Below are positions 1 to 63,096 of a DNA stretch of 63,096 nucleotides, piece after piece. How positions within the stretch are numbered: position 1 is the stretch's first letter; the number at the start of each line of letters is the position of its first letter. The notes below the pieces were generated by a model. It saw nothing but the letters and a program-made list of their open reading frames with translations, did no database searches and was not told the DNA's origin. Position numbers and translations under genes: made by a program. The stretch comes from a virus: the IMG/VR virus record IMGVR_UViG_3300008267_000043, positions 1 to 63,096 of that record; one strand, written 5' to 3'.

Positions 1-61
1 TTGACCCGGATCAGCTTTCTAAACATCTTGTGGAAGTACGTGATAGCAAGGCAAAACTTCT
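1..61. repeat. 61-bp terminal redundancy, left copy
   Basis: Bases 1-61 are identical to 63036-63096. The DNA polymerase reading frame passes through the joined ends without interruption. A short overlap inside a gene is what an assembler leaves on a circular contig, so this is more likely an assembly overlap than a physical terminal repeat. Confidence 0.9.
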
Positions 62-1301
62 TGAGGCCGCCGGGGCCAACCTTGAGAATCTCATGTCCAA
101 CAACAAGTTTGCAGAACTGCTCAAGGGCTTGGGGGTTGAGCCGCCAACCAAGATCAGCCCCACAACGGGTAAAGAGACGCTTGCACTGGCTAAGAGCGAC
201 GAGGGATTCAAGGCTTTGGCTGAACATCCTGACGTGCGTGTACAAACGCTGGTAGCCGCACGGCTTGGCAACAAGACCACGCTGGAGGAAACGCGAACCG
301 AACGGTTGATTGGGATTGCGGGGCGAGGACTGATACCTGTTCCCCTCTCTTACTACGCCGCCCACACAGGACGGTGGGGTGGTGCAGACAAACTGAACTT
401 CCAAAACTTCCCGTCACGTGGTGAGAACGCAGGCAAGCTCAAGAGCGCCATCCTTGCACCCGAGGGGCACGTCATCATTGACTGTGACTCATCCCAAATT
501 GAAGCGCGGGTGCTGGCATGGTTTGCAGGTCAGGAAGACTTGATTGAAGTCTTTGAAAAGAACAACGCTGAGATTGCGGCAGGGGTGAAGAAGAAAGACA
601 TGAAGTTTGACCCCTACAAACTTATGGCGGCACAAATCTACAACAAGTCGGTTGAAGAAGTTTTAGACACCAAGGAAAATCCTGAACGGTTTGTGGGCAA
701 GACCACGATTCTTGGGGCAGGGTACGGCATGGGTGCGGCAAAGTTTCAAGCTCAACTCAAGGCTTTTAACACAACTATTTCCCTTGAGGAAGCCGCCCAC
801 ATCATAAAGGTGTACCGTGATACATACCCGTGGATACCCGCAGTTTGGAAGTCAGGTGGGCTGGCCATCGAAGCCATGTCCAAGGGACGTACTGCCACGT
901 GGGGCAACGGTGTGGTGCAGATTGGTGCAGATGGCATCCTCATGCCCAACGGCATGTACCAACGGTACCCAAACCTCAAAAAAGTTTTAGACAAAGACGG
1001 CAAACAGCAGTATATTTACGACTCCCGCAAGGGAGCCGTGAAGTTGTACGGAGGCAAGTTGACAGAGAACATTTGTCAGGGCTTGGCACGTATCATCATT
1101 GGCGAACAGATGTTGAAGATTGCCAAGAGATACCGTGTCGTGCTTACTGTTCACGATGCTGTGGCATGTGTTGCGCCAAAAGAAGAAGCCGAAGAAGCAA
1201 TGGCGTTCGTGATGGACTGTATGCGACAAGTGCCTGAGTGGGCAAAGGGTATTCCGCTGAACTGTGAGGCGGGGTATGGAGAGAACTACGGAGACTGTTG
1301 A
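1..1301 (+). CDS. DNA polymerase family A, C-terminal part (joins 62462-63096)
   Basis: This is the polymerase half of a PolA-like replicative DNA polymerase. Joined to 62462-63096 across the circular junction it gives about 624 residues. Visible landmarks are the TGRW...LNFQNFP block, motif A (DCDSSQIEARVLAW, near residue 351 of the joined protein), motif B-like KTTILGAGYGMG, and motif C (VLTVHDAV, near residue 576). Motif C reads HDA where family A polymerases usually have HDE; the catalytic Asp is kept. The next gene starts 10 bp downstream. The in-frame ATG at 30 is internal, not the start. Confidence 0.95.
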   Translation, partial: DPDQLSKHLVEVRDSKAKLLEAAGANLENLMSNNKFAELLKGLGVEPPTKISPTTGKETLALAKSDEGFKALAEHPDVRVQTLVAARLGNKTTLEETRTERLIGIAGRGLIPVPLSYYAAHTGRWGGADKLNFQNFPSRGENAGKLKSAILAPEGHVIIDCDSSQIEARVLAWFAGQEDLIEVFEKNNAEIAAGVKKKDMKFDPYKLMAAQIYNKSVEEVLDTKENPERFVGKTTILGAGYGMGAAKFQAQLKAFNTTISLEEAAHIIKVYRDTYPWIPAVWKSGGLAIEAMSKGRTATWGNGVVQIGADGILMPNGMYQRYPNLKKVLDKDGKQQYIYDSRKGAVKLYGGKLTENICQGLARIIIGEQMLKIAKRYRVVLTVHDAVACVAPKEEAEEAMAFVMDCMRQVPEWAKGIPLNCEAGYGENYGDC

Positions 1302-1310
1302 AAGCGTTTA

Positions 1311-1997
1311 ATGACAAAAGCACCTGCATGGAGTTACTCCAGCATCACGATGTTTGACCAGTGCCCCAAGAAGTACTACCACCTGCGTGTGGTCAAGGAT
1401 ATCAAGGAGCCTGAAAGCGATGCCATGATGTACGGCAAAGACCTGCACTTGGCGGCTGAGAACTACGTCCATGCGGGTACGCCAATCCCTGAGAAGTATG
1501 CGTACATCATCCCAATGCTGGACAAGCTCAAATCCATATCTGGTGAGAAGTTGGTGGAGCAGAAAATGGGGTTGAAGAAGGTGGACGGGCGGCTTGTACC
1601 CTGCGACTTCTTTGACAAGGAAGTTTGGTATCGGGGCGTGGCTGACTTGCTCATCATTGACCGTGAGAAGGGCGAAGCCCGTGTGGTGGACTACAAGACA
1701 GGCAAGAACGCAAAGTATGCTGATTTGAAACAGCTCGCTCTTATGTCAGCTTGTGTGTTCTTGCACTTCCCTGAAATTACCAAAGTAAAATCTGGACTGC
1801 TTTTTGTGGTGTCCAAAGAATTCATCAAGATGGATTACAAGGCTGAGACTGGCCTCAACATCTTTTCAGAACTTGATGGCACACTGGTGGCTCGTGATAC
1901 AGCGTACAGCACAGGTGTGTTCAACCCCAAGAAGAATTTCTCTTGTAAAGCATGGTGCCCAGTGGTAGATTGTCATCACAATGGAAGGAACGTGTAA
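1311..1997 (+). CDS. PD-(D/E)XK nuclease, RecB/Cas4-like
   Basis: A 228-residue single-domain nuclease of the PD-(D/E)XK superfamily. It has YGKDLH (His46), GVADLLI (Asp112), VVDYKTGK (Asp127-x-Lys129) and a following Gln141 in the order expected for the RecB/Cas4 branch. One Cys near the N-terminus (Cys18, DQCPKKY) and three at the C-terminus (212, 216, 221) resemble the four-cysteine Fe-S arrangement of Cas4/AddB-type nucleases; the cluster is inferred. It lies directly after the polymerase, so a role in replication, recombination or host DNA breakdown is likely. Confidence 0.85.
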   Translation: MTKAPAWSYSSITMFDQCPKKYYHLRVVKDIKEPESDAMMYGKDLHLAAENYVHAGTPIPEKYAYIIPMLDKLKSISGEKLVEQKMGLKKVDGRLVPCDFFDKEVWYRGVADLLIIDREKGEARVVDYKTGKNAKYADLKQLALMSACVFLHFPEITKVKSGLLFVVSKEFIKMDYKAETGLNIFSELDGTLVARDTAYSTGVFNPKKNFSCKAWCPVVDCHHNGRNV

Positions 1998-2317
1998 TGC
2001 CGTATAAGAACAAAGCAGACCGCAACCCCAAGCGTGAATGGGAAGTAGAAAAGAAACGTGCCGGAGCGCATGAAGCCCGTATGGAGCGTCAACGTGCGCG
2101 TAGAGCCTTGGACAAGAAAATGCCTGACCGCAATGGCAATGGTGAAGCAGACGTACGTGAAGGCAAAGACGTTTCACATCGTGTTGCGTTGAGCAAGGGC
2201 GGCAGTAACAAGCAGGGGGTGACGCTTCAATCACCCTCAGCAAACAGATCATTTAAGCGCGGTGCGAACCACAAGGTGGTGTCAGAAACAAGCACCAAGG
2301 AGCGCAAAAAGAAGTAA
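1997..2317 (+). CDS. Small basic protein with HNH-like core
   Basis: A 106-residue, very basic protein. The start is set at ATG 1997, which overlaps the stop of the nuclease gene by one base. The segment VSHRVALSKGGSNKQG followed by an NRSFKRG turn looks like the His/Gly-Gly/Asn-Arg part of HNH endonucleases (compare D-H-x-x-P-L-S-x-G-G...N-R). The first Cys pair of a classic HNH is absent. It may be a degenerate or minimal HNH protein; catalytic activity is not certain. Confidence 0.6.
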   Translation: MPYKNKADRNPKREWEVEKKRAGAHEARMERQRARRALDKKMPDRNGNGEADVREGKDVSHRVALSKGGSNKQGVTLQSPSANRSFKRGANHKVVSETSTKERKKK

Positions 2318-2520
2318 TCTTGCATAGTGCCGCAGAAGTAAGGTGTGAGTGATAAGCGGCACGGGTGGAGTTTTTTGATTTTCTCCCCCTCATGAAGAAT
2401 AACCACACCAGTCAGCACGGTGCACCCCCCTTTCACACTGGGAACTGACCGTCCCACCCACGATACGGGTGACCTACCCTCCAGACAGCATGTTTGGAGT
2501 GCAACGATATTGGAGAGTAA
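2318..2520 (+). other. Non-coding leader with inverted repeats upstream of helicase
   Basis: A 203-bp gap without a convincing gene. It holds a perfect 7-bp inverted repeat GTGCCGC (2327-2333) / GCGGCAC (2356-2362), then GGGTGGAG...CTCCCCC around a T-rich loop, and a small CACCC/GGGTG hairpin near 2455-2472. The helicase gene follows with GGAG just before its ATG. It may be a structured 5' leader or an attenuator; there is no clear run of T after a stem. Confidence 0.4.
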
Positions 2521-4068
2521 ATGGAGATCATCGACAACAGGGCAGTGCTACTCAAGGTACGTGACCCAGACCGTATCACCACAGTGATACCAAAGAGCAA
2601 AGTCATTGAGGACGATGGCACGACAGCGAGTGTGCTTGTCAACTGGGGGCTGGAAGAAACGATTGTCTTGAAGAACCTCAAGATCACAGTGCCGTCACCC
2701 ATCAACGGCGCATACAAATGGCCGGGTTTATTCAAGCCGTTTGACCACCAGAAAACAACTTCCTCGTTCCTCACCCTACACCGCAGGGCGTTTTGCTTCA
2801 ACGAACAGGGCACAGGAAAAACTGCCAGTGTGATTTGGGCGGCTGACTACCTGATTACTCACGGCTTCGTCAAACGTGTGCTGGTCATCTGCCCACTGTC
2901 CATCATGGATTCAGCATGGCGTAATGACTTGTTCAAATTTGCTATGCACCGCAGGGTGGATGTGGCGTACGGCAAGCCAGAGAAACGCAGGGAGATCATT
3001 GGGGGTGACGCTGAGTTTGTGGTCATCAACTATGACGGTGTGGAGATCGTGTCGGAGGCCGTTGCCAACGGTGGCTTTGATTTGATTGTGATTGACGAGG
3101 CCAACGCATACAAGAACCCACAGACCAAACGCTGGAAAGTTTTGAACAAGCTCGTCACACCAAGCACGTGGTTGTGGATGCTCACGGGCACACCTGCCTC
3201 ACAGTCCCCCGTAGATGCGTATGGCATCGCCAAGCTGGTGAACCCTGATGGCGTACCAAGATTCTTTGGTGGCTTTCGAGATCAGGTCATGAACAAGGTC
3301 ACGCAGTTCAAGTGGGTGCCCAAACCAGACGCGAACAGTACAGTGTTCCGTGCCCTCCAACCTGCAATACGTTACACGAAGGAACAGTGTCTCGACCTAC
3401 CGGAGATGACGTATGTTGTGCGAGATGTGCCCTTGAGCCCACAGCAGGAGAAATACTATGAGTTGCTACGTAGGCAACTGATTGTCCAAGCGGCAGGAGA
3501 GGAGATCACCACAGTCAATGCGGCGGCAAACCTGAACAAGCTCTTGCAGTTATCAGGCGGCGCAGTGTATTCAGACACAGGTGAAGTAGTTCAGTTTGAC
3601 GCAAGCAACCGATTGGCGGTGTTGCGTGAGGTAGTGGAGGAGTCAAGCCACAAGGTCTTGGTGTTTGTTCCGTACAGACATGCCATTGAAGTTGTGGCTG
3701 AGGATTTGAAGAAGCATGGCTACGCAACGGCAACCATCCACGGGGGTGTGCCAGCGGGTAAACGCTCGGAAATTTTTGAGAGGTTCCAAACGACCAACAG
3801 CCCACAAGTGCTGGTCATTCAGCCGCAAGCGGCGTCACATGGGGTCACGCTCCATGCCGCCAACACGATTGTTTATTGGAGCCCAGTAATGTCCGTAGAG
3901 ACATATTTGCAATGCAATGCACGGGTGCACAGGGCAGGACAAAAGAACCCAACCACCGTTGTGCACTTACAAGGAAGTGGTGTCGAGAAACGAATGTATT
4001 CCATGCTTAACAACAAGGTTGACATTCACCACAAGATCATCGACCTATACGGGGAAATACTGAGATGA
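2521..4068 (+). CDS. SNF2-family DEAD/DEAH-type helicase
   Basis: A 515-residue superfamily 2 ATPase. Motif I is EQGTGKT (about residues 95-101), motif II is VIDEAN (about 190), motif III is LTGTPAS, and motif VI is ARVHRAGQ (about 470). The last is typical of the SNF2/RapA branch. Motif II reads DEAN where DEAH or DEGH is usual. It acts on DNA by ATP-driven translocation or remodelling and sits between the nuclease and the other replication genes. Length fits compact phage SNF2 proteins lacking extra domains. Confidence 0.92.
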   Translation: MEIIDNRAVLLKVRDPDRITTVIPKSKVIEDDGTTASVLVNWGLEETIVLKNLKITVPSPINGAYKWPGLFKPFDHQKTTSSFLTLHRRAFCFNEQGTGKTASVIWAADYLITHGFVKRVLVICPLSIMDSAWRNDLFKFAMHRRVDVAYGKPEKRREIIGGDAEFVVINYDGVEIVSEAVANGGFDLIVIDEANAYKNPQTKRWKVLNKLVTPSTWLWMLTGTPASQSPVDAYGIAKLVNPDGVPRFFGGFRDQVMNKVTQFKWVPKPDANSTVFRALQPAIRYTKEQCLDLPEMTYVVRDVPLSPQQEKYYELLRRQLIVQAAGEEITTVNAAANLNKLLQLSGGAVYSDTGEVVQFDASNRLAVLREVVEESSHKVLVFVPYRHAIEVVAEDLKKHGYATATIHGGVPAGKRSEIFERFQTTNSPQVLVIQPQAASHGVTLHAANTIVYWSPVMSVETYLQCNARVHRAGQKNPTTVVHLQGSGVEKRMYSMLNNKVDIHHKIIDLYGEILR

Positions 4069-4074
4069 CAACTC

Positions 4075-4102
4075 TTGACATTGTAAAATTTAGCTGTATC
4101 AT
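4075..4102 (+). promoter_or_regulatory. Sigma70-type promoter
   Basis: The -35 hexamer TTGACA (4075-4080) and the -10 hexamer TATCAT (4097-4102) are separated by 16 bp. It stands about 30 bp upstream of the gene at 4131, which has a strong AGGAGAG ribosome binding site. It likely drives the SSB-like and primase cluster. Confidence 0.6.
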
Positions 4103-4130
4103 CACCTCATAAAAGCAAAAGGAGAGAGCA

Positions 4131-4538
4131 ATGACCGAAGAAGTATCGGTAGATAAACTCGTCGCCGTCTACATCAAGATGCGCGACAAAAGGTCTGAAC
4201 TTTTAAAAGAGTATGAGACCGCAGATAGTGGTGTCAAAGAACAGATGGAAGTTGTGGAGGGCAAGTTGCTTGACCTGTGCAAAACCATCGGCGCTGACAA
4301 CATTAAAACCAAGCACGGTACTGTGATTCGTGGTGTCAAAACCCGTTACTGGACAAGTGATTGGGCATCCATGCACAAATTCGTTTTGGAACATCAAATG
4401 CCTGACCTTCTGGAAAAGCGTGTGAGCCAGTCCACCATGAAACAACTGCTGGATGAAAACCCCGACATGATGCCGCCCGGCATGAATGTCGATTCAAAGT
4501 ACTCAGTGACTATAAGGAGAAACGCAAGTGGAAACTGA
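4131..4538 (+). CDS. Conserved phage protein, coiled-coil N-terminus
   Basis: A 135-residue protein with a charged helical N-terminal half (residues 1-55, likely coiled coil) and a C-terminal part rich in Arg/Lys (IKTKHGTVIRGVKTRYW, then DMMPPGMNVDS). The layout is similar to small host-nuclease-inhibitor or Gp157-like proteins next to phage SSB genes, but I cannot assign it with confidence. It is the first gene behind the 4075 promoter and overlaps the next gene by 11 bp. Confidence 0.7.
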   Translation: MTEEVSVDKLVAVYIKMRDKRSELLKEYETADSGVKEQMEVVEGKLLDLCKTIGADNIKTKHGTVIRGVKTRYWTSDWASMHKFVLEHQMPDLLEKRVSQSTMKQLLDENPDMMPPGMNVDSKYSVTIRRNASGN

Positions 4539-4713
4539 AACCCTGACCGTGCAGGAGGTGGCAAATTATTTGCGTGTCTCCCGTCAAACGGTATACGTGA
4601 TGATTCGTGCGGGTCAAATCCCGCATTTCAAAGTGGGCACAAAGGTACGTATCAAACGTGCTGACCTTGAAGCCATGACCAACACCAAACCACAGGAGAA
4701 ACCAAATGAGTGA
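4528..4713 (+). CDS. Excisionase/MerR-like helix-turn-helix protein
   Basis: A 61-residue DNA-binding protein that is essentially one winged HTH of the excisionase family: LTVQEVANYLRVSRQTVYVM followed by the wing IPHFKVGTKVRIKRADL. It starts at GTG 4528 with AAGGAGA about 8 bp upstream and overlaps the previous gene. No integrase is visible in the genome, so a regulatory role is as likely as excision. Confidence 0.85.
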   Translation: METETLTVQEVANYLRVSRQTVYVMIRAGQIPHFKVGTKVRIKRADLEAMTNTKPQEKPNE

Positions 4714-4840
4714 TGAAGAACTGCGGTTAAACGCCATGCAATTAGCTATTAGAGCTTTTCAAGACACCGCTTTTGACGATGGTGACCTTGTGAAACTGGC
4801 AAAACAAATTTACAAATTTATCAAAGGAGAAACCAAATGA
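4706..4840 (+). CDS. Small acidic protein, unknown
   Basis: A 44-residue ORF (MSDEELRLNAMQLAIRAF...) that starts 5 bp behind CAGGAGAA, overlaps the end of the HTH gene, and ends ATGA-overlapped with the next gene. The tight translational coupling on both sides supports it. It is predicted all-helical and has no recognisable family. Confidence 0.6.
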   Translation: MSDEELRLNAMQLAIRAFQDTAFDDGDLVKLAKQIYKFIKGETK

Positions 4841-5715
4841 GTGAAATGACCCTGTTTTCTAAAGGTGGCAATACCCTTCCCGCGCACCTGCGCAACCTTG
4901 AGCTTGATGAAACCACGAAAGCCCTGATGGGTTCTGGCGGCGGTGGCGGCAAGCGTATCTCAATCAAAGGCGGCGTGTTCCGCATGATCGTTGACGGTAA
5001 AGAAATTGCACAGAATGAAGACCGTGCAATGAACATCGTTATCGTTGCGGCCAACGCCCATGTATCCCGTAGCTACTATGCAGAAACTTATGTTGAAGGA
5101 CAAATCCTCGCCCCTACTTGCTGGTCAAACGATGGAGTCTCCCCAGACACCAAAGTCAGCGAACCACAATCAGGTAAATGTGCTTCCTGCCCACAAAACA
5201 TCGCAGGCTCTGCTGAACAGGGCAAAGGTCGTGCTTGCCGTTTCAGCCAACGACTGGCAGTTACCCTTGAGAACGATCTCAAAGGTGACGTGTACCAACT
5301 GACCCTCCCTGCGCAGTCAATTTTTGGCAACGTTGAGAACGGCAAGATGCCCTTGCAGGCTTACGCTAAGTTCTTGGGCAGTCATGGTTTGCCAATCACA
5401 GCCATCGTGACCGAGATGCGTTTCGATACCGCAAGCGCAACACCCAAGCTGACGTTCAAAGCCGTGCGTCCTTTGGAAGCGGATGAGATGGCACTGGCAC
5501 AAGAAAAAGGCCAGTCAGCAGAAGCCAAGACTGCCATCGCCAACAACCCTGCAACCTTGGATGGCGCAAAGCCCAAGGCCGTAGCCCCACCTGCCCCCAA
5601 AGCAGAGGCAGAAGAATCAGAAGCGCCTGAAGCGCCAGCGGCTGAGCCAACCAAACGAGCCAAGAAAGCCGCACCCAAAGATGTGGCCGACATTCTGGAC
5701 GACTGGGCAGAGTAA
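4837..5715 (+). CDS. Probable single-stranded DNA-binding protein
   Basis: A 292-residue protein with the architecture of a phage SSB. It has a Gly-rich N-terminal loop (SGGGGGK), and a central domain with clustered Cys (TCW...SGKCASCPQN...GKGRACRFSQR) that could bind Zn as in T4 gp32. A Pro/Ala/Glu linker leads to a C-terminal acidic tail (VADILDDWAE), the part that in SSBs recruits partner proteins. Its place between DNA-binding genes and the primase-helicase agrees. The assignment rests on architecture and context, not on a certain family match. Confidence 0.65.
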   Translation: MSEMTLFSKGGNTLPAHLRNLELDETTKALMGSGGGGGKRISIKGGVFRMIVDGKEIAQNEDRAMNIVIVAANAHVSRSYYAETYVEGQILAPTCWSNDGVSPDTKVSEPQSGKCASCPQNIAGSAEQGKGRACRFSQRLAVTLENDLKGDVYQLTLPAQSIFGNVENGKMPLQAYAKFLGSHGLPITAIVTEMRFDTASATPKLTFKAVRPLEADEMALAQEKGQSAEAKTAIANNPATLDGAKPKAVAPPAPKAEAEESEAPEAPAAEPTKRAKKAAPKDVADILDDWAE

Positions 5716-5858
5716 GGAGTTCGGGAGGGGTTGTGCGCTCGTTGGGGCAACCCGGGTTTAGCTTGATCGCCAACCTTGCCAGAAGCGGGAAGCCGTGATG
5801 ACCGGAAACTTCACGGTAGCAAGACGGTAGTAAACCACAACTCCTCCCACCTAACACT
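5716..5858 (+). ncRNA. Candidate structured RNA element
   Basis: The 143-bp gap is closed by a 13-bp stem (5723-5735 with 5836-5848, one G-U pair). Inside are a perfect 6-bp hairpin CCGTGA/TCACGG (5793-5798 / 5811-5816), a GGCAA/TTGCC pairing (about 5746-5750 / 5777-5781) and two ACGGTAG repeats. It ends 10 bp before the ATG of the Xre-like gene, and no Shine-Dalgarno sequence lies between. It could be a cis-regulatory leader or a separate ncRNA. Confidence 0.4.
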
Positions 5859-6104
5859 ATGAACAACAGAGGCTATTCAAAGAAATTTGCCACGTCAAAC
5901 AGGCAAGCCGATCAGTCACATGTTGGTGTGCGGTTAGGGCGTGTTTGCATTGACAAGGATATCCCCGTACCGCACGTTGCTGAGTACCTTGGGGTTTCAC
6001 GACAGGCCGTGTATATGTGGTTTTTGGGCAGAGCCACGCCCCACCCAGATATGCGCTTGAAGATCATTGAGATCACCAAAAAACTTAAAGAAACCCAAAC
6101 CTGA
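5859..6104 (+). CDS. Xre/Cro-like helix-turn-helix regulator
   Basis: An 81-residue DNA-binding protein. The HTH is VPHVAEYLGVSRQAVYMWF (about residues 36-54) followed by GRATPHPD, as in Cro/C1-type regulators. No ribosome binding site precedes the ATG; instead the right arm of the structured element (CTCCTCCC) ends just upstream, so translation may be controlled by that element. It could be a repressor of early genes; its operator is unknown. Confidence 0.75.
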   Translation: MNNRGYSKKFATSNRQADQSHVGVRLGRVCIDKDIPVPHVAEYLGVSRQAVYMWFLGRATPHPDMRLKIIEITKKLKETQT

Positions 6105-6149
6105 CCATTGCCTGTCGCCAGCAGGTAATGTTCATCACCAGAGCGAATA

Positions 6150-9023
6150 ATGACATCACGGATTCCCTTTCTTTCCGCAGTACTTGCCGACGACGGCATT
6201 TATTGTGTGGTTGGGTTGAAGAAAGGTGCACCAAAACAAACGTTTGTAGAGACAGTTGAAGAAATTGATGGGGTAGTGGATGGGTTGATTGCACAGGGGT
6301 ACGATGCGTACTTCGGATGTGCCAAATATCTGAACGCCAATGAAGGGCGTACAGCACAAAACGCAAAATGGTTCAAGGCTTTCTGGCTTGACCTTGATTG
6401 CGGAGAATCAAAACCATACGCCACCCAAGCAGAAGCAATCGACGCACTACGGCAGTTTGTAAAGGACACTGGACTTCCAAGACCCATACTGGTCAACTCA
6501 GGGCGCGGTATACACGTGTACTGGGCATTGACCGAAGCAATCTTCTACAACGACTGGAAGCCAACAGCCGAAGCGTTCAAGAAGTTCTGTTCGGCATACA
6601 ACCTACATGCTGACCCAGCCGTTACTGCGGATGCGGCACGGATACTTCGTATCCCTGAAACCTTGAATTACAAGGACAGCCCTCCCAAGCCGGTGGATGT
6701 ACTGGTCACGTCACAACCTGTTGCATTTGAAAAGTTCCAAGCGATCATCGGTGCAGGTACTGAGGAAGTAGACCCAGCCCTGCCATTTGCCGCACCTGTA
6801 CACCGCCAGCCAATAGATGCCACCACCCGCGCCTTGATGGGCAACAGTGTGTCAAGGTTTGGCACGATCATGCGCAAAAGCGCAGATGGCAAAGGGTGCG
6901 CACAGCTTGTGCATATCTATCGCAACCAGAGCGAAATTGAAGAGCCTCTGTGGAGAGCTGGTCTTTCCATCGCGGCAAACTGTGAAGATGGTGAATTGGC
7001 CATCCACAAAATTTCTCATGCTCATGAGGAGTATGACCCCAGAGACACCAAGCAGAAGGCAGATGCCCTGATTGGCAAGCCCTACAAATGCGCAACGTTT
7101 TCTGGACTGAACCCAGAGTTGTGTGCTGACTGCCCCAACAAAGGCAAGATTACTTCACCAATTCAGATTGGTGCACAGATTGCGGCGGCTACCGCAGAAG
7201 ACAACATTGTGGTGATGCGCAACGCCACGCTTGAGGAAGAAATCACAGTTGAAATCCCCTCATACCCGTTCCCATATTTCCGTGGCAAGAACGGTGGCGT
7301 GTACCGCAAGGGCATCCCCTCAGACAAACCAAAGAAAAAAGATGATGAGGATGACGACGAAGACCGCGACATTCTTGTATATGAGTATGACTTCTACGTG
7401 GTCAAACGTTTGACCGACCCTGATGCTGGTGAGTCGCTTTGGATGCGCTTGCATATGCCCAAGGACGGCATACGTGAATTCTCTGCGCCACTGGCGAGTG
7501 TGCTGTCCAAGGATAAATTCCGTGAGGTGCTGGCATATCAGGGCGTGACTGCGTACAACAAAAAACTGGACAACATCATGGCGTATGTAACTAGGTGGGT
7601 GAGCGAATTGCAACAAGTATCTGAGGCTGAAAAGGCACGGCAACAATTTGGCTGGTGTGACAACGACACCAAGTTCATCGTGGGCAACCGTGAGATCACG
7701 GCGGCGGGTGTCAATTACAGCCCGTCATCAACGGCAACTGCCGAGCTGTCCACCATGTACCAGAAAAAGGGCAGTGTCAGCGAGTGGTCAAAAGTGGCCA
7801 ACAACTACGCCAAGAAAGGCAATGAGGTTCGGGCGTTCACCCTGTTTGCAGGGTTCGGGTCTGCACTGTTCAAGTTCACCAAACTCAGCGGCGCAATCAT
7901 CCACCTGACCAACAACGGTTCTGGTGTGGGTAAGACGACCATCCAGTACATGGTCAACAGCATCTGGGGGCGTCCAGTGGAGACCCTGCTGAATCAGGAG
8001 GACAAGTATCTGGCACGGATGCACCGTGTGTCTGTGCTTGGCAACCTGCCAGCAACCATTGACGAGTTGACCAACATGGCTGATGAAGAAGTCAGCAACA
8101 TGGCGTACAGCATTACGCACGGGCGGGGGCGCAACCGTATGCAATCCCAAACCAATGCTGAGCGGAGCAACACCCTGCGCTGGGCGTTGATCGCAATTAC
8201 ATCAGGTAACAAGAGCTTATACGACCAGTTATTCAACCTCAAGGACTTTCCAGAGGGTGAACTGATGCGGATACTGGAGTTCAACGTCTCCAAGAACGAC
8301 AGCATGTCCAAGGCTGAGTCTGACGAAGCGTTCAACGGCATGTACGAAAACTATGGCGTAGCTGGTGACGTGTTCATGCGTTACGTGCTGACAAACTTGC
8401 CAGAGGTCATCAACATGCTGGGCAAAATCCAGCGTAAGTTTGACAAGGCGGCAGGGATTACACAGCGTGAGCGGTTCTGGTCTGCCACAGCCGCATGTGC
8501 GATTACCGCAGGGCTCATCACCAAGAAACTGGGTCTGCACGACATTGACGTGGCCGAGGTTTACAACTGGGCGGTCAAGACGATTGGCTCCATGCGTGTT
8601 GAGGTACGTCCCGGTGTGGCTGGCCCTCTTGCCCAACTGGGCCTGTTCTTGAACGCCCACAACAACAATATGTTGATTGTGAAAAGCACGTCCGACAAAC
8701 GCTCAGGACTGTTTGAAACGCCAGTGCGGGAACCCCGTGGGGAACTGATTACTCGGTTTGAACCAGACACCAAGCACCTGTTCATCAGCGTCAAGGCACT
8801 GCGGGAGTGGTGCAGTGAGAACCAAGTGTCCTACAAAGCGTTGACGGATGACCTTCACAGCATGGGTGCCGGATTGGGCGTAATGAAGAAGTCCATGTCT
8901 CGGGGCTCTGATATGTCCACACCAGCAGTGAGTGCACTGGTCGTTGATTGCGCAAAAGCAACAGTGCTTGACCCCGAAGATAGTGCGCCATTACCTTCAC
9001 CATCTGATGACGATTTACAATAG
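6150..9023 (+). CDS. AEP-type primase with C-terminal helicase domain
   Basis: A 957-residue fusion. The N-terminal archaeo-eukaryotic primase domain shows the metal-binding DLD (81-83), RGIHVYWAL (His122) and a third block ADAARILRIPETLNYK. A small Cys cluster (YKCATF...CADCPNKG) lies near residues 310-330. The C-terminal half is a DUF927/SF3-like ATPase with Walker A GSGVGKTT (about 590-597) and Walker B-like TIDELTN (about 638). It should both prime and unwind at the phage fork. The stop overlaps the next small gene. Confidence 0.88.
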   Translation: MTSRIPFLSAVLADDGIYCVVGLKKGAPKQTFVETVEEIDGVVDGLIAQGYDAYFGCAKYLNANEGRTAQNAKWFKAFWLDLDCGESKPYATQAEAIDALRQFVKDTGLPRPILVNSGRGIHVYWALTEAIFYNDWKPTAEAFKKFCSAYNLHADPAVTADAARILRIPETLNYKDSPPKPVDVLVTSQPVAFEKFQAIIGAGTEEVDPALPFAAPVHRQPIDATTRALMGNSVSRFGTIMRKSADGKGCAQLVHIYRNQSEIEEPLWRAGLSIAANCEDGELAIHKISHAHEEYDPRDTKQKADALIGKPYKCATFSGLNPELCADCPNKGKITSPIQIGAQIAAATAEDNIVVMRNATLEEEITVEIPSYPFPYFRGKNGGVYRKGIPSDKPKKKDDEDDDEDRDILVYEYDFYVVKRLTDPDAGESLWMRLHMPKDGIREFSAPLASVLSKDKFREVLAYQGVTAYNKKLDNIMAYVTRWVSELQQVSEAEKARQQFGWCDNDTKFIVGNREITAAGVNYSPSSTATAELSTMYQKKGSVSEWSKVANNYAKKGNEVRAFTLFAGFGSALFKFTKLSGAIIHLTNNGSGVGKTTIQYMVNSIWGRPVETLLNQEDKYLARMHRVSVLGNLPATIDELTNMADEEVSNMAYSITHGRGRNRMQSQTNAERSNTLRWALIAITSGNKSLYDQLFNLKDFPEGELMRILEFNVSKNDSMSKAESDEAFNGMYENYGVAGDVFMRYVLTNLPEVINMLGKIQRKFDKAAGITQRERFWSATAACAITAGLITKKLGLHDIDVAEVYNWAVKTIGSMRVEVRPGVAGPLAQLGLFLNAHNNNMLIVKSTSDKRSGLFETPVREPRGELITRFEPDTKHLFISVKALREWCSENQVSYKALTDDLHSMGAGLGVMKKSMSRGSDMSTPAVSALVVDCAKATVLDPEDSAPLPSPSDDDLQ

Positions 9024-9210
9024 CGGTGTGCCAGTAGTTATTGAATGGCACAAGTTTATAGTGGGAAGCTCTTTTTATATCCCAACGCTAACACCTGACA
9101 CGTTGGCAAAGGATATACAAAGGGCGGCTCACGCAAGAAACATGAAAATCAAGTTTCGTTTTTGTCTAGAGCGTGATACGCAAGGTGTGAGGTTCTGGCG
9201 GGTAAATTGA
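9007..9210 (+). CDS. Small conserved protein, unknown
   Basis: A 67-residue protein (MTIYNSGVPVVIEWHKF...) whose ATG at 9007 lies 17 bp inside the primase-helicase gene. It is beta-strand rich at both ends with a central basic helix (AKDIQRAAHARNMKIKFRF). It is the last gene of the plus-strand arm before the terminator. No family recognised; the size and basic helix would fit nucleic-acid binding. Confidence 0.6.
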   Translation: MTIYNSGVPVVIEWHKFIVGSSFYIPTLTPDTLAKDIQRAAHARNMKIKFRFCLERDTQGVRFWRVN

Positions 9211-9272
9211 TCTTGTGCTAGAGTTCGCCTAGCAACTGATCTCCTCTCTCCTTTGCGTTGCTACTCCTAGAC

Positions 9273-9300
9273 CCCCCGGCTAAACACCGGGGGTTTTTTT
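9273..9300 (+). terminator. Rho-independent terminator of plus-strand arm
   Basis: The stem CCCCCGG (9273-9279) / CCGGGGG (9287-9293) with a 7-nt loop is followed by seven T. It ends plus-strand transcription where the two genome arms converge. On the minus strand the hairpin is not followed by T, so it is not an obvious terminator for the late arm. Confidence 0.9.
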
Positions 9301-9302
9301 CG

Positions 9303-12300
9303 CTACTCAAATTCCTTGATGGCTTCCTCAATGCGGGGGCGTAGCTTCTTGTCCAACTGAACCCCGTGGTACATCTCCTCAGAGATTTTGTCCCGCGCCT
9401 TGACTGAGGCAGTCAGGGTCTTGCCAGTGATGCCAAGCTCAGGGTACTTTTCACCCAGCGCATACAGTTTGTCCTCAAGCTCATTGGCGCGTTCATAGTC
9501 GCCCTCACGTTGTGCCACGTAGTATTTCTTGAGCAGGGACTTCTCTTGTTTGCGGATTTCGTCACCCATTTTCTTGGCGTATGCGTTGGTCTCGTATTGA
9601 GCCAGCAAGTCAGCAGGGGCAAAGCCCAGCACCTGCATGGCGGCGTTGTAACCGTTGACTTCACCCATCACTGGGTCACCACGTAGTGTATTCACACCTT
9701 CGGTGGCGTAACGCACACCCTTGAACACGTTGCGGATGGCGATAGGCAGCATGGCCTCAATGCCGCGCTCTATATGTCCGTCTGCAATCAGTTCTTTGGC
9801 ACGGAAGAAGTTGTTGACGATGGCGTACGGCGCACCAAGCACTGCCTCCACAATGCCGCTCAGGGCGCTGGCATCTGCTTTATCGGTTTTGTTTTCACGG
9901 TAGATCAAGTCCGTCCAGCCCACACGGTCAGCAATACCAAGGTTGGTGATGTAATTGACTGGGCCTTTGAACGCCATCTCACCCAAGTATCTGCGCATCA
10001 CAGAATCAAAGTCTTCTTCGTCATCATCGGTGGTTGCGTTGTATGCGGCTTCGGCAATCCAATACAAGGGTAAACCCTTGACGCCAGAAAACAGCGCCCC
10101 TATGAAGTAAATACCAGCCAACTGCCTACGTGCGGCGTAGATTTCCTCAAGTTCTTTACCTGTCGCGCCTTCAACGGGCAGCGAACGCTTTATGGTATTG
10201 AACAACATGTAGTACATGGTGAAGCTAAACCGCTTGAACACGGTAAGAACTTTGCCTATGTCTGACTGACCAATGCTTGGCCCGGATTCAGTGTGACCCG
10301 CACCGTGTGCAAACTCCACCAGACGGATGGCCTTTTCAATGGCTTGTTCCTTGTTGCCGCTCTTGGCCATTTCCAACTCATATGCGGCAATCGCCGTGAC
10401 CTCACGGTTGTAGCGTTCGGCTTGGTGGAACATGGAGGCTGACAAAATCGCAACCTTTTCGGCAACACCCTCGGTGCTTTTTGGGTCAAGGGCTTCATGC
10501 GCCATCGACTCCACCAACAGGCCAAGTTTGTCAAGGCGACCAAACAGGTCTTTGTACTGCGGCAACTTGCCGTTCCCAATCAAGTTCTCAACGGACATGC
10601 CCACACTGACAAACCCACGTTGCTCAACTTCTTGCCCGTTGATGTCCACAACCTTACGGGTGATACCACTCCCCCCAAACAACTTGGTAGCCGCCAAAAT
10701 TGCACGGCCCGCGTTGGCGAAGCCGTAAGTGCCCCCCAACTGTGGAAGAACGATCAAAGGCACTGAGGTGGTGTTGACCACTGCGGATGAGACGTTACCA
10801 GCCAAGTTGAAATAGAACGCACTGGAACTGGCCAACCGTGCCCAGCCAGCAAACGTGGGGTTCATTGCAAACTCACGGCGGCTCTCCAACTCTTGCCACA
10901 ACTCCTTGGCACGTACGGCGTCATCTCCGCGCAGCTCAGCGCCCTTTTCTTTCACTTCGTCCAAAAGTTTTTGCAGGGGCTCGTTGTACCGCATCCGGGA
11001 GAGTTGACGTGCCGTGCGATCAGTCACGCTGGCAAAGCCTTTGGCCACATCACGCTCATATCCGGGTGTACCCTTACGGGTTTGGAATGACTTCAACAGA
11101 CTGGTCTCTGGCAGGGCACTCACGATCAGCTCAAGGAACTTCTCAACTGCGGTGTCTTCTGCGCCGCCGTCCTTCATGATTTTGACGATCTGTGCGGCCA
11201 CGGTTCCACGTGGAACGTTGCGGGGCTTCATGCTCTCCACACGGGAGTATTCTTCAATGCCAGTATGACCTGCGGCTTCCGCTTCGGCTTTTGCCCTGCG
11301 GCGATCAGCTTGGGTGTCAAACAAACGTTGCACGGTTTCGTTTGTGGTTTTATCCACGTACTGCATCCAGTACTCACCAGAACGGAACAGCGGCGAATAG
11401 TGGTCGATGCCCATCTTGGTGATCTGGTCGATGATCTTCTGGTACGCAGTCATCGCCTGAGCTTTGTCTTCAAAGGTGGCATCCATGTGGGTACGGATGG
11501 AGTCTTTCAACTCTTTGAACAGCACCTTGAATGAGGCGAAGTGGTCGTTGTACAGCTTCTTCTCGGTCTCAGACAACTTGTTGTACCGCTTGTTCAGGTC
11601 ATCCCATGCGGCCAATTTCTCAGGACTGCCTGTGTATTTACTGCGTGGGGCGGCAGGGTTCACGTCCTCCAGTGTGGAGTCGTTCACCAAATCACACCAG
11701 AAGTCATAGTTTTGGGTTTGGGAGAACTCTTGCAGGCGTTCTTTCAACGGTTGGAGCTTGGCGGACAGGTTCTGGTAGTACCCAGCCATCTCATTCACCG
11801 TATCAGCAAACTCAACGGATGCGTTGCCAACCAGCTTGGCACCCACTTGGCCCAAGGCCGACAGGTTCAAAAACCGCTGGGAGAACGCACGGAGGGACAG
11901 CCCAGTTTTCTCCAAGCCGCCAAGGATTTCAGCGGCTCGCTCGGGGGTCACCAATGGTTGGTTGTTGATGATGTAGTCAGTGCCCTTGAAGATTGCGTCC
12001 ACAACTCCGGGGTTCTTGATTGATTGAGCGTACAGGGTGTTGCCTGTGCGTTGGTCAGGGGGCACACTCACTATCTCATTGAGTAACCGGTCAATCGTAT
12101 CTGTCACGCTCTCAGATGTTTTAGGTTGGAAGCCCAACGCCCGACGGATGACGTTCATGATCTTGTCCCAAACGGACAACTTGTTGCCGGGAGCGTACTT
12201 CTCGCTAAGCTGCGTGCGGAATGAATCGTTACTCCAAAACTCAGCCACAAACTCCTGTAAGTCTGTCGCGCCGTACGCACCGTCAATGTCTGCCTTCACG

Positions 12301-15293
12301 CCATCAAAAATCTGCTGTAACTGGCGAGTTACAGGATGTGAAGGGTTGGCAATGATGTGGGACAGGCCAGCATGAGCTGCTTCGTGCAGGATTTCATACT
12401 CGGTGGCGTTTGTTGGCAGGTAGATTGTGTTGGTCTCTGGGTCGTACTGGGCTTTCTCTGCGCCATACACCAGCTTTACATCGCCCATGAGCTTGGACAA
12501 CACACCAGCAATCTTGCCTGCAAACTCCGATGAGGGGCTGTCAGCCAAAGCATCCAAGGCACCAACCAGATCACCCCGCGCCAAGAGTTCAAGAACCGCA
12601 GGATGTGCCTCAGTGTGCAGTGCGGCAGTCTCTGGGGACGCATCGTATCGGTTACGACCATCATTCACGATGCCATCAAACGCATCATCAGTTGCTTCGC
12701 CAAAGTACACGTCGTCAATGACTTGTTGCAGGGAGGCTTTTTTAGCCGCCTGCTTTTCGGTCTTGACCTGCTCTTTGGTGGCCTTCTTTACTTTTTGCTG
12801 TTTTTCCAGCTTTGCAGTCGCAGTTTGGCTTCTGCGGTTTTCTTTTTCATAAAGGTTAATGTGCTTGTCCAAGAAGCTGACAGCTTCTTTTGACATGTTT
12901 GCACGAACCCAATCAGCAGCTCTTTTCGCATGAATGCCACCTTGTCCTTTAAAAAATTCGGCTTCGGCTTTGGTGCCGAACATCATCTCTGGCTCGCCTT
13001 TCAGCGAGGTCATTTTGGAATTACGGTACGCAGTAGGCTGATACACCAAGTCGTTGGCAATTGATTTCAACGCCAGCTCAGGGAGAACTTTGCCAAAGTA
13101 CGCCTTGGCATCTTTTTCCTCTTGGGTCAGCTTGCCCTTCTTGCCCAGCTTCTCTTGAGCAACGGCTAAATCTTGAGCAAACGTAGCAACAGTCGGTGCT
13201 TTACCTTCTTCGGCAACGGCAATTTCAGTAGCCGTACGAGGAGCCTTCTTTCGTCCTTTAGCAACCACGGGAGCGGCAGGAGCAACAGGAGCAGTGACAA
13301 CAGGAGCAGCTTCATTAGATACCTCGCTTACTGCAACGGCTGGCTGTCCTTCTCCGACAGCAAGCTCTCCAGCATTCTGCTCAGCAGGAACCACTCCATC
13401 TCGTTCAGATGTTGCAGGGGTTTCGGTGGTGGCTCCTGCAACGGGTTCGCTAACCACGCCAGTGCCTCCTCCACTTGTGTCGGTGACAGGTTCTGCAACA
13501 TTTTGATCTCCAAATGCAAACGCACGGGTGGCTGCTTGTTGCTTGGCCTTGGTAGGGGAAGTAACCTCAGCCTTCATTTCTGCGCGGGCATCTTCAACTT
13601 CTTTGCCACGGCCATCAGCATACAGGCTGTCCAAAACTTTGGCGTAGTTTTCTTCGTTAACGTTGGTCATGCCCACTTTGGATGGGTCTTCAATTGTCTG
13701 GATAAATTGGCGCACACCATCAGGTGTTGCCATGTCCACGCCAAGCAGGGAGTTGCCCAGTTTGGATGTGGCTGGGATACGCAGAGCCTTGAGAACATCA
13801 ACGGTCACTGGGTCAGCAGGGGCGTTCGTTGCCCCCATGTCGCCAAACGCGAACCCACGCATACCTTGCTCTTGGCTGACCTTACGTTCAGTCCGCGCCT
13901 TCTCGACCCCGGGGGCAAACATGCCGCCCGTACCGGGTGTTGGCTTGGCAGTTGAGAACGCACTCTCAGCGGCTTTCTTGGCGTCGATGGCGGCAATGTC
14001 GTCTTTGGCTTTCTGTACTTGGGCTTCCAAGTCAGCGTACGCCTGTGAACCGGGACGCTGCTCGTCCATGCGCGAAGCCAAGGCATTGAGTTCCATCTCA
14101 CGGGCTTTGCGTGCCTCGTTGTCTGCGATGGCGGCTTCCATGTCCGCTTGTGTGCGGCCAGCCTTGGGGAACTGCTTGTCAATCTGTTGTTGAAGTGCCG
14201 TGGGGCCACGTGTGGCTTGTGCCGCAGCTTCTGCCTGTGCTTGCGCATCAAGCGCTTCTTTGGCTTCCTTGGTAGTGGCAATGTCTTTCTTGGCTGTGCG
14301 GTACTCCGACACGCCTGTGGGCACACCAAACCCTGCGCCACCGATTGCGCCCTTGACGAACGCTTCTTTATATTGCTGAATGTTTTCAGGGGACAGCAGG
14401 TCTTTTGTGCTGCCCGCAATTTGTTCTGCGTAGGCACCGATGGCCTCTTGCGTAGATTCAGTCAAGCCTTCCGTAGCGGCAGACTTGGTAGCGGCTGTAG
14501 CGATGGACTTCCACACTTTCGGTGCGGCACCGGATTCTTTGGCCAGCTTCTCAATGACCTTCAACTTGCCATAAGGCCCGAGCGTATCCAGCACGTTACC
14601 GGGCACTACTGAGTCCAATGCGGCACTCAAGCCACCTGTCAAGGCAGCAAGGCCGGGTTCAAACTTACCGGTTTCACGGTAGATGCCTTCAAAGATTTCA
14701 GGGGCGTTCTGGGCGTATGAGCCCAAGTACACACCGCCGTACATGCCAGCACGGCCACCAGCTTCAGCAGCTTTTGTAACTCCAGCCAAGGCCGCACGTG
14801 TGGGAGGGCCAGCTTTTGTTGCAGCTTCTAACGCCGCACGTCCAGCAATACGACTACCCACCATGCTGCCGCCAACACCGGGAATGATTGCAGTTGCCGC
14901 AGTGGGCACCAGCTCGCCAAGGGTTTCTGTGGCGTATTGGGCGGCTTCAAATGGACTGGTAACTTCTGTGTACGACTTGAACTGTGTGGGGTATTTGCGC
15001 TCCAACGCCTCGCGGCTGGCCTGCGCTTCATCCATTTGTTGCTTGGAATAGTCTTCAAACCCCAACGCACTGCCAGCCATTGCTGGGAGGGTATCGGCCA
15101 AAGCGATACCTGTTTCCCCCAAAGAACGCATGGCCCCACGTTTAAAAATTGTGCCCAAACTTGCTTCAGGCTTTGGAACTGGGAAATCATATTTTTCCGC
15201 AAGCTTTGTCACCAGTGACTGAAACTGCTCTGGGGATAGCCCATCGGGGAATGAAACATCCCCGATCTTTGGAAACTTAATGATTGTTGGCAT
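9303..15293 (-). CDS. Giant polyvalent virion protein with HExxH peptidase motif
   Basis: A 1996-residue protein, last gene of the late arm. The N-terminal third has hydrophobic Gly/Ala-rich stretches (about residues 120-350, TAATAIIPGVGGSMVGSR) like membrane-inserting ejection proteins. The middle has a Glu/Ala/Lys-rich helical region and a zincin motif ILHEAAHAGLSHI near residues 965-977. The C-terminal half is a long helical region with hydrophobic helices (FSFTMYYMLFNTIKRS). The size, multidomain build and HExxH suggest a polyvalent protein carried in the virion and injected with the DNA, acting on host peptidoglycan or proteins. Catalysis is inferred from the motif only. Confidence 0.75.
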   Translation of the reverse strand: MPTIIKFPKIGDVSFPDGLSPEQFQSLVTKLAEKYDFPVPKPEASLGTIFKRGAMRSLGETGIALADTLPAMAGSALGFEDYSKQQMDEAQASREALERKYPTQFKSYTEVTSPFEAAQYATETLGELVPTAATAIIPGVGGSMVGSRIAGRAALEAATKAGPPTRAALAGVTKAAEAGGRAGMYGGVYLGSYAQNAPEIFEGIYRETGKFEPGLAALTGGLSAALDSVVPGNVLDTLGPYGKLKVIEKLAKESGAAPKVWKSIATAATKSAATEGLTESTQEAIGAYAEQIAGSTKDLLSPENIQQYKEAFVKGAIGGAGFGVPTGVSEYRTAKKDIATTKEAKEALDAQAQAEAAAQATRGPTALQQQIDKQFPKAGRTQADMEAAIADNEARKAREMELNALASRMDEQRPGSQAYADLEAQVQKAKDDIAAIDAKKAAESAFSTAKPTPGTGGMFAPGVEKARTERKVSQEQGMRGFAFGDMGATNAPADPVTVDVLKALRIPATSKLGNSLLGVDMATPDGVRQFIQTIEDPSKVGMTNVNEENYAKVLDSLYADGRGKEVEDARAEMKAEVTSPTKAKQQAATRAFAFGDQNVAEPVTDTSGGGTGVVSEPVAGATTETPATSERDGVVPAEQNAGELAVGEGQPAVAVSEVSNEAAPVVTAPVAPAAPVVAKGRKKAPRTATEIAVAEEGKAPTVATFAQDLAVAQEKLGKKGKLTQEEKDAKAYFGKVLPELALKSIANDLVYQPTAYRNSKMTSLKGEPEMMFGTKAEAEFFKGQGGIHAKRAADWVRANMSKEAVSFLDKHINLYEKENRRSQTATAKLEKQQKVKKATKEQVKTEKQAAKKASLQQVIDDVYFGEATDDAFDGIVNDGRNRYDASPETAALHTEAHPAVLELLARGDLVGALDALADSPSSEFAGKIAGVLSKLMGDVKLVYGAEKAQYDPETNTIYLPTNATEYEILHEAAHAGLSHIIANPSHPVTRQLQQIFDGVKADIDGAYGATDLQEFVAEFWSNDSFRTQLSEKYAPGNKLSVWDKIMNVIRRALGFQPKTSESVTDTIDRLLNEIVSVPPDQRTGNTLYAQSIKNPGVVDAIFKGTDYIINNQPLVTPERAAEILGGLEKTGLSLRAFSQRFLNLSALGQVGAKLVGNASVEFADTVNEMAGYYQNLSAKLQPLKERLQEFSQTQNYDFWCDLVNDSTLEDVNPAAPRSKYTGSPEKLAAWDDLNKRYNKLSETEKKLYNDHFASFKVLFKELKDSIRTHMDATFEDKAQAMTAYQKIIDQITKMGIDHYSPLFRSGEYWMQYVDKTTNETVQRLFDTQADRRRAKAEAEAAGHTGIEEYSRVESMKPRNVPRGTVAAQIVKIMKDGGAEDTAVEKFLELIVSALPETSLLKSFQTRKGTPGYERDVAKGFASVTDRTARQLSRMRYNEPLQKLLDEVKEKGAELRGDDAVRAKELWQELESRREFAMNPTFAGWARLASSSAFYFNLAGNVSSAVVNTTSVPLIVLPQLGGTYGFANAGRAILAATKLFGGSGITRKVVDINGQEVEQRGFVSVGMSVENLIGNGKLPQYKDLFGRLDKLGLLVESMAHEALDPKSTEGVAEKVAILSASMFHQAERYNREVTAIAAYELEMAKSGNKEQAIEKAIRLVEFAHGAGHTESGPSIGQSDIGKVLTVFKRFSFTMYYMLFNTIKRSLPVEGATGKELEEIYAARRQLAGIYFIGALFSGVKGLPLYWIAEAAYNATTDDDEEDFDSVMRRYLGEMAFKGPVNYITNLGIADRVGWTDLIYRENKTDKADASALSGIVEAVLGAPYAIVNNFFRAKELIADGHIERGIEAMLPIAIRNVFKGVRYATEGVNTLRGDPVMGEVNGYNAAMQVLGFAPADLLAQYETNAYAKKMGDEIRKQEKSLLKKYYVAQREGDYERANELEDKLYALGEKYPELGITGKTLTASVKARDKISEEMYHGVQLDKKLRPRIEEAIKEFE

Positions 15294-15295
15294 GA

Positions 15296-17749
15296 TTATT
15301 CTTGGAGGAAATCAAACACAGAGCGTGCACCACCACTTGCCACAGGTGCGGCTGAGTCCGCATTTTGCTGCATCACGTCATTGATGTACTGGTTGCGTAA
15401 CTGGTTGTACTGATACTGCCCTTGAATTGGGCCAAGTTGCTGCACCAACTCCGCTTGTTTACGGGCGTTACGGTTATCAAAGTCCGCAATTGCTTGGCGA
15501 CGAACACCCGCCAGCCGTGCTTGTGCTTGTGAGCTTTGAGCGGCGGCAGAGGCTCCCTTGACACCCAGCAACTGGTTGAACTGCTGGGCTTTCTCTTTAC
15601 GGCCTTCGCGGGCCTCAGCCAACGAACCTTGTTGGTAAGCACCTTGTTGAGCAAGTTCCCGCTTCCTGAGTTCAAGCTGCTGTTGTTGCATCTGCAACTG
15701 ACGGACGTTGCTGGCAAACTGTGTAGCGGCTGCGGTGTCGCCTTTGGAAAGCGCAACCTTGTACTTGGTGTACTCCATCTGCATACGAGCGTCGTTTGCG
15801 TCAGCTTCTTGCATGAGCTTTTGGCTTTCCTTGGCGGATGCGGCCAATGTTGGGGACGCACCTGCGGCACTCTCCAAGAACCGGGCACCGGGCTTCGCAG
15901 CACCTGCGGCCATTGCAAAGCCAAACTCAGCCAAGGCTTTACCCAAGGCTTGCTCTTTGATTTCTTTGGACTTGCCAGACTGTTTGTCAATCATGGCTTG
16001 AAGTCCCTTCAAGTCTTCTGCGCTTTCAGACGCAAAATACTCTTTGGCTTTTTTGATCTCAGCAAGCAGGTCATCGCTTGTGTAGCCCTTTTCAGCGGCG
16101 GCGGCTTTGATTCCCGCTGGGATTGCGGGTAACTCTGCGCTGGGTTTGGCTTTGGGCTCAGCTTTGGCTGCTGGCAGTTTGATATCCGATGCGGCGTTGT
16201 ACCCTTGATACGAGCCACGGCCAGCACCCGCTGTGGATGTTGTTGGTGGTTTTGCTGCGGTAGTGGTTTTGGCTTTTTCTTCAGCCACGCTTTTTTCATA
16301 CCGTTGGCGGTTTTCTAAGGCAGCTTTGGGGGTCAGGAAGTCTCTGATACCACTCAAGGTAGGTAGGTTGTAATCTTCAGGGGTCAACTCATCAGGGTCA
16401 ACCACGGCCCCACGATCAGCAAACGCCACGATGCCACCATCGGCATACTGCTCCATCAAGCGGTCAGCGTACTGGTCAGTGATGCCAGCGCCCAAGCCAT
16501 TACGCATGGAGGCACGTTCTGCCAATTCAGCTTCAATCATCTGCAACTGACCAACATCACGTCGGTTCATGGCGGCTTCACGGGCAGCAGCAAGCTGTTG
16601 ATCGCTCAACTTGGCCAGAATGTTCTCAACGTTGCCTTCGCTGGTCACGCCACCATCAGCATACGAATTCACTTCGCCGCCTTCAGCCATGAACTTGCTC
16701 AAGCCATAGATGCCGGTACCCAAGCCAGCAATTTGACCAAGCGCAGAGCCTTCTGGCTGATACATCTGGGTAACGCTGGATGAACCTGTTGGAGTACCAC
16801 GCAACAAGTCGGACATGAAGCCCAACTGTTTGTACGGATAATTCTCTTGGTTAAGGAAGTCCTGATACGCAATATCTAAACCGCGCTGGCGTTGCGCCTG
16901 CTCCATACCACCATATGCAGACTGGAGCTTGTTGATGTCCATGCCTTGCTGGAACTGCTGACCACCCAACTGGCCAAGAGTACCGGCTGCTTGCAGACCA
17001 GTTTGAAGTCCTTGCATACCCAAGCCAGCGCCATACTGACGAGACTGCTCACCCAACTGCTGGGCTTGCATACGACGAGCTTGGTCGGCGTTGAATTGTG
17101 CTTGTGCTTGCTGGAATGACTGATTCAAACCCTGAGCTTGGATATCACCTTTTTGCAGCGCCAGATTGCGTGCAGCCTCTGCATCTGTAATTGCTTGACG
17201 TGAGCCGCCAAACGCGCCTGATCTGACTGCTTGTGCGCCACGTTGGGTGCCAGCAATATCTGCTTGGCGTTGTGCTTCGCGCTGTTGAACATCCACCACA
17301 TTCTGCATGTAGGGGTTCATGTACTGTTCAGCGGCACGATTACCGAACTGCCCCCCTGAGAAACGCCCAGCCTGATAGTTAGTACCCAACGCGCCCATGC
17401 CAGCCATGCCAGCCAAGCCAGTAGCCGTACCTAATTGAGATGCGGGGGCCATTGTGCTTGCGCCAGTCATTGCTTTGTTTTGGAGGTCACCAAATCCAGC
17501 AATTCGGGATTTATCGTATGTTTGATATGGGTTTTGGCCAGTATCAGTTAAGGCTTCGCCTTTTGCCAATATGTTTTTGGCATACGGTTTGGCCCAATCT
17601 GGCAAGTCAGAAGTTTGGGTTGTTTGTTGGGTGGTGCTACCGCCACCGCCACCACCGTCACCATAAACAATACGCCCGCCTTCAGCGCGGGTTACTGAAT
17701 CGCCCAAGGGCTCGCCCAATGCGTAAAGTTGGCGACGTGAATAGCTCAT
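15296..17749 (-). CDS. Large Gln/Ala-rich virion (DNA-ejection type) protein
   Basis: An 817-residue protein with a Gly-rich N-terminus, a long Gln/Ala/Arg helical central part (about residues 120-300, QQREAQRQADIAGTQRGAQ) that is probably coiled coil, an acidic linker, and a second Gln-rich helical region. Repeated (M)AEGGEV/YADGG turns resemble those of the neighbouring 702-residue protein. Composition and position between tail and giant late proteins match internal or ejected proteins of podoviruses. No enzymatic motif seen. Confidence 0.65.
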   Translation of the reverse strand: MSYSRRQLYALGEPLGDSVTRAEGGRIVYGDGGGGGGSTTQQTTQTSDLPDWAKPYAKNILAKGEALTDTGQNPYQTYDKSRIAGFGDLQNKAMTGASTMAPASQLGTATGLAGMAGMGALGTNYQAGRFSGGQFGNRAAEQYMNPYMQNVVDVQQREAQRQADIAGTQRGAQAVRSGAFGGSRQAITDAEAARNLALQKGDIQAQGLNQSFQQAQAQFNADQARRMQAQQLGEQSRQYGAGLGMQGLQTGLQAAGTLGQLGGQQFQQGMDINKLQSAYGGMEQAQRQRGLDIAYQDFLNQENYPYKQLGFMSDLLRGTPTGSSSVTQMYQPEGSALGQIAGLGTGIYGLSKFMAEGGEVNSYADGGVTSEGNVENILAKLSDQQLAAAREAAMNRRDVGQLQMIEAELAERASMRNGLGAGITDQYADRLMEQYADGGIVAFADRGAVVDPDELTPEDYNLPTLSGIRDFLTPKAALENRQRYEKSVAEEKAKTTTAAKPPTTSTAGAGRGSYQGYNAASDIKLPAAKAEPKAKPSAELPAIPAGIKAAAAEKGYTSDDLLAEIKKAKEYFASESAEDLKGLQAMIDKQSGKSKEIKEQALGKALAEFGFAMAAGAAKPGARFLESAAGASPTLAASAKESQKLMQEADANDARMQMEYTKYKVALSKGDTAAATQFASNVRQLQMQQQQLELRKRELAQQGAYQQGSLAEAREGRKEKAQQFNQLLGVKGASAAAQSSQAQARLAGVRRQAIADFDNRNARKQAELVQQLGPIQGQYQYNQLRNQYINDVMQQNADSAAPVASGGARSVFDFLQE

Positions 17750-18174
17750 GATTCATCCTTAAAAAACTTTTGGTACGTCACACTCTGTACCTCATACCCG
17801 TGAGAGCCAGCAGATTTTCTCCAGCCCGGGCGTCCAATAAATTCAATGCCGGAACATCCGGCGTCCTTGGCAAACCTGTCCAGCAGGTCGTACATCTCAT
17901 CTTCTACATACTGCATGTGATTGGGTTCTCCCGCGCAGTACTGCACCGTCAACATCTTGCACCGTGGGTAGTCTTTAACTTCCGTTATGACATGCCCGTA
18001 AATTTCGTTGTCGTCATGTCCTACCCACAACTGCATCTGGCCGTTCAACACAAACCGCAAAATGTCATCGACTGTGGCACGCCCCCGTGTCCATTCCTGT
18101 GATTTCACCAAGTAAGGCAACAAAGGGGAAATGACCCCCGCTACCGTCCCGGGCGGAATCAACGACATCCTCAT
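17746..18174 (-). CDS. GNAT-like acetyltransferase-fold protein
   Basis: A 142-residue protein. The pattern of an N-terminal helix, the strand ...LWVGHDDNEIYGHVITEV, a second strand CKMLTVQYCAG, a helix (YVEDEMYDLLDRFAKDAGC) and a final strand with IEFIGRPGWRK agrees with a GNAT fold. T7-like phages have a related small protein next to the internal virion proteins. It overlaps both neighbours by 4 bp, so it is made together with them. Acetyltransferase activity is not proven by the sequence. Confidence 0.6.
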   Translation of the reverse strand: MRMSLIPPGTVAGVISPLLPYLVKSQEWTRGRATVDDILRFVLNGQMQLWVGHDDNEIYGHVITEVKDYPRCKMLTVQYCAGEPNHMQYVEDEMYDLLDRFAKDAGCSGIEFIGRPGWRKSAGSHGYEVQSVTYQKFFKDES

Positions 18175-20279
18175 GCTGGCAGATATTTCTCAGAGCGGCT
18201 GTTCTTGGCAACCTTGCCTTTACCCACTGTTTTACCGCGAGCCTTTTGAATTCTGTCCATCATGGCGTACAGCTTACGTGCGCCAGCCTCAGTCGAGCCA
18301 TTGCCCAACTCAGAAACGATACGTGCAGGTACAACAAATTCACCGTCGGCCAAACGTGCGGGTTGCTTTTTGCCAATCATGGCTGGGATGGAATCAGACA
18401 CGCCGTCACCGGGGCCACGAAGCAGTCGGCCACCGTCAGAGTAGTCGCCAAGGTGAGAGCCACCAGCCGCATAAGCAGCCATCAAACCACCATTTGCTGC
18501 ACCAGAAGCAGCGCCAGCAGCCATACCATGCCCGCCTGTACCCATAGCAGCAGCACCGCCGCCACTTCCACTACCGGTAGAAACACCGCCCCCGCCGCCA
18601 CCGCCACCGCCAACGCCATGTAGGCCAGATAAACCAGACGAGGGGCTGCTAACACCGATACCCCCAACGGATTGCGAGGCCATACCTGCTGGGCCAAAGC
18701 CCATTGCACCAGCATTGCCTGATGTTGCGCCGGGCGCACCAAAACCGGCGCTCATGCCACCGTCACCACCAACACCATGTAAAGCGGATAAAGCCGCAGA
18801 AATAGCCTGTGCTTGTTGGGCGTTGTTTGCATCGGCTTTTGTTTGCGCATCGGCCAATGTGCTTTCAACTTGGGTGAAGTTGGGCGAATCATTAAAAGTT
18901 AAACCCTCAGACACTTGAACATTTTGTGGGTTTGGGTTTGGCTTGCTCATTTTGAAAGCAAGGTACCCAAGGCCCGTTTGAGCGGCATCGCCTATTTTGC
19001 TCAACGCCAAAGAAGGCACGGCCATAGGAGTAATCTTCCCGCCGCCATCAACCATTGCGGTTGGAAGGGCTCTGGTTCCCGGTGTTTGGTTGCCTTGGTT
19101 ACTGCTGTAACCCCCGCCCACTGGAAGAGGTTCGGCAGGTTGGTTGGTTTTAACTTGGTTGTCCGACGGCATTGCCTCAATCTTTTTGAACATCTGAGTC
19201 AACGGGTCATACGAATACTTGTCTGGTACAGCAACTTCACCGCCATCAGCAAAGTTCATTTCGCCAGTCATAGGGTTTACACCAGTATCCGACACACCCT
19301 GCAACACGTTCCGGGAGATAGGTGTTTGATACGGCGTGGCGTATGCGCCCTTGTTGATGTCGGCCATTGGGTAGCCAGTATTTGCACCGACAGCGTTTGC
19401 GTCCGACATAGCCTCGATTGGGCCACCGCCAGCGTACCCATAGATATTCTTGGCTTGTGGCTGGCTGATTGGTGTAAACGTCGGACTGAAATATCTTTGC
19501 TCTCTGCCCAATGGGTCAGGTTCCGAGGTTTCTTTAGTACGTCCGGGGGAGTATGTGTACCGTTGTCCGGGGTCAGTGTCCGTTTTGATTTCAGGCTGCT
19601 TGGTAGTTGTTTGAGGAGCCGTCAAAACAGGTGCGGCTGCGGCCATCCCGTATTTCATAAGTCCTTTGGCACCGCCAATGTTGCTCATGAAGGCATCGCG
19701 GCCAGCTTCTGAGCCAAGTCCTTTTACGCCAGCCAGTGCTGAGTCAAACGCAGACCCGACTACAGGAGCGGCTCCCGGTGCAACCGCCGCGCTTTGCCCC
19801 AAAGCTTCCAGACCAGCCTGACCAAATCCTGCATTTTGTGCGGCAAGCATGGCTGCTTGTGAACCAGCTCCAGTAGCAGCCCCGGGGACTCCCAGTGCGC
19901 CAGCAGTGGCTTGAGCAGTGCCTGCGCCTGCGCCCATGAACCCGCCCATCAAGCCTGCGCCACCATATGCGCCAAGACCGGCCATCAAGCCTTTACTCAA
20001 GCTGCCAGACGCTACTCCTGTGACCCCACCCATAACCAAGCTTGCCATCATTGGGGGCATACCCATAGCAGTTAAAGCAGCGCCGCCAATCATGGGCAGT
20101 AAACTGGACAAAAAGCCAGCTTCAGGCAGGCCGGTCTGGGGGTTAATAGTCAATTGCCCGCCGTGGGCCATCGCCAAATCGTTCAAGCCTTTTACCTCGT
20201 CACGGGACATGTGGACGAGGGTCGTGTCTGGGCCGCGACCATGCGCAGCTAGGTGATTGGCGGCAAGCTGTAGGCTCAT
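18171..20279 (-). CDS. Large Gly/Ala-rich virion protein with hydrophobic segments
   Basis: A 702-residue protein. The N-terminal third carries long hydrophobic Gly/Ala/Met helices (about residues 55-140, e.g. MIGGAALTAMGMPPMMASLV). The middle is low-complexity with poly-Gly runs. The C-terminus is well ordered (ARLADGEFVVPARIVSELG, then EAGARKLYAMMDRIQKARG), a block I recall from other podovirus virion proteins. It probably inserts in the host envelope during DNA ejection; this is inferred from composition and position. Confidence 0.6.
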   Translation of the reverse strand: MSLQLAANHLAAHGRGPDTTLVHMSRDEVKGLNDLAMAHGGQLTINPQTGLPEAGFLSSLLPMIGGAALTAMGMPPMMASLVMGGVTGVASGSLSKGLMAGLGAYGGAGLMGGFMGAGAGTAQATAGALGVPGAATGAGSQAAMLAAQNAGFGQAGLEALGQSAAVAPGAAPVVGSAFDSALAGVKGLGSEAGRDAFMSNIGGAKGLMKYGMAAAAPVLTAPQTTTKQPEIKTDTDPGQRYTYSPGRTKETSEPDPLGREQRYFSPTFTPISQPQAKNIYGYAGGGPIEAMSDANAVGANTGYPMADINKGAYATPYQTPISRNVLQGVSDTGVNPMTGEMNFADGGEVAVPDKYSYDPLTQMFKKIEAMPSDNQVKTNQPAEPLPVGGGYSSNQGNQTPGTRALPTAMVDGGGKITPMAVPSLALSKIGDAAQTGLGYLAFKMSKPNPNPQNVQVSEGLTFNDSPNFTQVESTLADAQTKADANNAQQAQAISAALSALHGVGGDGGMSAGFGAPGATSGNAGAMGFGPAGMASQSVGGIGVSSPSSGLSGLHGVGGGGGGGGGVSTGSGSGGGAAAMGTGGHGMAAGAASGAANGGLMAAYAAGGSHLGDYSDGGRLLRGPGDGVSDSIPAMIGKKQPARLADGEFVVPARIVSELGNGSTEAGARKLYAMMDRIQKARGKTVGKGKVAKNSRSEKYLPA

Positions 20280-20336
20280 TTTTGCCTCTTAAAACGGGGG
20301 TTGGTGGATACTATCATGTGGGGCGTTTACAGACAA

Positions 20337-20663
20337 CTACACTTTGACGCGCAGAGGGTAGCTTGATGCGGCTCCACCAGAAGTGTCGTAGTACACATCG
20401 CCGGGGCGAAGGTTGGCAAAGTCGGCATCAGACGGCAGACTAATTTCCGACGCACCGGGTGTGTTTGGGTCAGGCTGCGCAAAGGTCATTGCCGATATAA
20501 CCACTGTTGTGCCCACACCCTGAGAAGCAAATAAGGCAGGAGATGCGTTGTTCAGTTGGGCAAAATACAAACGCATGGCGTTAATAAGCTGATCCATGTA
20601 CTGAGGATCGTATTCCATCGGCGGTGTAGGAAAGCGTGGTTGAGTTGCGTTTTTTAAACCCAT
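20337..20663 (-). CDS. Small virion-associated protein, unknown
   Basis: A 108-residue protein starting MGLKNATQPRFPTPP, with a helical central part (QYMDQLINAMRLYFAQLNN) and a beta-rich C-terminus ending in DVYYDTSGGAASSYPLRVKV. It sits 2 bp downstream of the stabilisation protein gene, so it is likely a tail or fibre-associated component. No enzymatic motif. Confidence 0.6.
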   Translation of the reverse strand: MGLKNATQPRFPTPPMEYDPQYMDQLINAMRLYFAQLNNASPALFASQGVGTTVVISAMTFAQPDPNTPGASEISLPSDADFANLRPGDVYYDTSGGAASSYPLRVKV

Positions 20664-20665
20664 GT

Positions 20666-22882
20666 TTATCTCCTGCCGTCAGGCCGTGTATCAATCCGAG
20701 GAACGCCCAACTGCCATGCAACACCAAGGTCATTGGACACAATCTTGAATGCCATCTGACGACCACGGATACGCACAAACACTTGTTCTGTGAACTGCTG
20801 CACTGTGTAATACCGCTGGTTCAGATAATTGTCCGCGCTAGTGACGGTTGGAGAATCTGACGCACCATAGTTTGTGCCGGGGAACTGACGGGGGCGCACC
20901 GTGAAATCTAATGACGGCGCAAGCGCATCTGACCCATCAAACGTCACATCGGGGATGATGCGGGTCACCAAACCAAAATTGTGGCCGTCACCAATGTCAA
21001 AGTCGGAAGACTGCACATACGCTGTGATTGGGGTTGGTGGGTCTGTTGTGCCATCATCGTTACCGTTCTCATGGTAAAGAAGTTGCCCGTTATAGCCCGC
21101 TGCCATAGGAGAAGGCCGCAGAGGGCTGTCCATCCAATATGTACGCGCCATAGTCCCGTAGTACCAAGTGCGCTCAAGGTGGTTGAAGATGACGTATTTG
21201 TCAATCGTTTCGGAATTGGCCGAGCAATAGAACCACCATACTTCGTTGTAGCCCTCATTGGTGCTGGCAAAGAATTGGAAAGACTGTGTGAGGTTGATGT
21301 CTTCATACACGTACTGGCGCAGGGCGCAAGGGAGCGTTTCCACACGACCTGAGTACATGTAAAACTTATCAGTGCCCATCCAATATGTGATGTTGTTCAC
21401 TGTTGCTACAGCATTTGGCCCCATGATGGAGATGTTGTCACCCATCAATTGGAAGCCCCACACATAGGGTGGGCCAAGATACTGCATAGAGTAAACGGCG
21501 GCATCAGTAAACACCAAAATCTCTTGGCGAGTTTGCATGGCCGCTATGATCTGTGACCCGCGACTGATGGTAAAGCTACCAGCCTGATTGGTTGCCTGTG
21601 GAAGCCATGTTTCAATGTCTTCTTGATTTGACCAACAGACAAACATAGGGTTTTGAACAGTGCTTCCAGCCACAGCATCGTTTGCACCAAAGGCAATGAC
21701 AAACCGTGATGAGTCAGACACCATCACAATATTGGCAACTGATGGGCAATAGGCGTCAACGGTCAAAGTACCCGCCTTGGTCGTTATAGTGGTGCTGGGG
21801 CCAAGGCGCTGCCCACGGTTAAATACATTTGGGTTGGCGGCGTTTGCCCAGTAATACAGCGGGCCACCACGAGGGTTGAACACCAAGTCCTCACCAAAGT
21901 TTGATTGACTCCAAAGACGCAACTGCTCGCCAATGCTGGTTACCGCCGCAGCTCCCCAACCAGTAAAGTCTGTTGATTGGACAACAGCCGCGCCATTTAC
22001 ATGGGTAGTGGCCGCGCCGGAGCCCGCGCCACTTACACCCCGAGTACAGCCAGTAAATGTAGTTGGGGAAATCCCTGTGTAAGTAATTGTTTCTTGGTCA
22101 ATCAAAATTGAGCCGGTAGCGGTGAACCCTGTGGTGGAAGTCACAGTCACCGTGGTGTTTGAATTGGACAACGTGCCGCCAGCCACAGCAGTGGTAGCTG
22201 TACCAAGAACAACGCCGCCCCAAGTACCTGCACCCCAGCCCACGTTTTGAGTGAAGGCTGCGTTACCTGTGGTGATCTGAAAAGTAAACGTTGCCGCGCC
22301 GGTTGTGCCAGCAGTCACGTTTGCTGTCACATACACCTGTATGGAAAATTGATTGGTGCTGATATATGTGACTTGAAATTCTGTATTTAAAGAAGCCAAC
22401 GGAATGCCGTTGACATCACTAGCCACGCCAGAGATTGTTACAAAGTCCCCAGTTTGAGCGCCATGCGCCGGTACGTCGCAAACGACAGTGACAAATCCGG
22501 AAGGGGGCGCAGTGTAAGCAGTTGTTGTAAACGCATTTGAAGCGACTGCTGTGCCGCTTGGGTTTCTCAGGGGGGTTATGTCATAAATATTGCCCCCGTT
22601 ACCATTTTGAATGTAGTACTTGAGGCTGGTGCCCAGCGCCAGCAGGTTGTAGCCAGACAGATTTAGCCAATTCCACATGGAACGACAAACACCCCAAAAC
22701 TCTCCCGTTGGGGGCGGCGCTAAATCAGTTGATGTACCTTGGTCTAAAACCCAACCCCCAATTTTTTCGGGGTAGCCAGAACGGAAACGCACTTTATCCG
22801 ATTCAAACCAACCGCCTTCGTTGGAAAGCGTTGTGCCTTCGCGGTTGATGCCGGGTCTAAATTGCAGTTTCTGTAATGGCAT
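20666..22882 (-). CDS. Tail tube/stabilisation protein (P22 gp10 / T7 gp12-like)
   Basis: A 738-residue beta-rich protein. The N-terminal signature FRPGINREGTTLSNEGGW...DKVRFRSGYPEKIGGW is that of the large tail-hub/stabilisation proteins of podoviruses. A Gly/Thr/Ser-rich inserted domain lies about residues 120-300, followed by strands rich in aromatic residues as in beta-propellers. It would form the tail nozzle below the adaptor rings. The neighbouring peptidase and lysis genes lie just upstream. Confidence 0.8.
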   Translation of the reverse strand: MPLQKLQFRPGINREGTTLSNEGGWFESDKVRFRSGYPEKIGGWVLDQGTSTDLAPPPTGEFWGVCRSMWNWLNLSGYNLLALGTSLKYYIQNGNGGNIYDITPLRNPSGTAVASNAFTTTAYTAPPSGFVTVVCDVPAHGAQTGDFVTISGVASDVNGIPLASLNTEFQVTYISTNQFSIQVYVTANVTAGTTGAATFTFQITTGNAAFTQNVGWGAGTWGGVVLGTATTAVAGGTLSNSNTTVTVTSTTGFTATGSILIDQETITYTGISPTTFTGCTRGVSGAGSGAATTHVNGAAVVQSTDFTGWGAAAVTSIGEQLRLWSQSNFGEDLVFNPRGGPLYYWANAANPNVFNRGQRLGPSTTITTKAGTLTVDAYCPSVANIVMVSDSSRFVIAFGANDAVAGSTVQNPMFVCWSNQEDIETWLPQATNQAGSFTISRGSQIIAAMQTRQEILVFTDAAVYSMQYLGPPYVWGFQLMGDNISIMGPNAVATVNNITYWMGTDKFYMYSGRVETLPCALRQYVYEDINLTQSFQFFASTNEGYNEVWWFYCSANSETIDKYVIFNHLERTWYYGTMARTYWMDSPLRPSPMAAGYNGQLLYHENGNDDGTTDPPTPITAYVQSSDFDIGDGHNFGLVTRIIPDVTFDGSDALAPSLDFTVRPRQFPGTNYGASDSPTVTSADNYLNQRYYTVQQFTEQVFVRIRGRQMAFKIVSNDLGVAWQLGVPRIDTRPDGRR

Positions 22883-22894
22883 AACACCCTCGGT

Positions 22895-23359
22895 TTAGGC
22901 TACAAGACCGGGAAGATAGGTTGTTTTACCTGCTACTTTTGTAGCGGTCAACTCCTGATTCTTCAGGTTGCTTGGGTCGTAAGAGACATGCACCCAGCCA
23001 CTGTCAGGGATGCCGGGGGTGTAAAACTCAAGAATGAGTTGGGTGTATTCTAAGTTATCCATGATCCATTGAGCAAGCTCTGCGTTCGCCACCCCGGGTA
23101 TCTCAATATCGGCTGCTTGCCCCTTGCAATGGTCTGAGGTCTTTGAGCCTCCCGTGGCTTGGTTCACGGCTGGAGCGCGGAACCCTGAGTTCACCTTGAC
23201 GCCTTTGCCAAAGTGGTCACGCACGGGCTGGAGGACTTTCTCACACAGCAAGCGCAGGTTCTCTGTTTCGGCTTCGCCGGGGGTGTTATCCAGATCATTG
23301 CGCAGGGCGGTCTCAGATTTGGTCAGTTCGTGCAGGGAGAAATTGGGAGACAAGTTCAT
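22895..23359 (-). CDS. Peptidase M15-type endolysin
   Basis: A 154-residue zinc peptidase of the M15 D-Ala-D-Ala carboxypeptidase family. Its metal ligands are visible as SDHCKGQAADIE (His77, Asp84) and WVHVSY (His124), with FRAPAVNQATGG before them. It should cleave peptidoglycan cross-links at lysis. It has no signal peptide, so export would depend on a holin. It overlaps the spanin gene by 4 bp. Confidence 0.92.
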   Translation of the reverse strand: MNLSPNFSLHELTKSETALRNDLDNTPGEAETENLRLLCEKVLQPVRDHFGKGVKVNSGFRAPAVNQATGGSKTSDHCKGQAADIEIPGVANAELAQWIMDNLEYTQLILEFYTPGIPDSGWVHVSYDPSNLKNQELTATKVAGKTTYLPGLVA

Positions 23360-23817
23360 TTGATACCTTTCTGTGATTCAAGGGCTTGGTTGTACAAATT
23401 AATGCAAGCGTTCAGCTTTTGAATGGCTCTGTCGCCTTCTTCGGCTATGGCGATAAGATTTTTAGCAGTCTCTCTGTCAAGCTCGGCTGATGCCTCTCCT
23501 CCACCACTTCCGGTGGCAACGGCGGTATCTGCGGAGGCAGGTACGGGGCAGGACGTTTTGAGGCGCAGCCTGAGAGCACCAGAGTCAATAGCAGCGTCGC
23601 GCTCTTTTGTGGCCAGTTTAGCTTTTTCATTGGTCTTCCTCAGTGCATCAGCGGTGGTGGTTACGGCAACAGCCAAGGCTTGTTCCTTGGCCCGGGCTTC
23701 GGTGTTCAGTCGGTCAACTTCAGCCTGTTGAACTTCCCTCTCAACATGCTTACCGTAGAAATACCCGCCGCCAAAAGTTAGCAGCAGGGCAATCAATCCA
23801 GAGAGTAAACCCTTCAT
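23356..23817 (-). CDS. i-spanin (Rz-like)
   Basis: A 153-residue inner-membrane spanin subunit: an N-terminal membrane anchor (residues 3-22, GLLSGLIALLLTFGGGYFYG) followed by a long charged periplasmic coiled coil. The outer-membrane partner is encoded inside this gene in another frame (23445-23630). Together they fuse the two membranes in the last step of lysis. The nested arrangement is the lambda Rz/Rz1 type. Confidence 0.85.
   Translation of the reverse strand: MKGLLSGLIALLLTFGGGYFYGKHVEREVQQAEVDRLNTEARAKEQALAVAVTTTADALRKTNEKAKLATKERDAAIDSGALRLRLKTSCPVPASADTAVATGSGGGEASAELDRETAKNLIAIAEEGDRAIQKLNACINLYNQALESQKGIK
23445..23630 (-). CDS. o-spanin lipoprotein (Rz1-like), nested in Rz
   Basis: A 61-residue lipoprotein entirely inside the i-spanin gene in another frame. 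It has a basic start (MKKLNW), a hydrophobic core, a lipobox LSGC (Cys22) and a Pro-rich mature part (APYLPPQIPPLPPE) typical of Rz1 proteins. Lipidation would place it in the outer membrane, where it binds the i-spanin across the periplasm. Confidence 0.85.
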   Translation of the reverse strand: MKKLNWPQKSATLLLTLVLSGCASKRPAPYLPPQIPPLPPEVVEERHQPSLTERLLKILSP

Positions 23818-24137
23818 GGCTTTGGTGGCTCATCAGTGTCGTTAGCTTCGGCCTTGGCCACGGCGTTGGCTACAGCTTTAATCCCTGAGCGCCCTGCCAC
23901 ACCACCCAGAACGCCCGTGATGAACACCATGATGGTGCTGATCTGCTGGGTGTAGATTTTGTCAATAGGGGCCATGCCCGCCATTGGCTGGGTAACGTAG
24001 GTCACCGAGTACAGGAACGCCACCATAGCGCCAAGCAGGATAGTCACCAGAATGACGATGACGAAAGCCCAGACACGGACTTCAATCTCTTCGGCGGTCA
24101 GGCGGTTGTTTGTTTTGTATGCAACTGTAGGCATCAC
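23814..24137 (-). CDS. Two-TM membrane protein, possible holin
   Basis: A 107-residue protein with two hydrophobic segments (about residues 22-46, VWAFVIVILVTILLGAMVAF, and 68-85) and a charged C-terminus. It lies directly upstream of the spanins with a 4-bp overlap. Topology and position fit a holin or antiholin, but small TM proteins of this kind are hard to assign from sequence. Confidence 0.65.
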   Translation of the reverse strand: MMPTVAYKTNNRLTAEEIEVRVWAFVIVILVTILLGAMVAFLYSVTYVTQPMAGMAPIDKIYTQQISTIMVFITGVLGGVAGRSGIKAVANAVAKAEANDTDEPPKP

Positions 24138-24349
24138 TTCTTCTCCTGTTCAGGTTTGATAAGCTGTTCTGGGCAAGTGCCAGTGGCAGTGCAGATTGGT
24201 GGCTTGCACTCCGCGTTATTCCAGTTTGCCGGGTTTTGGCAGGGGTAACGAAAACGGTCTTCGCACCCTGTCAAACACAGGGCCACTGCCAAAAGAATCA
24301 GGCTCTTTGCGGTCTTGGTCACGCTGCTTCCTTTCAATGCGTTGTTCAA
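24134..24349 (-). CDS. Small Cys-rich lipoprotein
   Basis: A 71-residue protein with a signal peptide ending in a lipobox LTGC (about residue 29), then a short mature part with five more Cys (YPCQN, ECKPPIC, TGTCPE). It is made from the lysis cluster and overlaps the next gene upstream by 134 bp in another frame. Possible roles are a second lysis lipoprotein or a superinfection-exclusion factor; this is inference. Confidence 0.65.
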   Translation of the reverse strand: MNNALKGSSVTKTAKSLILLAVALCLTGCEDRFRYPCQNPANWNNAECKPPICTATGTCPEQLIKPEQEKK

Positions 24350-24593
24350 TCTTTTCTAACTGCTGCAAAGCACGTTTTGTTTCATTCTTTGCGTTCAAAA
24401 TGTCCAAGTACAAGAACCCCAACATGGGAAGAAGCAGGGCGACCAACACACAAGCGGCAATCCATCCCATCACGTCTTCCCCAAACGACTTACGAACAGG
24501 AGCCACAACCACAGGTAAAGGAGGAATAGGAAAGTCACTACGAGATACGCCGACTTTGCTCGGAAGTTTCTTTTTGCCTCCTGCCGTTGCCAT
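24216..24593 (-). CDS. Single-TM coiled-coil membrane protein
   Basis: A 125-residue protein with a basic Pro-rich N-terminus, one membrane segment (about residues 43-65, WIAACVLVALLLPMLGFLYL) and a charged coiled coil (KRALQQLEKIEQRIERKQRD). It overlaps the genes on both sides by more than 120 bp in different frames. The orderly protein character in each frame suggests that all three are real. Confidence 0.55.
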   Translation of the reverse strand: MATAGGKKKLPSKVGVSRSDFPIPPLPVVVAPVRKSFGEDVMGWIAACVLVALLLPMLGFLYLDILNAKNETKRALQQLEKIEQRIERKQRDQDRKEPDSFGSGPVFDRVRRPFSLPLPKPGKLE

Positions 24594-25165
24594 TGCTTGT
24601 ACCTCTCCTGCGCTTCTTCCTTCAGCCTTGCCTTCTCCTGCTCCTCCTGTATGACGCTTCGCATGTCAAACACTTTGCTGTACAGCGCACCCATTTCGGG
24701 TGGGCTTTGATACACCATCGTTTCCCTGATCGTCACTTCCAGTGCCGCCATCTGGTCTTGCGCCATCACCCTCTTCAGGGCCGCTTCCATCAGGTTGGCA
24801 TCGGGGTCGTAGACGTTCTGGCTTTTTTCTTCCTCCGCCCTTATATGCGCTGCCAACTGCTCTTGCAGCTTGAAGAACTCAGTAAGCTGGCTGACAACAT
24901 CCGCCATGACTTTGGACTCGTCAACAGCAACGTACTTTTCCTTCTTTTTCGCCACAGGCTTGGGCGCGGCGGGGGTGGGGTCTCCACCAAACATCTTGGC
25001 AAGCTTGCCCCAGAACCCATGAACTTCCTTGGCAATCCCAACAGCTTCGTCAACTGTAGCCTTGACCTCCATGAAAGAGACCTTGGCCTGTTTGTAAAGC
25101 TCACACCCTTCCTTGATGGCAGCAACGCAAGCATTGGCGGCAAAGAGGATGCTGATCGGATCAAT
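24470..25165 (-). CDS. C-terminally anchored helical membrane protein, possible ATT start
   Basis: From the first ATG (25072) this is a 200-residue helical protein with a C-terminal membrane anchor (SAYLVVTFLFLLYLWLWLLF). The frame stays open upstream to 25165 and reads IDPISILFAANACVAAIKEG, which looks like genuine coding sequence. No ATG, GTG or TTG occurs in this extension, but an ATT at 25165 has GAGG 6 bp upstream. I therefore place the start at ATT, giving about 231 residues. If this is wrong, the start is ATG 25072. Confidence 0.6.
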   Translation of the reverse strand: MDPISILFAANACVAAIKEGCELYKQAKVSFMEVKATVDEAVGIAKEVHGFWGKLAKMFGGDPTPAAPKPVAKKKEKYVAVDESKVMADVVSQLTEFFKLQEQLAAHIRAEEEKSQNVYDPDANLMEAALKRVMAQDQMAALEVTIRETMVYQSPPEMGALYSKVFDMRSVIQEEQEKARLKEEAQERYKQWQRQEAKRNFRAKSAYLVVTFLFLLYLWLWLLFVSRLGKT

Positions 25166-25173
25166 TTACAGCC

Positions 25174-25440
25174 TCACTTGATGATATTCACAATACGTGA
25201 GTCATCTTCCAAAGCAATGAACTCATGGCTCTGATTCGTGGGGAAGTCAATGACTGCACCTGCGCTGTACTCAGCTTCCCAACCGTTGCCGTGGGCTTTG
25301 ATCTTGCCCCGGGCCACGATGGTGATGTGGGCGTCGCCACCAGCATGGGTGTGCATAGGCAGCATGTCCCCCACCTTTTCAAAGGTGTAAACCACGCCGT
25401 AGAGTTTTCCAGCGTTGAGCGGGGTACTAAGCAATGACAT
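25174..25440 (-). CDS. Cupin-fold protein
   Basis: An 88-residue single-cupin protein. Motif 1 is MHTHAGGDAHITIVARGKI and motif 2 is IDFPTNQSHEFIAL, giving several His that could bind a metal. It may start at 25440 or at upstream codons 25449/25455; none has a clear ribosome binding site, and the gene overlaps the end of its neighbour. Cupins are found near phage tail genes, where the role is unknown. Confidence 0.75.
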   Translation of the reverse strand: MSLLSTPLNAGKLYGVVYTFEKVGDMLPMHTHAGGDAHITIVARGKIKAHGNGWEAEYSAGAVIDFPTNQSHEFIALEDDSRIVNIIK

Positions 25441-25684
25441 CTGGGGCATCGCCAATTACATTAGAGACCGTATTAATTGGTGCAGTCGGTTGTGGGGGTT
25501 CAACAAATTGCCCGCCTACATACTTCCAGCCAATACTTAACATTGACCAAGACCCAGAAACACCTTCCGTTGGGAACTCCACTGCCAAGTATGTATCCGT
25601 TGAAGGCCAAGTGTCGCCATCCGCTACGAAGATGATGTTCTCAATCACTTCTGTTTCTCTATTGATAATTGCCCAATTTGCCAT
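25427..25684 (-). CDS. Small tail-fibre-associated protein
   Basis: An 85-residue protein: MANWAIINRETEVIENIIFV, then DTYLAVEFPTEG and a C-terminal Pro-rich tail. The N-terminal pattern (a short strand, N-x-x-T/G-x-V-x-N) is common in small phage proteins encoded next to fibre genes, some of which act in fibre assembly. Position right after the Gly-rich adhesin agrees; the role is inferred. Confidence 0.6.
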   Translation of the reverse strand: MANWAIINRETEVIENIIFVADGDTWPSTDTYLAVEFPTEGVSGSWSMLSIGWKYVGGQFVEPPQPTAPINTVSNVIGDAPDVIA

Positions 25685-25693
25685 TTTTTATCC

Positions 25694-26491
25694 TCAGTAA
25701 AAGAACAAAGTAACCCGGCCTGCTGCTCCTGCGCCGCCGGTAGTGTTAATTGACGCCGATGTGCCCCCTCCACCGCCGGGTACAGTGCCGTTACCAGCAG
25801 CGCCAGACCCTAAAGCACCACCATTGCCACCATAAACTGATTGTGCGGTTGGAGTATTACTGGTCTGCGTATTTCCTCCTGCGCCACCAAAAAGAGCATC
25901 TCCGGGCACGGCATTAGTTGCTCCGTTACCACCGTTATAAGTAGCAACACCTCCACCACCGCCGCCCGCAATACCGTAAGAAGATGCTGGTCTAGCATAA
26001 CCTCCAGTAGAACCTAACATTTGCCCACCGGCAGCTAACTGACCTCCTCCAACTCCTGCGGATTCGCAATTGAATGTGCGCCCGCCGCCGCCACCGCCAA
26101 ATGCTTGAATGGCGGTTCTACCGTTGTACGCTGTATTCAAATTTACTTGTGATGTCCCGCCCACCCCGCCAATTTGGGTGTCGTTAACTGTGCCAGCAGC
26201 GCCACCAGTACCAACAGTCACGGACAACGGAAACGTCAAATAAGATTTAGGTACGGTAACTGTGTTGTAACCGCCGCCACCACCGCCGTAGCCAGTATTG
26301 CCTCTGCTTGAGCCGCCACCGCCGCCCCACATTTGTATTGTTACAAATCTGTAAGAACTTCCGGGATCAGCATAGCTTGCATTTGAAGATGCAAAGGTTA
26401 CGAGCAATGGTGTCGGGGAAGCCGCAGCCGCCGTACTTTGCGTAGTAGCGTCATTAAAGGTGATGGTTGTTCCACTTACTGTAATTGGCAT
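25694..26491 (-). CDS. Glycine-rich tail adhesin
   Basis: A 265-residue protein. The short N-terminal collar MPITVSGTTITFNDATTQS is followed by many poly-Gly runs separated by short variable loops. This is the composition of polyglycine-helix adhesins (gp38-like) that tip phage fibres, in which the loops contact the receptor. It follows two fibre genes in the same operon, so it is probably the host-range determinant. Confidence 0.7.
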   Translation of the reverse strand: MPITVSGTTITFNDATTQSTAAAASPTPLLVTFASSNASYADPGSSYRFVTIQMWGGGGGSSRGNTGYGGGGGGYNTVTVPKSYLTFPLSVTVGTGGAAGTVNDTQIGGVGGTSQVNLNTAYNGRTAIQAFGGGGGGRTFNCESAGVGGGQLAAGGQMLGSTGGYARPASSYGIAGGGGGGVATYNGGNGATNAVPGDALFGGAGGNTQTSNTPTAQSVYGGNGGALGSGAAGNGTVPGGGGGTSASINTTGGAGAAGRVTLFFY

Positions 26492-26500
26492 GATTTCTCC

Positions 26501-27286
26501 TTAAGGTGTACCGCCAGCATCAAGAGAGCCAGCAGCAATGATATTACCGGTTGAACTGATTGATACGATGGTTGTTGCCCCGTACTTGATTACTAATTTA
26601 CCGCCAGATTCTTCAATGGTGAAGTTGGTGGTAAGCAGTTTAGGACTGGACGCCGCAGTCCCTGTTGTGTTCTGGTTGAGGGTGGGCACATCAGCCGCCT
26701 GAATTGCGGACATGACCACATCCGTGCCATTGCCACGCAAATATTGCCCGCTGGTAACTGCGCCTGCCAAAGCATCCATTGCATTTTGACGTGTTGTTTG
26801 CCCTGTACCGCCGTTGGCGATAGGCAGCGTACCCGAAGCCACGGATAGATCGACGGTCAGTTTATAAAAGTTGGTTGCATCAGACCAGATCAGTGCTCTT
26901 TCGCCAGCAGCCAAAGTGATGGTCGCTCCGCCCGTAGAGGTTGTGCCGCCCAATGCAGTTGCATTACCAATCGTTGCTGTGTAAGAAGTTGCGTTCCAAA
27001 CAATGTATTGCTTGGCTGCTGGGGGCGCATATAGGGTAAAAGCCGCTGGCGCACTTATCAACTTCAGTGTGGCATACACCGCTTGGTTCAAAGCTGGTGA
27101 AGATGTTGGGCCTTGGATTGCCGTCAATGCTTGAGGCGTTCCAGCAATAGTCACATCAATTGCGCCAGCAATTGCGGCGTCAAAAATGTAGTTGAAATTG
27201 TTGTCGGTGGTCGTCCCCCAAGTACCAGCTTGGTCACCTGAGCCAATCAGTTCAACTCGTAGGTTGGATGAGTACGTGCTGCTCAT
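26501..27286 (-). CDS. Tail fibre protein
   Basis: A 261-residue protein with N-terminal MSSTYSSNLRVELIGSGDQA followed by GTWGTTTDNNFNYIF, a signature of phage fibre/baseplate-attached proteins. It also has the fibre repeat LPIANGGTGQTT and ends in a short beta-rich domain. It shares ANGGTG motifs with the larger fibre next to it and overlaps it by 4 bp. Confidence 0.75.
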   Translation of the reverse strand: MSSTYSSNLRVELIGSGDQAGTWGTTTDNNFNYIFDAAIAGAIDVTIAGTPQALTAIQGPTSSPALNQAVYATLKLISAPAAFTLYAPPAAKQYIVWNATSYTATIGNATALGGTTSTGGATITLAAGERALIWSDATNFYKLTVDLSVASGTLPIANGGTGQTTRQNAMDALAGAVTSGQYLRGNGTDVVMSAIQAADVPTLNQNTTGTAASSPKLLTTNFTIEESGGKLVIKYGATTIVSISSTGNIIAAGSLDAGGTP

Positions 27287-29652
27287 GATTTATCCTTTGT
27301 CAATTGTTCCAATTTTGCCTCAAGCTCCACAATACGCTCAGCCAATTTTATTGCGGCTACCAAGGCGGCATTACCGTAAGCAACGGACAACATGCCTTTC
27401 TCGTCTGCCAAAACCGCATGTTCAAGCACGGGTTGCAAAGACTGCGCTGATACCCCGACTTGCGTAATAAGCGTTTCGTAATCTGTACGGTCATAGACAC
27501 CTGCTTTAACTTTTGCAAGTTGTTCAATGAAGTCCGCTGGCAGATCGCGCCAGTTTGTCTTCAACCGCGCATCGGAACTACCTGCAACCGTTGTTGATGA
27601 AAACGCGCCCGTGCTAGGGTTGAAAGTCATCTTGGTGCTTGAGACCCGCACACCACCATTACCGCTGGTAGCGGTCATAAACGCCGGGTAGTACGTTGCG
27701 GCGGTTGTTGTGTCGTTTGTAATCGCCACGTTGGTGGCATTGGTTGCAGTTGTCGCAGTTGTCGCAGTAGCCGAATTACCAGTACACGAGCCTGATGACC
27801 CAGTTGTGTTTTGGTTAAATGTAGGCCAAGTGAATGTGCCGGTGCTGAAGTTACCGGACTGAGGTGTGCCCAAAATTGGGGTTGTGAAGCTCGGTGAGGT
27901 TGCCAACGCAACCACAGTGCCAGAGCCAGATGTGCTGTACGAAGTGCCCCACGATGTGCCTGTGGAGTTTGCAATCCCCGCGCCGGGGTACACCTGTGAA
28001 CTTGGAGCCGCAGCAGACACCCAAGTTGTTCCATTTGATTGGAGCACGTTACCGTTTGTACCGGGGGCCACGACTTGGAACGCTGAAGTGCCGTTGCCCA
28101 GCAAGACGTTGTTGGCTGTGAATGTAGCCGCGCCTGTACCGCCGTTGCCAACAGGAAGTGTTCCTGTGACGTTGGTGGCCAAGTCCACAAACTGAGTTGA
28201 TGTAGAGCCTGTACCGCCGTTGGCGATTGGAAGCGTGCCGGACACATGAGTGGCCAAGCCAATCTTGCCGTAGCTTGGGGCAGCGCCAACACCACCAGAG
28301 ATCAGTGCATTGCCAACCGCTACGTCTGGGAGTTTGGCGAGCGACGTGGTCGTGTCGGCGTAAACAAGGTCTCCCACAGCATACGAAGTAAGGCCCGTGC
28401 CACCGTAAACGGGGCCAATAGCAGTAGCGTTCCAAGTGCCAGCAGTAAGAGTACCGACCCCAGTAATGCCCGTATAACTTCCCGACAACCGTGAAGTGCC
28501 AAGCGTACCCGTTGTGATATTTGAAGCATCGGTTGTGTCCGTTGTTGCTGAAGCTGCCAAGCCTGAAACTGCCGCCGAAGAAATGGCGATCCCTGTATTT
28601 GTGACCGATGTAACTTGGCCCTGCGCGTTGGTAACAAAAACTGGGACGGATGATGCTGAACCATACGTACCCGCCGTACCTGTGTTGGCAATATTGAATG
28701 TGTAGGTTGGGGACTCACTTAAGCCCGTCCCTGCGGTATAGGTAATGGGAGCGGAAAACTGTTGAAAGACAATCGCTGTTGTGCCAATTGTTATCGGGGG
28801 AGCAGTCTGCTGCACCCAAGCGGTATTGGCGTTAGCAGTTCCGCTGGTCACTAAGAAAAAGTCACCCTCGTCAATCTGGTCAACGCCGGTTCCAACAGTG
28901 TCAAAGTCAGTTGCGCGGGTCAAAATAAATGGCGCACCGGGGGACGAGTTACCTGCTTGAGTGAGCGTGTAAACGCCGTTGTGAGCTTGATTTGCCTGAT
29001 TCTTAATCAGAACCCGCTCTCCATCATCCGCAGGAGAAGTGAATGTGTAGCTATCAACCGTCAAAGCGCCGTTAGCATCTCCGGTCAGCGTAGCCCCTAC
29101 TCCCGATGTGCCGTTGTTGTACGTACAAGCAGGCAACGCTGCGGTGGTTGCGTAGCCCACAGCTTCATGGAAGTGGATGCCCGAAGCAATTGCGTCTGCA
29201 TACGCCTTGTTGACGATATCTGTGTTGTTGGTTGGCGTTGTTGAAACTGTGCCGGACGTAATATTTGCCGTTGTAATGTTTGCAGTGCTCGCACCCAGTG
29301 TGCCAATGTCTAACAAAGTCACAGCAGACCCTGCTGCGTCTAAATACACCGCCCTTTCCGCCGGGTATGTACAAAACACATTTTTTGTCCCGGCGGCAAA
29401 ATTCACCAAACTACCAGAATTGCTGGACTCAAAAACAGTGGTGCGGCTTAACGTTGTGCCCGAAGCTGTGTACGTGCCAATACCTACTTCCCAGTCCCCC
29501 GCAGTTGGATCGGCAATTGCGTAGTACGTAGTGTTACCGTTACCAATAATTGCAAAAGTCTGGAAACCTAAAACAGCGCCGCCAAGAGTCAGTGTTCCAG
29601 TGCCTGTTGTGGTGGTGGTTTCTTGAACTCTATCTTTGACTACGAATGCCAT
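27283..29652 (-). CDS. Tail fibre with C-terminal S74 intramolecular chaperone
   Basis: A 789-residue fibre. The N-terminus (AFVVKDRVQETTTTTGTGTL) is a virion-anchoring type domain. The shaft contains several LPIANGGTG / LPVGNGGTG repeats and many Thr/Ser/Gly. The C-terminus is a Peptidase S74 domain: GSSDARLKTNWRDL with the self-cleaving Ser, then QVGVSAQSLQPVLEHAV and a coiled coil ELEAKLEQL. The chaperone should fold the trimer and then cut itself off. Confidence 0.88.
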   Translation of the reverse strand: MAFVVKDRVQETTTTTGTGTLTLGGAVLGFQTFAIIGNGNTTYYAIADPTAGDWEVGIGTYTASGTTLSRTTVFESSNSGSLVNFAAGTKNVFCTYPAERAVYLDAAGSAVTLLDIGTLGASTANITTANITSGTVSTTPTNNTDIVNKAYADAIASGIHFHEAVGYATTAALPACTYNNGTSGVGATLTGDANGALTVDSYTFTSPADDGERVLIKNQANQAHNGVYTLTQAGNSSPGAPFILTRATDFDTVGTGVDQIDEGDFFLVTSGTANANTAWVQQTAPPITIGTTAIVFQQFSAPITYTAGTGLSESPTYTFNIANTGTAGTYGSASSVPVFVTNAQGQVTSVTNTGIAISSAAVSGLAASATTDTTDASNITTGTLGTSRLSGSYTGITGVGTLTAGTWNATAIGPVYGGTGLTSYAVGDLVYADTTTSLAKLPDVAVGNALISGGVGAAPSYGKIGLATHVSGTLPIANGGTGSTSTQFVDLATNVTGTLPVGNGGTGAATFTANNVLLGNGTSAFQVVAPGTNGNVLQSNGTTWVSAAAPSSQVYPGAGIANSTGTSWGTSYSTSGSGTVVALATSPSFTTPILGTPQSGNFSTGTFTWPTFNQNTTGSSGSCTGNSATATTATTATNATNVAITNDTTTAATYYPAFMTATSGNGGVRVSSTKMTFNPSTGAFSSTTVAGSSDARLKTNWRDLPADFIEQLAKVKAGVYDRTDYETLITQVGVSAQSLQPVLEHAVLADEKGMLSVAYGNAALVAAIKLAERIVELEAKLEQLTKDKS

Positions 29653-29661
29653 ATGCGCCTC

Positions 29662-30483
29662 TTACGATTGGGTTTTTACAACCTGCCAAGTGGTAGATTG
29701 TGAGTTGTTGATTTCCGCCCAGTTTGCTGTCTGCGCGTCGTTGATTATTTCCCAAAGCAGTCTTGCAACAACTTGATCTACACCTATCGCGCCATCACTG
29801 ATGGTAGCAATAAAGGTTGCCGCCGCCAAGACAGAATCAAGCGTCGTGGCTGTTTCGCTGGCTGTGGCGTTAAAGATTGATGGGGCTACCAAAGTACTGT
29901 CAGAGCCAGCCGCAGTTTCAGAAACTGCAACACCAAACCCGGCGGCTGCGCTGGGGGTATCCAACCCAGAAATAAGTTCAGTCACTGCGACGTTGAACCC
30001 TGCGTTTGCAGAAGGTGTGTCTAACGCATTTGCCAGCTCAGCGATAACGCCTGAATAGACCTGCCCCGCAACAAAAATATCACTACCCGCAACGGACTCA
30101 GCAATTGAAGCTGCAAAGACCGCGACAGCAGATACAAGCTCCGAAACTGTGGAAGCTTCAAGTACTGCGGCCTCAAACGTAGCCAAAGCAGTATTGGTGT
30201 CAGAACCCGTTGCAGTTTCAGTTATGGCTGTAGCGTAAACCACCAGCGCAGTGACCGGGTCAGAAATTGATGCCGACTCAGGTACCGTTACATTGAATAC
30301 AGATGCCGCCACAGAAACAGAATCTGATCCTGTCCCACCCTCTGCTACCAACGGAGTAAAGTTTGCTACGGCTGACGTAAATTCTGATGCCGCCGCAGAC
30401 TCTTCTATATCAGAGTCAAAAGTTCGCCCAGCCTTCCCCTGAGAGGCGAAGGGGGCAGAAGCAAATGGGGCATCAGCGAACAC
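29662..30483 (-). CDS. Repeat-containing tail/fibre protein
   Basis: A 273-residue protein made of about nine degenerate units of about 22 residues with the pattern E-x-A-x-x-x-D-x-x-x-A-x-x-x-F-x-A. The C-terminus (LLWEIINDAQTANWAEINNS) is distinct and aromatic. The N-terminus starts MFADAPFASAPFASQG. Neighbouring fibres suggest a shaft or spacer role in the tail. Confidence 0.6.
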   Translation of the reverse strand: MFADAPFASAPFASQGKAGRTFDSDIEESAAASEFTSAVANFTPLVAEGGTGSDSVSVAASVFNVTVPESASISDPVTALVVYATAITETATGSDTNTALATFEAAVLEASTVSELVSAVAVFAASIAESVAGSDIFVAGQVYSGVIAELANALDTPSANAGFNVAVTELISGLDTPSAAAGFGVAVSETAAGSDSTLVAPSIFNATASETATTLDSVLAAATFIATISDGAIGVDQVVARLLWEIINDAQTANWAEINNSQSTTWQVVKTQS

Positions 30484-30486
30484 GCT

Positions 30487-31062
30487 TTACGCAGCGTCGA
30501 GGCTGAATGTGTAGGTCACGTTCAGAGTGTCACCAGACACCACGGTACGATCACCGGGGGCTTGAAAGTCTGATTCAGAGAACAACACACCAGAAGTGCC
30601 ACTGGACACGGTACACAGAAACGCGCCTGCAATCACGCCACCTGCACCAGAAATGGTGAAGGAAGAAGGCGAAGCAGAATTGCTGATGACTGAGGGGTCT
30701 GCGGTTGTGGCCGTACCAAAAGTCACAGCTTTACGTGAACCAGCGTAGTCGGTGTACTCAGTCCAAGCCTTGGAAGCCAAGGTGTCGGCTGCGGCAAAGG
30801 TTGTACCAGAACCGGGGCCAGTAATCAGACCAAGGAAGAACGCGGCGGTGTAGGTTGAACCCTTAAAGTACTGGGTATTCATGTTCTGCAAGCCTTCATT
30901 GACCACGAGGTTGTGCATTTGGTCTTCCCATTTCAGGTTGCCGTCTTTGTCCAGACACTGAACATGGAACACGCCGCCTGCGCGGGAGGCTTCTGTAAAG
31001 CCAGTACGAGCAACTAAGCCCGCGCTGACGTTGTCTGTTGAGGTTGCTTTTTCTTTAAACAT
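30487..31062 (-). CDS. Virion structural protein
   Basis: A 191-residue beta-rich protein: MFKEKATSTDNVSAG..., FHVQCLDKDGNLKWEDQ, LVVNEGLQNMN, then Gly/Ser/Thr-rich strands. The middle block (V-x-C-x-D-x-x-G-x-x-K-W) is one I recall in phage head or tail proteins near fibres. No enzymatic motif. Its place between adaptors and fibres supports a structural role. Confidence 0.6.
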   Translation of the reverse strand: MFKEKATSTDNVSAGLVARTGFTEASRAGGVFHVQCLDKDGNLKWEDQMHNLVVNEGLQNMNTQYFKGSTYTAAFFLGLITGPGSGTTFAAADTLASKAWTEYTDYAGSRKAVTFGTATTADPSVISNSASPSSFTISGAGGVIAGAFLCTVSSGTSGVLFSESDFQAPGDRTVVSGDTLNVTYTFSLDAA

Positions 31063-31071
31063 GGTTGCTCC

Positions 31072-31494
31072 TTATACAAGCCGAATGAGTGCCGATGTAC
31101 TGGTGTTAGCAGGCATCGCCACAGTGAAAGTTGACGTTGATGTTTTGTCGTTGCCAAAATCTAAAACACAGACAGCAGCGCCAGTGGTGTTGTTGTAGAT
31201 CAAAGCGCCACGAGCTGTGATTGACCCAGTCCATGCTGGCGCGGCGAAGTTGACATACACAGTACTTCCAGACGCTGTTGTTTCTGACGAAACAGTTGCA
31301 GCAACGACCTGCCCACCAGCCGCATAGTTACCGCCTGAAGCCTCACCTGTGGCTGTGTAGCCTGTGGTGGTCTCGTCAAGCGTTGCAGCGTTTGTGTACA
31401 GCGCCAGCTTAAAAACATCGGATGAGAAATTCATCGTGCCGTTCATCAGCGCGGTACGCAGGGTGTTGCAGGAAAAGTTGCCGGTAAACGCCAT
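31072..31494 (-). CDS. Virion structural protein
   Basis: A 140-residue beta-rich Thr/Ala/Gly protein (MAFTGNFSCNTLRTALMNG..., ...FKLALYTNAATLDETTTGY). The start ATG at 31494 shares a base with the upstream stop codon. The pattern F-K-L-A-L-Y-T-x-x-A-T-L is common in small phage tail-associated proteins. Function unknown. Confidence 0.6.
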   Translation of the reverse strand: MAFTGNFSCNTLRTALMNGTMNFSSDVFKLALYTNAATLDETTTGYTATGEASGGNYAAGGQVVAATVSSETTASGSTVYVNFAAPAWTGSITARGALIYNNTTGAAVCVLDFGNDKTSTSTFTVAMPANTSTSALIRLV

Positions 31495-32222
31495 CAACGC
31501 ACTCCGTTATTCTGGGCCAGAGGAGGAACTCTGAACTGGCCGCTTCGGTATGCGTCACTGCGCTCCAGACCGTCACCCAGACGCTGAGCCATTGCAAGTG
31601 CTTCTTTGTACTTGCCGTCATATAGCCCAATAATGTCTTGCTCACCCTTCATGAAGGTGTACGCCTCAACCAATGAACCGTACAACAGCACGGTGTCAAA
31701 GTTGTCACCCAACCATGTTTGGCCAGAGGCCGCAGTGGTGATTGATTCTGGGTAGTAGTAATAGTGAAGCTCAACGTTGTAAGCCGCATCAGGTGTTGGG
31801 CCAAGAATAAACGTCAGCTCGTTGGTGATTACAGGGCTGGGGTCATTCGTGGTCGTTGGGCCAAACAGCGCATAGTACTTCGGTGTGGCAGTGTCAGTAG
31901 CCTTGGGGTATGCCTGACGGATGAAGTTCACATCCTTGTTCAACAAGAACTCTTGTCCGTCCGCAGTCTCAACAGCCAGAGAAAACGAAGACAGAAAGTC
32001 CGATGGGCATGACAAGTACTTATTGCCGTTTGTTGTAATGCCCGTTACGTTTTTACGCAACGATGGAAACTGAACCGTGTTGAAAATGCGCTGCTCAGCC
32101 TGCTCAATGAAGGTGTTCAACTGCGTCGTTGAAGACACAGTACTCCCACTGGCAAGGTACGTCGCCGGGAACGTGTTCTCGGTGTACGACTGAATTGCAG
32201 CGATCAACTCGTTATAGGTCAT
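31494..32222 (-). CDS. Head-tail adaptor (tail tubular A / P22 gp4-like)
   Basis: A 242-residue protein beginning MTYNELIAAIQSYTENTF, with FIEQAEQRIFNTVQFPSLR and the long tyrosine stretch VELHYYYYPESI. These features are typical of podovirus adaptor proteins that attach the tail to the portal. It is translated in overlap with its neighbours on both sides. Confidence 0.7.
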   Translation of the reverse strand: MTYNELIAAIQSYTENTFPATYLASGSTVSSTTQLNTFIEQAEQRIFNTVQFPSLRKNVTGITTNGNKYLSCPSDFLSSFSLAVETADGQEFLLNKDVNFIRQAYPKATDTATPKYYALFGPTTTNDPSPVITNELTFILGPTPDAAYNVELHYYYYPESITTAASGQTWLGDNFDTVLLYGSLVEAYTFMKGEQDIIGLYDGKYKEALAMAQRLGDGLERSDAYRSGQFRVPPLAQNNGVR

Positions 32223-32479
32223 GCCATCGGGCCTCTAGACATCAAGCCTTTGGTTGCAGCACCTGTGCCCCGCATTTTGATACCAGAAGTTTTTGGTTCT
32301 GGGTAGTCATTGCTGTGGCTGTTAGCGACAGAGACGTTTGCTTTACGCATGTACTCTTTGTTGTCGCTCACACCAGCGGGCTCAATCTTGAGCTTCTTGC
32401 CAGTCATTGTGTGGGGCTCAGCGTAAACGCTGGCGGGGCCGACTTCTTTGCCGCCCTTTTTCATGCTGTATTTAGCCAT
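32219..32479 (-). CDS. Small basic virion-cluster protein
   Basis: An 86-residue Lys/Gly-rich protein (MAKYSMKKGGKEVGPASVYA ... ATKGLMSRGPMA), one of a series of very basic small proteins between the capsid and adaptor genes. It is probably disordered. The role is unknown; DNA packing or capsid interior are possible. Confidence 0.55.
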   Translation of the reverse strand: MAKYSMKKGGKEVGPASVYAEPHTMTGKKLKIEPAGVSDNKEYMRKANVSVANSHSNDYPEPKTSGIKMRGTGAATKGLMSRGPMA

Positions 32480-32481
32480 GA

Positions 32482-32643
32482 TTAACCTTTACGTCCGGGA
32501 GACTTCTGGTTGGCGATCTTGGCCAAATTACGGCCCATCTTCAACATGTCACTGTTGGTCTTGCCACCAGCACGCAGCTTGGTTGGCGTTTTGCCGGGGT
32601 GCATGTTCTGTTCGTGCTTGCGCACTGCTTTTTTTGCGTCCAT
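32482..32643 (-). CDS. Small basic protein (53 aa)
   Basis: A short gene, MDAKKAVRKHEQNMHPGKTP... ending KIANQKSPGRKG, preceded by AAGGAG 7 bp upstream of the ATG. It fills the gap between two clear genes, runs in the same direction, and has the same Lys/Gly-rich character as its neighbours. Function unknown. Confidence 0.6.
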   Translation of the reverse strand: MDAKKAVRKHEQNMHPGKTPTKLRAGGKTNSDMLKMGRNLAKIANQKSPGRKG

Positions 32644-32653
32644 TTTCGACTCC

Positions 32654-33082
32654 TTATGTCGTAACTACCGTGACTGTACCAAGTTCCACCGTTAACACCA
32701 AGTTATTTGGTGTCAAGGCAGCATCAAAAAACGATGACCCCCCAACCGGGTTCCACCCCCACTGGAAGACGCGGCTACCCGCTTCTACCGTGCCCGTACC
32801 TGTTGGCCCTGTGCCCCCGCTGATGCTGGTCTGTAACCCACTTGTGCCTGAGAGCAAATAGCTCCGATCAGGGCGAGGATTACGTAATCCTTGCGGATCA
32901 TCAACCGGATACATACCCAACTGCAACTGGGGCTGGTCAGGATCCCAGCACTCGGGGCACACCAGCAAGTTGTAATTCTTGGTCTTGATGATCTCAGTCT
33001 TCAATACCTTGAGCTTGAACCGCTGGTCACACCGGTCGCATTGAGCAATCGCCCATTTGCCGCTGGCGAACCTATTTCCCAT
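32654..33082 (-). CDS. Zinc-ribbon virion-cluster protein
   Basis: A 142-residue protein with an N-terminal zinc ribbon (CDRCDQRFKLKV...LLVCPECW, two CxxC pairs) and a Gly/Thr-rich beta C-terminus. It overlaps the next structural gene by 1 bp. Zinc-ribbon proteins of this type are common between adaptor genes in podovirus-like genomes; the role is unknown. Confidence 0.6.
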   Translation of the reverse strand: MGNRFASGKWAIAQCDRCDQRFKLKVLKTEIIKTKNYNLLVCPECWDPDQPQLQLGMYPVDDPQGLRNPRPDRSYLLSGTSGLQTSISGGTGPTGTGTVEAGSRVFQWGWNPVGGSSFFDAALTPNNLVLTVELGTVTVVTT

Positions 33083-34011
33083 CAGGTGCCCCCAATGTAC
33101 TGCTGTCTAGGCACGAACCGAATCGCTGCTTTCTCATGATCTTCATACGCCGCCAGCTCCCAAGCCTCGTCGTACTGAGCCTTCAGAAACTGAAGACGTT
33201 CAGCGCCTTGCGGAATCTTGCCAGCCACGTAATAAGACAAACCTGCAACCATGCAAGGAATGAAGCGGAACGGCACGTCCATCACATTTACACCGCCGCC
33301 AGCGTCTTGGGTGCGGCGCAAGCGCCAGTACACAAACTGATATGTCTGGGCATTGTCGGGGGTTGGCCACACCGTGACGGCGGGTACTTGAGCCCAATAG
33401 ACCGCAGTTGCAGTCAGATGTGAGGCCGCTGTGGTGTCTTGCTGGCCACGGAAACAGTCATACAACACGTTGCCGATGATGTAGCTGTAGTTGATGATCT
33501 CACTGTCCACTTTGATGAACCCAGCAGCGGGCAAACCAATTGTGGAGTTCAATGTAATCTGGGTGGCTGTGGATGTGATGGCACCATTCAGGGTTAACCC
33601 TGTGGTTGAGTTCTGCCCATTCAACCGCTGTATCCACACCTGAATCGGGCGGGCCTGTTGAATTTTGTTGGGGATGGTTGCGTATGTAGACACGCTGATG
33701 CGGGTGATTGTCAAGTCCGCTTGGGTCGAAGAAACGTTCGCGCCCGTACGAATGACGTGCTCCAACAAATCAACGGTGTCATTGGGCAACGGGTAAGTGT
33801 TCTGGCCGGGAACCAAATCAATAACACCTTGCTCAATTGTCCACAAGTTGATGCCACGATTGGCCCACTCAGCAAACATGATGTTCAGGCTACGCCGTGC
33901 AGTGCGCAGGTCATACCCCGTGCGCAGCTCGCCTCCGGCGCGTTCAAACGCCTCCTCAACCAGATCGGTCAAGTCGAGGTTAAATGTAGTTACGCCAGAA
34001 GTTGTTGCCAT
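33082..34011 (-). CDS. Tail tubular / adaptor-like protein
   Basis: A 309-residue protein. The N-terminal helices (LDLTDLVEEAFERAGGELR, then RRSLNIMFAEWANRGINLW) and the block VPGQNTYPLP are typical of podovirus tail tubular A-like proteins. The C-terminal helices (LQFLKAQYDEAWELAAYEDH) also fit. A beta-rich insertion lies between. Together with 31494-32222 it would form the connector rings under the portal. Confidence 0.7.
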   Translation of the reverse strand: MATTSGVTTFNLDLTDLVEEAFERAGGELRTGYDLRTARRSLNIMFAEWANRGINLWTIEQGVIDLVPGQNTYPLPNDTVDLLEHVIRTGANVSSTQADLTITRISVSTYATIPNKIQQARPIQVWIQRLNGQNSTTGLTLNGAITSTATQITLNSTIGLPAAGFIKVDSEIINYSYIIGNVLYDCFRGQQDTTAASHLTATAVYWAQVPAVTVWPTPDNAQTYQFVYWRLRRTQDAGGGVNVMDVPFRFIPCMVAGLSYYVAGKIPQGAERLQFLKAQYDEAWELAAYEDHEKAAIRFVPRQQYIGGT

Positions 34012-34244
34012 TATCTAAATCCTGCGGTTTTCTTTGCAATCCTCTTGGGTTGCGCCACAAACTGCTTGCCTGCCTTTTTACCAGCCCGCTTGGCCTTTGT
34101 TGTAGCAGCATATTCCGCTGGTGACAAAGACTTGATGGCGGCTTCTGGCAAATAACGTTCGCCTGTCTTGGAAGACGGTTTCCCCGACTTGGTACGCCAT
34201 TTCTGGTCGCCCCAAGCTTTTAGGGATTGTTGCGGCGCTTTCAA
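34011..34244 (-). CDS. Small very basic protein
   Basis: A 77-residue protein, MKAPQQSLKAWGDQKWRTKS... with ERYLPEAAIKSLSPAEYAA and a Lys/Arg-rich tail. The S-L-x-x-W-x-x-Q-x-W-R-T-K-S-G-K-P start recurs in small proteins of marine and freshwater podoviruses as I recall. Overlaps its neighbours by 1 and 4 bp. Nucleic-acid binding is likely from charge only. Confidence 0.65.
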   Translation of the reverse strand: MKAPQQSLKAWGDQKWRTKSGKPSSKTGERYLPEAAIKSLSPAEYAATTKAKRAGKKAGKQFVAQPKRIAKKTAGFR

Positions 34245-34519
34245 TCTCGGTAGCCCCCGCCCGCCGCCTTGTACTTCTTGGCAACAAGCTGTGCTTTACG
34301 GGCTGACCACTGACCTGCGCCAGTGCCGTGGGTAGCTGCGGCTTTGACCTGAGACACGATCCGCTTGCGCAGACCGGGCTTGGTGTAGTTACCAGCAGCG
34401 TTGACTTTCCCGCCACCCGCATATACAGAGACATCATTCGGGTCGTCTTTTCTTTGGACGACCTTTTTCCCGGGCATCTTGGATGCCTTGATGGCTCCCA
34501 TGCCGCGAGAGGCCATCAT
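34241..34519 (-). CDS. Small basic protein, DUF5872-like
   Basis: A 92-residue protein with the C-terminal block KPGLRKRIVSQVKAAATHGT followed by QWSARKAQLVAKKYKAAGGG, recalling the DUF5872 family found in phages. The start is placed at ATG 34519, overlapping the upstream stop, rather than at the TTG-like start further upstream. Function unknown. Confidence 0.65.
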   Translation of the reverse strand: MMASRGMGAIKASKMPGKKVVQRKDDPNDVSVYAGGGKVNAAGNYTKPGLRKRIVSQVKAAATHGTGAGQWSARKAQLVAKKYKAAGGGYRD

Positions 34520-34761
34520 CAGATCATCGTCCCACGGGTTTTGCCACGCTGAGCACATCCATCAGCACGGCTAGAGGCGCTACCACCAGAAGCCATATTT
34601 TTGGTTTTGTACGCAGCCTCAGTTTTTCTCTGAGTCTCCGCCTCATCCTTTTGCTCTTGCATCTTTTTGATGTCTTCAGAGGTCATGGAATCTTCGTATG
34701 TTGTGCCGGGGCGGCGTGGTTTATACGCGCCCATTGTTCCAGCTTGAGTGCTATTTGCCAT
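34519..34761 (-). CDS. Small protein with shared RADGCAxRGKT tail
   Basis: An 80-residue protein with a charged helical centre (SEDIKKMQEQKDEAETQRK) and a C-terminus SSRADGCAQRGKTRGTMI. Nearly the same tail ends the next protein (34770-35681) and the one at 36375-36698. The shared tail suggests a common partner or a packaging/targeting signal. Function unknown. Confidence 0.65.
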   Translation of the reverse strand: MANSTQAGTMGAYKPRRPGTTYEDSMTSEDIKKMQEQKDEAETQRKTEAAYKTKNMASGGSASSRADGCAQRGKTRGTMI

Positions 34762-34769
34762 GATTCACC

Positions 34770-35681
34770 TCAATACATCTTGCATTTGGTTTTGCCGCGA
34801 GATGCAATCCCGTCAGCACGGCTGGAAGCAGTCATGCCGCCAGAGGCCATCTTCTTGACTTTGCCGCCCTTTTTCATGGGGTTGCCAGCTTCATCAAAGC
34901 CGGGCATTCCAGCATTGCTTGGCAAGCGACGACCAGCCTCGTCATAACCGGGGCGACCAGCCATGCTTGAAGGCACTTTAGCTGCCGACTGAAGGTTGCG
35001 CACAGCATCCACTGTTGATTGGCCGGGGCCGGAGGGCATTTCCCGACGACCACGTGACATGCCAGCTTCCAAGTCTCTTGCGCCAGAAGGCTTGACTACG
35101 TCGGGATTCACTGAACCACGGCCAGAACCGGCCATTGACGTAGCACGGCTGCCACGAGACATGCCAGCTTCAGCGGCGCGAGCATCAGATGCTGTAACAC
35201 TGCTAGGGTTGACAGTCCCACGGCCAGAACCGGCCATTGAAGTGCTGCGAGTACCACGGCTCATACCAGCTTCAGCAGCACGGGCATCAGATGCGGTAAC
35301 ACTGCTAGGGTTCACTGAACCACGACCAGCGCCAGCGGTTGAAGTAGTACGGGTACCACGAGACATGCCAGCTTCAGCGGCACGGGCATCTGCGGCACGA
35401 GTGCCACGGCTCATACCAGCTTCAGAGTCAGGAGAACCAGTTGCTTTACCAGCCGCTGAAGAAACGCGTTGTTTTGCCGAAGCAGTAGGAGACACAGCCA
35501 TTGATGTGCGACGGCCTTCGTTGCCATAGTCAACATCTTTCGCTTCTACTTTTTTGGTGTCGCCAGTGTAAGAGCTTGTCTTTTGATCGCCCGCATCTTC
35601 TTTGGACTTGTCACGGGTCAACATGTAACCCAGTGCACCAAGGGCCGCAAGGCCCGCTAATTTACCTGCTTTTTTAGACAT
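34770..35681 (-). CDS. Tandem-repeat protein with N-terminal membrane-like helix
   Basis: A 303-residue protein. Residues 7-20 are hydrophobic (LAGLAALGALGYML). The centre holds three close copies plus partial copies of a 34-residue unit containing DARAAEAGMSRGTR and AGSGRG-VNP. The C-terminus is KKMASGGMTASSRADGIASR then GKTKCKMY, the tail shared with neighbours. The central part is probably disordered and very basic. Possibly a capsid-interior or ejected protein. Confidence 0.65.
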   Translation of the reverse strand: MSKKAGKLAGLAALGALGYMLTRDKSKEDAGDQKTSSYTGDTKKVEAKDVDYGNEGRRTSMAVSPTASAKQRVSSAAGKATGSPDSEAGMSRGTRAADARAAEAGMSRGTRTTSTAGAGRGSVNPSSVTASDARAAEAGMSRGTRSTSMAGSGRGTVNPSSVTASDARAAEAGMSRGSRATSMAGSGRGSVNPDVVKPSGARDLEAGMSRGRREMPSGPGQSTVDAVRNLQSAAKVPSSMAGRPGYDEAGRRLPSNAGMPGFDEAGNPMKKGGKVKKMASGGMTASSRADGIASRGKTKCKMY

Positions 35682-35696
35682 GGTACGTTCCTTAAA

Positions 35697-36194
35697 TCAG
35701 CATTTGCCGCCGCGTTTCATGCCCAGAGGCTTGCTGCCGGACATTTTGACCATAGTACCTTTGGAGATACCTTTGGACTGAATGGCGTGCTCGCCTTTAC
35801 CTTTGTTGCCGCCGGAAGGAACTTTGCCCATCTTGGCAGAAGTAATACCGCCATTGGCCATTTTCTTGGTCTTCATTTCGGATTCCTCATGCTTAATCAT
35901 TTTTGCGGGTGCGCCCTTCTTTTTCATGAAGGACACTTCTTTTTTGACCATTGCTTTAGATTCAGCCATTTCGCCACCTTTTTTAAATAATGCCGACTGA
36001 CCATGATCGGTCTTTGGCTTGTTGAGTTTTTGCCGATCAGCGCGGGTTTCGGCACCCGATCCAAATTTCTGGCCTTTGCTGGCCGTGCTGAATTCTTTGG
36101 CAACCTTTGTGGGGATGCCTACCTTCTTGGCAAACGCAGGGTTGTGAGCCGCTGCATCCATCAATCGTTTTTGTTCAGGACTCTTTGCTGGCAT
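35697..36194 (-). CDS. Lys-rich protein, DUF3008-like start
   Basis: A 165-residue basic protein. MPAKSPEQKRLMDAAAHNPA at the start resembles DUF3008. The centre has MVKKEVSFMKKKGAPAKMIK then HEESEM, and the end is KPLGMKRGGKC. The start is set at ATG 36194, overlapping the upstream holin-like gene by 20 bp, because the longer frame upstream lacks basic character. Function unknown; highly charged. Confidence 0.6.
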   Translation of the reverse strand: MPAKSPEQKRLMDAAAHNPAFAKKVGIPTKVAKEFSTASKGQKFGSGAETRADRQKLNKPKTDHGQSALFKKGGEMAESKAMVKKEVSFMKKKGAPAKMIKHEESEMKTKKMANGGITSAKMGKVPSGGNKGKGEHAIQSKGISKGTMVKMSGSKPLGMKRGGKC

Positions 36195-36378
36195 CTGTGT
36201 TCTCCTTGCGGCCCACAAGCCGTTGGACGGTATCTGTTTCATAGATACGAATAGCGACCCAAACAATACTGAGAACCGCAGATACGGCGGGTAAGAATTC
36301 CACAAGCGTTCCTATGACAGTGAGGATTGATACACCATCAATCATGTGCTTTACGGTTTCTTGGTCATGCTGGTTCAT
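36175..36378 (-). CDS. Small membrane protein, holin-like
   Basis: A 67-residue protein: an amphipathic N-terminus (MNQHDQETVKHMIDGVS), one long hydrophobic stretch (about residues 17-43, ILTVIGTLVEFLPAVSAVLS) and a charged C-terminus YETDTVQRLVGRKE. Proteins of this pattern are often annotated as holins in phages. Here it lies among capsid genes, away from the lysis cassette, so the role is uncertain. Confidence 0.6.
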   Translation of the reverse strand: MNQHDQETVKHMIDGVSILTVIGTLVEFLPAVSAVLSIVWVAIRIYETDTVQRLVGRKENTDASKES

Positions 36379-36698
36379 ACAAACCTGCCTTTCGTTTTGC
36401 CTTTGGTAGCACAGCCATCAGCCTGCGTTACGTACCCACCATCAGCACAGTTCCAAGCTCTCAAGGACTTGTTGATCCTTGAATCCGGGTCACTTGCGGT
36501 TTTGGCGCTCGTGAGCTTTGCTTTCATCCCCTTCATACGGGCGCAAAAAGAGTCTCGCCTGCTGCCGCCCTCGGGTTGAGGGCGCTTCAACCCCGGTTTC
36601 CCGGGGTTCGCTGCGTTGTAGGAAGCCCGTCCTTTGGCGTTCAAACCGCCTTTGGGGTTCTTCCCTTCTTTGCGCGTCCATGCAGGGGACTTAGCCAT
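36375..36698 (-). CDS. DUF6321-like basic protein with shared tail
   Basis: A 107-residue protein. MAKSPAWTRKEGKNPKGGLN followed by AKGRASYNAANPG, and later SFCARMKGMK...LRAWNC, match a small domain (DUF6321-like) I recall from phages. The tail QADGCATKGKTKGRFV is the motif shared with 34519-34761 and 34770-35681. The start is taken at ATG 36698, overlapping the upstream stop, instead of the longer frame. Confidence 0.65.
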   Translation of the reverse strand: MAKSPAWTRKEGKNPKGGLNAKGRASYNAANPGKPGLKRPQPEGGSRRDSFCARMKGMKAKLTSAKTASDPDSRINKSLRAWNCADGGYVTQADGCATKGKTKGRFV

Positions 36699-37164
36699 AG
36701 AACACCGTAATATGCGTGTTAGCGCCAAGGAAAAGACGTATACCATCGTGAGCCAGAACACCTTCACCGGGAATTGGTACGCTGTAACCTGTTTGATTTG
36801 AAGCATCCAATTGCAACAGCACGTCGTTCCACACTGTTACATTTCCACTTGCTGCGCCCGAGTTGGCAACAGTCACAGTAAACGTGTTTACCCCTGTCAC
36901 GGTTACTTGGTATGGGTTGTCTGCCAAATCCCAATCCAAATACACCCACTGACCTGTACTTAACCCATGATTTGCAGAGGTAATAGTAGCTGTTGTGGTT
37001 GCCCGGGCATACGTACCTGTGATGGAAGTGTCATCCACTAAAACAGTGTACTCAGTAGCGCCGGAAAACGGAAAAACGACCGCGCCTTTAAGGCGGGTGC
37101 GGTACGGAACCATTAGGCCAGAAACGCTACCATGTTGTGATTTAACGTCGTATTGCATCGCCAT
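36691..37164 (-). CDS. Virion structural protein
   Basis: A 157-residue beta-rich protein (GATEYTVLVDDTSITGTYAR, TVTGVNTFTVTVANSGAASG, NTHITVFYG). The composition resembles capsid decoration or head-fibre proteins. It lies two genes below the major capsid protein. No enzymatic motif. Confidence 0.55.
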   Translation of the reverse strand: MAMQYDVKSQHGSVSGLMVPYRTRLKGAVVFPFSGATEYTVLVDDTSITGTYARATTTATITSANHGLSTGQWVYLDWDLADNPYQVTVTGVNTFTVTVANSGAASGNVTVWNDVLLQLDASNQTGYSVPIPGEGVLAHDGIRLFLGANTHITVFYG

Positions 37165-37318
37165 TTTGTTGCTCCGGTTCTGGTGCTTCTAAGCGGTTGA
37201 TAAGCATCTGATACGCTTCAATTGTGCCCTGAGCTTTGAGGAGGAAGACTTCCGCCCTCCCTGCCTCTTTTCTCAAATCAGCAATTTCTGCTTCCAGAAA
37301 TTCCTTGGTTATCTGCAT
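37142..37318 (-). CDS. Small coiled-coil protein
   Basis: A 58-residue helical protein, MQITKEFLEAEIADLRKEAG..., with TIEAYQMLINRLE. The start is placed at ATG 37318; it overlaps the next gene by 23 bp. Small coiled coils of this form recur beside phage capsid genes. It may be an assembly factor; this is inference. Confidence 0.65.
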   Translation of the reverse strand: MQITKEFLEAEIADLRKEAGRAEVFLLKAQGTIEAYQMLINRLEAPEPEQQNGDAIRR

Positions 37319-37319
37319 A

Positions 37320-37922
37320 TCAGGCAAATGTTGCGTAAGCAGGAACGTAGTACACAGTGCCACCGATCATCACTTTGATCGCTTTAGAAACTGTAGTCAC
37401 GCTGCTTGCAGTTGGTGCAATCGTTGCGGCTGGGCCAGTTTCAATATTTGCAAACAAAGGGATTTCACCAGTAGCGGAACCGCTGTCAGACACACGAATA
37501 AACGATGCTGTGGCTGGCAAAGAAGCATTGACTGTGTAGTTGGTGTCCAACTGAATCACAGCCAAAGTGCCGCCGGGAGTTGCGTCTGTGCCGCCCAAAG
37601 TAGCGCGAATTGCGTTAGCTGCGCCAGAAATGGTTGCGGATGCGCCGTCAACTTCCAAAGAAATGTGTGCGCCGTTGATAGTGCCAGCAGTAGCCGCGCC
37701 AGTACCAGTCACAACAGAGAAAGCGCGAAGGGTTTCGCCTGAACCTGTTGAAGTGAAGGTCAACTTGCTGTAGTTCAGACGTGTGTCGCCTGTGGCAGCA
37801 GAAGTTGTGGCGTAAGCAGCGTCAATATTTTGAGCTGTAGTTACTGTGATGGGGTCGGTAGCGGTACCAGAGATGAAGCCGTTGAGGGATCGTACTGGGC
37901 CGGAGAAAGTGGTCAATGCCAT
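37320..37922 (-). CDS. Capsid decoration-like structural protein
   Basis: A 200-residue beta-rich Thr/Ala/Gly protein: MALTTFSGPVRSLNGFISG, then alternating strands and ending GGTVYYVPAYATFA. The start ATG 37922 has AAGGA upstream. It is the first gene after the terminator behind the major capsid gene, and its 5' leader holds an inverted repeat and a possible promoter. Likely a head decoration protein. Confidence 0.6.
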   Translation of the reverse strand: MALTTFSGPVRSLNGFISGTATDPITVTTAQNIDAAYATTSAATGDTRLNYSKLTFTSTGSGETLRAFSVVTGTGAATAGTINGAHISLEVDGASATISGAANAIRATLGGTDATPGGTLAVIQLDTNYTVNASLPATASFIRVSDSGSATGEIPLFANIETGPAATIAPTASSVTTVSKAIKVMIGGTVYYVPAYATFA

Positions 37923-37948
37923 AATTTTTTTCCTTACATGCAAGTTGG

Positions 37949-37993
37949 GGTGTATCTGTCTGCATGTCGTCAGCCGGGACTGTCAGATACACC
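37949..37993 (-). promoter_or_regulatory. Inverted repeat in leader of decoration-like gene
   Basis: GGTGTATCTG (37949-37958) and CAGATACACC (37984-37993) form a perfect 10-bp inverted repeat with a 25-nt spacer, inside the 5' leader of the gene ending at 37922. It could be an operator or an RNA hairpin. Confidence 0.5.
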
Positions 37994-38010
37994 GGATGAC
38001 CCCGGGATGG

Positions 38011-38042
38011 CTGCAATATACACCAAAAGAAATTGACACGCA
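38011..38042 (-). promoter_or_regulatory. Possible promoter downstream of capsid terminator
   Basis: On the minus strand TTGCGT and TATATT are separated by 17 bp, between the terminator at 38055-38074 and the decoration-like gene. A fresh promoter here would allow separate expression of the genes below the capsid gene. The hexamers are imperfect. Confidence 0.35.
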
Positions 38043-38047
38043 ACAAA

Positions 38048-38074
38048 TAAAAAAGGGGGCCGAAGCCCCCTTTT
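38048..38074 (-). terminator. Terminator after major capsid gene
   Basis: Read on the minus strand: GGGGGC, tetraloop TTCG, GCCCCC, then six T. It lies 10-30 bp behind the stop of the major capsid gene. On the plus strand the same hairpin is followed by four T. It probably keeps the capsid transcript abundant relative to the downstream genes. Confidence 0.85.
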
Positions 38075-38083
38075 CCGTGGTCA

Positions 38084-38995
38084 TCAGGTCGAACCTGAAG
38101 AACCCCACATACCCAATGGGTCAGACCAGCCGAAGCTGTAACGCTCACGGGCCTTGTAACGGACGTTGCCAGTGTCGAAATCACCGTCCATTGAGTTCTG
38201 GAGAGGTGTACGAACGAAGTGCTTCAGACCGTTAGGCACGTCAGTGGTCAGGAACCATGCGCTGGTGTCTGTCAAGAAGTGGTTGACAGTGTAGCCTTCA
38301 GGGATTGCGCCCATCTGCTTGATCGCGTTGATGTCGTTGTCAGCAGTTGCCACACGCAGTTCGGTGTCCAACAGGCGCTTGGCCGTGAACATCAAAGCAG
38401 GAGGAACAATCAGCTTCTTGGGTTTTGCTGCGATCAACAAACCACGCTCATCAGTCCAAGCGGCGATTTGAATAACGGCGGCTTCCAAGGAAGTCTCGTT
38501 CAAATCAACTTGAGTACCGGGAGTGTTGCTGTTGACGCCACCAGAGATCAGGGGGTGGTTGGCGTTGAACAAAGACACGCCGTCGCCACCGGGGTAGCTG
38601 GAGCTGAAGCCATTGTTCAGGACGGCAGCAGCCTTGACCTGTTTGGTGTATGCCATAGCACGGGCCAAAGACTTGGTGTAACGGCCAGACAAGCTGTCGT
38701 ACAAGTTATCTTCAATCGCTTCTTCAGTGATTGAGAAACCCAAGGCGATGGTTTCGTGGGTGTAGCGGGTTGACCATGCTTCTTGTGCATTGTCATAAGC
38801 GATGGCGGAACCTTCGTTTTTGACAGGTGCGGCAGAGAAGCCGGACAGTTTGGTTTCTTCTTCAAACGAACGCTCAGAAGTCTCTGTTTCGTAGATTTCT
38901 TTGTGTTCTTCGCCGTAACGAGCGTACTCCATACCGAACAAAGCGTTCAGACCGGGGAGCAACTCTTTCAGCAGTTGTGCGCGTGAAATAGCCAT
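38084..38995 (-). CDS. Major capsid protein
   Basis: A 303-residue protein with the features of an HK97-fold capsid protein from podovirus-like phages: MAISRAQLLKELLPGLNALF, ERSFEEETKLSGFSAAPVKNE, TRYTHETIALGFSITEEAIE and YSFGWSDPLGMWGS at the end. It lies behind scaffold and portal genes and directly before a strong terminator, as expected for the most highly made virion protein. Confidence 0.88.
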   Translation of the reverse strand: MAISRAQLLKELLPGLNALFGMEYARYGEEHKEIYETETSERSFEEETKLSGFSAAPVKNEGSAIAYDNAQEAWSTRYTHETIALGFSITEEAIEDNLYDSLSGRYTKSLARAMAYTKQVKAAAVLNNGFSSSYPGGDGVSLFNANHPLISGGVNSNTPGTQVDLNETSLEAAVIQIAAWTDERGLLIAAKPKKLIVPPALMFTAKRLLDTELRVATADNDINAIKQMGAIPEGYTVNHFLTDTSAWFLTTDVPNGLKHFVRTPLQNSMDGDFDTGNVRYKARERYSFGWSDPLGMWGSSGST

Positions 38996-39010
38996 GATTT
39001 AGCTCCTTGA

Positions 39011-39667
39011 TTAAACGCCAGAAGCGATAGTGGTTGTGTGAATCTCAAAGTTCCAACGAACGATGATCTCGGGGAACACGATGTTGCCAGAACCGTTGAC
39101 ATAGGATGTCTCAGGCACAACGTCAACGACGTTCAAGGGCAGTGTTCCTGTGGTTGCAGATGATGCAACAGCTACGCGGCTATCGCCAGTAGTTGTCAAA
39201 CCAGAGTTCTGCACCAACGCTACGTTTGTACCAATGACGGTGTACTCAGTAGTGGAGGAAGGCAACAAACCAGAAGTGGTGTCGTTGGGGGTAGCGCCAG
39301 TGGCGATCACAGCTTTGAACAGGGTATCAGGGTCATTACACACGTAAGCGGTAATGTATGTACCTGTGGGGGCTGTGGTGTTTGCAGGGAAGTACTGAGC
39401 AAAAATGGTCTGGCCTTGCGCATTGACGTAAGAACAGCCCAAGAAAATACCCATAACTTGTGAGGTTGTCACAGTTGCGCGAGCGGTTGTAATGGCAGAT
39501 TTGATGATCGTGCCAGAGTTAACCATTTCAACGACATCACCATAAAAAATGCTGGTGTCGTATGCCGAAGCAATCCGGTACTGGCGAGTAGCGCCCGCGA
39601 AGGGTGTACCACCGTACAGATTGAGCGGCTTCAGCCCGTAGGGGGCGTTTACCGTTGGATAAGCCAT
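39011..39667 (-). CDS. Head structural protein upstream of capsid gene
   Basis: A 218-residue beta-rich protein (MAYPTVNAPYGLKPLNLYGG, then RQYRIASAYDTSIFYGDVVE). The N-terminal pattern is common in proteins encoded next to phage major capsid genes, annotated as decoration or head proteins. Separated from the capsid gene by 15 bp. Confidence 0.65.
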   Translation of the reverse strand: MAYPTVNAPYGLKPLNLYGGTPFAGATRQYRIASAYDTSIFYGDVVEMVNSGTIIKSAITTARATVTTSQVMGIFLGCSYVNAQGQTIFAQYFPANTTAPTGTYITAYVCNDPDTLFKAVIATGATPNDTTSGLLPSSTTEYTVIGTNVALVQNSGLTTTGDSRVAVASSATTGTLPLNVVDVVPETSYVNGSGNIVFPEIIVRWNFEIHTTTIASGV

Positions 39668-39685
39668 TTGAAAGACTCCTAAATT

Positions 39686-40150
39686 TTAAGAACCAGAACC
39701 GAAAGTGACCTTGGATTTCTTCTCAGAGAAAAGAGGCATCCGGGGGTCATTTTCACGAAGGAAGTTATTGTCCACCGAGTCCATCTGGGCTTTATTTTGG
39801 TTTTCGTAATATTTCATACGTTGATCCAAAAACTCAGAAGGGATACGGCAAAGCAACAATCCACCCACTTCGATGTTGCCTTTAAAGCGACCCTCAGTGG
39901 TAGCGTGCATCATGAGTTCAGGATAGTCATCTGCTTTGCAGGGTTCATATCCTTCCCGCAACCGAGATGAAATGTTGCTGGGGTCAGAAGTTCCCAGTGT
40001 GCTCAAGCGCACCCAGCGATGTTTCCAACCGGGACGTTCGTCCGGTGAGGGCAACGCTTCTGGGGGACGCCACGATTCAGGACGTTGAAACGTCGCTTTA
40101 CGGGCTTCCAACTCGCGGCTGAGCCGATTTTGTGTTTGTGCTTCTGCCAT
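39686..40150 (-). CDS. Conserved capsid-cluster protein
   Basis: A 154-residue soluble protein: W-R-P-P-E...RPGWKHRWVRLST, a central KADDYPELMMHATTEG and the end FLRENDPRMPLFSEKKSKV. The start is placed at 40150, where GAGG is 9 bp upstream, rather than at the ATG 6 bp earlier, which is too close to it. It sits between scaffold and capsid genes, so a head assembly role is likely. Confidence 0.65.
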   Translation of the reverse strand: MAEAQTQNRLSRELEARKATFQRPESWRPPEALPSPDERPGWKHRWVRLSTLGTSDPSNISSRLREGYEPCKADDYPELMMHATTEGRFKGNIEVGGLLLCRIPSEFLDQRMKYYENQNKAQMDSVDNNFLRENDPRMPLFSEKKSKVTFGSGS

Positions 40151-40152
40151 TT

Positions 40153-41145
40153 TCATTCACCTCGATTAAGTAGTGCAACCTGTTTTGCGTATTGTTCTGG
40201 AGTAATCCCAAGCTTGCGGGCAAGCAAAACTTGTGACTGCTTCAACTTCACGCGGTTAGGCGGGGTGCTTCGGGTGGCGGGGGCCACTGGCGAAGCTGAT
40301 CTTGTTGCACGGCGCTGGGGTTCTTCCTCTGCTGCCGGTTCTGACGAATTTTGTGGATCGTCATCATCCTCATTGCTCCTGAAATGCTCAGGGAATCTTT
40401 TCCGCATGGTACGGTCAACTGTGCGGAAATAATCTTCCGTACCAATAAATTCCGCACCATACTCGCGTTGTAACCGTTTGTCAAGGCCCATAGCTGCCAT
40501 TGTCATTTCATCATCAACTCCAAACCAATCACTATTAGTTTGCAGCCATTTCTGGGTGCGGGGGCTGACTTTGGATTGCGCAGGTGCAGGAGCCTGAAAC
40601 TGGCGATCCTCAACCTCAATGGGCTTCATGCCTTCGGCTCTGTCAAGTTTCAAGGTTGCCTTGGCGATGGCGGTCTGAGCTGCTACCAGCTCGTCTGAAT
40701 TGCCTGCGTCGTAAGCATCTTTGTACTTCTTCTGAGCCGACTCCAACTCCACCTCAGCGGCGGACTTGGATGTTTCAATGAACGCTTTACTACCATTTGA
40801 GAGCTGTTGTTGGAGTCTTTTGTTCTCCTCAAACACCTGACGGGCAAACTCTTCAGCAGCTTCACGCTCCCGCTGGGCTTGCTCTTTGGCGCGACGCTCA
40901 TCATGGTAGCCACGTGTAAATTTCTTGATCCGTGATTGAACCTTCTCATCGTAGCTGGCCAACTCATCCTCAGTAGGGTCTTCTGGTGGGGGCGCAGGTT
41001 TGCGGCCACGATCCTCTGGTGGAGTGTCATCTTCGATTTCAAGTTCAAACTTGTCCTCTTCCTTCTTCGCGGCTTTCGCCTTGGCTTTTTCTTCCTTCTC
41101 GTCGGGGAACTCGTAGCCGTCGTCTTCAAATTTTGGCAATGGCAT
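40153..41145 (-). CDS. Scaffold-like protein
   Basis: A 330-residue, highly charged, mostly helical protein. It has an acidic N-terminus (residues 1-65), a long coiled coil (QAQREREAAEEFARQVFEEN), a Pro/Gln linker, and a basic C-terminal helix RVKLKQSQVLLARKLGITPE. The acidic-coiled-coil-basic build and its place between portal and capsid genes are those of internal scaffolding proteins. Confidence 0.75.
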   Translation of the reverse strand: MPLPKFEDDGYEFPDEKEEKAKAKAAKKEEDKFELEIEDDTPPEDRGRKPAPPPEDPTEDELASYDEKVQSRIKKFTRGYHDERRAKEQAQREREAAEEFARQVFEENKRLQQQLSNGSKAFIETSKSAAEVELESAQKKYKDAYDAGNSDELVAAQTAIAKATLKLDRAEGMKPIEVEDRQFQAPAPAQSKVSPRTQKWLQTNSDWFGVDDEMTMAAMGLDKRLQREYGAEFIGTEDYFRTVDRTMRKRFPEHFRSNEDDDDPQNSSEPAAEEEPQRRATRSASPVAPATRSTPPNRVKLKQSQVLLARKLGITPEQYAKQVALLNRGE

Positions 41146-41155
41146 GATTTACTCC

Positions 41156-41566
41156 TTATGCTGCACGGGTGATGCCACGGGGGTCTTCCACAACCGCTTC
41201 CACGCTGTCATCGTTGATGATGCGGAACTCACGGCCATGAATCTTCAGGCGGGTGCCTGAATTGGGGCGGACGATGACGAAGTCACCTTCCTTGCAACTC
41301 GGCCCGTGGGGGAACCGAGTGGCGTCCTTGTATGCGTCGGGGCCAAGTTTGACCACAAACAATACAGGGGTCAGCACTTCTTCATAGTGCATGGACTGAC
41401 TGGATTTCACAATCCCAATGTCGCTGTCCGCATATTCTTCCATTGCTTCTGGAACAACAGTCAAGACGTGAAAGGTTTTGGGGTCAGGCAACTGCTTGGC
41501 TTTTTGCTCCGCAGTTGTGTTCAAGATACCCGACAGGTCAACTGCCGCAACGTCAAATTCAGTCAT
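41156..41566 (-). CDS. GroES/Cpn10-like co-chaperonin
   Basis: A 136-residue protein with a Cpn10-like core: a loop region (DIGIVKSSQSMHYEEVLTPV), then VVKLGPDAYKD, KEGDFVIVRPNSGTRLKIHG and FRIINDDSVEAVVEDP, matching the strand order of GroES. T4 gp31 is the classic phage example, needed with host GroEL to fold the capsid protein. Its position just before the scaffold and capsid genes fits that role. The start is ATG 41566, overlapping the upstream stop. Confidence 0.75.
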   Translation of the reverse strand: MTEFDVAAVDLSGILNTTAEQKAKQLPDPKTFHVLTVVPEAMEEYADSDIGIVKSSQSMHYEEVLTPVLFVVKLGPDAYKDATRFPHGPSCKEGDFVIVRPNSGTRLKIHGREFRIINDDSVEAVVEDPRGITRAA

Positions 41567-41756
41567 CAGATTTCTCCATTTTTTGCACAAGGTCTTCAAT
41601 GATGTTTTCTGCGTAGTTCAAACCTTGGATAACTCCGCAGATTCTTCGGTACTCTTCAATGTGGTCAACTCGTCCAGCAGCCACGTAAGCTTCACGCTCT
41701 TGTTTCAGCTTCTGGATTTCCTTGACCGTCAGGGACAACAGTTTGTAGTCGTTCAA
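41559..41756 (-). CDS. Small coiled-coil protein
   Basis: A 65-residue helical protein (MNDYKLLSLTVKEIQKLKQE..., NIIEDLVQKMEKSDD). It overlaps the portal gene by 4 bp and the co-chaperonin gene by 8 bp. No family recognised; probably a small head-assembly factor. Confidence 0.6.
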   Translation of the reverse strand: MNDYKLLSLTVKEIQKLKQEREAYVAAGRVDHIEEYRRICGVIQGLNYAENIIEDLVQKMEKSDD

Positions 41757-44263
41757 TCATTTTCCTTTTTGGGTTTGTTGCTAGGCTGATTTCGTTGCGC
41801 CGCCCGTTGCGCGTTTTGCACGGCCATCTGTGCCCGGTGTTTCGCAATGTCCACGCCCAGACGGGCACCTTCGGACTCTTGCGCTTGTTTCAGTTTGTCT
41901 TTCGCAGCGGCTGCGTTTGCCGCGACCTGCATTGCAGCGATCTCTTTTTGAGCCGCGATACGGGACTCTTCAATACGGATTTGATCCGCCTTGGCAGCGG
42001 CGTCCATCGCCTGCTTCTGCTGCTTGAGCTGCAACTCTTGGCCTTTCAACTGCAACTCTTGCATCTGCATCTGGACAACAGGGTCTTGCATCTGCTGTTG
42101 AGCTTGCTGCTGCTTGGCCTCCTGCTGGTTCTGCTGGAGCAACATCTGTGAGGCTTGCGCGGCCATGATCGCAATCTGATCTGCAATCGCTGGGTCAACA
42201 CGCTCTGGGTCTTCTCCGTGTTCTGCCATCGGTGGCAACGATATACCCATCGCTCTTTCAACCTGCAACCGATACTCAAACGCCATGTGCTCATTGATAT
42301 GAGACATCGCGGCAGACATGATCGCTTGGGCTTGCGGGTTCATCTGCATCAACTGCTGAATCTTCGGGTCTTGGATTGCGGACATGTGCACAGCGATGTG
42401 CGCTTTGTGGTTCTGCTCAATGAACGCCTTGACCGGCTTCATGGTCATGAGACTCTGGTTCTCTTGCACGGGGTCAACCGGAACCATGTCTTCTTCCATC
42501 GGCACAAGTTTGTTGGCGTTCTTCACACCCAACACCTCAATCATTTGACGGTGCAGCATGGGCATGTCGTAGTACTGAGGGGCAGACTGCGCCAACTGGA
42601 ACACAGCTTGGTACTGAACAATCTTCTGCGCCATCGTTGACGCATTGGGATCGCTCACAGGAATCACATCCACCAAGTCATAGTCCGTTTTCTTCGCCTT
42701 ACGGCTGCCGTCAACCGGCTCATAGTCGTACTCATCTGGTGTGTAGTCAGCAATGATGACCTTGAGCAGCTTGAACTCCTGCTTCATGGTGAAGTGCATC
42801 CGGGCCTGAACAGCGCCCATCACTTTCAGGGTGCGCTCCAGAATCGCCAGTGTTGTGCCCACGGGTGCGTTCGCACTCATGTCACTCACCTTCATGTCAC
42901 CACTTGAGGCGAACTGACGACCTTCTTGCACGATGCGGTCAAACAGTGTGTACAGAGTTTGGCTTGGTTCTTTGTACGGCAGGGGCAGAATGTTGTCGCG
43001 GATCGAGCCACTTGGCACGTCCACGTCCCGCCACTCACCGGGTGCTATCGGTGTGTCATCACCCTTAATGCGAAGACCTCTAGCTTTGAGGCCCCCGGGT
43101 AGGTTTGAGAGTGTTCCCGCATCCACGAGTTGACGGATGAGCATCGTTGCCGATTTCGCATATCCACCGATAAGGTGGATAAGACCGTAACCATAGAAGC
43201 CAAAACCGGGGATGTACTGGTAGTGGACGAAGTGTTGTCGCTTGAGGTGGAGTTGATCTCCTTCATACCAATTTCTCCTGATGGCCAAAACTTTGCGTGT
43301 GCCCTTCTCGATTGTCACCACGTACGGCAGTGCAATCCCAGTCTCTTCACCCTTCTTGTCCTTGTCCTCATAGCCTTTCAAGTCCAAGTCAACGTGCATC
43401 TCAAGAATACGGAACCGGTCATCTTCAATGGCAGACATGCCCATTTCTTCGGCTTTCTGCTTCTCAATGTCGTCCAGCTCATATGTGGGGTCACCCAACT
43501 CAATGTCACGGTAGAACCCAGCCGCTTGCAACTTCAACACGTCGTTCTCGGTCTTGCGCATCACGTGGGTCACACGCTCGGCAGTCTCCAAGTTACTGGC
43601 CCCATACGGCACAACGATGTCTTCCGCAGGAATAAACACCGCCATCTGACGGCCTTTGCTCGGGTCATAGTACACCTTCTTAAAGGCTGAGCCCGCGATG
43701 GGCAAGTTCCACAGCATCTTTTCATGCTCTGGGCGGTACTCATACATCACTTCCGTCAACTGGTAGTTCATGTCGTCACGCACACGCACCGACGCTTCTT
43801 CCACTTCAGGGGTGTCTTTGCCAATGATGACAGTCTTCACCGGCCCTGCTGCTGGGAACGTTTCAGTGATACCTTCACTCTGGAACCTGACAACCGATTC
43901 AGTCAGCATCGGGTGGAACACACCACACGCACCCTGCCAAGGTTCTGTGCGGTCTTCATATTTGAGACCCAGCAACTTCAGACCCTCAACGTAAGTCTGC
44001 ATCCAGTCTTTGCGGTCATTGATGTCTTTGCCAAAGTCCTCAACCAAGTCTTCACCAAGTGACTGCAAGTCGCTGTCATCCATGAACTCAGCCAAGTTGG
44101 CATCAAAGTCTTCACCAGTTTCAGCGTCAGGACGAAGAACAATCTCCATGCCATCAGCGCCAATCCTCACCTCATCAGGGTTCTCAATCTCAATTTCCAA
44201 GTCGGGTTCTGACAACGCAGAGAGTCCTTGCGGTGCTTGGTAGAGTGCTTTGTCCATTGCCAT
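41753..44263 (-). CDS. Portal protein
   Basis: An 836-residue protein of the podovirus portal type: an acidic N-terminus, the block DRKDWMQTYVEGLKLLGLKY followed by RTEPWQGACGVFHPML, the central FGFYGYGLIHLIGGYAKSAT, and a long Gln-rich C-terminal helix (about residues 700-800, LQQNQQEAKQQQAQQQ) that would form the barrel inside the capsid. It lies directly after the large terminase gene. AAGGA precedes the ATG. Confidence 0.88.
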   Translation of the reverse strand: MAMDKALYQAPQGLSALSEPDLEIEIENPDEVRIGADGMEIVLRPDAETGEDFDANLAEFMDDSDLQSLGEDLVEDFGKDINDRKDWMQTYVEGLKLLGLKYEDRTEPWQGACGVFHPMLTESVVRFQSEGITETFPAAGPVKTVIIGKDTPEVEEASVRVRDDMNYQLTEVMYEYRPEHEKMLWNLPIAGSAFKKVYYDPSKGRQMAVFIPAEDIVVPYGASNLETAERVTHVMRKTENDVLKLQAAGFYRDIELGDPTYELDDIEKQKAEEMGMSAIEDDRFRILEMHVDLDLKGYEDKDKKGEETGIALPYVVTIEKGTRKVLAIRRNWYEGDQLHLKRQHFVHYQYIPGFGFYGYGLIHLIGGYAKSATMLIRQLVDAGTLSNLPGGLKARGLRIKGDDTPIAPGEWRDVDVPSGSIRDNILPLPYKEPSQTLYTLFDRIVQEGRQFASSGDMKVSDMSANAPVGTTLAILERTLKVMGAVQARMHFTMKQEFKLLKVIIADYTPDEYDYEPVDGSRKAKKTDYDLVDVIPVSDPNASTMAQKIVQYQAVFQLAQSAPQYYDMPMLHRQMIEVLGVKNANKLVPMEEDMVPVDPVQENQSLMTMKPVKAFIEQNHKAHIAVHMSAIQDPKIQQLMQMNPQAQAIMSAAMSHINEHMAFEYRLQVERAMGISLPPMAEHGEDPERVDPAIADQIAIMAAQASQMLLQQNQQEAKQQQAQQQMQDPVVQMQMQELQLKGQELQLKQQKQAMDAAAKADQIRIEESRIAAQKEIAAMQVAANAAAAKDKLKQAQESEGARLGVDIAKHRAQMAVQNAQRAAQRNQPSNKPKKEND

Positions 44264-44272
44264 GTTCGTTCC

Positions 44273-45838
44273 TTAAACTGTGTAATACCGTTCGCGCCGG
44301 TAACCTTTGAACCATTGTGGATCGTCTTGCTCATCTGATGGCAAGCGTAAATAACCGCCTTGGCGAAAGCGCATCAATGCCAGTGTCATTGAGTCCACCA
44401 AGTCATCATGTTCTCCTGATGGGAACGAGGCAACCTCATCCACCAGCTCCTCAGCCCACCGGGTCTGTGGTGCCCACACTTTACCTGATGCAAACAAATC
44501 TGCAACCGAATTCAACCGGCTGATCTTGTCCTGCCCCTTGCCGGGACTGAACTCTTGGACTGGGATGCCCATGTGCCGGAACTCTTGGATGAGCGGCGCA
44601 CCTGCCGCCTTCTTCTCCACAAGGAACGAGTCAGGATCCCATTCTTCCCATTCTTCAAACGCCCGCTTCTTCAAATCTGGGAACTCCAGCCGCACCCTGA
44701 ATGAGTTGAGCAGGATGATGTTGGGCAGGCTTCTGTCTTCGTCGTTGTAAAAGACACCCCATGTCGTGCACGCACTGTAGTCGTTCACTTTCTTCAGTTC
44801 ATGCGCCGTATCCCATGCTTGTATCGTGAACTCACACTGGGGCGGATGGTCGTGCTCCCACCATTTCCACCACTCCCGCTTGATGATTGCGCTTGTATCT
44901 GAGGTCGGCTGCTGCTGGTACTGAGCCATCCACTTGCCTGTGGGCAGTTCTTCCCGCAGTGCTTTCAGTTCTTTTTCTGACCAGAATTCTGGCCAAAGTG
45001 GCCTGTCGTTGGGCAAAATCGCAGGAAATTCAATGACTTTCCACTCTTCTCCACCCCGTTGGGCAGCACTTTTCAGCACCTGAGCGGTCAAATCCCGCAG
45101 TGACCAGCGTGTCATCACGATCACAATCGCCCCGCCCGGCTGCAACCGTTGCCGTGGGCCTGACGTGTACCACTCATACACCTTGTCATACACATCTGGG
45201 TTGTATGCACCGATGGCCGCTTCCTGTTCTGAGTGCGGATCATCAATAATCAGCACATCCGCGCCCTTACCCGTCACCGCACCGCCCACACCGATAGCGA
45301 AATAGTCGCCACCGAAGTTTGTGTTCCACCGGCCAGCCGCTTTTGAGTCAGTTTGCAGCTCAATCTGGGGAAAAATCCGCTTGTACGCCTCAGAATCCAC
45401 CAAATTTCGTACTTTTCTACCAAATCCTGTGGCCAATTCAGCCGTGTGGCTGGTCTGAATCACCTTTTTCTGTGGAAATTTCCCCAAAAACCAAGCTGGG
45501 AGCAGGTACGAGGCAAATTCTGACTTCGTATGGCGGGGCGGCATATTAATAATGAGCCGTTTGCACGTCCCATTGGCCACTTCCTCAAACGCCTGTGCCA
45601 TCCTTGAGTGGTGCCGACCCCCAATGAAGTGAGGCCACACTTCATGCACGAACTCCATGAAGTCCTCAGACGCTTTGGCCCTGACCTTGCGGGTGCGCAG
45701 CTCCTCAAGAATCTCAGTGATCGCCCCTTGCTCGTCTTTTGGGAACCTATGTATCAGCGCAGACAACTGCGCCTGCGTCATTGCTTGAATCTTCTCAATG
45801 ACTTGGGGGTTCTTGAACGCATCGCGGGGGTTACTCAT
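44273..45838 (-). CDS. Terminase large subunit
   Basis: A 521-residue packaging motor. The ATPase domain has a Walker A-like NMPPRHTKSE (98-107) and Walker B DVLIIDDPHSE (194-204). The coupling-type segment is VIVMTRWSLRD. The RNase H-like nuclease domain has IQAWDTAHELKKVNDYSACT, EKKAAGAPLIQEFR, and GEHDDLVDSMTLAL with catalytic Asp residues. Overlaps the small subunit gene by 8 bp. Confidence 0.93.
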   Translation of the reverse strand: MSNPRDAFKNPQVIEKIQAMTQAQLSALIHRFPKDEQGAITEILEELRTRKVRAKASEDFMEFVHEVWPHFIGGRHHSRMAQAFEEVANGTCKRLIINMPPRHTKSEFASYLLPAWFLGKFPQKKVIQTSHTAELATGFGRKVRNLVDSEAYKRIFPQIELQTDSKAAGRWNTNFGGDYFAIGVGGAVTGKGADVLIIDDPHSEQEAAIGAYNPDVYDKVYEWYTSGPRQRLQPGGAIVIVMTRWSLRDLTAQVLKSAAQRGGEEWKVIEFPAILPNDRPLWPEFWSEKELKALREELPTGKWMAQYQQQPTSDTSAIIKREWWKWWEHDHPPQCEFTIQAWDTAHELKKVNDYSACTTWGVFYNDEDRSLPNIILLNSFRVRLEFPDLKKRAFEEWEEWDPDSFLVEKKAAGAPLIQEFRHMGIPVQEFSPGKGQDKISRLNSVADLFASGKVWAPQTRWAEELVDEVASFPSGEHDDLVDSMTLALMRFRQGGYLRLPSDEQDDPQWFKGYRRERYYTV

Positions 45839-46460
45839 CCGCCTCTTCCACCTCAGCAGGACTCAAGCCCAGTTCGGCATCCAAGTCGATCACCTCAAGC
45901 GCGGGAGCTTCTGGCAACGGGTCATACTCTCTTGGCATGTCACGGGACTCCACATCAATGATGTCACCCATGTACTGAGCAAGTTTTGTAGCAAGCTCAT
46001 TTTCAAGTTCTTCTGTGGTGCGGTGTGTCACGTTCACCTCAACACGTTCTACAAAGGCACCCACATCAGACAACTTGCCCAGCATGTCCAGCGCCTTGAG
46101 TTCGATCTTGTCATCCCCGCACGCCGACTTCTCCAACAGTTTCAGCTTGATATATCCGCGCAGTTGCTGCGCATTACGGATGATGTCGAAATCATACTCA
46201 TTCAGCAGGGCTTTCAACATCAGCGCTTTCGCTGGGGTGTCAATCGCTTTGTGTGTATGGACAGGGCTGTCCATAAAAACCGCTCTCGCATCTTTACGGT
46301 CAGTCTCGGTGACTGCCGTTTGTGCATCGTCAAGTCCATTGGCTTGCAAGAACTCAACTGTATTGAACGCTCGCTGCGCCTTTTCATGAAGTGACAACAT
46401 CTCCTCATCCGTCATGCGGAAAGGCAGGGGCACATCTAGTTCAGGCGTGACAAGGATCAT
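45831..46460 (-). CDS. Probable terminase small subunit
   Basis: A 209-residue mostly helical acidic protein directly before the large subunit gene. The order of a helical N-terminal part, a central oligomerisation-like helix region (KLLEKSACGDDKIELKALDM) and a long acidic C-terminus fits small terminases, though no clear HTH is seen. The start is set at ATG 46460; the frame continues upstream with no good start. First gene of the late arm. Confidence 0.65.
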   Translation of the reverse strand: MILVTPELDVPLPFRMTDEEMLSLHEKAQRAFNTVEFLQANGLDDAQTAVTETDRKDARAVFMDSPVHTHKAIDTPAKALMLKALLNEYDFDIIRNAQQLRGYIKLKLLEKSACGDDKIELKALDMLGKLSDVGAFVERVEVNVTHRTTEELENELATKLAQYMGDIIDVESRDMPREYDPLPEAPALEVIDLDAELGLSPAEVEEADE

Positions 46461-46951
46461 AAGCACCGAGGAAACGGGAATGGGTCGAAATGTACACGAA
46501 AAATATATACCGTGCAACAAAGGAGGTAGGGACTCCTAGCCGGGGGGTGTTCTGGGATTGAATACTTAAAGCGCCCGGCTGTAAACTTAAAAGGGGGGAG
46601 GGGGGCTACAACATCTTGTGGTGTGTTGAAACTACATTCGTTAGCGCCTAACTGTGTGGCGTTAAGGTGGCTCAACCTGACCCTACCTGAAATAAGCTGA
46701 CACGAAACTTACTGAGATTCCAAAACTTGGTGGCGTAATGAGCATTTTCGAGTAGTAGTACCTGCCGATGGTACCTAATCCTATATCTGGGGGGTGGGGG
46801 TCGCTGGGGCCGCTCTCTGTGGAAACTTTCGTACGGTACGAAAATGTAACGTCTTAGCTATCCCGTGCAAAGCCCTGTAATTTGTGATACAGTATAGGCA
46901 TTGGCTCAGGGATTGGCTCTGAGGCAATAAGCCAAACGAAAGGAATTCATC
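46461..46951. other. Divergent intergenic control region
   Basis: 491 bp between the late (minus) and early (plus) arms, with no convincing gene. It holds GCCGGG/CCCGGC arms near 46537-46577, an AT-rich ATATATA stretch near 46501-46508 that may be a -10 for the late arm, palindrome copy 1 (46827-46843), and a directly repeated ATTGGCTC just before the first early gene. Promoters must lie here but no -35/-10 pair near consensus is visible, so a phage-modified or activated polymerase is possible. Confidence 0.5.
46827..46843. promoter_or_regulatory. 17-bp palindrome TTTCGTAC-G-GTACGAAA, copy 1
   Basis: First of nine copies of TTTCGTAC-N-GTACGAAA, 109 bp upstream of the first early gene. A perfect inverted repeat with a single central base is typical of a site for a dimeric DNA-binding protein. 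Confidence 0.8.
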
Positions 46952-47500
46952 ATGGCTAAAGCAAAACTCTCTATCGTTGCAACCACTGAAACAACTACTT
47001 TGGACAATGCCTCTTTGGCACGTTCAATAGGTGCATCCATCGGCGAAATGAATGCCTTGGAAAACAAGGCGGCACAAATCAAAGCCGAGGCGAATAAGTC
47101 AATTCAGGCTTTGCATAAAAACAAAGTAGTAATTGGCACGTACCGGAAAGACGGCACGGGTTGTTTGGTTGCCACGGCATTTGTTGACGGGTGCACGTCA
47201 AAAGGTATTTCACCAAGCACGGCACAAAAGACTTATTTGCCCACGTTCAAAGCCCACGTTGCATCGGGCAAGGAAGTGATTGATTGGAATAGTCAACGGG
47301 CAAAGAACAAGGGCACCGGCGGCAAAGCCAAAGCCAAAAAAGAATTGGCCGATAAATTGGCCACGTGCTATCGGGATGCTGAATTCGCTGAATTCATCGC
47401 TGATTTGCAAGCATCTTATGACAATGACGAAGGCGATTTGATAACGTGCATCGAATCCTACTTGGAAATGAACGGCATCAAAACCAAAACCGCTGAGTAA
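46952..47500 (+). CDS. First early protein, unknown, basic centre
   Basis: A 182-residue protein with a Thr/Ser-rich N-terminus, a helical part (IGEMNALENKAAQIKAEANK), a Lys/Gly-rich stretch (KNKGTGGKAKAKKELADKL) and an acidic helical end. It has a good ribosome binding site (AAAGGAA) and its own terminator. A monocistronic gene behind the divergent control region and a palindrome copy may be a regulator or a host-takeover protein; no family recognised. Confidence 0.75.
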   Translation: MAKAKLSIVATTETTTLDNASLARSIGASIGEMNALENKAAQIKAEANKSIQALHKNKVVIGTYRKDGTGCLVATAFVDGCTSKGISPSTAQKTYLPTFKAHVASGKEVIDWNSQRAKNKGTGGKAKAKKELADKLATCYRDAEFAEFIADLQASYDNDEGDLITCIESYLEMNGIKTKTAE

Positions 47501-47512
47501 GTAAAAACCCTA

Positions 47513-47539
47513 AGCCCTGCGAAAGCAGGGCTTTTTTTT
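47513..47539 (+). terminator. Terminator of first early gene
   Basis: The stem AGCCCTGC (47513-47520) / GCAGGGCT (47525-47532) with loop GAAA is followed by eight T. It ends the transcript of the gene at 46952-47500. Confidence 0.92.
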
Positions 47540-47624
47540 CGCCCAAAATTTCCCGCATCAACTACATGCCACGGAATGAGCTTGTGCCTAATCTAATCAC
47601 ACCACAACAAGTTATTTCTAAGAT

Positions 47625-47651
47625 ACCTGTTCCCTCTACGTTGGCCGCACT
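47625..47651 (+). repeat. 27-bp direct repeat, copy 1
   Basis: Identical to 47743-47769. The two copies flank palindrome copy 2. The first 10 bases of this copy (plus the 5 before it) occur again in inverted orientation at 54277-54291, just upstream of another early gene. Confidence 0.85.
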
Positions 47652-47710
47652 GCCCTGCACGCCGTTACACCACGTTGCGTTACAGATGCTATACGTTATT
47701 ACGTCCTGCA

Positions 47711-47729
47711 CTTTCGTACTGTACGAAAG
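47711..47729. promoter_or_regulatory. 19-bp palindrome, copy 2 (central T)
   Basis: CTTTCGTAC-T-GTACGAAAG, a perfect 9-bp half-site palindrome lying between the two 27-bp direct repeats in the large non-coding region. The only copy with a central T on the plus strand. Confidence 0.85.
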
Positions 47730-47742
47730 TCAAACCCCCGAA

Positions 47743-47769
47743 ACCTGTTCCCTCTACGTTGGCCGCACT
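47743..47769 (+). repeat. 27-bp direct repeat, copy 2
   Basis: Identical to 47625-47651, 118 bp downstream of it. Palindrome copy 3 follows 18 bp later. No ORF of quality spans it. Confidence 0.85.
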
Positions 47770-47786
47770 ATGCGTGGGAAGTAGCA

Positions 47787-47805
47787 CTTTCGTACCGTAC
47801 GAAAG
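47787..47805. promoter_or_regulatory. 19-bp palindrome, copy 3
   Basis: CTTTCGTAC-C-GTACGAAAG, 20 bp before the left arm of the long inverted repeat at the candidate origin. Confidence 0.85.
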
Positions 47806-47824
47806 CCTTTTTGATTGTCAACCT

Positions 47825-48169
47825 GTTATATTGTCTATTTTGTCCAGCAATATTCTTGCCACAAGAATAAAACAAACCCCAATAGGCATGGGACTTTCCA
47901 AGGGAAAAGGTATGTATTATTCTATTATTCTATAAAATATATATATACACCCCCATTTTATTTTTTCTTTTTGTACTTATCCACAGGGCGCATGTTCTTT
48001 TTTATTTTTTCTTGGTCTCGTTCTCGCTCGTCCGTTTTTCTCTCTCACATCCCCATTTTTCGAGAATAAAGGAATATTACAAGAAAAATCACCTCGCAAC
48101 CCGCACCAATCCTCATCTTTCTATTATACTTATGGCAGGAATATTGCTGAACAAAATAGACAATATAAC
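47825..48169. other. Candidate replication origin, bounded by inverted repeats
   Basis: A 345-bp non-coding segment. The outer 48 bp on each side (47825-47872 and 48122-48169) are inverted copies matching at 43 positions. Between them are an AT-rich tract (47909-47950, including ATATATATATA), pyrimidine-rich runs, and a perfect DnaA box TTATCCACA (47977-47985). Two palindromes and two direct repeats stand just to the left. This set of features is what plasmid and phage origins show. A small non-coding mobile element with terminal inverted repeats is the alternative. Confidence 0.5.
47977..47985 (+). promoter_or_regulatory. Consensus DnaA box
   Basis: TTATCCACA, the exact high-affinity E. coli DnaA site, next to the AT-rich tract inside the inverted-repeat segment. 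A single 9-mer could occur by chance, but its context favours function. Confidence 0.5.
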
Positions 48170-48217
48170 TTCCTAAACTCTCAACACACCCAACCAACCA
48201 AAAGGAGAAACCCAACC

Positions 48218-48622
48218 ATGACCAAACAAACCCCATCAACACTTCCATATCTCTCTGACTACGCACGTGGCAAACTACTCACCGAGGCTGGCATCAAGAA
48301 CGCCAAGGGACTGCACTACCACCGACTGCGGAACTCCAAACCAAACAGCGACCCCAACAACAAACCCACCACACGAACCACCAGCACCACCAAGCGACCT
48401 GTGAAGTGCATACAGACTGGCGAAGTGTTTGAGTCCATCCACGCATGTGCCCGAGCACACGACCTCACACCATCCAACCTATGCGCTCACCTCAAGGGCA
48501 AACTGTATGCGGTGAAGAAGCGTCAGTACAAGTACACCACGGACAGCCAGCTCAAGCTACATCAGAAACGGAATAAAACACCAGCCAACACCACACAGCT
48601 ACAACTTGACAAGAACATGTAA
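48218..48622 (+). CDS. NUMOD/IENR1-like modular DNA-binding protein
   Basis: A 134-residue protein with a Thr/Asn/Lys linker in the middle and a C-terminal domain RPVKCIQTGEVFESIHACAR followed by AHDLTPSNLCAHLKGKLYAV. That pattern (TGe-x-F-x-S...A...L-x-x-S-x-L-x-x-H-L-x-G-K) is a NUMOD-type HTH repeat normally attached to homing endonucleases. No nuclease domain is present here, so it may be a free DNA-binding module. It has a strong site AAAAGGAGAA and stands directly right of the candidate origin. Confidence 0.7.
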   Translation: MTKQTPSTLPYLSDYARGKLLTEAGIKNAKGLHYHRLRNSKPNSDPNNKPTTRTTSTTKRPVKCIQTGEVFESIHACARAHDLTPSNLCAHLKGKLYAVKKRQYKYTTDSQLKLHQKRNKTPANTTQLQLDKNM

Positions 48623-48634
48623 ATCCCCTATAAT
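48606..48634 (+). promoter_or_regulatory. Perfect-consensus sigma70 promoter
   Basis: TTGACA (48606-48611), 17-bp spacer, TATAAT (48629-48634): the full consensus. It overlaps the end of the NUMOD-like gene. Palindrome copy 4 begins 42 bp beyond the -10, so about 36 bp downstream of the expected start of transcription. Confidence 0.88.
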
Positions 48635-48676
48635 TAAGGCTCATTCGGAATAAATCTGTTTTGAATGACTCGGCAA

Positions 48677-48695
48677 CTTTCGTACGGTACGAAAG
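48677..48695. promoter_or_regulatory. 19-bp palindrome, copy 4, downstream of promoter
   Basis: CTTTCGTAC-G-GTACGAAAG in the 5' leader of the transcript from the 48606 promoter. The same promoter-to-palindrome distance is seen at copy 6. A bound protein would act as a roadblock, or the transcript could form a 7-bp hairpin. Confidence 0.85.
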
Positions 48696-48730
48696 CCTGA
48701 GAAACAAGGTCAAATGAAAAGGGATACATC

Positions 48731-48904
48731 ATGAAACTGACCAAGCAACAACGTGGTGCGCTCAAGCGCAAGTGGGAACGGGACAACCAAGGTATGAGTT
48801 ACCTGCAATTCAGGCGCACAGTCGTGCAGGGGTTCGACTGCATCATGGTGCCGTGGTGTGGGATGTGGCTCGGTATTGAGCTGGACGGATACACACATTC
48901 ATAA
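48731..48904 (+). CDS. Small basic protein (57 aa)
   Basis: MKLTKQQRGALKRKWERDNQ... ending GMWLGIELDGYTHS, with AAAAGGGA upstream of the ATG. It is the first gene behind the consensus promoter and palindrome copy 4. The N-terminal K-L-T-x-x-Q-R-x-A-L-x-R-K-W pattern recurs in small phage proteins as I recall. Function unknown. Confidence 0.65.
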   Translation: MKLTKQQRGALKRKWERDNQGMSYLQFRRTVVQGFDCIMVPWCGMWLGIELDGYTHS

Positions 48905-48915
48905 GGGGTTACAAC

Positions 48916-49119
48916 ATGTTGACAAACGAATTCGACACAGCGGATGGCAAGTACACCATCAAGAGCTACGGCAATGGCTGGGCGTATGAGGTGGTGGATA
49001 TTGGGACAGGTGAATCGTTGTGGTTTCAAGACCATGCCGCAAGCCAGTTGCAAACGGATACCAACGACTTTGAGGACACCTGCACCATCGACCAATACTT
49101 TGAATGTTTGGAGGGCTGA
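48916..49119 (+). CDS. Small acidic protein, unknown
   Basis: A 67-residue protein (MLTNEFDTADGKYTIKSYGN...TIDQYFECLEG) 11 bp after the previous gene. Two or three beta strands then an acidic helix. Anti-host small proteins often look like this, but no family is recognised. Confidence 0.6.
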   Translation: MLTNEFDTADGKYTIKSYGNGWAYEVVDIGTGESLWFQDHAASQLQTDTNDFEDTCTIDQYFECLEG

Positions 49120-49121
49120 CC

Positions 49122-49373
49122 ATGAAACTCAAATTTGAAATGACGGACACGTTCGCAGGGGAAGCCAACTATTCATGGGTCAAACGTGGTGAGGCCATCG
49201 TGCCTGACTCTGCCACTGACCTGAGCATCGTGCACAAGGCCAAGAAATGGGCTGGCCTGAAAGGTGTACGCACCATCACTGAGAAGTATGGTGACTTCAT
49301 GGCCATACGTTGTATCGGTGCATGTTTGGTGGTGTTTATCAACTTTGACTATGAGAATGATTGGAGGGAATGA
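49122..49373 (+). CDS. Small protein, unknown
   Basis: An 83-residue protein starting MKLKFEMTDTFAGEANYSWV, with VRTITEKYGDFMAIRCIGAC in the second half. The start is ATG 49122 behind GGAGGG rather than the longer frame upstream. The Y-S-W-V-x-R-G block recurs in small phage early proteins. Function unknown. Confidence 0.65.
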   Translation: MKLKFEMTDTFAGEANYSWVKRGEAIVPDSATDLSIVHKAKKWAGLKGVRTITEKYGDFMAIRCIGACLVVFINFDYENDWRE

Positions 49374-49375
49374 GT

Positions 49376-49540
49376 ATGTATAGCTTTGAATGTTTTTGGA
49401 AGATGAAGCGCATGACTGTGCAAGCGGCAACAAGTTATGACGCACAACGCAAGGCCGCACTGCTGTGGGGTATCGGACGCAGGTCATGGGATGTGACTGT
49501 GATGCGAGCTGATGTTGGGCACGATGGGGCTGTGCTGTGA
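49376..49540 (+). CDS. Small protein (54 aa), unknown
   Basis: MYSFECFWKMKRMTVQAATS... with DAQRKAALLWGIGRRSWDV. It follows the previous stop by 2 bp, is preceded by TGGAGGGAATG, and overlaps the next start by 4 bp. Coupling on both sides supports it. Confidence 0.6.
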   Translation: MYSFECFWKMKRMTVQAATSYDAQRKAALLWGIGRRSWDVTVMRADVGHDGAVL

Positions 49541-56716: not shown

Positions 56717-56925
56717 CTGAATTTAAGTACCGAATCACATACAACAACGGTAATTTTGCTGATTGGGATGCGATGCAGAAAGAACTGGCGTGGGCCTACA
56801 AATGGGGCATCTTCTTGTATGCCATCCGTTTAAACATTGGCGCATGGAGGGCAGGGCATAAGTCATTCAAGTATTGGCTGTATGTCTTACGCAGGAAACC
56901 AAAAATCACAAGGGAGCGAACATGA
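56713..56925 (+). CDS. Small basic aromatic protein
   Basis: A 70-residue protein, MTEFKYRITYNNGNFADWDA... with many Trp/Tyr and a basic end (VLRRKPKITRERT). It starts in ATGA overlap with the previous gene. Function unknown. Confidence 0.6.
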   Translation: MTEFKYRITYNNGNFADWDAMQKELAWAYKWGIFLYAIRLNIGAWRAGHKSFKYWLYVLRRKPKITRERT

Positions 56926-57125
56926 TTGATGACCCCGAAGACGAAGCGTTCAACGAGATTGAACGGCAAGCACAACAACGCAAGGAGGCTGTGAAAGCCA
57001 GCGTATCTCTGAACCCATACCGAAGCCAAGTCATTGAAGAAGTGGCGCAACACATTGAGAAGATGAAGGGCTTTGGTCAGGACACTGTGCAGAGTTTTGC
57101 AACGTACATCAGGGGGTTGAAATGA
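56922..57125 (+). CDS. Small helical protein
   Basis: A 67-residue protein: acidic start MIDDPEDEAFNEIERQAQQR, then a long helix. ATG 56922 follows AGGGAG and overlaps the previous stop. Function unknown. Confidence 0.6.
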   Translation: MIDDPEDEAFNEIERQAQQRKEAVKASVSLNPYRSQVIEEVAQHIEKMKGFGQDTVQSFATYIRGLK

Positions 57126-57340
57126 ACAACGAAAAAGTAATCGCCCTACCAGCATCCACAAACTACACGGCTGAACAAGCATTGCAGTCCGCACTGCAAA
57201 TGGAGTTGACCGATGTGATGGTTATTGGGTACGACTTTGAAGGGGAACTGTTTGTGCGTTCGTCCAAGATGACCCGAGCAGAGGGTTTGTTTATGGTGAA
57301 GAAGGCTGAGGAGTGGAGTATGTATGGGGGTAAAGAATGA
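57122..57340 (+). CDS. Small protein, unknown
   Basis: A 72-residue protein (MNNEKVIALPASTNYTAEQA..., VMVIGYDFEGELFVRSSKMT). Mixed alpha/beta with a helix ALQSALQ then two strands. Overlaps both neighbours by 4 bp. No family recognised. Confidence 0.6.
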   Translation: MNNEKVIALPASTNYTAEQALQSALQMELTDVMVIGYDFEGELFVRSSKMTRAEGLFMVKKAEEWSMYGGKE

Positions 57341-57531
57341 CTTGTCCTGACTGCGAACGATACAAACTCAGTGCGTCCATGTGGCGCAACGAAGCGTACA
57401 AACATGCGGGAGTAGAACTGCCGTGGAACCCTGAAGAACTGCTACGCAAAGAGTACGAGCGTGGGTTCATTGATGGGATGCAAGAGCAACTGCGTAGAGT
57501 AGTTGATAAAAAAGTAAAGGGGGGCACATGA
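57337..57531 (+). CDS. Small CxxC protein
   Basis: A 64-residue protein with a single CxxC at the start (MTCPDCERYKLSASMWRNEA) and a charged helical rest. Part of the same overlapped run. A single CxxC may bind zinc as a dimer. Confidence 0.6.
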   Translation: MTCPDCERYKLSASMWRNEAYKHAGVELPWNPEELLRKEYERGFIDGMQEQLRRVVDKKVKGGT

Positions 57532-57710
57532 CCGCAAACGACTTGCACGACCTGAGTAAATTCTTGATGGACTTGCACTTTATCCAAGCCAACGCAATCG
57601 TAGGGGCTGAGTTGCAGGGTAACAAACAAGCCATCAAGTACATGAAGCGCATCGCAGAACTGCGTGAGTTGATTAAGTTGGAAGCCGGAATCAAGGAGAA
57701 GCAAGCATGA
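57528..57710 (+). CDS. Small helical protein
   Basis: A 60-residue all-helical protein, MTANDLHDLSKFLMDLHFIQ..., with ATGA-type overlaps on both sides. Function unknown. Confidence 0.6.
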   Translation: MTANDLHDLSKFLMDLHFIQANAIVGAELQGNKQAIKYMKRIAELRELIKLEAGIKEKQA

Positions 57711-57895
57711 GTGTTCCGTACAACAACGACACAAGAGACAGCTACGTTGAACGCATGAAAGGCAACCATTTGGATATAGCTGAAACGCACTATGACCTTG
57801 GCAACAAGGTGTCCATGTGGCAACAGTTGTTTACATGGGTGCAAGCTGGCGAAATATACGGCGATCACTGGGACAAATTGAAGGAGAAGCTATGA
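57707..57895 (+). CDS. Small protein, unknown
   Basis: A 62-residue protein (MSVPYNNDTRDSYVERMKGN..., FTWVQAGEIYGDHWDKLKEK) in 4-bp overlap with both neighbours. No family recognised. Confidence 0.6.
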   Translation: MSVPYNNDTRDSYVERMKGNHLDIAETHYDLGNKVSMWQQLFTWVQAGEIYGDHWDKLKEKL

Positions 57896-58125
57896 CACAA
57901 GACATCATTGAGATGGCAAGACAGGCTGGCTTTGAAATTGATTGCTGTTCTCTTGATTGGCATAAGCGAATAACAGCCTTTGCCAACCTTGTAGCCGCCA
58001 AGGAAAGAGAAGCCTGTGCAAAGTTGTGTGATGACATTGAATTACGGTGCATTGCAAAAGATGTTGATGACCCGCCATTGAAGCACGTTGCCGCCGCCAT
58101 TAGAGCCAGAGGAGAACAAGCATGA
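57892..58125 (+). CDS. Small protein with CC motif
   Basis: A 77-residue protein, MTQDIIEMARQAGFEIDCCS..., with LVAAKEREACAKLCDDIELR. Sequence of this kind (E-R-E-A-C-A-x-x-C) is very common in small orphan proteins of proteobacterial prophages. The start codon region, ATGACACAAGACATCA, is repeated at the next gene. Confidence 0.65.
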   Translation: MTQDIIEMARQAGFEIDCCSLDWHKRITAFANLVAAKEREACAKLCDDIELRCIAKDVDDPPLKHVAAAIRARGEQA

Positions 58126-58520
58126 CACAAGACATCAAAGATGTATTGAAGCTGGCGCTTGAGGGCGTGGAAATCCATTCGCCTAATTCGCCTGAATACA
58201 TTGTGTGTGCCGCATTGATTGAAGCCTTGAGAGAAAACGCCATGCGTGAAGTCCAGAGGCTTGGGCAAGAGATTGAGCAAGAGCCTGTGGCGTTGCCTTG
58301 TTGCGGTTACGCAGATGCAAGTGCAGTCAAATGGAACCCACATAACCAAGTCGTGCAATGCCATAACTGCGGACAAGTCTACGAGACCCCACCACAACGC
58401 AAGCCGTTGACGGATGAGCAGATTGAAGACGCATGGCGCAAAGTAGAGACAGGTGACTTTTACGATTGCGTACAGCCTTTTGCCAGAGCCATTGAAGCCG
58501 CCCACGGCATAAGGGATTGA
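58122..58520 (+). CDS. Protein with Cys ribbon and PLTDEQI block
   Basis: A 132-residue protein: MTQDIKDVLKLALEGVEIHS, a ribbon-like CCGYADASAV...VQCHNCGQVY, and RKPLTDEQIEDAWRKVETGD. The PLTDEQI segment is a hallmark of small accessory proteins in betaproteobacterial prophages. Its 5' end duplicates the start of the previous gene. Role unknown. Confidence 0.7.
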   Translation: MTQDIKDVLKLALEGVEIHSPNSPEYIVCAALIEALRENAMREVQRLGQEIEQEPVALPCCGYADASAVKWNPHNQVVQCHNCGQVYETPPQRKPLTDEQIEDAWRKVETGDFYDCVQPFARAIEAAHGIRD

Positions 58521-58521
58521 A

Positions 58522-58725
58522 GTGACTGACAGCCCCTGCATAGCAGTCTGCACAACCTTGTATGACGAGGTATGCAAGGGATGTGGTCGGACATACATTG
58601 AGGTGGCGCAGTGGAACGGCATGACAGAAGAAGAAAAGCAAAAGATATGGACACGCATTGATGCAGAGGCAACAGCGTGGCGATACAACATCTACAAAAA
58701 CCGAGTGATTGAAAGGAACACATGA
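58522..58725 (+). CDS. DUF1289-like Cys protein
   Basis: A 67-residue protein starting at GTG 58522. SPCIAVCTTLYDEVCKGCGR followed by TYIEVAQWNGM is the DUF1289 pattern (C-I-x-V-C...C-x-G-C-x-R-T...W), normally a small proteobacterial protein. It probably binds metal through four Cys. Its presence hints at a proteobacterial host. Confidence 0.85.
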   Translation: MTDSPCIAVCTTLYDEVCKGCGRTYIEVAQWNGMTEEEKQKIWTRIDAEATAWRYNIYKNRVIERNT

Positions 58726-58943
58726 GCTGGAAAAATATAACGATTGAGTACATCAAGGCGCTGGTCAAGCCAAGGCCGATCAGCGAAATCATCGAGCAAG
58801 AATTGCGTGAAGCGTATTTGAGGAAGATGCAAGCAGAGACAGACCTTGAATACTCAAGGTCAATCGTTCAGTACAACCAACAACGTATTGAGCGTTTAGA
58901 GAGACGACTGTATGAACATTCCGATGGAGATGGCCGTGATTAG
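58722..58943 (+). CDS. Small coiled-coil protein
   Basis: A 73-residue charged helical protein, MSWKNITIEYIKALVKPRPI ... RIERLERRLYEHSDGDGRD. It overlaps the following gene by 32 bp. The heptad-like C-terminal half suggests a coiled coil. Function unknown. Confidence 0.6.
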   Translation: MSWKNITIEYIKALVKPRPISEIIEQELREAYLRKMQAETDLEYSRSIVQYNQQRIERLERRLYEHSDGDGRD

Positions 58944-59145
58944 CAGAGCAATTCTTTTGAGCGCAGTAATTGGGTGGGCAGGGAGTAACTTGCTGGCCAC
59001 AGCAGAACCAGCAAAGCCCTTGACCCCAGCGCAGTTGCAAGCCAAGGCCAAACAGAAGTCGGTGAGCAACGTGTGCAAGGGCAAGAGAAAAAGCAAGACC
59101 GTAAAAGAAATATGCAAACGATGGGAGGAACAACAAAATGCTTGA
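58912..59145 (+). CDS. Small exported or membrane-anchored basic protein
   Basis: A 77-residue protein with an N-terminal hydrophobic stretch (about residues 8-30, VISRAILLSAVIGWAGSNLL) and Ala-rich site that resemble a signal peptide, then a Lys-rich tail with two Cys (VCKGKRKSKTVKEICKRW). Possibly periplasmic. Function unknown. Confidence 0.6.
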   Translation: MNIPMEMAVISRAILLSAVIGWAGSNLLATAEPAKPLTPAQLQAKAKQKSVSNVCKGKRKSKTVKEICKRWEEQQNA

Positions 59146-59305
59146 AGTAATCAGAACATTTTTTGGCAGGGTGCGTGGGCAACACCGAGAAAAAGAAACC
59201 GTAGTTGTTGAAGGGAAGATGTGGCGCTGTACTCAATGCCAGATGATTTTTATAACCAAGTCAGCAGGAGAACAGCATCAATGCCAAGACCAAAAAGTGA
59301 GTTGA
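59138..59305 (+). CDS. Small C2HC-type zinc-finger protein
   Basis: A 55-residue protein: a basic N-terminus (FFGRVRGQHREKE) then a finger CTQCQMIF...EQHQC, giving two Cys, one His and one Cys. It overlaps the previous gene by 8 bp and the next by 25 bp. DNA or RNA binding is likely. Confidence 0.6.
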   Translation: MLEVIRTFFGRVRGQHREKETVVVEGKMWRCTQCQMIFITKSAGEQHQCQDQKVS

Positions 59306-59478
59306 CTGACAACTGCAAAATCATAGGCGTTCGATTAACACAATGGGAGTTTGAAGAATGGAAGAAGTTGGGTGCACAGAAGTGGCTACGAAAGTTGTTA
59401 AAAGAAAGCAAGCTAAAAGCCGTCCCGTCATTGAGCAACTACTTGCAAGAAACGAATGGAACCCGTTTGAAAGAGTAG
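59281..59478 (+). CDS. Ribbon-helix-helix-like small protein
   Basis: A 65-residue protein. MPRPKSELTDNCKIIGVRLT followed by QWEFEEWKKLGAQKWLRKLL gives a strand then two helices, like small Arc-type (RHH) regulators. The start at ATG 59281 is chosen because of this motif. It overlaps 59358-59567 by 121 bp in another frame. Confidence 0.65.
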   Translation: MPRPKSELTDNCKIIGVRLTQWEFEEWKKLGAQKWLRKLLKESKLKAVPSLSNYLQETNGTRLKE

Positions 59479-59567
59479 ACCCAAAGATACTGGCGCACCT
59501 GCACAAGAAGCATGAGCAGACAGCACGTAAGTTTTTGTTAGTTAATTTTGAGGAGGCAACATTTTGA
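59358..59567 (+). CDS. Small basic protein overlapping RHH gene
   Basis: A 69-residue protein; the part from KSRPVIEQLLARNEWNPFER onward (DPKILAHLHKKHEQTARKF) looks coding and lies largely beyond the overlap. A ribosome binding site is not obvious, so the true start may be later in the frame. Function unknown. Confidence 0.5.
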   Translation: MEEVGCTEVATKVVKRKQAKSRPVIEQLLARNEWNPFERVDPKILAHLHKKHEQTARKFLLVNFEEATF

Positions 59568-59815
59568 ACACAAAGAACACCAGCACCAGCGCACTGGACA
59601 AGCAGGTAGGGGGCAACTACTACAAGGCCATGAAGATTCAGCCAGTGCAGTTTATCCATGCGAACAACATTGGATACCTTGAAGGCAACATCATCAAATA
59701 TGTTTGCAGATGGAGAGGCAAGAACGGCATGGCCGACCTTGAGAAAGCCAAACACTACATCGAGTTGTTGATGGCATTGGAGGGCGGCGATGCTGACACC
59801 AGAGAGGAAAGTTAA
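59564..59815 (+). CDS. DUF3310-like protein
   Basis: An 83-residue protein starting at TTG 59564 with GAGGAGG 6 bp upstream. DKQVGGNYYKAMKIQPVQFI, IGYLEGNIIKYVCRWRGKNG and DLEKAKHYIELLMAL match the DUF3310 family of phage nucleotide-metabolism-like small proteins (SaV-like). It could bind nucleotides; activity is unknown. Confidence 0.85.
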   Translation: MNTKNTSTSALDKQVGGNYYKAMKIQPVQFIHANNIGYLEGNIIKYVCRWRGKNGMADLEKAKHYIELLMALEGGDADTREES

Positions 59816-60077
59816 AGCCGCAGTTGTGAAGGTGTTGAAGCAGTACGGTGCGTATTGTTTCTACCCCGTAGCGGGAGGCTTTGGCTCTAGCGGCATACCA
59901 GACATTGTGGTGTGTTACAGGGGCAGATTCATAGGTATCGAGTGCAAGGCTGGCAAGGGTAAGACCACCGCATTGCAGGAGAAGAACCTACAACAGATCA
60001 GAGACAGCGGGGGCATTGCTCTTGTAGTCAATGAGGAGAACCTGCACACCGTGCAGGAAGTTTTAGACAGTATCTAG
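59790..60077 (+). CDS. VRR-NUC domain nuclease
   Basis: A 95-residue stand-alone VRR-NUC protein: the fold core GFGSSGIPDIVVCYRGRFIG then IECKAGKGKTTALQEKNL carries the D...E-x-K catalytic residues of the PD-(D/E)XK class, and ALVVNEENL ends it. Family members cut branched DNA. It lies in the early arm before the polymerase and likely serves replication or recombination. Confidence 0.9.
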   Translation: MLTPERKVKAAVVKVLKQYGAYCFYPVAGGFGSSGIPDIVVCYRGRFIGIECKAGKGKTTALQEKNLQQIRDSGGIALVVNEENLHTVQEVLDSI

Positions 60078-60086
60078 GAGACCAAC

Positions 60087-60713
60087 ATGGGAACAATCGC
60101 AGATGAACTGAAAAAAGTTATGACTCAATGGGACAACACGTCCACAACCGAAACCAACGCAAAGGAAACAACAGTGAACACAACCACAAATAACTCTGAA
60201 CAACGCATGACTATCCGTGACAAGTTGATGCTCATCCTCAACGCCAACCCCGGTGTGAACGGTGTAGAACTCTGTGACTTGACAGCAGAAAGATACCCCG
60301 AAGTTTCAAAGGGCTCGCTCACGTCCACCATAACTCAGCTTGCACAACAGCACTACGCGACACGCAAGCCAGCCACCGTCAACAACCGTGCATCGTATTG
60401 CTACTACCCAGTGGATGACTCGACACGCAAGGCGCTGGTGGCAGAGGAAGAACGTCAGTTGAAACTTGCCCGTGCCCGTGCAGAGAAAGCCCGTGCCGCC
60501 AAAGCCGCCAAAGCCGCTGAGAGACAAGCTGAGGTTGAACCCAACGAACCTGCGCCAGTTGTTACGCAAGCACCTGCACCTGCGCCTGCGCCCACACCAG
60601 AACCTGCGCCAATCATCAAGTCAACGTGGGATGCGAAGACTGCACTGGAAGGCATCAGTGTGTTGCAAGCACGTGAGCTGTACAACGAGCTGAAAAACAT
60701 TTTTGGCAACTGA
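60087..60713 (+). CDS. Winged-helix protein with Ala/Pro-rich tail
   Basis: A 208-residue protein. Residues about 40-110 look like a winged helix (TIRDKLMLILNANPGVNGVE, then SKGSLTSTITQLAQQHY and YCYYPVDD). It is followed by an Ala/Lys/Arg helix (ARARAEKARAAKAAKAAERQ), a Pro/Ala linker and a short C-terminal helix. DNA binding is likely; it may be a histone-like or regulatory protein. Confidence 0.7.
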   Translation: MGTIADELKKVMTQWDNTSTTETNAKETTVNTTTNNSEQRMTIRDKLMLILNANPGVNGVELCDLTAERYPEVSKGSLTSTITQLAQQHYATRKPATVNNRASYCYYPVDDSTRKALVAEEERQLKLARARAEKARAAKAAKAAERQAEVEPNEPAPVVTQAPAPAPAPTPEPAPIIKSTWDAKTALEGISVLQARELYNELKNIFGN

Positions 60714-60780
60714 GGTGAGCAAGAACTACACATGGGGGTGGACAGACCCCCGTGTACAACCAACAGGAGAGGGGAGAGAT

Positions 60781-61062
60781 ATGGCGATATCAACAGACAG
60801 AGGGATTGGCTCATGGCATCGTGAGGGTTTTGAAAACCACGTCGTCAAAGAAGTCAGGATGCTCTTGGACAAAGCGGAAGACCGACATAGAAACGATATG
60901 GAATCGCTCATGGCTAAGTTTGACAGCCAGATGCACGACCTACGCAGGAAAGTTAACACCACAAATGGGTTTTACACATGGCTGATTGAGGTGTACCCAG
61001 AGACAGTGGCGCAGTACAAGGCGTTGATGGACTTACAAAAACTAGGAGAGAAACATGAATGA
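60781..61062 (+). CDS. Tandem family member 1 (W-x-x-x-Y-P motif)
   Basis: A 93-residue protein. A helical part (VVKEVRMLLDKAEDRHRNDM) is followed by the family motif FYTWLIEVYPETVAQYKALM and a short tail. ATG 60781 has AGGAGAGGGGAG upstream; a GTG at 60715 in the same frame is a weaker alternative. First of five consecutive genes with the same C-terminal motif and different N-termini. Function unknown. Confidence 0.7.
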   Translation: MAISTDRGIGSWHREGFENHVVKEVRMLLDKAEDRHRNDMESLMAKFDSQMHDLRRKVNTTNGFYTWLIEVYPETVAQYKALMDLQKLGEKHE

Positions 61063-61321
61063 AGGTGAATGGAAAGCAAACCACTTTGCAGACCCAGATG
61101 TACGTAAAGCCATGAGGCAGTTGCAGGACATGCGCTATGACTTGCAGATACAAGTTGAAGCCCTGACGGATTACACCGCATGGATTGAGGCAACGTATCC
61201 CAACATCAAGGCTGAGTACAAAGCTATCCAAGATTTGGAAGAAGCCAGCAGAGAACGTTCGCCACTTGGGTTTGCCCAAGCGCAAGCGAAAGCGGAGGGT
61301 AGCCATGTCTCTTATGAATAG
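61055..61321 (+). CDS. Tandem family member 2
   Basis: An 88-residue helical protein with the family motif YTAWIEATYPNIKAEYKAIQ followed by DLEEAS, then a 20-residue extra tail. A coiled-coil-like stretch (VRKAMRQLQDMRYDLQIQVE) precedes the motif. It overlaps neighbours on both sides. Function unknown. Confidence 0.75.
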   Translation: MNEGEWKANHFADPDVRKAMRQLQDMRYDLQIQVEALTDYTAWIEATYPNIKAEYKAIQDLEEASRERSPLGFAQAQAKAEGSHVSYE

Positions 61322-61640
61322 CATCGGACTTGGGGGCATATTTGGTAGCCAAGCCAGCCAAGGAAGTATTCAGAACCTACCATCATCACAAGCAACACAA
61401 CTGGGGCAAGGCATGTGGGTTACCACATCCGGCAACACAAGTGGGCAGATGTTAACGGGGGGAATACAGGCACAGCAACAAACTAGCACCCTAACACACA
61501 GTTTGTTAGAAGAAAATAAAAAGTTGTTGGTGGAAATCAAAGACGAACTGCTGGACATGAAGAAGTGGCTGATCGCCACGTACCCAGACATATACAAACA
61601 GTATGTGTGCGTCAAACAACTTGAGGAGGCAAGCAAATGA
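61305..61640 (+). CDS. Tandem family member 3
   Basis: A 111-residue protein with a Gly/Ser/Gln-rich N-terminus (residues 1-60), a helix LLEENKKLLVEIKDELLDMK and the motif KKWLIATYPDIYKQYVCVKQ then LEEASK. ATG 61305 has GGAGGG upstream. Function unknown. Confidence 0.75.
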   Translation: MSLMNSIGLGGIFGSQASQGSIQNLPSSQATQLGQGMWVTTSGNTSGQMLTGGIQAQQQTSTLTHSLLEENKKLLVEIKDELLDMKKWLIATYPDIYKQYVCVKQLEEASK

Positions 61641-61972
61641 GCACAATGAAATCCCCGTACGAGGCGTACACCGCACGGTCAGCCATGAAACCCAATCAGG
61701 GGGTAGCAAGTGACCTCATCAGCAACGTACGATCACAGGGTGAGACAACATCAGAACTGTTCAGCATGTGCCTACAAATGTTGAATGACCATGCACTGCA
61801 CATCGACAGATTGAAACTGCAACTACATGAGACCAATGAGTTTATGAAGTGGGTATCTGAGACGCACCAAGAAGCGTTCAGTGAATACAAGGCAATCAGA
61901 GACCTTACCGTTGCAAGTGGTGGGGCTAACTCTACATTGACCAACATGTTGAAAGAATGGGGGGAAGCATGA
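61637..61972 (+). CDS. Tandem family member 4
   Basis: A 111-residue protein with helix LFSMCLQMLNDHALHIDRLK and the diverged motif FMKWVSETHQEAFSEYKAIR then DLTVAS. The Y-P of the motif is H-Q here, and there is an extra C-terminal tail. Function unknown. Confidence 0.75.
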   Translation: MSTMKSPYEAYTARSAMKPNQGVASDLISNVRSQGETTSELFSMCLQMLNDHALHIDRLKLQLHETNEFMKWVSETHQEAFSEYKAIRDLTVASGGANSTLTNMLKEWGEA

Positions 61973-62232
61973 ACACAATCGAACGGGCAAACCACCACTA
62001 TTACAGCTCAACTGCGGCAAGAGGGTATACCCCAAGCATTGACCTCAACAGCCAAATAAACAACGCAGTACAAAACATCAACATGACTTTGAGCGACCAT
62101 GCCAATCGTCTTGATTCGCTTTTCATGGAACTCAATGACATGCGGGGTTTTTACATGTGGATAGTGAACACGTACCCTGAACATCTGGAACAGTACCGTG
62201 CGATTTTTGATTTGAAGGAAGCAAGCAAATGA
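61969..62232 (+). CDS. Tandem family member 5
   Basis: An 87-residue protein with helix VQNINMTLSDHANRLDSLFM and the motif FYMWIVNTYPEHLEQYRAIF then DLKEASK. It overlaps the gene before and the one after by 4 bp. Function unknown. Confidence 0.75.
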   Translation: MNTIERANHHYYSSTAARGYTPSIDLNSQINNAVQNINMTLSDHANRLDSLFMELNDMRGFYMWIVNTYPEHLEQYRAIFDLKEASK

Positions 62233-62462
62233 ATAAAACCCCACAAATCATGGGTGAAGTTTTTGATGACGGCCAATTCCGTGGGCACGGCATAGCGCCC
62301 TCTGATGTGCATATCGAAAACGGGATAAAGGTGGGGAGATACGTCCTGCTGGATTCTGATGAGGACACGTTCTACATTTTTATTGACACGGGACAGGTGG
62401 GGGCGTTCAAGAAGTCAGACTTTGAAGCCCACGTTGCCGCTTTCTTTGGGTTGAACTTCTGA
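62229..62462 (+). CDS. Small acidic protein before polymerase
   Basis: A 77-residue beta-rich protein (MNKTPQIMGEVFDDGQFRGH..., GRYVLLDSDEDTFYIFIDTG). It follows the tandem family and its stop overlaps the ATG of the DNA polymerase by one base, so the two are translationally coupled. Function unknown. Confidence 0.65.
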   Translation: MNKTPQIMGEVFDDGQFRGHGIAPSDVHIENGIKVGRYVLLDSDEDTFYIFIDTGQVGAFKKSDFEAHVAAFFGLNF

Positions 62463-63096
62463 TGGATGTAATCACACTGGACTTTGAAACGTACTACACC
62501 AACACTGACTTGGGCTTCAAGAAGCAAACGACTGAGGAGTACGTACGTGACCCACGCTTCCACGCCATCGGTGTGGCGGTCAAAGTCAATGACGGGGCAA
62601 CACGTTGGTGTTCAGGCACACACAACCAGATCAAGGCGTTCCTCAAAACCTTTGACTGGAACAACGCCCTTGCGGTGGCACACAACGCCATATTTGATAT
62701 GGCCATCTTGAACTGGCACTTCGACATTCGCCCCAAGGGGATTGCAGACACCCTGAGCATGGGACGTGCTATTCATGGCATCGAGGTGGGCAACAGCTTG
62801 GACAAGCTGACTCAACATTACAAGTTGGGGCAAAAGGGCGACGACACCAGATGGGCAATCAACTTACGGCGTGAGGACTTCACAGCGCAACAGCTTGCTC
62901 AGTATGGGGCGTACTGCGTCAATGATGTGAACCTGACCTATGACTTGTTCAGGACGTTGATGCCCATGTTCAAGATGTCCGAACTCAAGCTGGTTGACCT
63001 GACCATCAGGATGTTTACAGAACCTGTATTGCGCCTTGACCCGGATCAGCTTTCTAAACATCTTGTGGAAGTACGTGATAGCAAGGCAAAACTTCT
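62462..63096 (+). CDS. DNA polymerase family A, N-terminal part with proofreading exonuclease
   Basis: First 211 residues of the polymerase that continues at position 62 of the window. It is a DnaQ-like 3'-5' exonuclease domain with all three motifs: Exo I VITLDFETYY (Asp7, Glu9), Exo II AVAHNAIFDMA, Exo III YGAYCVNDVNLTYD. The exonuclease residues are intact, so proofreading is expected. Confidence 0.93.
   Translation, partial: MDVITLDFETYYTNTDLGFKKQTTEEYVRDPRFHAIGVAVKVNDGATRWCSGTHNQIKAFLKTFDWNNALAVAHNAIFDMAILNWHFDIRPKGIADTLSMGRAIHGIEVGNSLDKLTQHYKLGQKGDDTRWAINLRREDFTAQQLAQYGAYCVNDVNLTYDLFRTLMPMFKMSELKLVDLTIRMFTEPVLRLDPDQLSKHLVEVRDSKAKL
63036..63096. repeat. 61-bp terminal redundancy, right copy
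   Basis: Identical to 1-61; see the left copy. Confidence 0.9.

Follow-up and report, generated by a model that had tools for sequence, protein, structure and literature searches.

A candidate replication origin with mirror-image iterons, and its putative primase-helicase initiator, in a group of uncultured 60-74 kb phages

Background

To our knowledge, few environmental phages have a known replication origin. At the ori of phage lambda, where the O protein is the initiator, iterons stand beside an AT-rich tract, on one side of it and inside the initiator gene, and the initiator is no helicase. The alpha protein of phage P4 is a fused primase-helicase acting at iterons, and two separate elements, ori and crr, are involved. 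The origins of phage-inducible chromosomal islands (PICIs) consist of an AT-rich region flanked by two sets of iterons (PMC6092414). SaPI Rep recognises its iterons through its C-terminal domain, and SaPIbov1 Rep is related to Cch, a DUF927 protein; the site of Cch2 has three iterons, AAGTG, beside its gene (PMC7581432).

Here we describe a locus in the virus record IMGVR_UViG_3300008267_000043. The whole record, 63,096 nt, was analysed and is referred to as the window. A 61-bp repeat at both of its ends would fit a closed, 63,035-bp circle.

Results

The locus is framed by two inverted arms of 52 nt each, detected by a repeat search, at 47825-47876 (plus strand) and 48118-48169 (minus strand), with 241 nt between them. 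The right arm is 88% complementary to the left, which bears out the arms of 48 bp with 43 matches described in an earlier note on this DNA, and a search across the window genome revealed no further arm copies. The core proper, in which iterons in mirror symmetry surround an AT-rich tract, occupies 47834-48160 (plus strand). It belongs to an alignment of fifteen cores, 309-333 bp long, from fifteen phages, and it matches R1, a sequence-only profile built with the window core included, with 161 bits (E 7e-49).

The AT-rich tract that the earlier note had seen in this segment is real: no other 40 bp of the genome are as rich in AT as 47905-47944 (0.88), and in a scan of duplex stability the weakest 50-bp segment is 47915-47964 (49.8 against a mean of 72.0 kcal/mol). 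Its central part, TATAAAATATATATATACACCCCC (47931-47954), can be aligned in all 15 cores and is the likely melting site, or DUE. This weakest duplex sits just inside the left iteron doublet. Further, the 80-bp maximum of AT content of the whole genome falls inside the core, 33-75 bp left of its midpoint, in 13 of 13 genomes.

Up to ten iterons of the form RGAAY(W)3R, scanned for with the pattern GAA[TC][AT]3, flank the AT-rich tract in mirror order. Complete arrays have a fixed spacing of 10, 10, 57 and 8 on one side and 8, 57, 10 and 10 on the other; in the core coordinates of L003, for example, the array reads -12 -22 +32, -89 -97, AT tract, variable centre, +233 +241, -298 +308 +318. In the window two of the ten sites are degenerate, which leaves eight sites with three exact mirror pairs (P=0.0016). 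The pairs, located by the pattern scan and the mirror test, are AGAATATTGC (47849-47855, minus) with GGAATATTGC (48139-48145, plus), AGAATAATAC (47916-47922, minus) with GGAATATTAC (48072-48078, plus), and AGAATAATAG (47924-47930, minus) with AGAATAAAGG (48064-48070, plus). The remaining two sites are AGAATAAAAC (47865-47871, plus), whose mirror place on the right, around 48123-48129, is degenerate, and the outer iteron TGAACAAAAT (48149-48155, plus), whose mirror place on the left, 47839-47845, is degenerate as well. Among 20 cores, L003, L011, L016, L021 and L022 have five exact mirror pairs on a single axis (P<=0.0002 each), four others have four, the window and L014 have three and the other nine have two or fewer; as the phages share ancestry, the tests do not count as independent.

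Both halves of the core match R1 in antisense too, at mirror places, and R1 also matches itself when reverse-complemented. The arms covary across phages: an arm pairs better with its own partner than with one swapped between phages (0.74 vs 0.64, 0/5000) and covariation is 0.219 vs 0.141 (0/500), both values being inflated by relatedness. In L020 and L165 the arm sequence is different, and it has changed on both sides.

A gene for a 182-aa protein, upstream of the core, has homologues in IMG/VR contigs. Where the contig extends far enough, these are followed by a non-coding region built in the same way: terminator, direct repeats (in most), palindromes and then the core. Each of the 12 long relatives examined, of 50-74 kb, has the core in a single copy and in synteny, and more than 12 fragments have it too. 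Gene order in the 12 long genomes is terL, terS, the 182-aa gene, core, a MoxR-type ATPase, DNA polymerase A and the primase-helicase. To the left of the core, terL lies at -2.8 to -4.1 kb, terS at -1.8 to -3.0 kb and, in 11 of the 12, the 182-aa gene at -0.8 kb; to the right, the MoxR ATPase lies at +2.4 to +5 kb and polA at +8 to +16 kb.

When 20 contigs were chosen by the primase-helicase gene only, 14 had the core, among them every one of the eight longer than 60 kb and one weak match of 30 bits, in G024; all of this co-occurrence lies within one related group, so the terminase and other genes co-occur with the core as well. As a control, R1 was run against 81 mostly unrelated viral loci, in which two known cores scored 172-201 bits and everything else stayed below 18 bits, except the antisense halves of those two cores. 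A 14-mer pattern scan returned mostly chance matches and two true cores (L089, L115). Against five named phages with a related terminase or primase, of which 45-62 kb each were examined, R1 gave no match; for one of these, Pseudomonas phage Rollin, whose primase is 31% identical, 47 kb were examined and nothing recognisable as a core was found there. A blastn search of the window region against named phages returned nothing, and with the L021 region it gave short matches only, 19 among the 20 matches listed falling at its terminator end. Taken together, the core is very probably where this group of uncultured phages starts DNA copying.

Discussion

In our opinion, the segment is probably the main origin of the phage, and it would be opened by the phage's own primase-helicase at the iterons. 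This protein of 957 aa (6150-9023, plus strand) has a PrimPol-like N-terminus, a DUF927 helicase (E 3e-27) and a winged-helix-like C-terminus, and co-occurs with the core. Its residues 539-807 match the SCCmec helicase Cch (5dgk, E 1.5e-5). The full-length AlphaFold model is too poor (pLDDT 49.7), and therefore only a C-terminal model was used in the fold search; the confidence of that model is modest (pLDDT 64, with 75-88 across much of the C-terminal domain). Against 350,542 PDB chains its top Foldseek matches were 5dgk again (E 2.7e-3) and SaPIbov1 Rep (8tch, E 0.04; VIA Z 6.2), at E-values of only 3e-3 to 0.05. Given these likenesses, it is most likely that the primase-helicase, rather than host DnaA, opens the origin, and we lean with reasonable confidence towards this protein being itself the initiator. 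A clade with a primase 54-57% identical is represented by a single example, G024, which has a similar layout with another iteron word, GAACTTTA; there the C-terminal part of the primase is 44% identical, below the whole protein. When the GAACTTTA pattern was sought in further contigs of the 54% clade, G024 remained the only match.

The model is patterned on the Rep initiators of SaPIs and PICIs. The C-terminal domain of the primase-helicase would bind the RGAAY(W)3R (GAATAATA) iterons, and the mirror-image iteron sets would place one helicase assembly on either side. The AT-rich tract would then melt, two helicases would be loaded pointing outwards, the PrimPol-like domain would lay the first primers, and the family A DNA polymerase of the phage would extend them. 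We infer that such an origin is most likely bidirectional.

A different starter may be imagined to use the same iterons: host DnaA, host RNA polymerase working from a nearby promoter, or another phage protein. We consider this unlikely, albeit the strongest of the competing explanations. There is one exact DnaA box, TTATCCACA, at 47977-47985; yet it recurs in none of the other 14 cores, so that it is exact in 1 of 15, and the window genome has 13 boxes with up to one mismatch where 13.4 are expected by chance. With no conserved cluster of boxes, a DnaA-dependent, oriC-like origin was rejected. The promoter, a perfect sigma-70-type TTGACA-17-TATAAT at 48606-48634 (plus strand) reading into the early genes, lies some 450 bp to the right of the core, and a related one was found on that side in 12 of the 14 first sequences examined; it is, however, outside the iteron array, and the primase resembles self-loading initiators. 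The earlier note had proposed a replication origin with a DnaA box. We retain its origin, to which the conserved, syntenic position, the anatomy, the mirror symmetry of the iterons, the AT maximum, the co-occurrence of the primase-helicase and the likeness of that protein to SaPI/SCCmec-type initiators all point, and we give up its DnaA part. The same note had looked to GC skew as a check. The cumulative minimum does lie where predicted, 0.1-1.9 kb from the core in 13 of 13 genomes and usually on the promoter side, but this is also where the genes switch direction, and the skew therefore agrees with an origin without proving one.

Could the core instead be a regulatory region, that is, an enhancer or operator hub of the early promoter with no origin in it? 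Its placement is suggestive, since it lies between that promoter and the intrinsic terminator of the upstream gene (47512-47533, plus strand), with operator palindromes close by. We nevertheless judge this quite improbable: the operators belong to another sequence family, whose members extend over several kilobases, and an enhancer that is mirror-symmetric over 330 bp about the genome's weakest duplex would be unusual. The palindrome CTTTCGTACNGTACGAAAG has nine copies over 46.8-54.8 kb, against 0.02 expected, which start at 46826, 47711, 47787, 48677, 49955, 51007, 51904, 53069 and 54803; nearest to the left of the core are those at 47711-47729 and 47787-47805, the latter reading CTTTCGTACCGTACGAAAG. 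Direct repeats and palindromes had earlier been reported immediately left of the segment. Both are present, the repeats as 30-bp copies (97%), while the palindromes turn out to be part of the nine-member family. They were rejected as part of the origin and are taken here for a regulatory family of their own, operator-like, of which nearly every genome uses a single dialect. The direct repeats, from the repeat search, stand at 47622-47651 (containing ACCTGTTCCCTCTACGTTGGCCGCACT) and 47740-47769, both on the plus strand; related copies occupy the same place in relatives and are in most of the type ACCTGTTCCCT..GTTGGCCG. The claim that this is the largest non-coding region of the genome holds for 47501-48217 (717 bp) if short overlapping ORFs are spurious; a mechanical ORF call splits the region.

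Some features of the surroundings deserve attention in their own right. Palindromes of the form TTTC[GTAC/ATAC/CCAC]N[..]GAAA, which span 46826-54821 in the window, were counted in genomes of the G001-G016 series: of 13 genomes, 12 have between 4 and 13 exact copies each and G013 has none; 11 genomes have a single dialect and G011 has two. Such palindromes resemble the operators of a phage regulator with changing specificity. The gene of the 182-aa protein, whose function is unknown (46952-47500, plus strand), lies upstream of the core, on the same side in 12 of 12 long relatives, and has palindromes on both its sides; that its product is the regulator which binds them is speculation. Right of the right arm is an optional neighbour, a gene (48218-48622, plus strand) whose 134-aa product has a region weakly resembling NUMOD/homing endonucleases, and which has a look-alike ORF in L012 (from 11187) and is absent in several relatives. 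In nine relatives (L003, L011, L013, L016, L018, L020, L021, L022 and L165) the early promoter is followed by a conserved non-coding stretch of 650-840 nt, for instance L011:11469-12310 and L165:6538-7200, which is absent from the window. It contains GCTCTTTAACAA, which resembles boxA, and some helices in it show compensatory changes; Rfam searches with three phages (L001 = L011, L003, L005 = L020) gave matches far below the cut-offs only; we regard it as a candidate for a new large phage RNA.

That the core is a pac/cos site, at which the terminase would begin packaging, is very improbable. The proximity of terS, about 1.8 kb away in most relatives, invites the idea, but a gene with its own terminator lies in between, and neither the AT maximum of a genome nor a mirror array of iterons is expected at such sites. 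Moreover, in phages whose TerL is 47-57% identical (DSL-LC04, 023Pt_psg01, MinM2 and HTVC027P) the core was not found in the 45-62 kb examined of each.

A mobile element or a structured RNA, which the long inverted arms might call to mind, has practically no claim left: an inverted-repeat element (MITE) was rejected on the single copy and the fixed locus in all long relatives examined, and an RNA on the absence of any Rfam match and a negligible consensus fold (-9.9 kcal/mol, 344 columns). The earlier note had set beforehand, as the observation that would speak against an origin, the finding of the same arms as mobile elements elsewhere; with one copy per genome at a constant locus, the origin reading is unrefuted.

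Comparison with known systems

Comparative anatomy yields a candidate origin of 330 bp, points to the bases in it that should matter and puts a name to the candidate initiator, which makes the proposal directly testable by a plasmid assay. A more general form of it, for which we see about even chances, is that this group of 60-74 kb uncultured phages has a mirror-symmetric origin of PICI layout with a fused PrimPol-DUF927 initiator, and that iteron words and initiator co-evolve as matched pairs. A satellite-type origin in large phages would bear on the source of the replication module of the satellites.

In DSL-LC04 (OR003939), which carries another primase, there is an inverted pair of 36 nt (83%) at 20562-20597/20729-20764, in the non-coding stretch 20475-21117 near terS. 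R1 does not match this pair, which is possibly an analogous origin of different sequence.

With lambda the core shares iterons next to an AT-rich tract, although those of lambda are one-sided and within the initiator gene. The likeness to P4 alpha would lie in a fused primase-helicase at iterons. In the SCCmec system, the DUF927 helicase Cch is, among relatives of solved structure, the one nearest to the helicase part of the phage protein; no mirror array is described for Cch/Cch2. At the origins of SaPIs and PICIs (SaPIbov1, E. coli PICIs) two iteron sets likewise flank an AT-rich region, and the initiator (Rep or Pri-Rep) has primase/helicase functions, a C-terminal origin-binding domain and a DUF927-type helicase, features to which those of the putative phage initiator would correspond. 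A PICI origin adjoins rep, immediately 3' of the initiator gene, whereas the phage primase gene is some 20 kb off (17-23 kb to the right of the core in 12 of 12 relatives); we therefore say that the core would work like an origin of SaPI/PICI type and do not class it as a member. Further, in contrast to SaPIs and PICIs, the phage iteron sets are mirror images with fixed spacing and the sequence RGAAY(W)3R, and the replicon is a whole phage of 60-74 kb.

Follow-up and report, generated by a model that had tools for sequence, protein, structure and literature searches.

What does a phage keep in five short genes that end alike and begin differently? This question is raised by positions 60781-62232 of IMG/VR record IMGVR_UViG_3300008267_000043 (63,096 bases, referred to here as the window), where five consecutive, overlapping genes are located on the plus strand, close to the DNA polymerase gene. 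A first-pass annotation, made from the letters alone, had described them as tandem paralogues sharing one C-terminal motif.

The first 61 bases of the window (1-61) are the same as its last 61 (63036-63096), and because of these identical ends the record very probably stems from a closed circular molecule of about 63,035 bases that was opened within the polymerase gene. Structural genes (terminase, portal, major capsid protein, DNA ejection protein) are found on the minus strand and replication genes on the plus strand. The polymerase is distantly similar to those of Pseudomonas phages Rollin and KPP25 and of Rhizobium phages, in which the neighbours of the polymerase gene were inspected by annotation only. 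The capsid protein, which is 83-89% identical across 13 related contigs, resembles the capsids of Planktothrix phage Pag-Yong1, phage DSL-LC04 and Roseobacter phages CRP-901/902, as well as those of Pelagibacter phages HTVC023P/027P and of one Alcaligenes phage. The features referred to below, outside the array itself, are:

15296..17749, minus strand: DNA ejection protein (phrog_4287, E 8e-23)
38084..38995, minus strand: major capsid protein (phrog_371, E 6e-23; Phage_capsid_4, E 9e-16)
60087..60713, plus strand: putative winged-helix-like protein of 208 aa with an Ala/Pro linker
62229..62462, plus strand: conserved gene of 77 aa, ending in AFFGLNF, which precedes the polymerase in most relatives
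62462..63096, plus strand: DNA polymerase I-type (PolA) gene, N-terminal exonuclease part, which continues at 1-1301 over the cut of the circle

The gene for the 208-aa protein, whose sequence appears winged-helix-like, forms the upstream border of the array slot in most relatives. The 77-aa gene was also found just before the polymerase in phages that have no array (dN/dS 0.05). Elsewhere on the minus strand, we observed a gene for a 1996-aa protein (9303-15293), the last third of which matches DarB-like antirestriction proteins (phrog_10089, E 1e-74), and, between the portal and capsid genes, a GroES-like co-chaperonin gene (41156-41599; phrog_3188, E 8e-7) that is also annotated in related isolates.

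The overlaps between successive array genes measure 8, 17, 4 and 4 nt. The fifth gene shares 4 nt with the 77-aa gene, and the latter touches the polymerase start at 62462. The array is a single overlapping coding unit together with the replication genes. Its earlier placement just before the polymerase holds as far as adjacency is concerned, but the 77-aa gene separates the two. All five proteins carry a C-terminal module of about 28 residues, [GF]-x-x-W-[ILV]-x-x-[TV]-Y-P-x(5)-[QE]-Y-[KR]-A-[ILV]-x-D-L-x-x-A-S, in which the W is invariant across the five members. Leave-one-out HMMs, each built on four members and searched against all 1212 window ORFs of at least 30 aa, recovered the left-out M1 to M5 at E-values of 1.1e-9, 2e-10, 1.2e-6, 4.9e-7 and 4.5e-11, respectively, while the best non-member was found at 0.94. 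The module is homologous in all five genes, well beyond chance, and the description of five tandem paralogues with a common C-terminal motif is confirmed by these profiles (E 1.2e-6 to 4.5e-11). The members are:

60703..60780, plus strand: in-frame upstream extension of M1, with a possible start at TTG 60703 or GTG 60715; translation uncertain
60781..61062, plus strand: M1, 93 aa, with a G-I-x-S-W-H head, a long helix and the core module NGFYTWLIEVYPETVAQYKALMDLQK
61055..61321, plus strand: M2, 88 aa, with a GEWxxNxFxxPDVRK head, the core module and the C-tail GFAQAQAKAEGSHVSYE
61305..61640, plus strand: M3, 111 aa, with a Gly/Gln/Ser/Thr-rich head from MSLMNSIGLGGIFG and the core module KKWLIATYPDIYKQYVCVKQLEEAS
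61637..61972, plus strand: M4, 111 aa, with H-Q for Y-P in the core and an NDHAxxID head common with M5
61969..62232, plus strand: M5, 87 aa, the most regular member, with a/d heptads at residues 30-65 and the core module GFYMWIVNTYPEHLEQYRAIFDLKEAS

The replacement of Y-P by H-Q in the fourth member, already reported in the first-pass annotation, was seen in our alignment. The heads had been said to differ completely, which does not hold: M4 and M5, the closest pair, both have a DHAxxID head, and each head has a conserved orthologue elsewhere in the phage group.

To be counted as a family match, a hit had to lie above the curated cut-off or have an E-value below 0.001. When 24 members were scanned against Pfam, NCBIfam and PHROGs, there was no such match; the best E-values (about 0.002-0.005) were obtained with one or two members each, under unrelated names. 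Among the weak names, FeeM, Peptidase_M7 and Chibby were discarded as chance matches. The profile phrog_13633 appeared promising for the M3-type end, but the same search also gave matches in unrelated control genomes. A candidate clamp-binding motif in the QYKALMDL end was considered and dropped. The module profile did not match any PDB sequence, tblastn against isolate phages gave no family member, and scans of bacterial genomes, which reach close relatives only, gave no relative. Foldseek returned 0 PDB matches and, among the predicted viral structures of BFVD, a best E-value of 5.3, a weak test where helices are long. The array family is new to all libraries searched, and the earlier view that no known family explains it is borne out by the Pfam, NCBIfam, PHROGs, PDB and Foldseek searches. 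Nothing relevant was found in the literature on tandem small phage paralogues.

AlphaFold2, run with 22-24 family sequences for M1 and M5, predicted helices at residues 10-71 and 73-92 of M1 and at residues 26-68 and 70-86 of M5. The pLDDT exceeded 90 over most of the helices and was around 50 in the heads, with a pTM of just 0.46, so that the angle between the two helices is not fixed by the models. The predicted helix break falls at the Tyr-Pro of the motif. In the 35 residues before this break, a heptad pattern was significant in M1 (p = 0.003) and M5 (p = 0.005), and individually non-significant in M2, M3 and M4; most members in other phages follow one common heptad register relative to the Trp. 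Because of the predicted long helix, the heptads of M1 and M5 and this common register, coiled-coil homo- or hetero-oligomers of the array proteins are plausible. The idea of one scaffold displaying different heads is supported in part, namely for the common module and the different heads.

To describe the distribution of the family, viral contigs of IMG/VR were scanned with the polymerase, M5 and four subfamily alignments, and an iterated profile was then run over all ORFs. Members were found in about 25 further contigs (given L numbers here), all from one environmental phage group. The slot is kept, in the order winged-helix-like gene, array, 77-aa gene, PolA; the polymerase follows the array in 13 of the 13 contigs checked by alignment, and, searched over complete records as long as 67 kb, the five-member profile of the window places members in this slot only. 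Many arrays have a single copy, those of L034, L036 and L106 have two, those of L007, L094, L096 and L098 three, that of the window five and that of L033 six.

Orthology of the heads was assessed by a comparison limited to the sequence before the module. Counterparts of the M1 head were identified in L007, L033, L038 and L039 (E 3e-19 to 5e-7), of the M2 head in L033, L034, L036, L096 and L098, and of the M3 head in L007 (L007_1653). The heads of M4 and M5 match the last two genes of L033, and that of M5 also matches L007 (E 4e-26). The order M1-M2-M2b-M3-M4-M5 is kept in all arrays of at least two genes, with some members missing. From the head orthology between phages and the constant gene order, we conclude that the array is ancient and ordered, with members gained or lost one at a time.

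Other small genes were observed in this variable region. In L034 and L036, a 156-aa protein is encoded between the array and the polymerase (5547-6023, plus strand); it ends like sigma-70 region 4 (TPRESKVLRFRFGI...TRERIRQIEMKAIRKLKHPE). Moreover, this slot just upstream of the polymerase holds, in many relatives including L008, L013, L018 and L034, a second small family that recurs across phages (FP...GMTLRDYFAAKAMQ...AYxxADAMLxARE).

The array must have been gained or lost at least 10 times to fit a tree built on the N-terminal sequences of 75 polymerases. Only one of L013 and L015 has the array, their polymerases being identical in N-terminal sequence, and the close polymerase neighbours L021, L027, L030 and L094 carry 0, 1, 1 and 3 copies, respectively. 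As identical or near-identical polymerase N-terminal sequences occur with and without the array, the latter is not an obligate partner of the polymerase, and the specific link to this enzyme that had been considered at first is not supported.

Compared with L007, M1, M3 and M5 are 57-66% identical, with M1 and M5 at 62-66%, versus 93% for the polymerase and 96% for the 77-aa protein. The corresponding dN/dS values were 0.35 for M1, 0.25 for M3 and 0.20 for M5, versus 0.08 for the polymerase and 0.05 for the 77-aa gene; on these ratios, M1, M3 and M5 are under purifying selection. Synonymous divergence from L007 was 0.8-1.5 in the array and 0.43-0.47 in the two neighbouring genes, which agrees with an exchange of array genes between phages. 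The array genes are thus functional, dispensable and quick to evolve. Being accessory, patchy and fast-evolving is what would be expected of counter-defence genes, for which it is suggestive only.

When all heads were searched against all ORFs, the search returned, beyond relatives, the phage's own major capsid protein; resemblance to two or three short parts of this protein recurs among the variable ends. Among about 480 window ORFs, the capsid protein was the top match for 10 of the 44 head or tail segments, versus 2 of 440 shuffled segments; these counts take in the segments that had prompted the idea, the resemblance having been noticed before formal testing, and since the 44 segments are interrelated, with the M1 upstream-extension class added by hand, they are to be read as about six independent subfamilies.

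Profiles built on capsid proteins only (window plus six isolates) were then run over 14 complete or large genomes, comprising 14,121 ORFs and 22 array members. Segment A corresponds to capsid residues 52-68, GFSAAPVKNEGSAIAYD, and segment C to residues 283-301, RERYSFGWSDPLGMWGSSG. For segment A, the sole non-capsid matches at E ≤5 were three array members, the top 3 non-capsid ORFs of the 14,121: the C-tail of M2, the M2b tail of L033 (GYGAAQVKASGQAVKYE) and an M3-type head of L094. For segment C, array members ranked second and third among the non-capsid ORFs of the 14 genomes. In a wider set, the M1 extension of L007 (RYAGGWTDPRALYG) was matched at E 0.0016 and a head of L037 (QYTVGWSDPAGVFGAGGS) at E 0.011; the capsid end of the Alcaligenes phage (RYSFGWTDPRALFGSPGA) is still closer to the L007 peptide. 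One head of L106 carries both stretches, as GWNDPR and KAEGSAI. Codons differ between the capsid stretches and the array ends, which argues against recent copying. Taken singly, the matches are short and weak (E 0.0016 to about 3); it is their joint enrichment that counts as evidence.

Within the window, the likeness is limited to the M2 tail and the uncertain M1 extension, and the heads of M3, M4 and M5 are not capsid-like. The M1 extension carries NYTWGWTDPR, which resembles the capsid C-terminus RYSFGWSDP; compared with L007, its indels are in multiples of 3 and GWTDPR is kept, with a dN/dS of 0.69 on 24 codons only. Similar stretches also occur outside the family. In the array-less L051 (2391-3017) and L055 (2296-2868), an early protein of about 200 aa, unrelated to the array, contains ARYSFGWNDPR or ARYSFGSSDPR, which are segment C-like and similar to the C-terminus of the capsid protein, and an unrelated small protein of the array-less L053 carries a segment A-like tag (GFGKAPIKMEGG). 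A motif scan located a related stretch, TRAEGGRIVYGDG, at the N-terminus of the DNA ejection protein. This protein begins with MSYSRRQLYALGEPLGDSVTRAEGGRIVYGDGGGGGG and has a KxEGxxIxY-type stretch in common with the capsid protein and array tails. Head matches to other virion proteins, mostly Gly- or Ser-rich, were discarded. Because a PDB search with the capsid protein gave no match, the two segments were placed only by analogy with phage GP4 (PMC9698820), according to which they would lie in the N-arm/E-loop base and the C-arm.

Of all these observations, the likeness to the capsid protein offers the most promising lead on the array. Our preferred reading, to which we assign a probability of about 0.3, is that the array encodes early counter-defence or host-takeover adaptors using capsid-like bait peptides. 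These would be small, lineage-specific, dispensable accessory proteins, produced along with the replication proteins. The C-terminal module, that is, the end of the long helix, the Tyr-Pro break and a second short amphipathic helix, would serve as an oligomerization or docking unit, and the flexible, exchangeable end as a peptide ligand, in several cases one that imitates stretches of the phage's own capsid protein. Made before the capsid protein, the oligomers would show capsid-like baits and other ligands to host factors, such as sensors triggered by capsid protein, which the baits would block or pre-empt. Different heads would address different host factors, leading to duplication, head diversification and patchy presence. 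We infer the oligomerization, the binding partners and the counter-defence role of the array, as well as its early timing, the latter from operon context. As precedents, CapRel-SJ46 is triggered by the phage major capsid protein (PMC9712102); DSR2, a sensor of structural proteins, has an inhibitor, DSAD1 (PMC11087589); and tifA of T4 is a counter-defence gene that is tandemly amplified in the phage (PMC9391042). A bait resembling the trigger could also activate a sensor rather than block it, which counts against the bait model. Put more generally, and just as tentatively, one helical docking module would have been tandemly duplicated and combined with exchangeable linear peptides resembling the capsid N-arm/E-loop base, the capsid C-arm and the N-terminus of the ejection protein; proteins made early would pass for late virion proteins before host sensors or the assembly machinery, and similar tags would have been grafted onto unrelated small proteins in relatives.

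The main rival reading is that the proteins dock on the capsid or are packaged with it. The ends would bind the sites on neighbouring subunits that receive the capsid protein's own N-arm/E-loop base and C-arm, leading to attachment to procapsids, a role in assembly, or packaging and injection as for T4 internal proteins, which are themselves diverse, with the capsid-targeting sequence alone in common (PMC3012670). This reading is possible, if doubtful. It would account for the likeness of the ends to two distinct parts of the capsid protein and to the N-terminus of the DNA ejection protein, itself a virion component that is injected, and for similar tags, as a targeting tag would give, on unrelated small proteins of the array-less L051 and L055 (C-like) and L053 (A-like). 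However, the array genes lie in the replication unit, outside the structural module; the same capsid protein occurs in array-less phages, so the array is not needed for assembly; the universal part is the C-terminal module, many members being without a capsid-like tag; and neither a protease-site nor a scaffold family was matched (best phrog_172, E 0.02, with one member). Tandem small genes of unassigned role are common in phages, and the array might consist of ordinary fast-evolving accessory genes, the capsid likeness being due to low complexity (Gly-, Ser- and Lys-rich ends) and chance, or being functionless debris of old recombination. The weak individual E-values and the proneness of short disordered ends to drift are in line with this, but we regard it as unlikely, given the top-3 enrichment by capsid-only profiles in 14 genomes, the excess over shuffled segments, the L106 head with both stretches, the codon differences, which speak against recent copying, and the purifying selection on M1, M3 and M5.

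Two further readings start from the neighbouring genes. In one, the proteins would be accessory adaptors of the replisome, with a module that docks either on a phage protein (the polymerase or the 77-aa protein) or on a replication protein of the host, and with heads that recruit other factors. The constant position of the array, flanked by the winged-helix-like gene and the polymerase, and its overlapping reading frames would suit such adaptors; yet the array comes and goes beside an identical polymerase N-terminal sequence, with the 10 or more gains and losses counted above, and evolves unlike the neighbouring replication genes, which change slowly (dN/dS 0.05-0.08), making this reading quite improbable. 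The other, that coiled-coil dimers act as transcription or regulation factors or as nucleoid proteins, would suit small helical proteins encoded beside a winged-helix-like gene, with good heptads in M1 and M5. As no DNA-binding family was found and the heads are not consistently basic, we consider it the most improbable of all.

If the capsid resemblance is functional, the array would offer a concrete and inexpensive test of whether phages make early decoys or docking tags that imitate their own structural proteins. It would then bear on how phages that make abundant capsid protein avoid capsid-triggered immunity, or on how small proteins enter capsids without a classical targeting sequence. 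Independently of this, an unannotated family whose orthologous types stay in a fixed order would aid the annotation of this environmental phage group.

Among known systems, scaffolding proteins of the P22 and HK97 type also combine a helical rod, a C-terminal helix-turn-helix unit and flexible ends. The array differs from phage scaffolding proteins in position, copy number, dispensability and sequence, the phrog_172 match mentioned above being insignificant. A scaffolding gene would be expected in the head module and to be needed for assembly, whereas the array is located about 22 kb from the capsid gene, in the replication unit.

The T4-type internal proteins (IPI, IPII, IPIII and Alt) are likewise small, diverse, non-essential and variable between relatives, and are joined by one short common sequence; IPI and IPIII at least counter host defences (PMC3012670, PMC9391042). 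Their common part is an N-terminal targeting peptide that the prohead protease removes, whereas that of the array is the C-terminal helical module, the only stretch common to all members, among which no common N-terminal peptide was found. In addition, the array genes lie with replication genes, and no sequence similarity between the two groups was found.

CapRel-SJ46 (PMC9712102) and DSR2/DSAD1 (PMC11087589) provide examples of structural proteins as immune triggers and of small phage inhibitors, and it is at this point that a capsid-like bait would act. In the literature searched, we found no inhibitor built from capsid-like peptides and no link between CapRel and the array. Finally, the dmd-tifA locus of T4 (PMC9391042) also contains tandem copies of a small gene in one place. 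The T4 copies are recent and identical, whereas those of the array are ancient and divergent, and persist as orthologous types in a fixed order.
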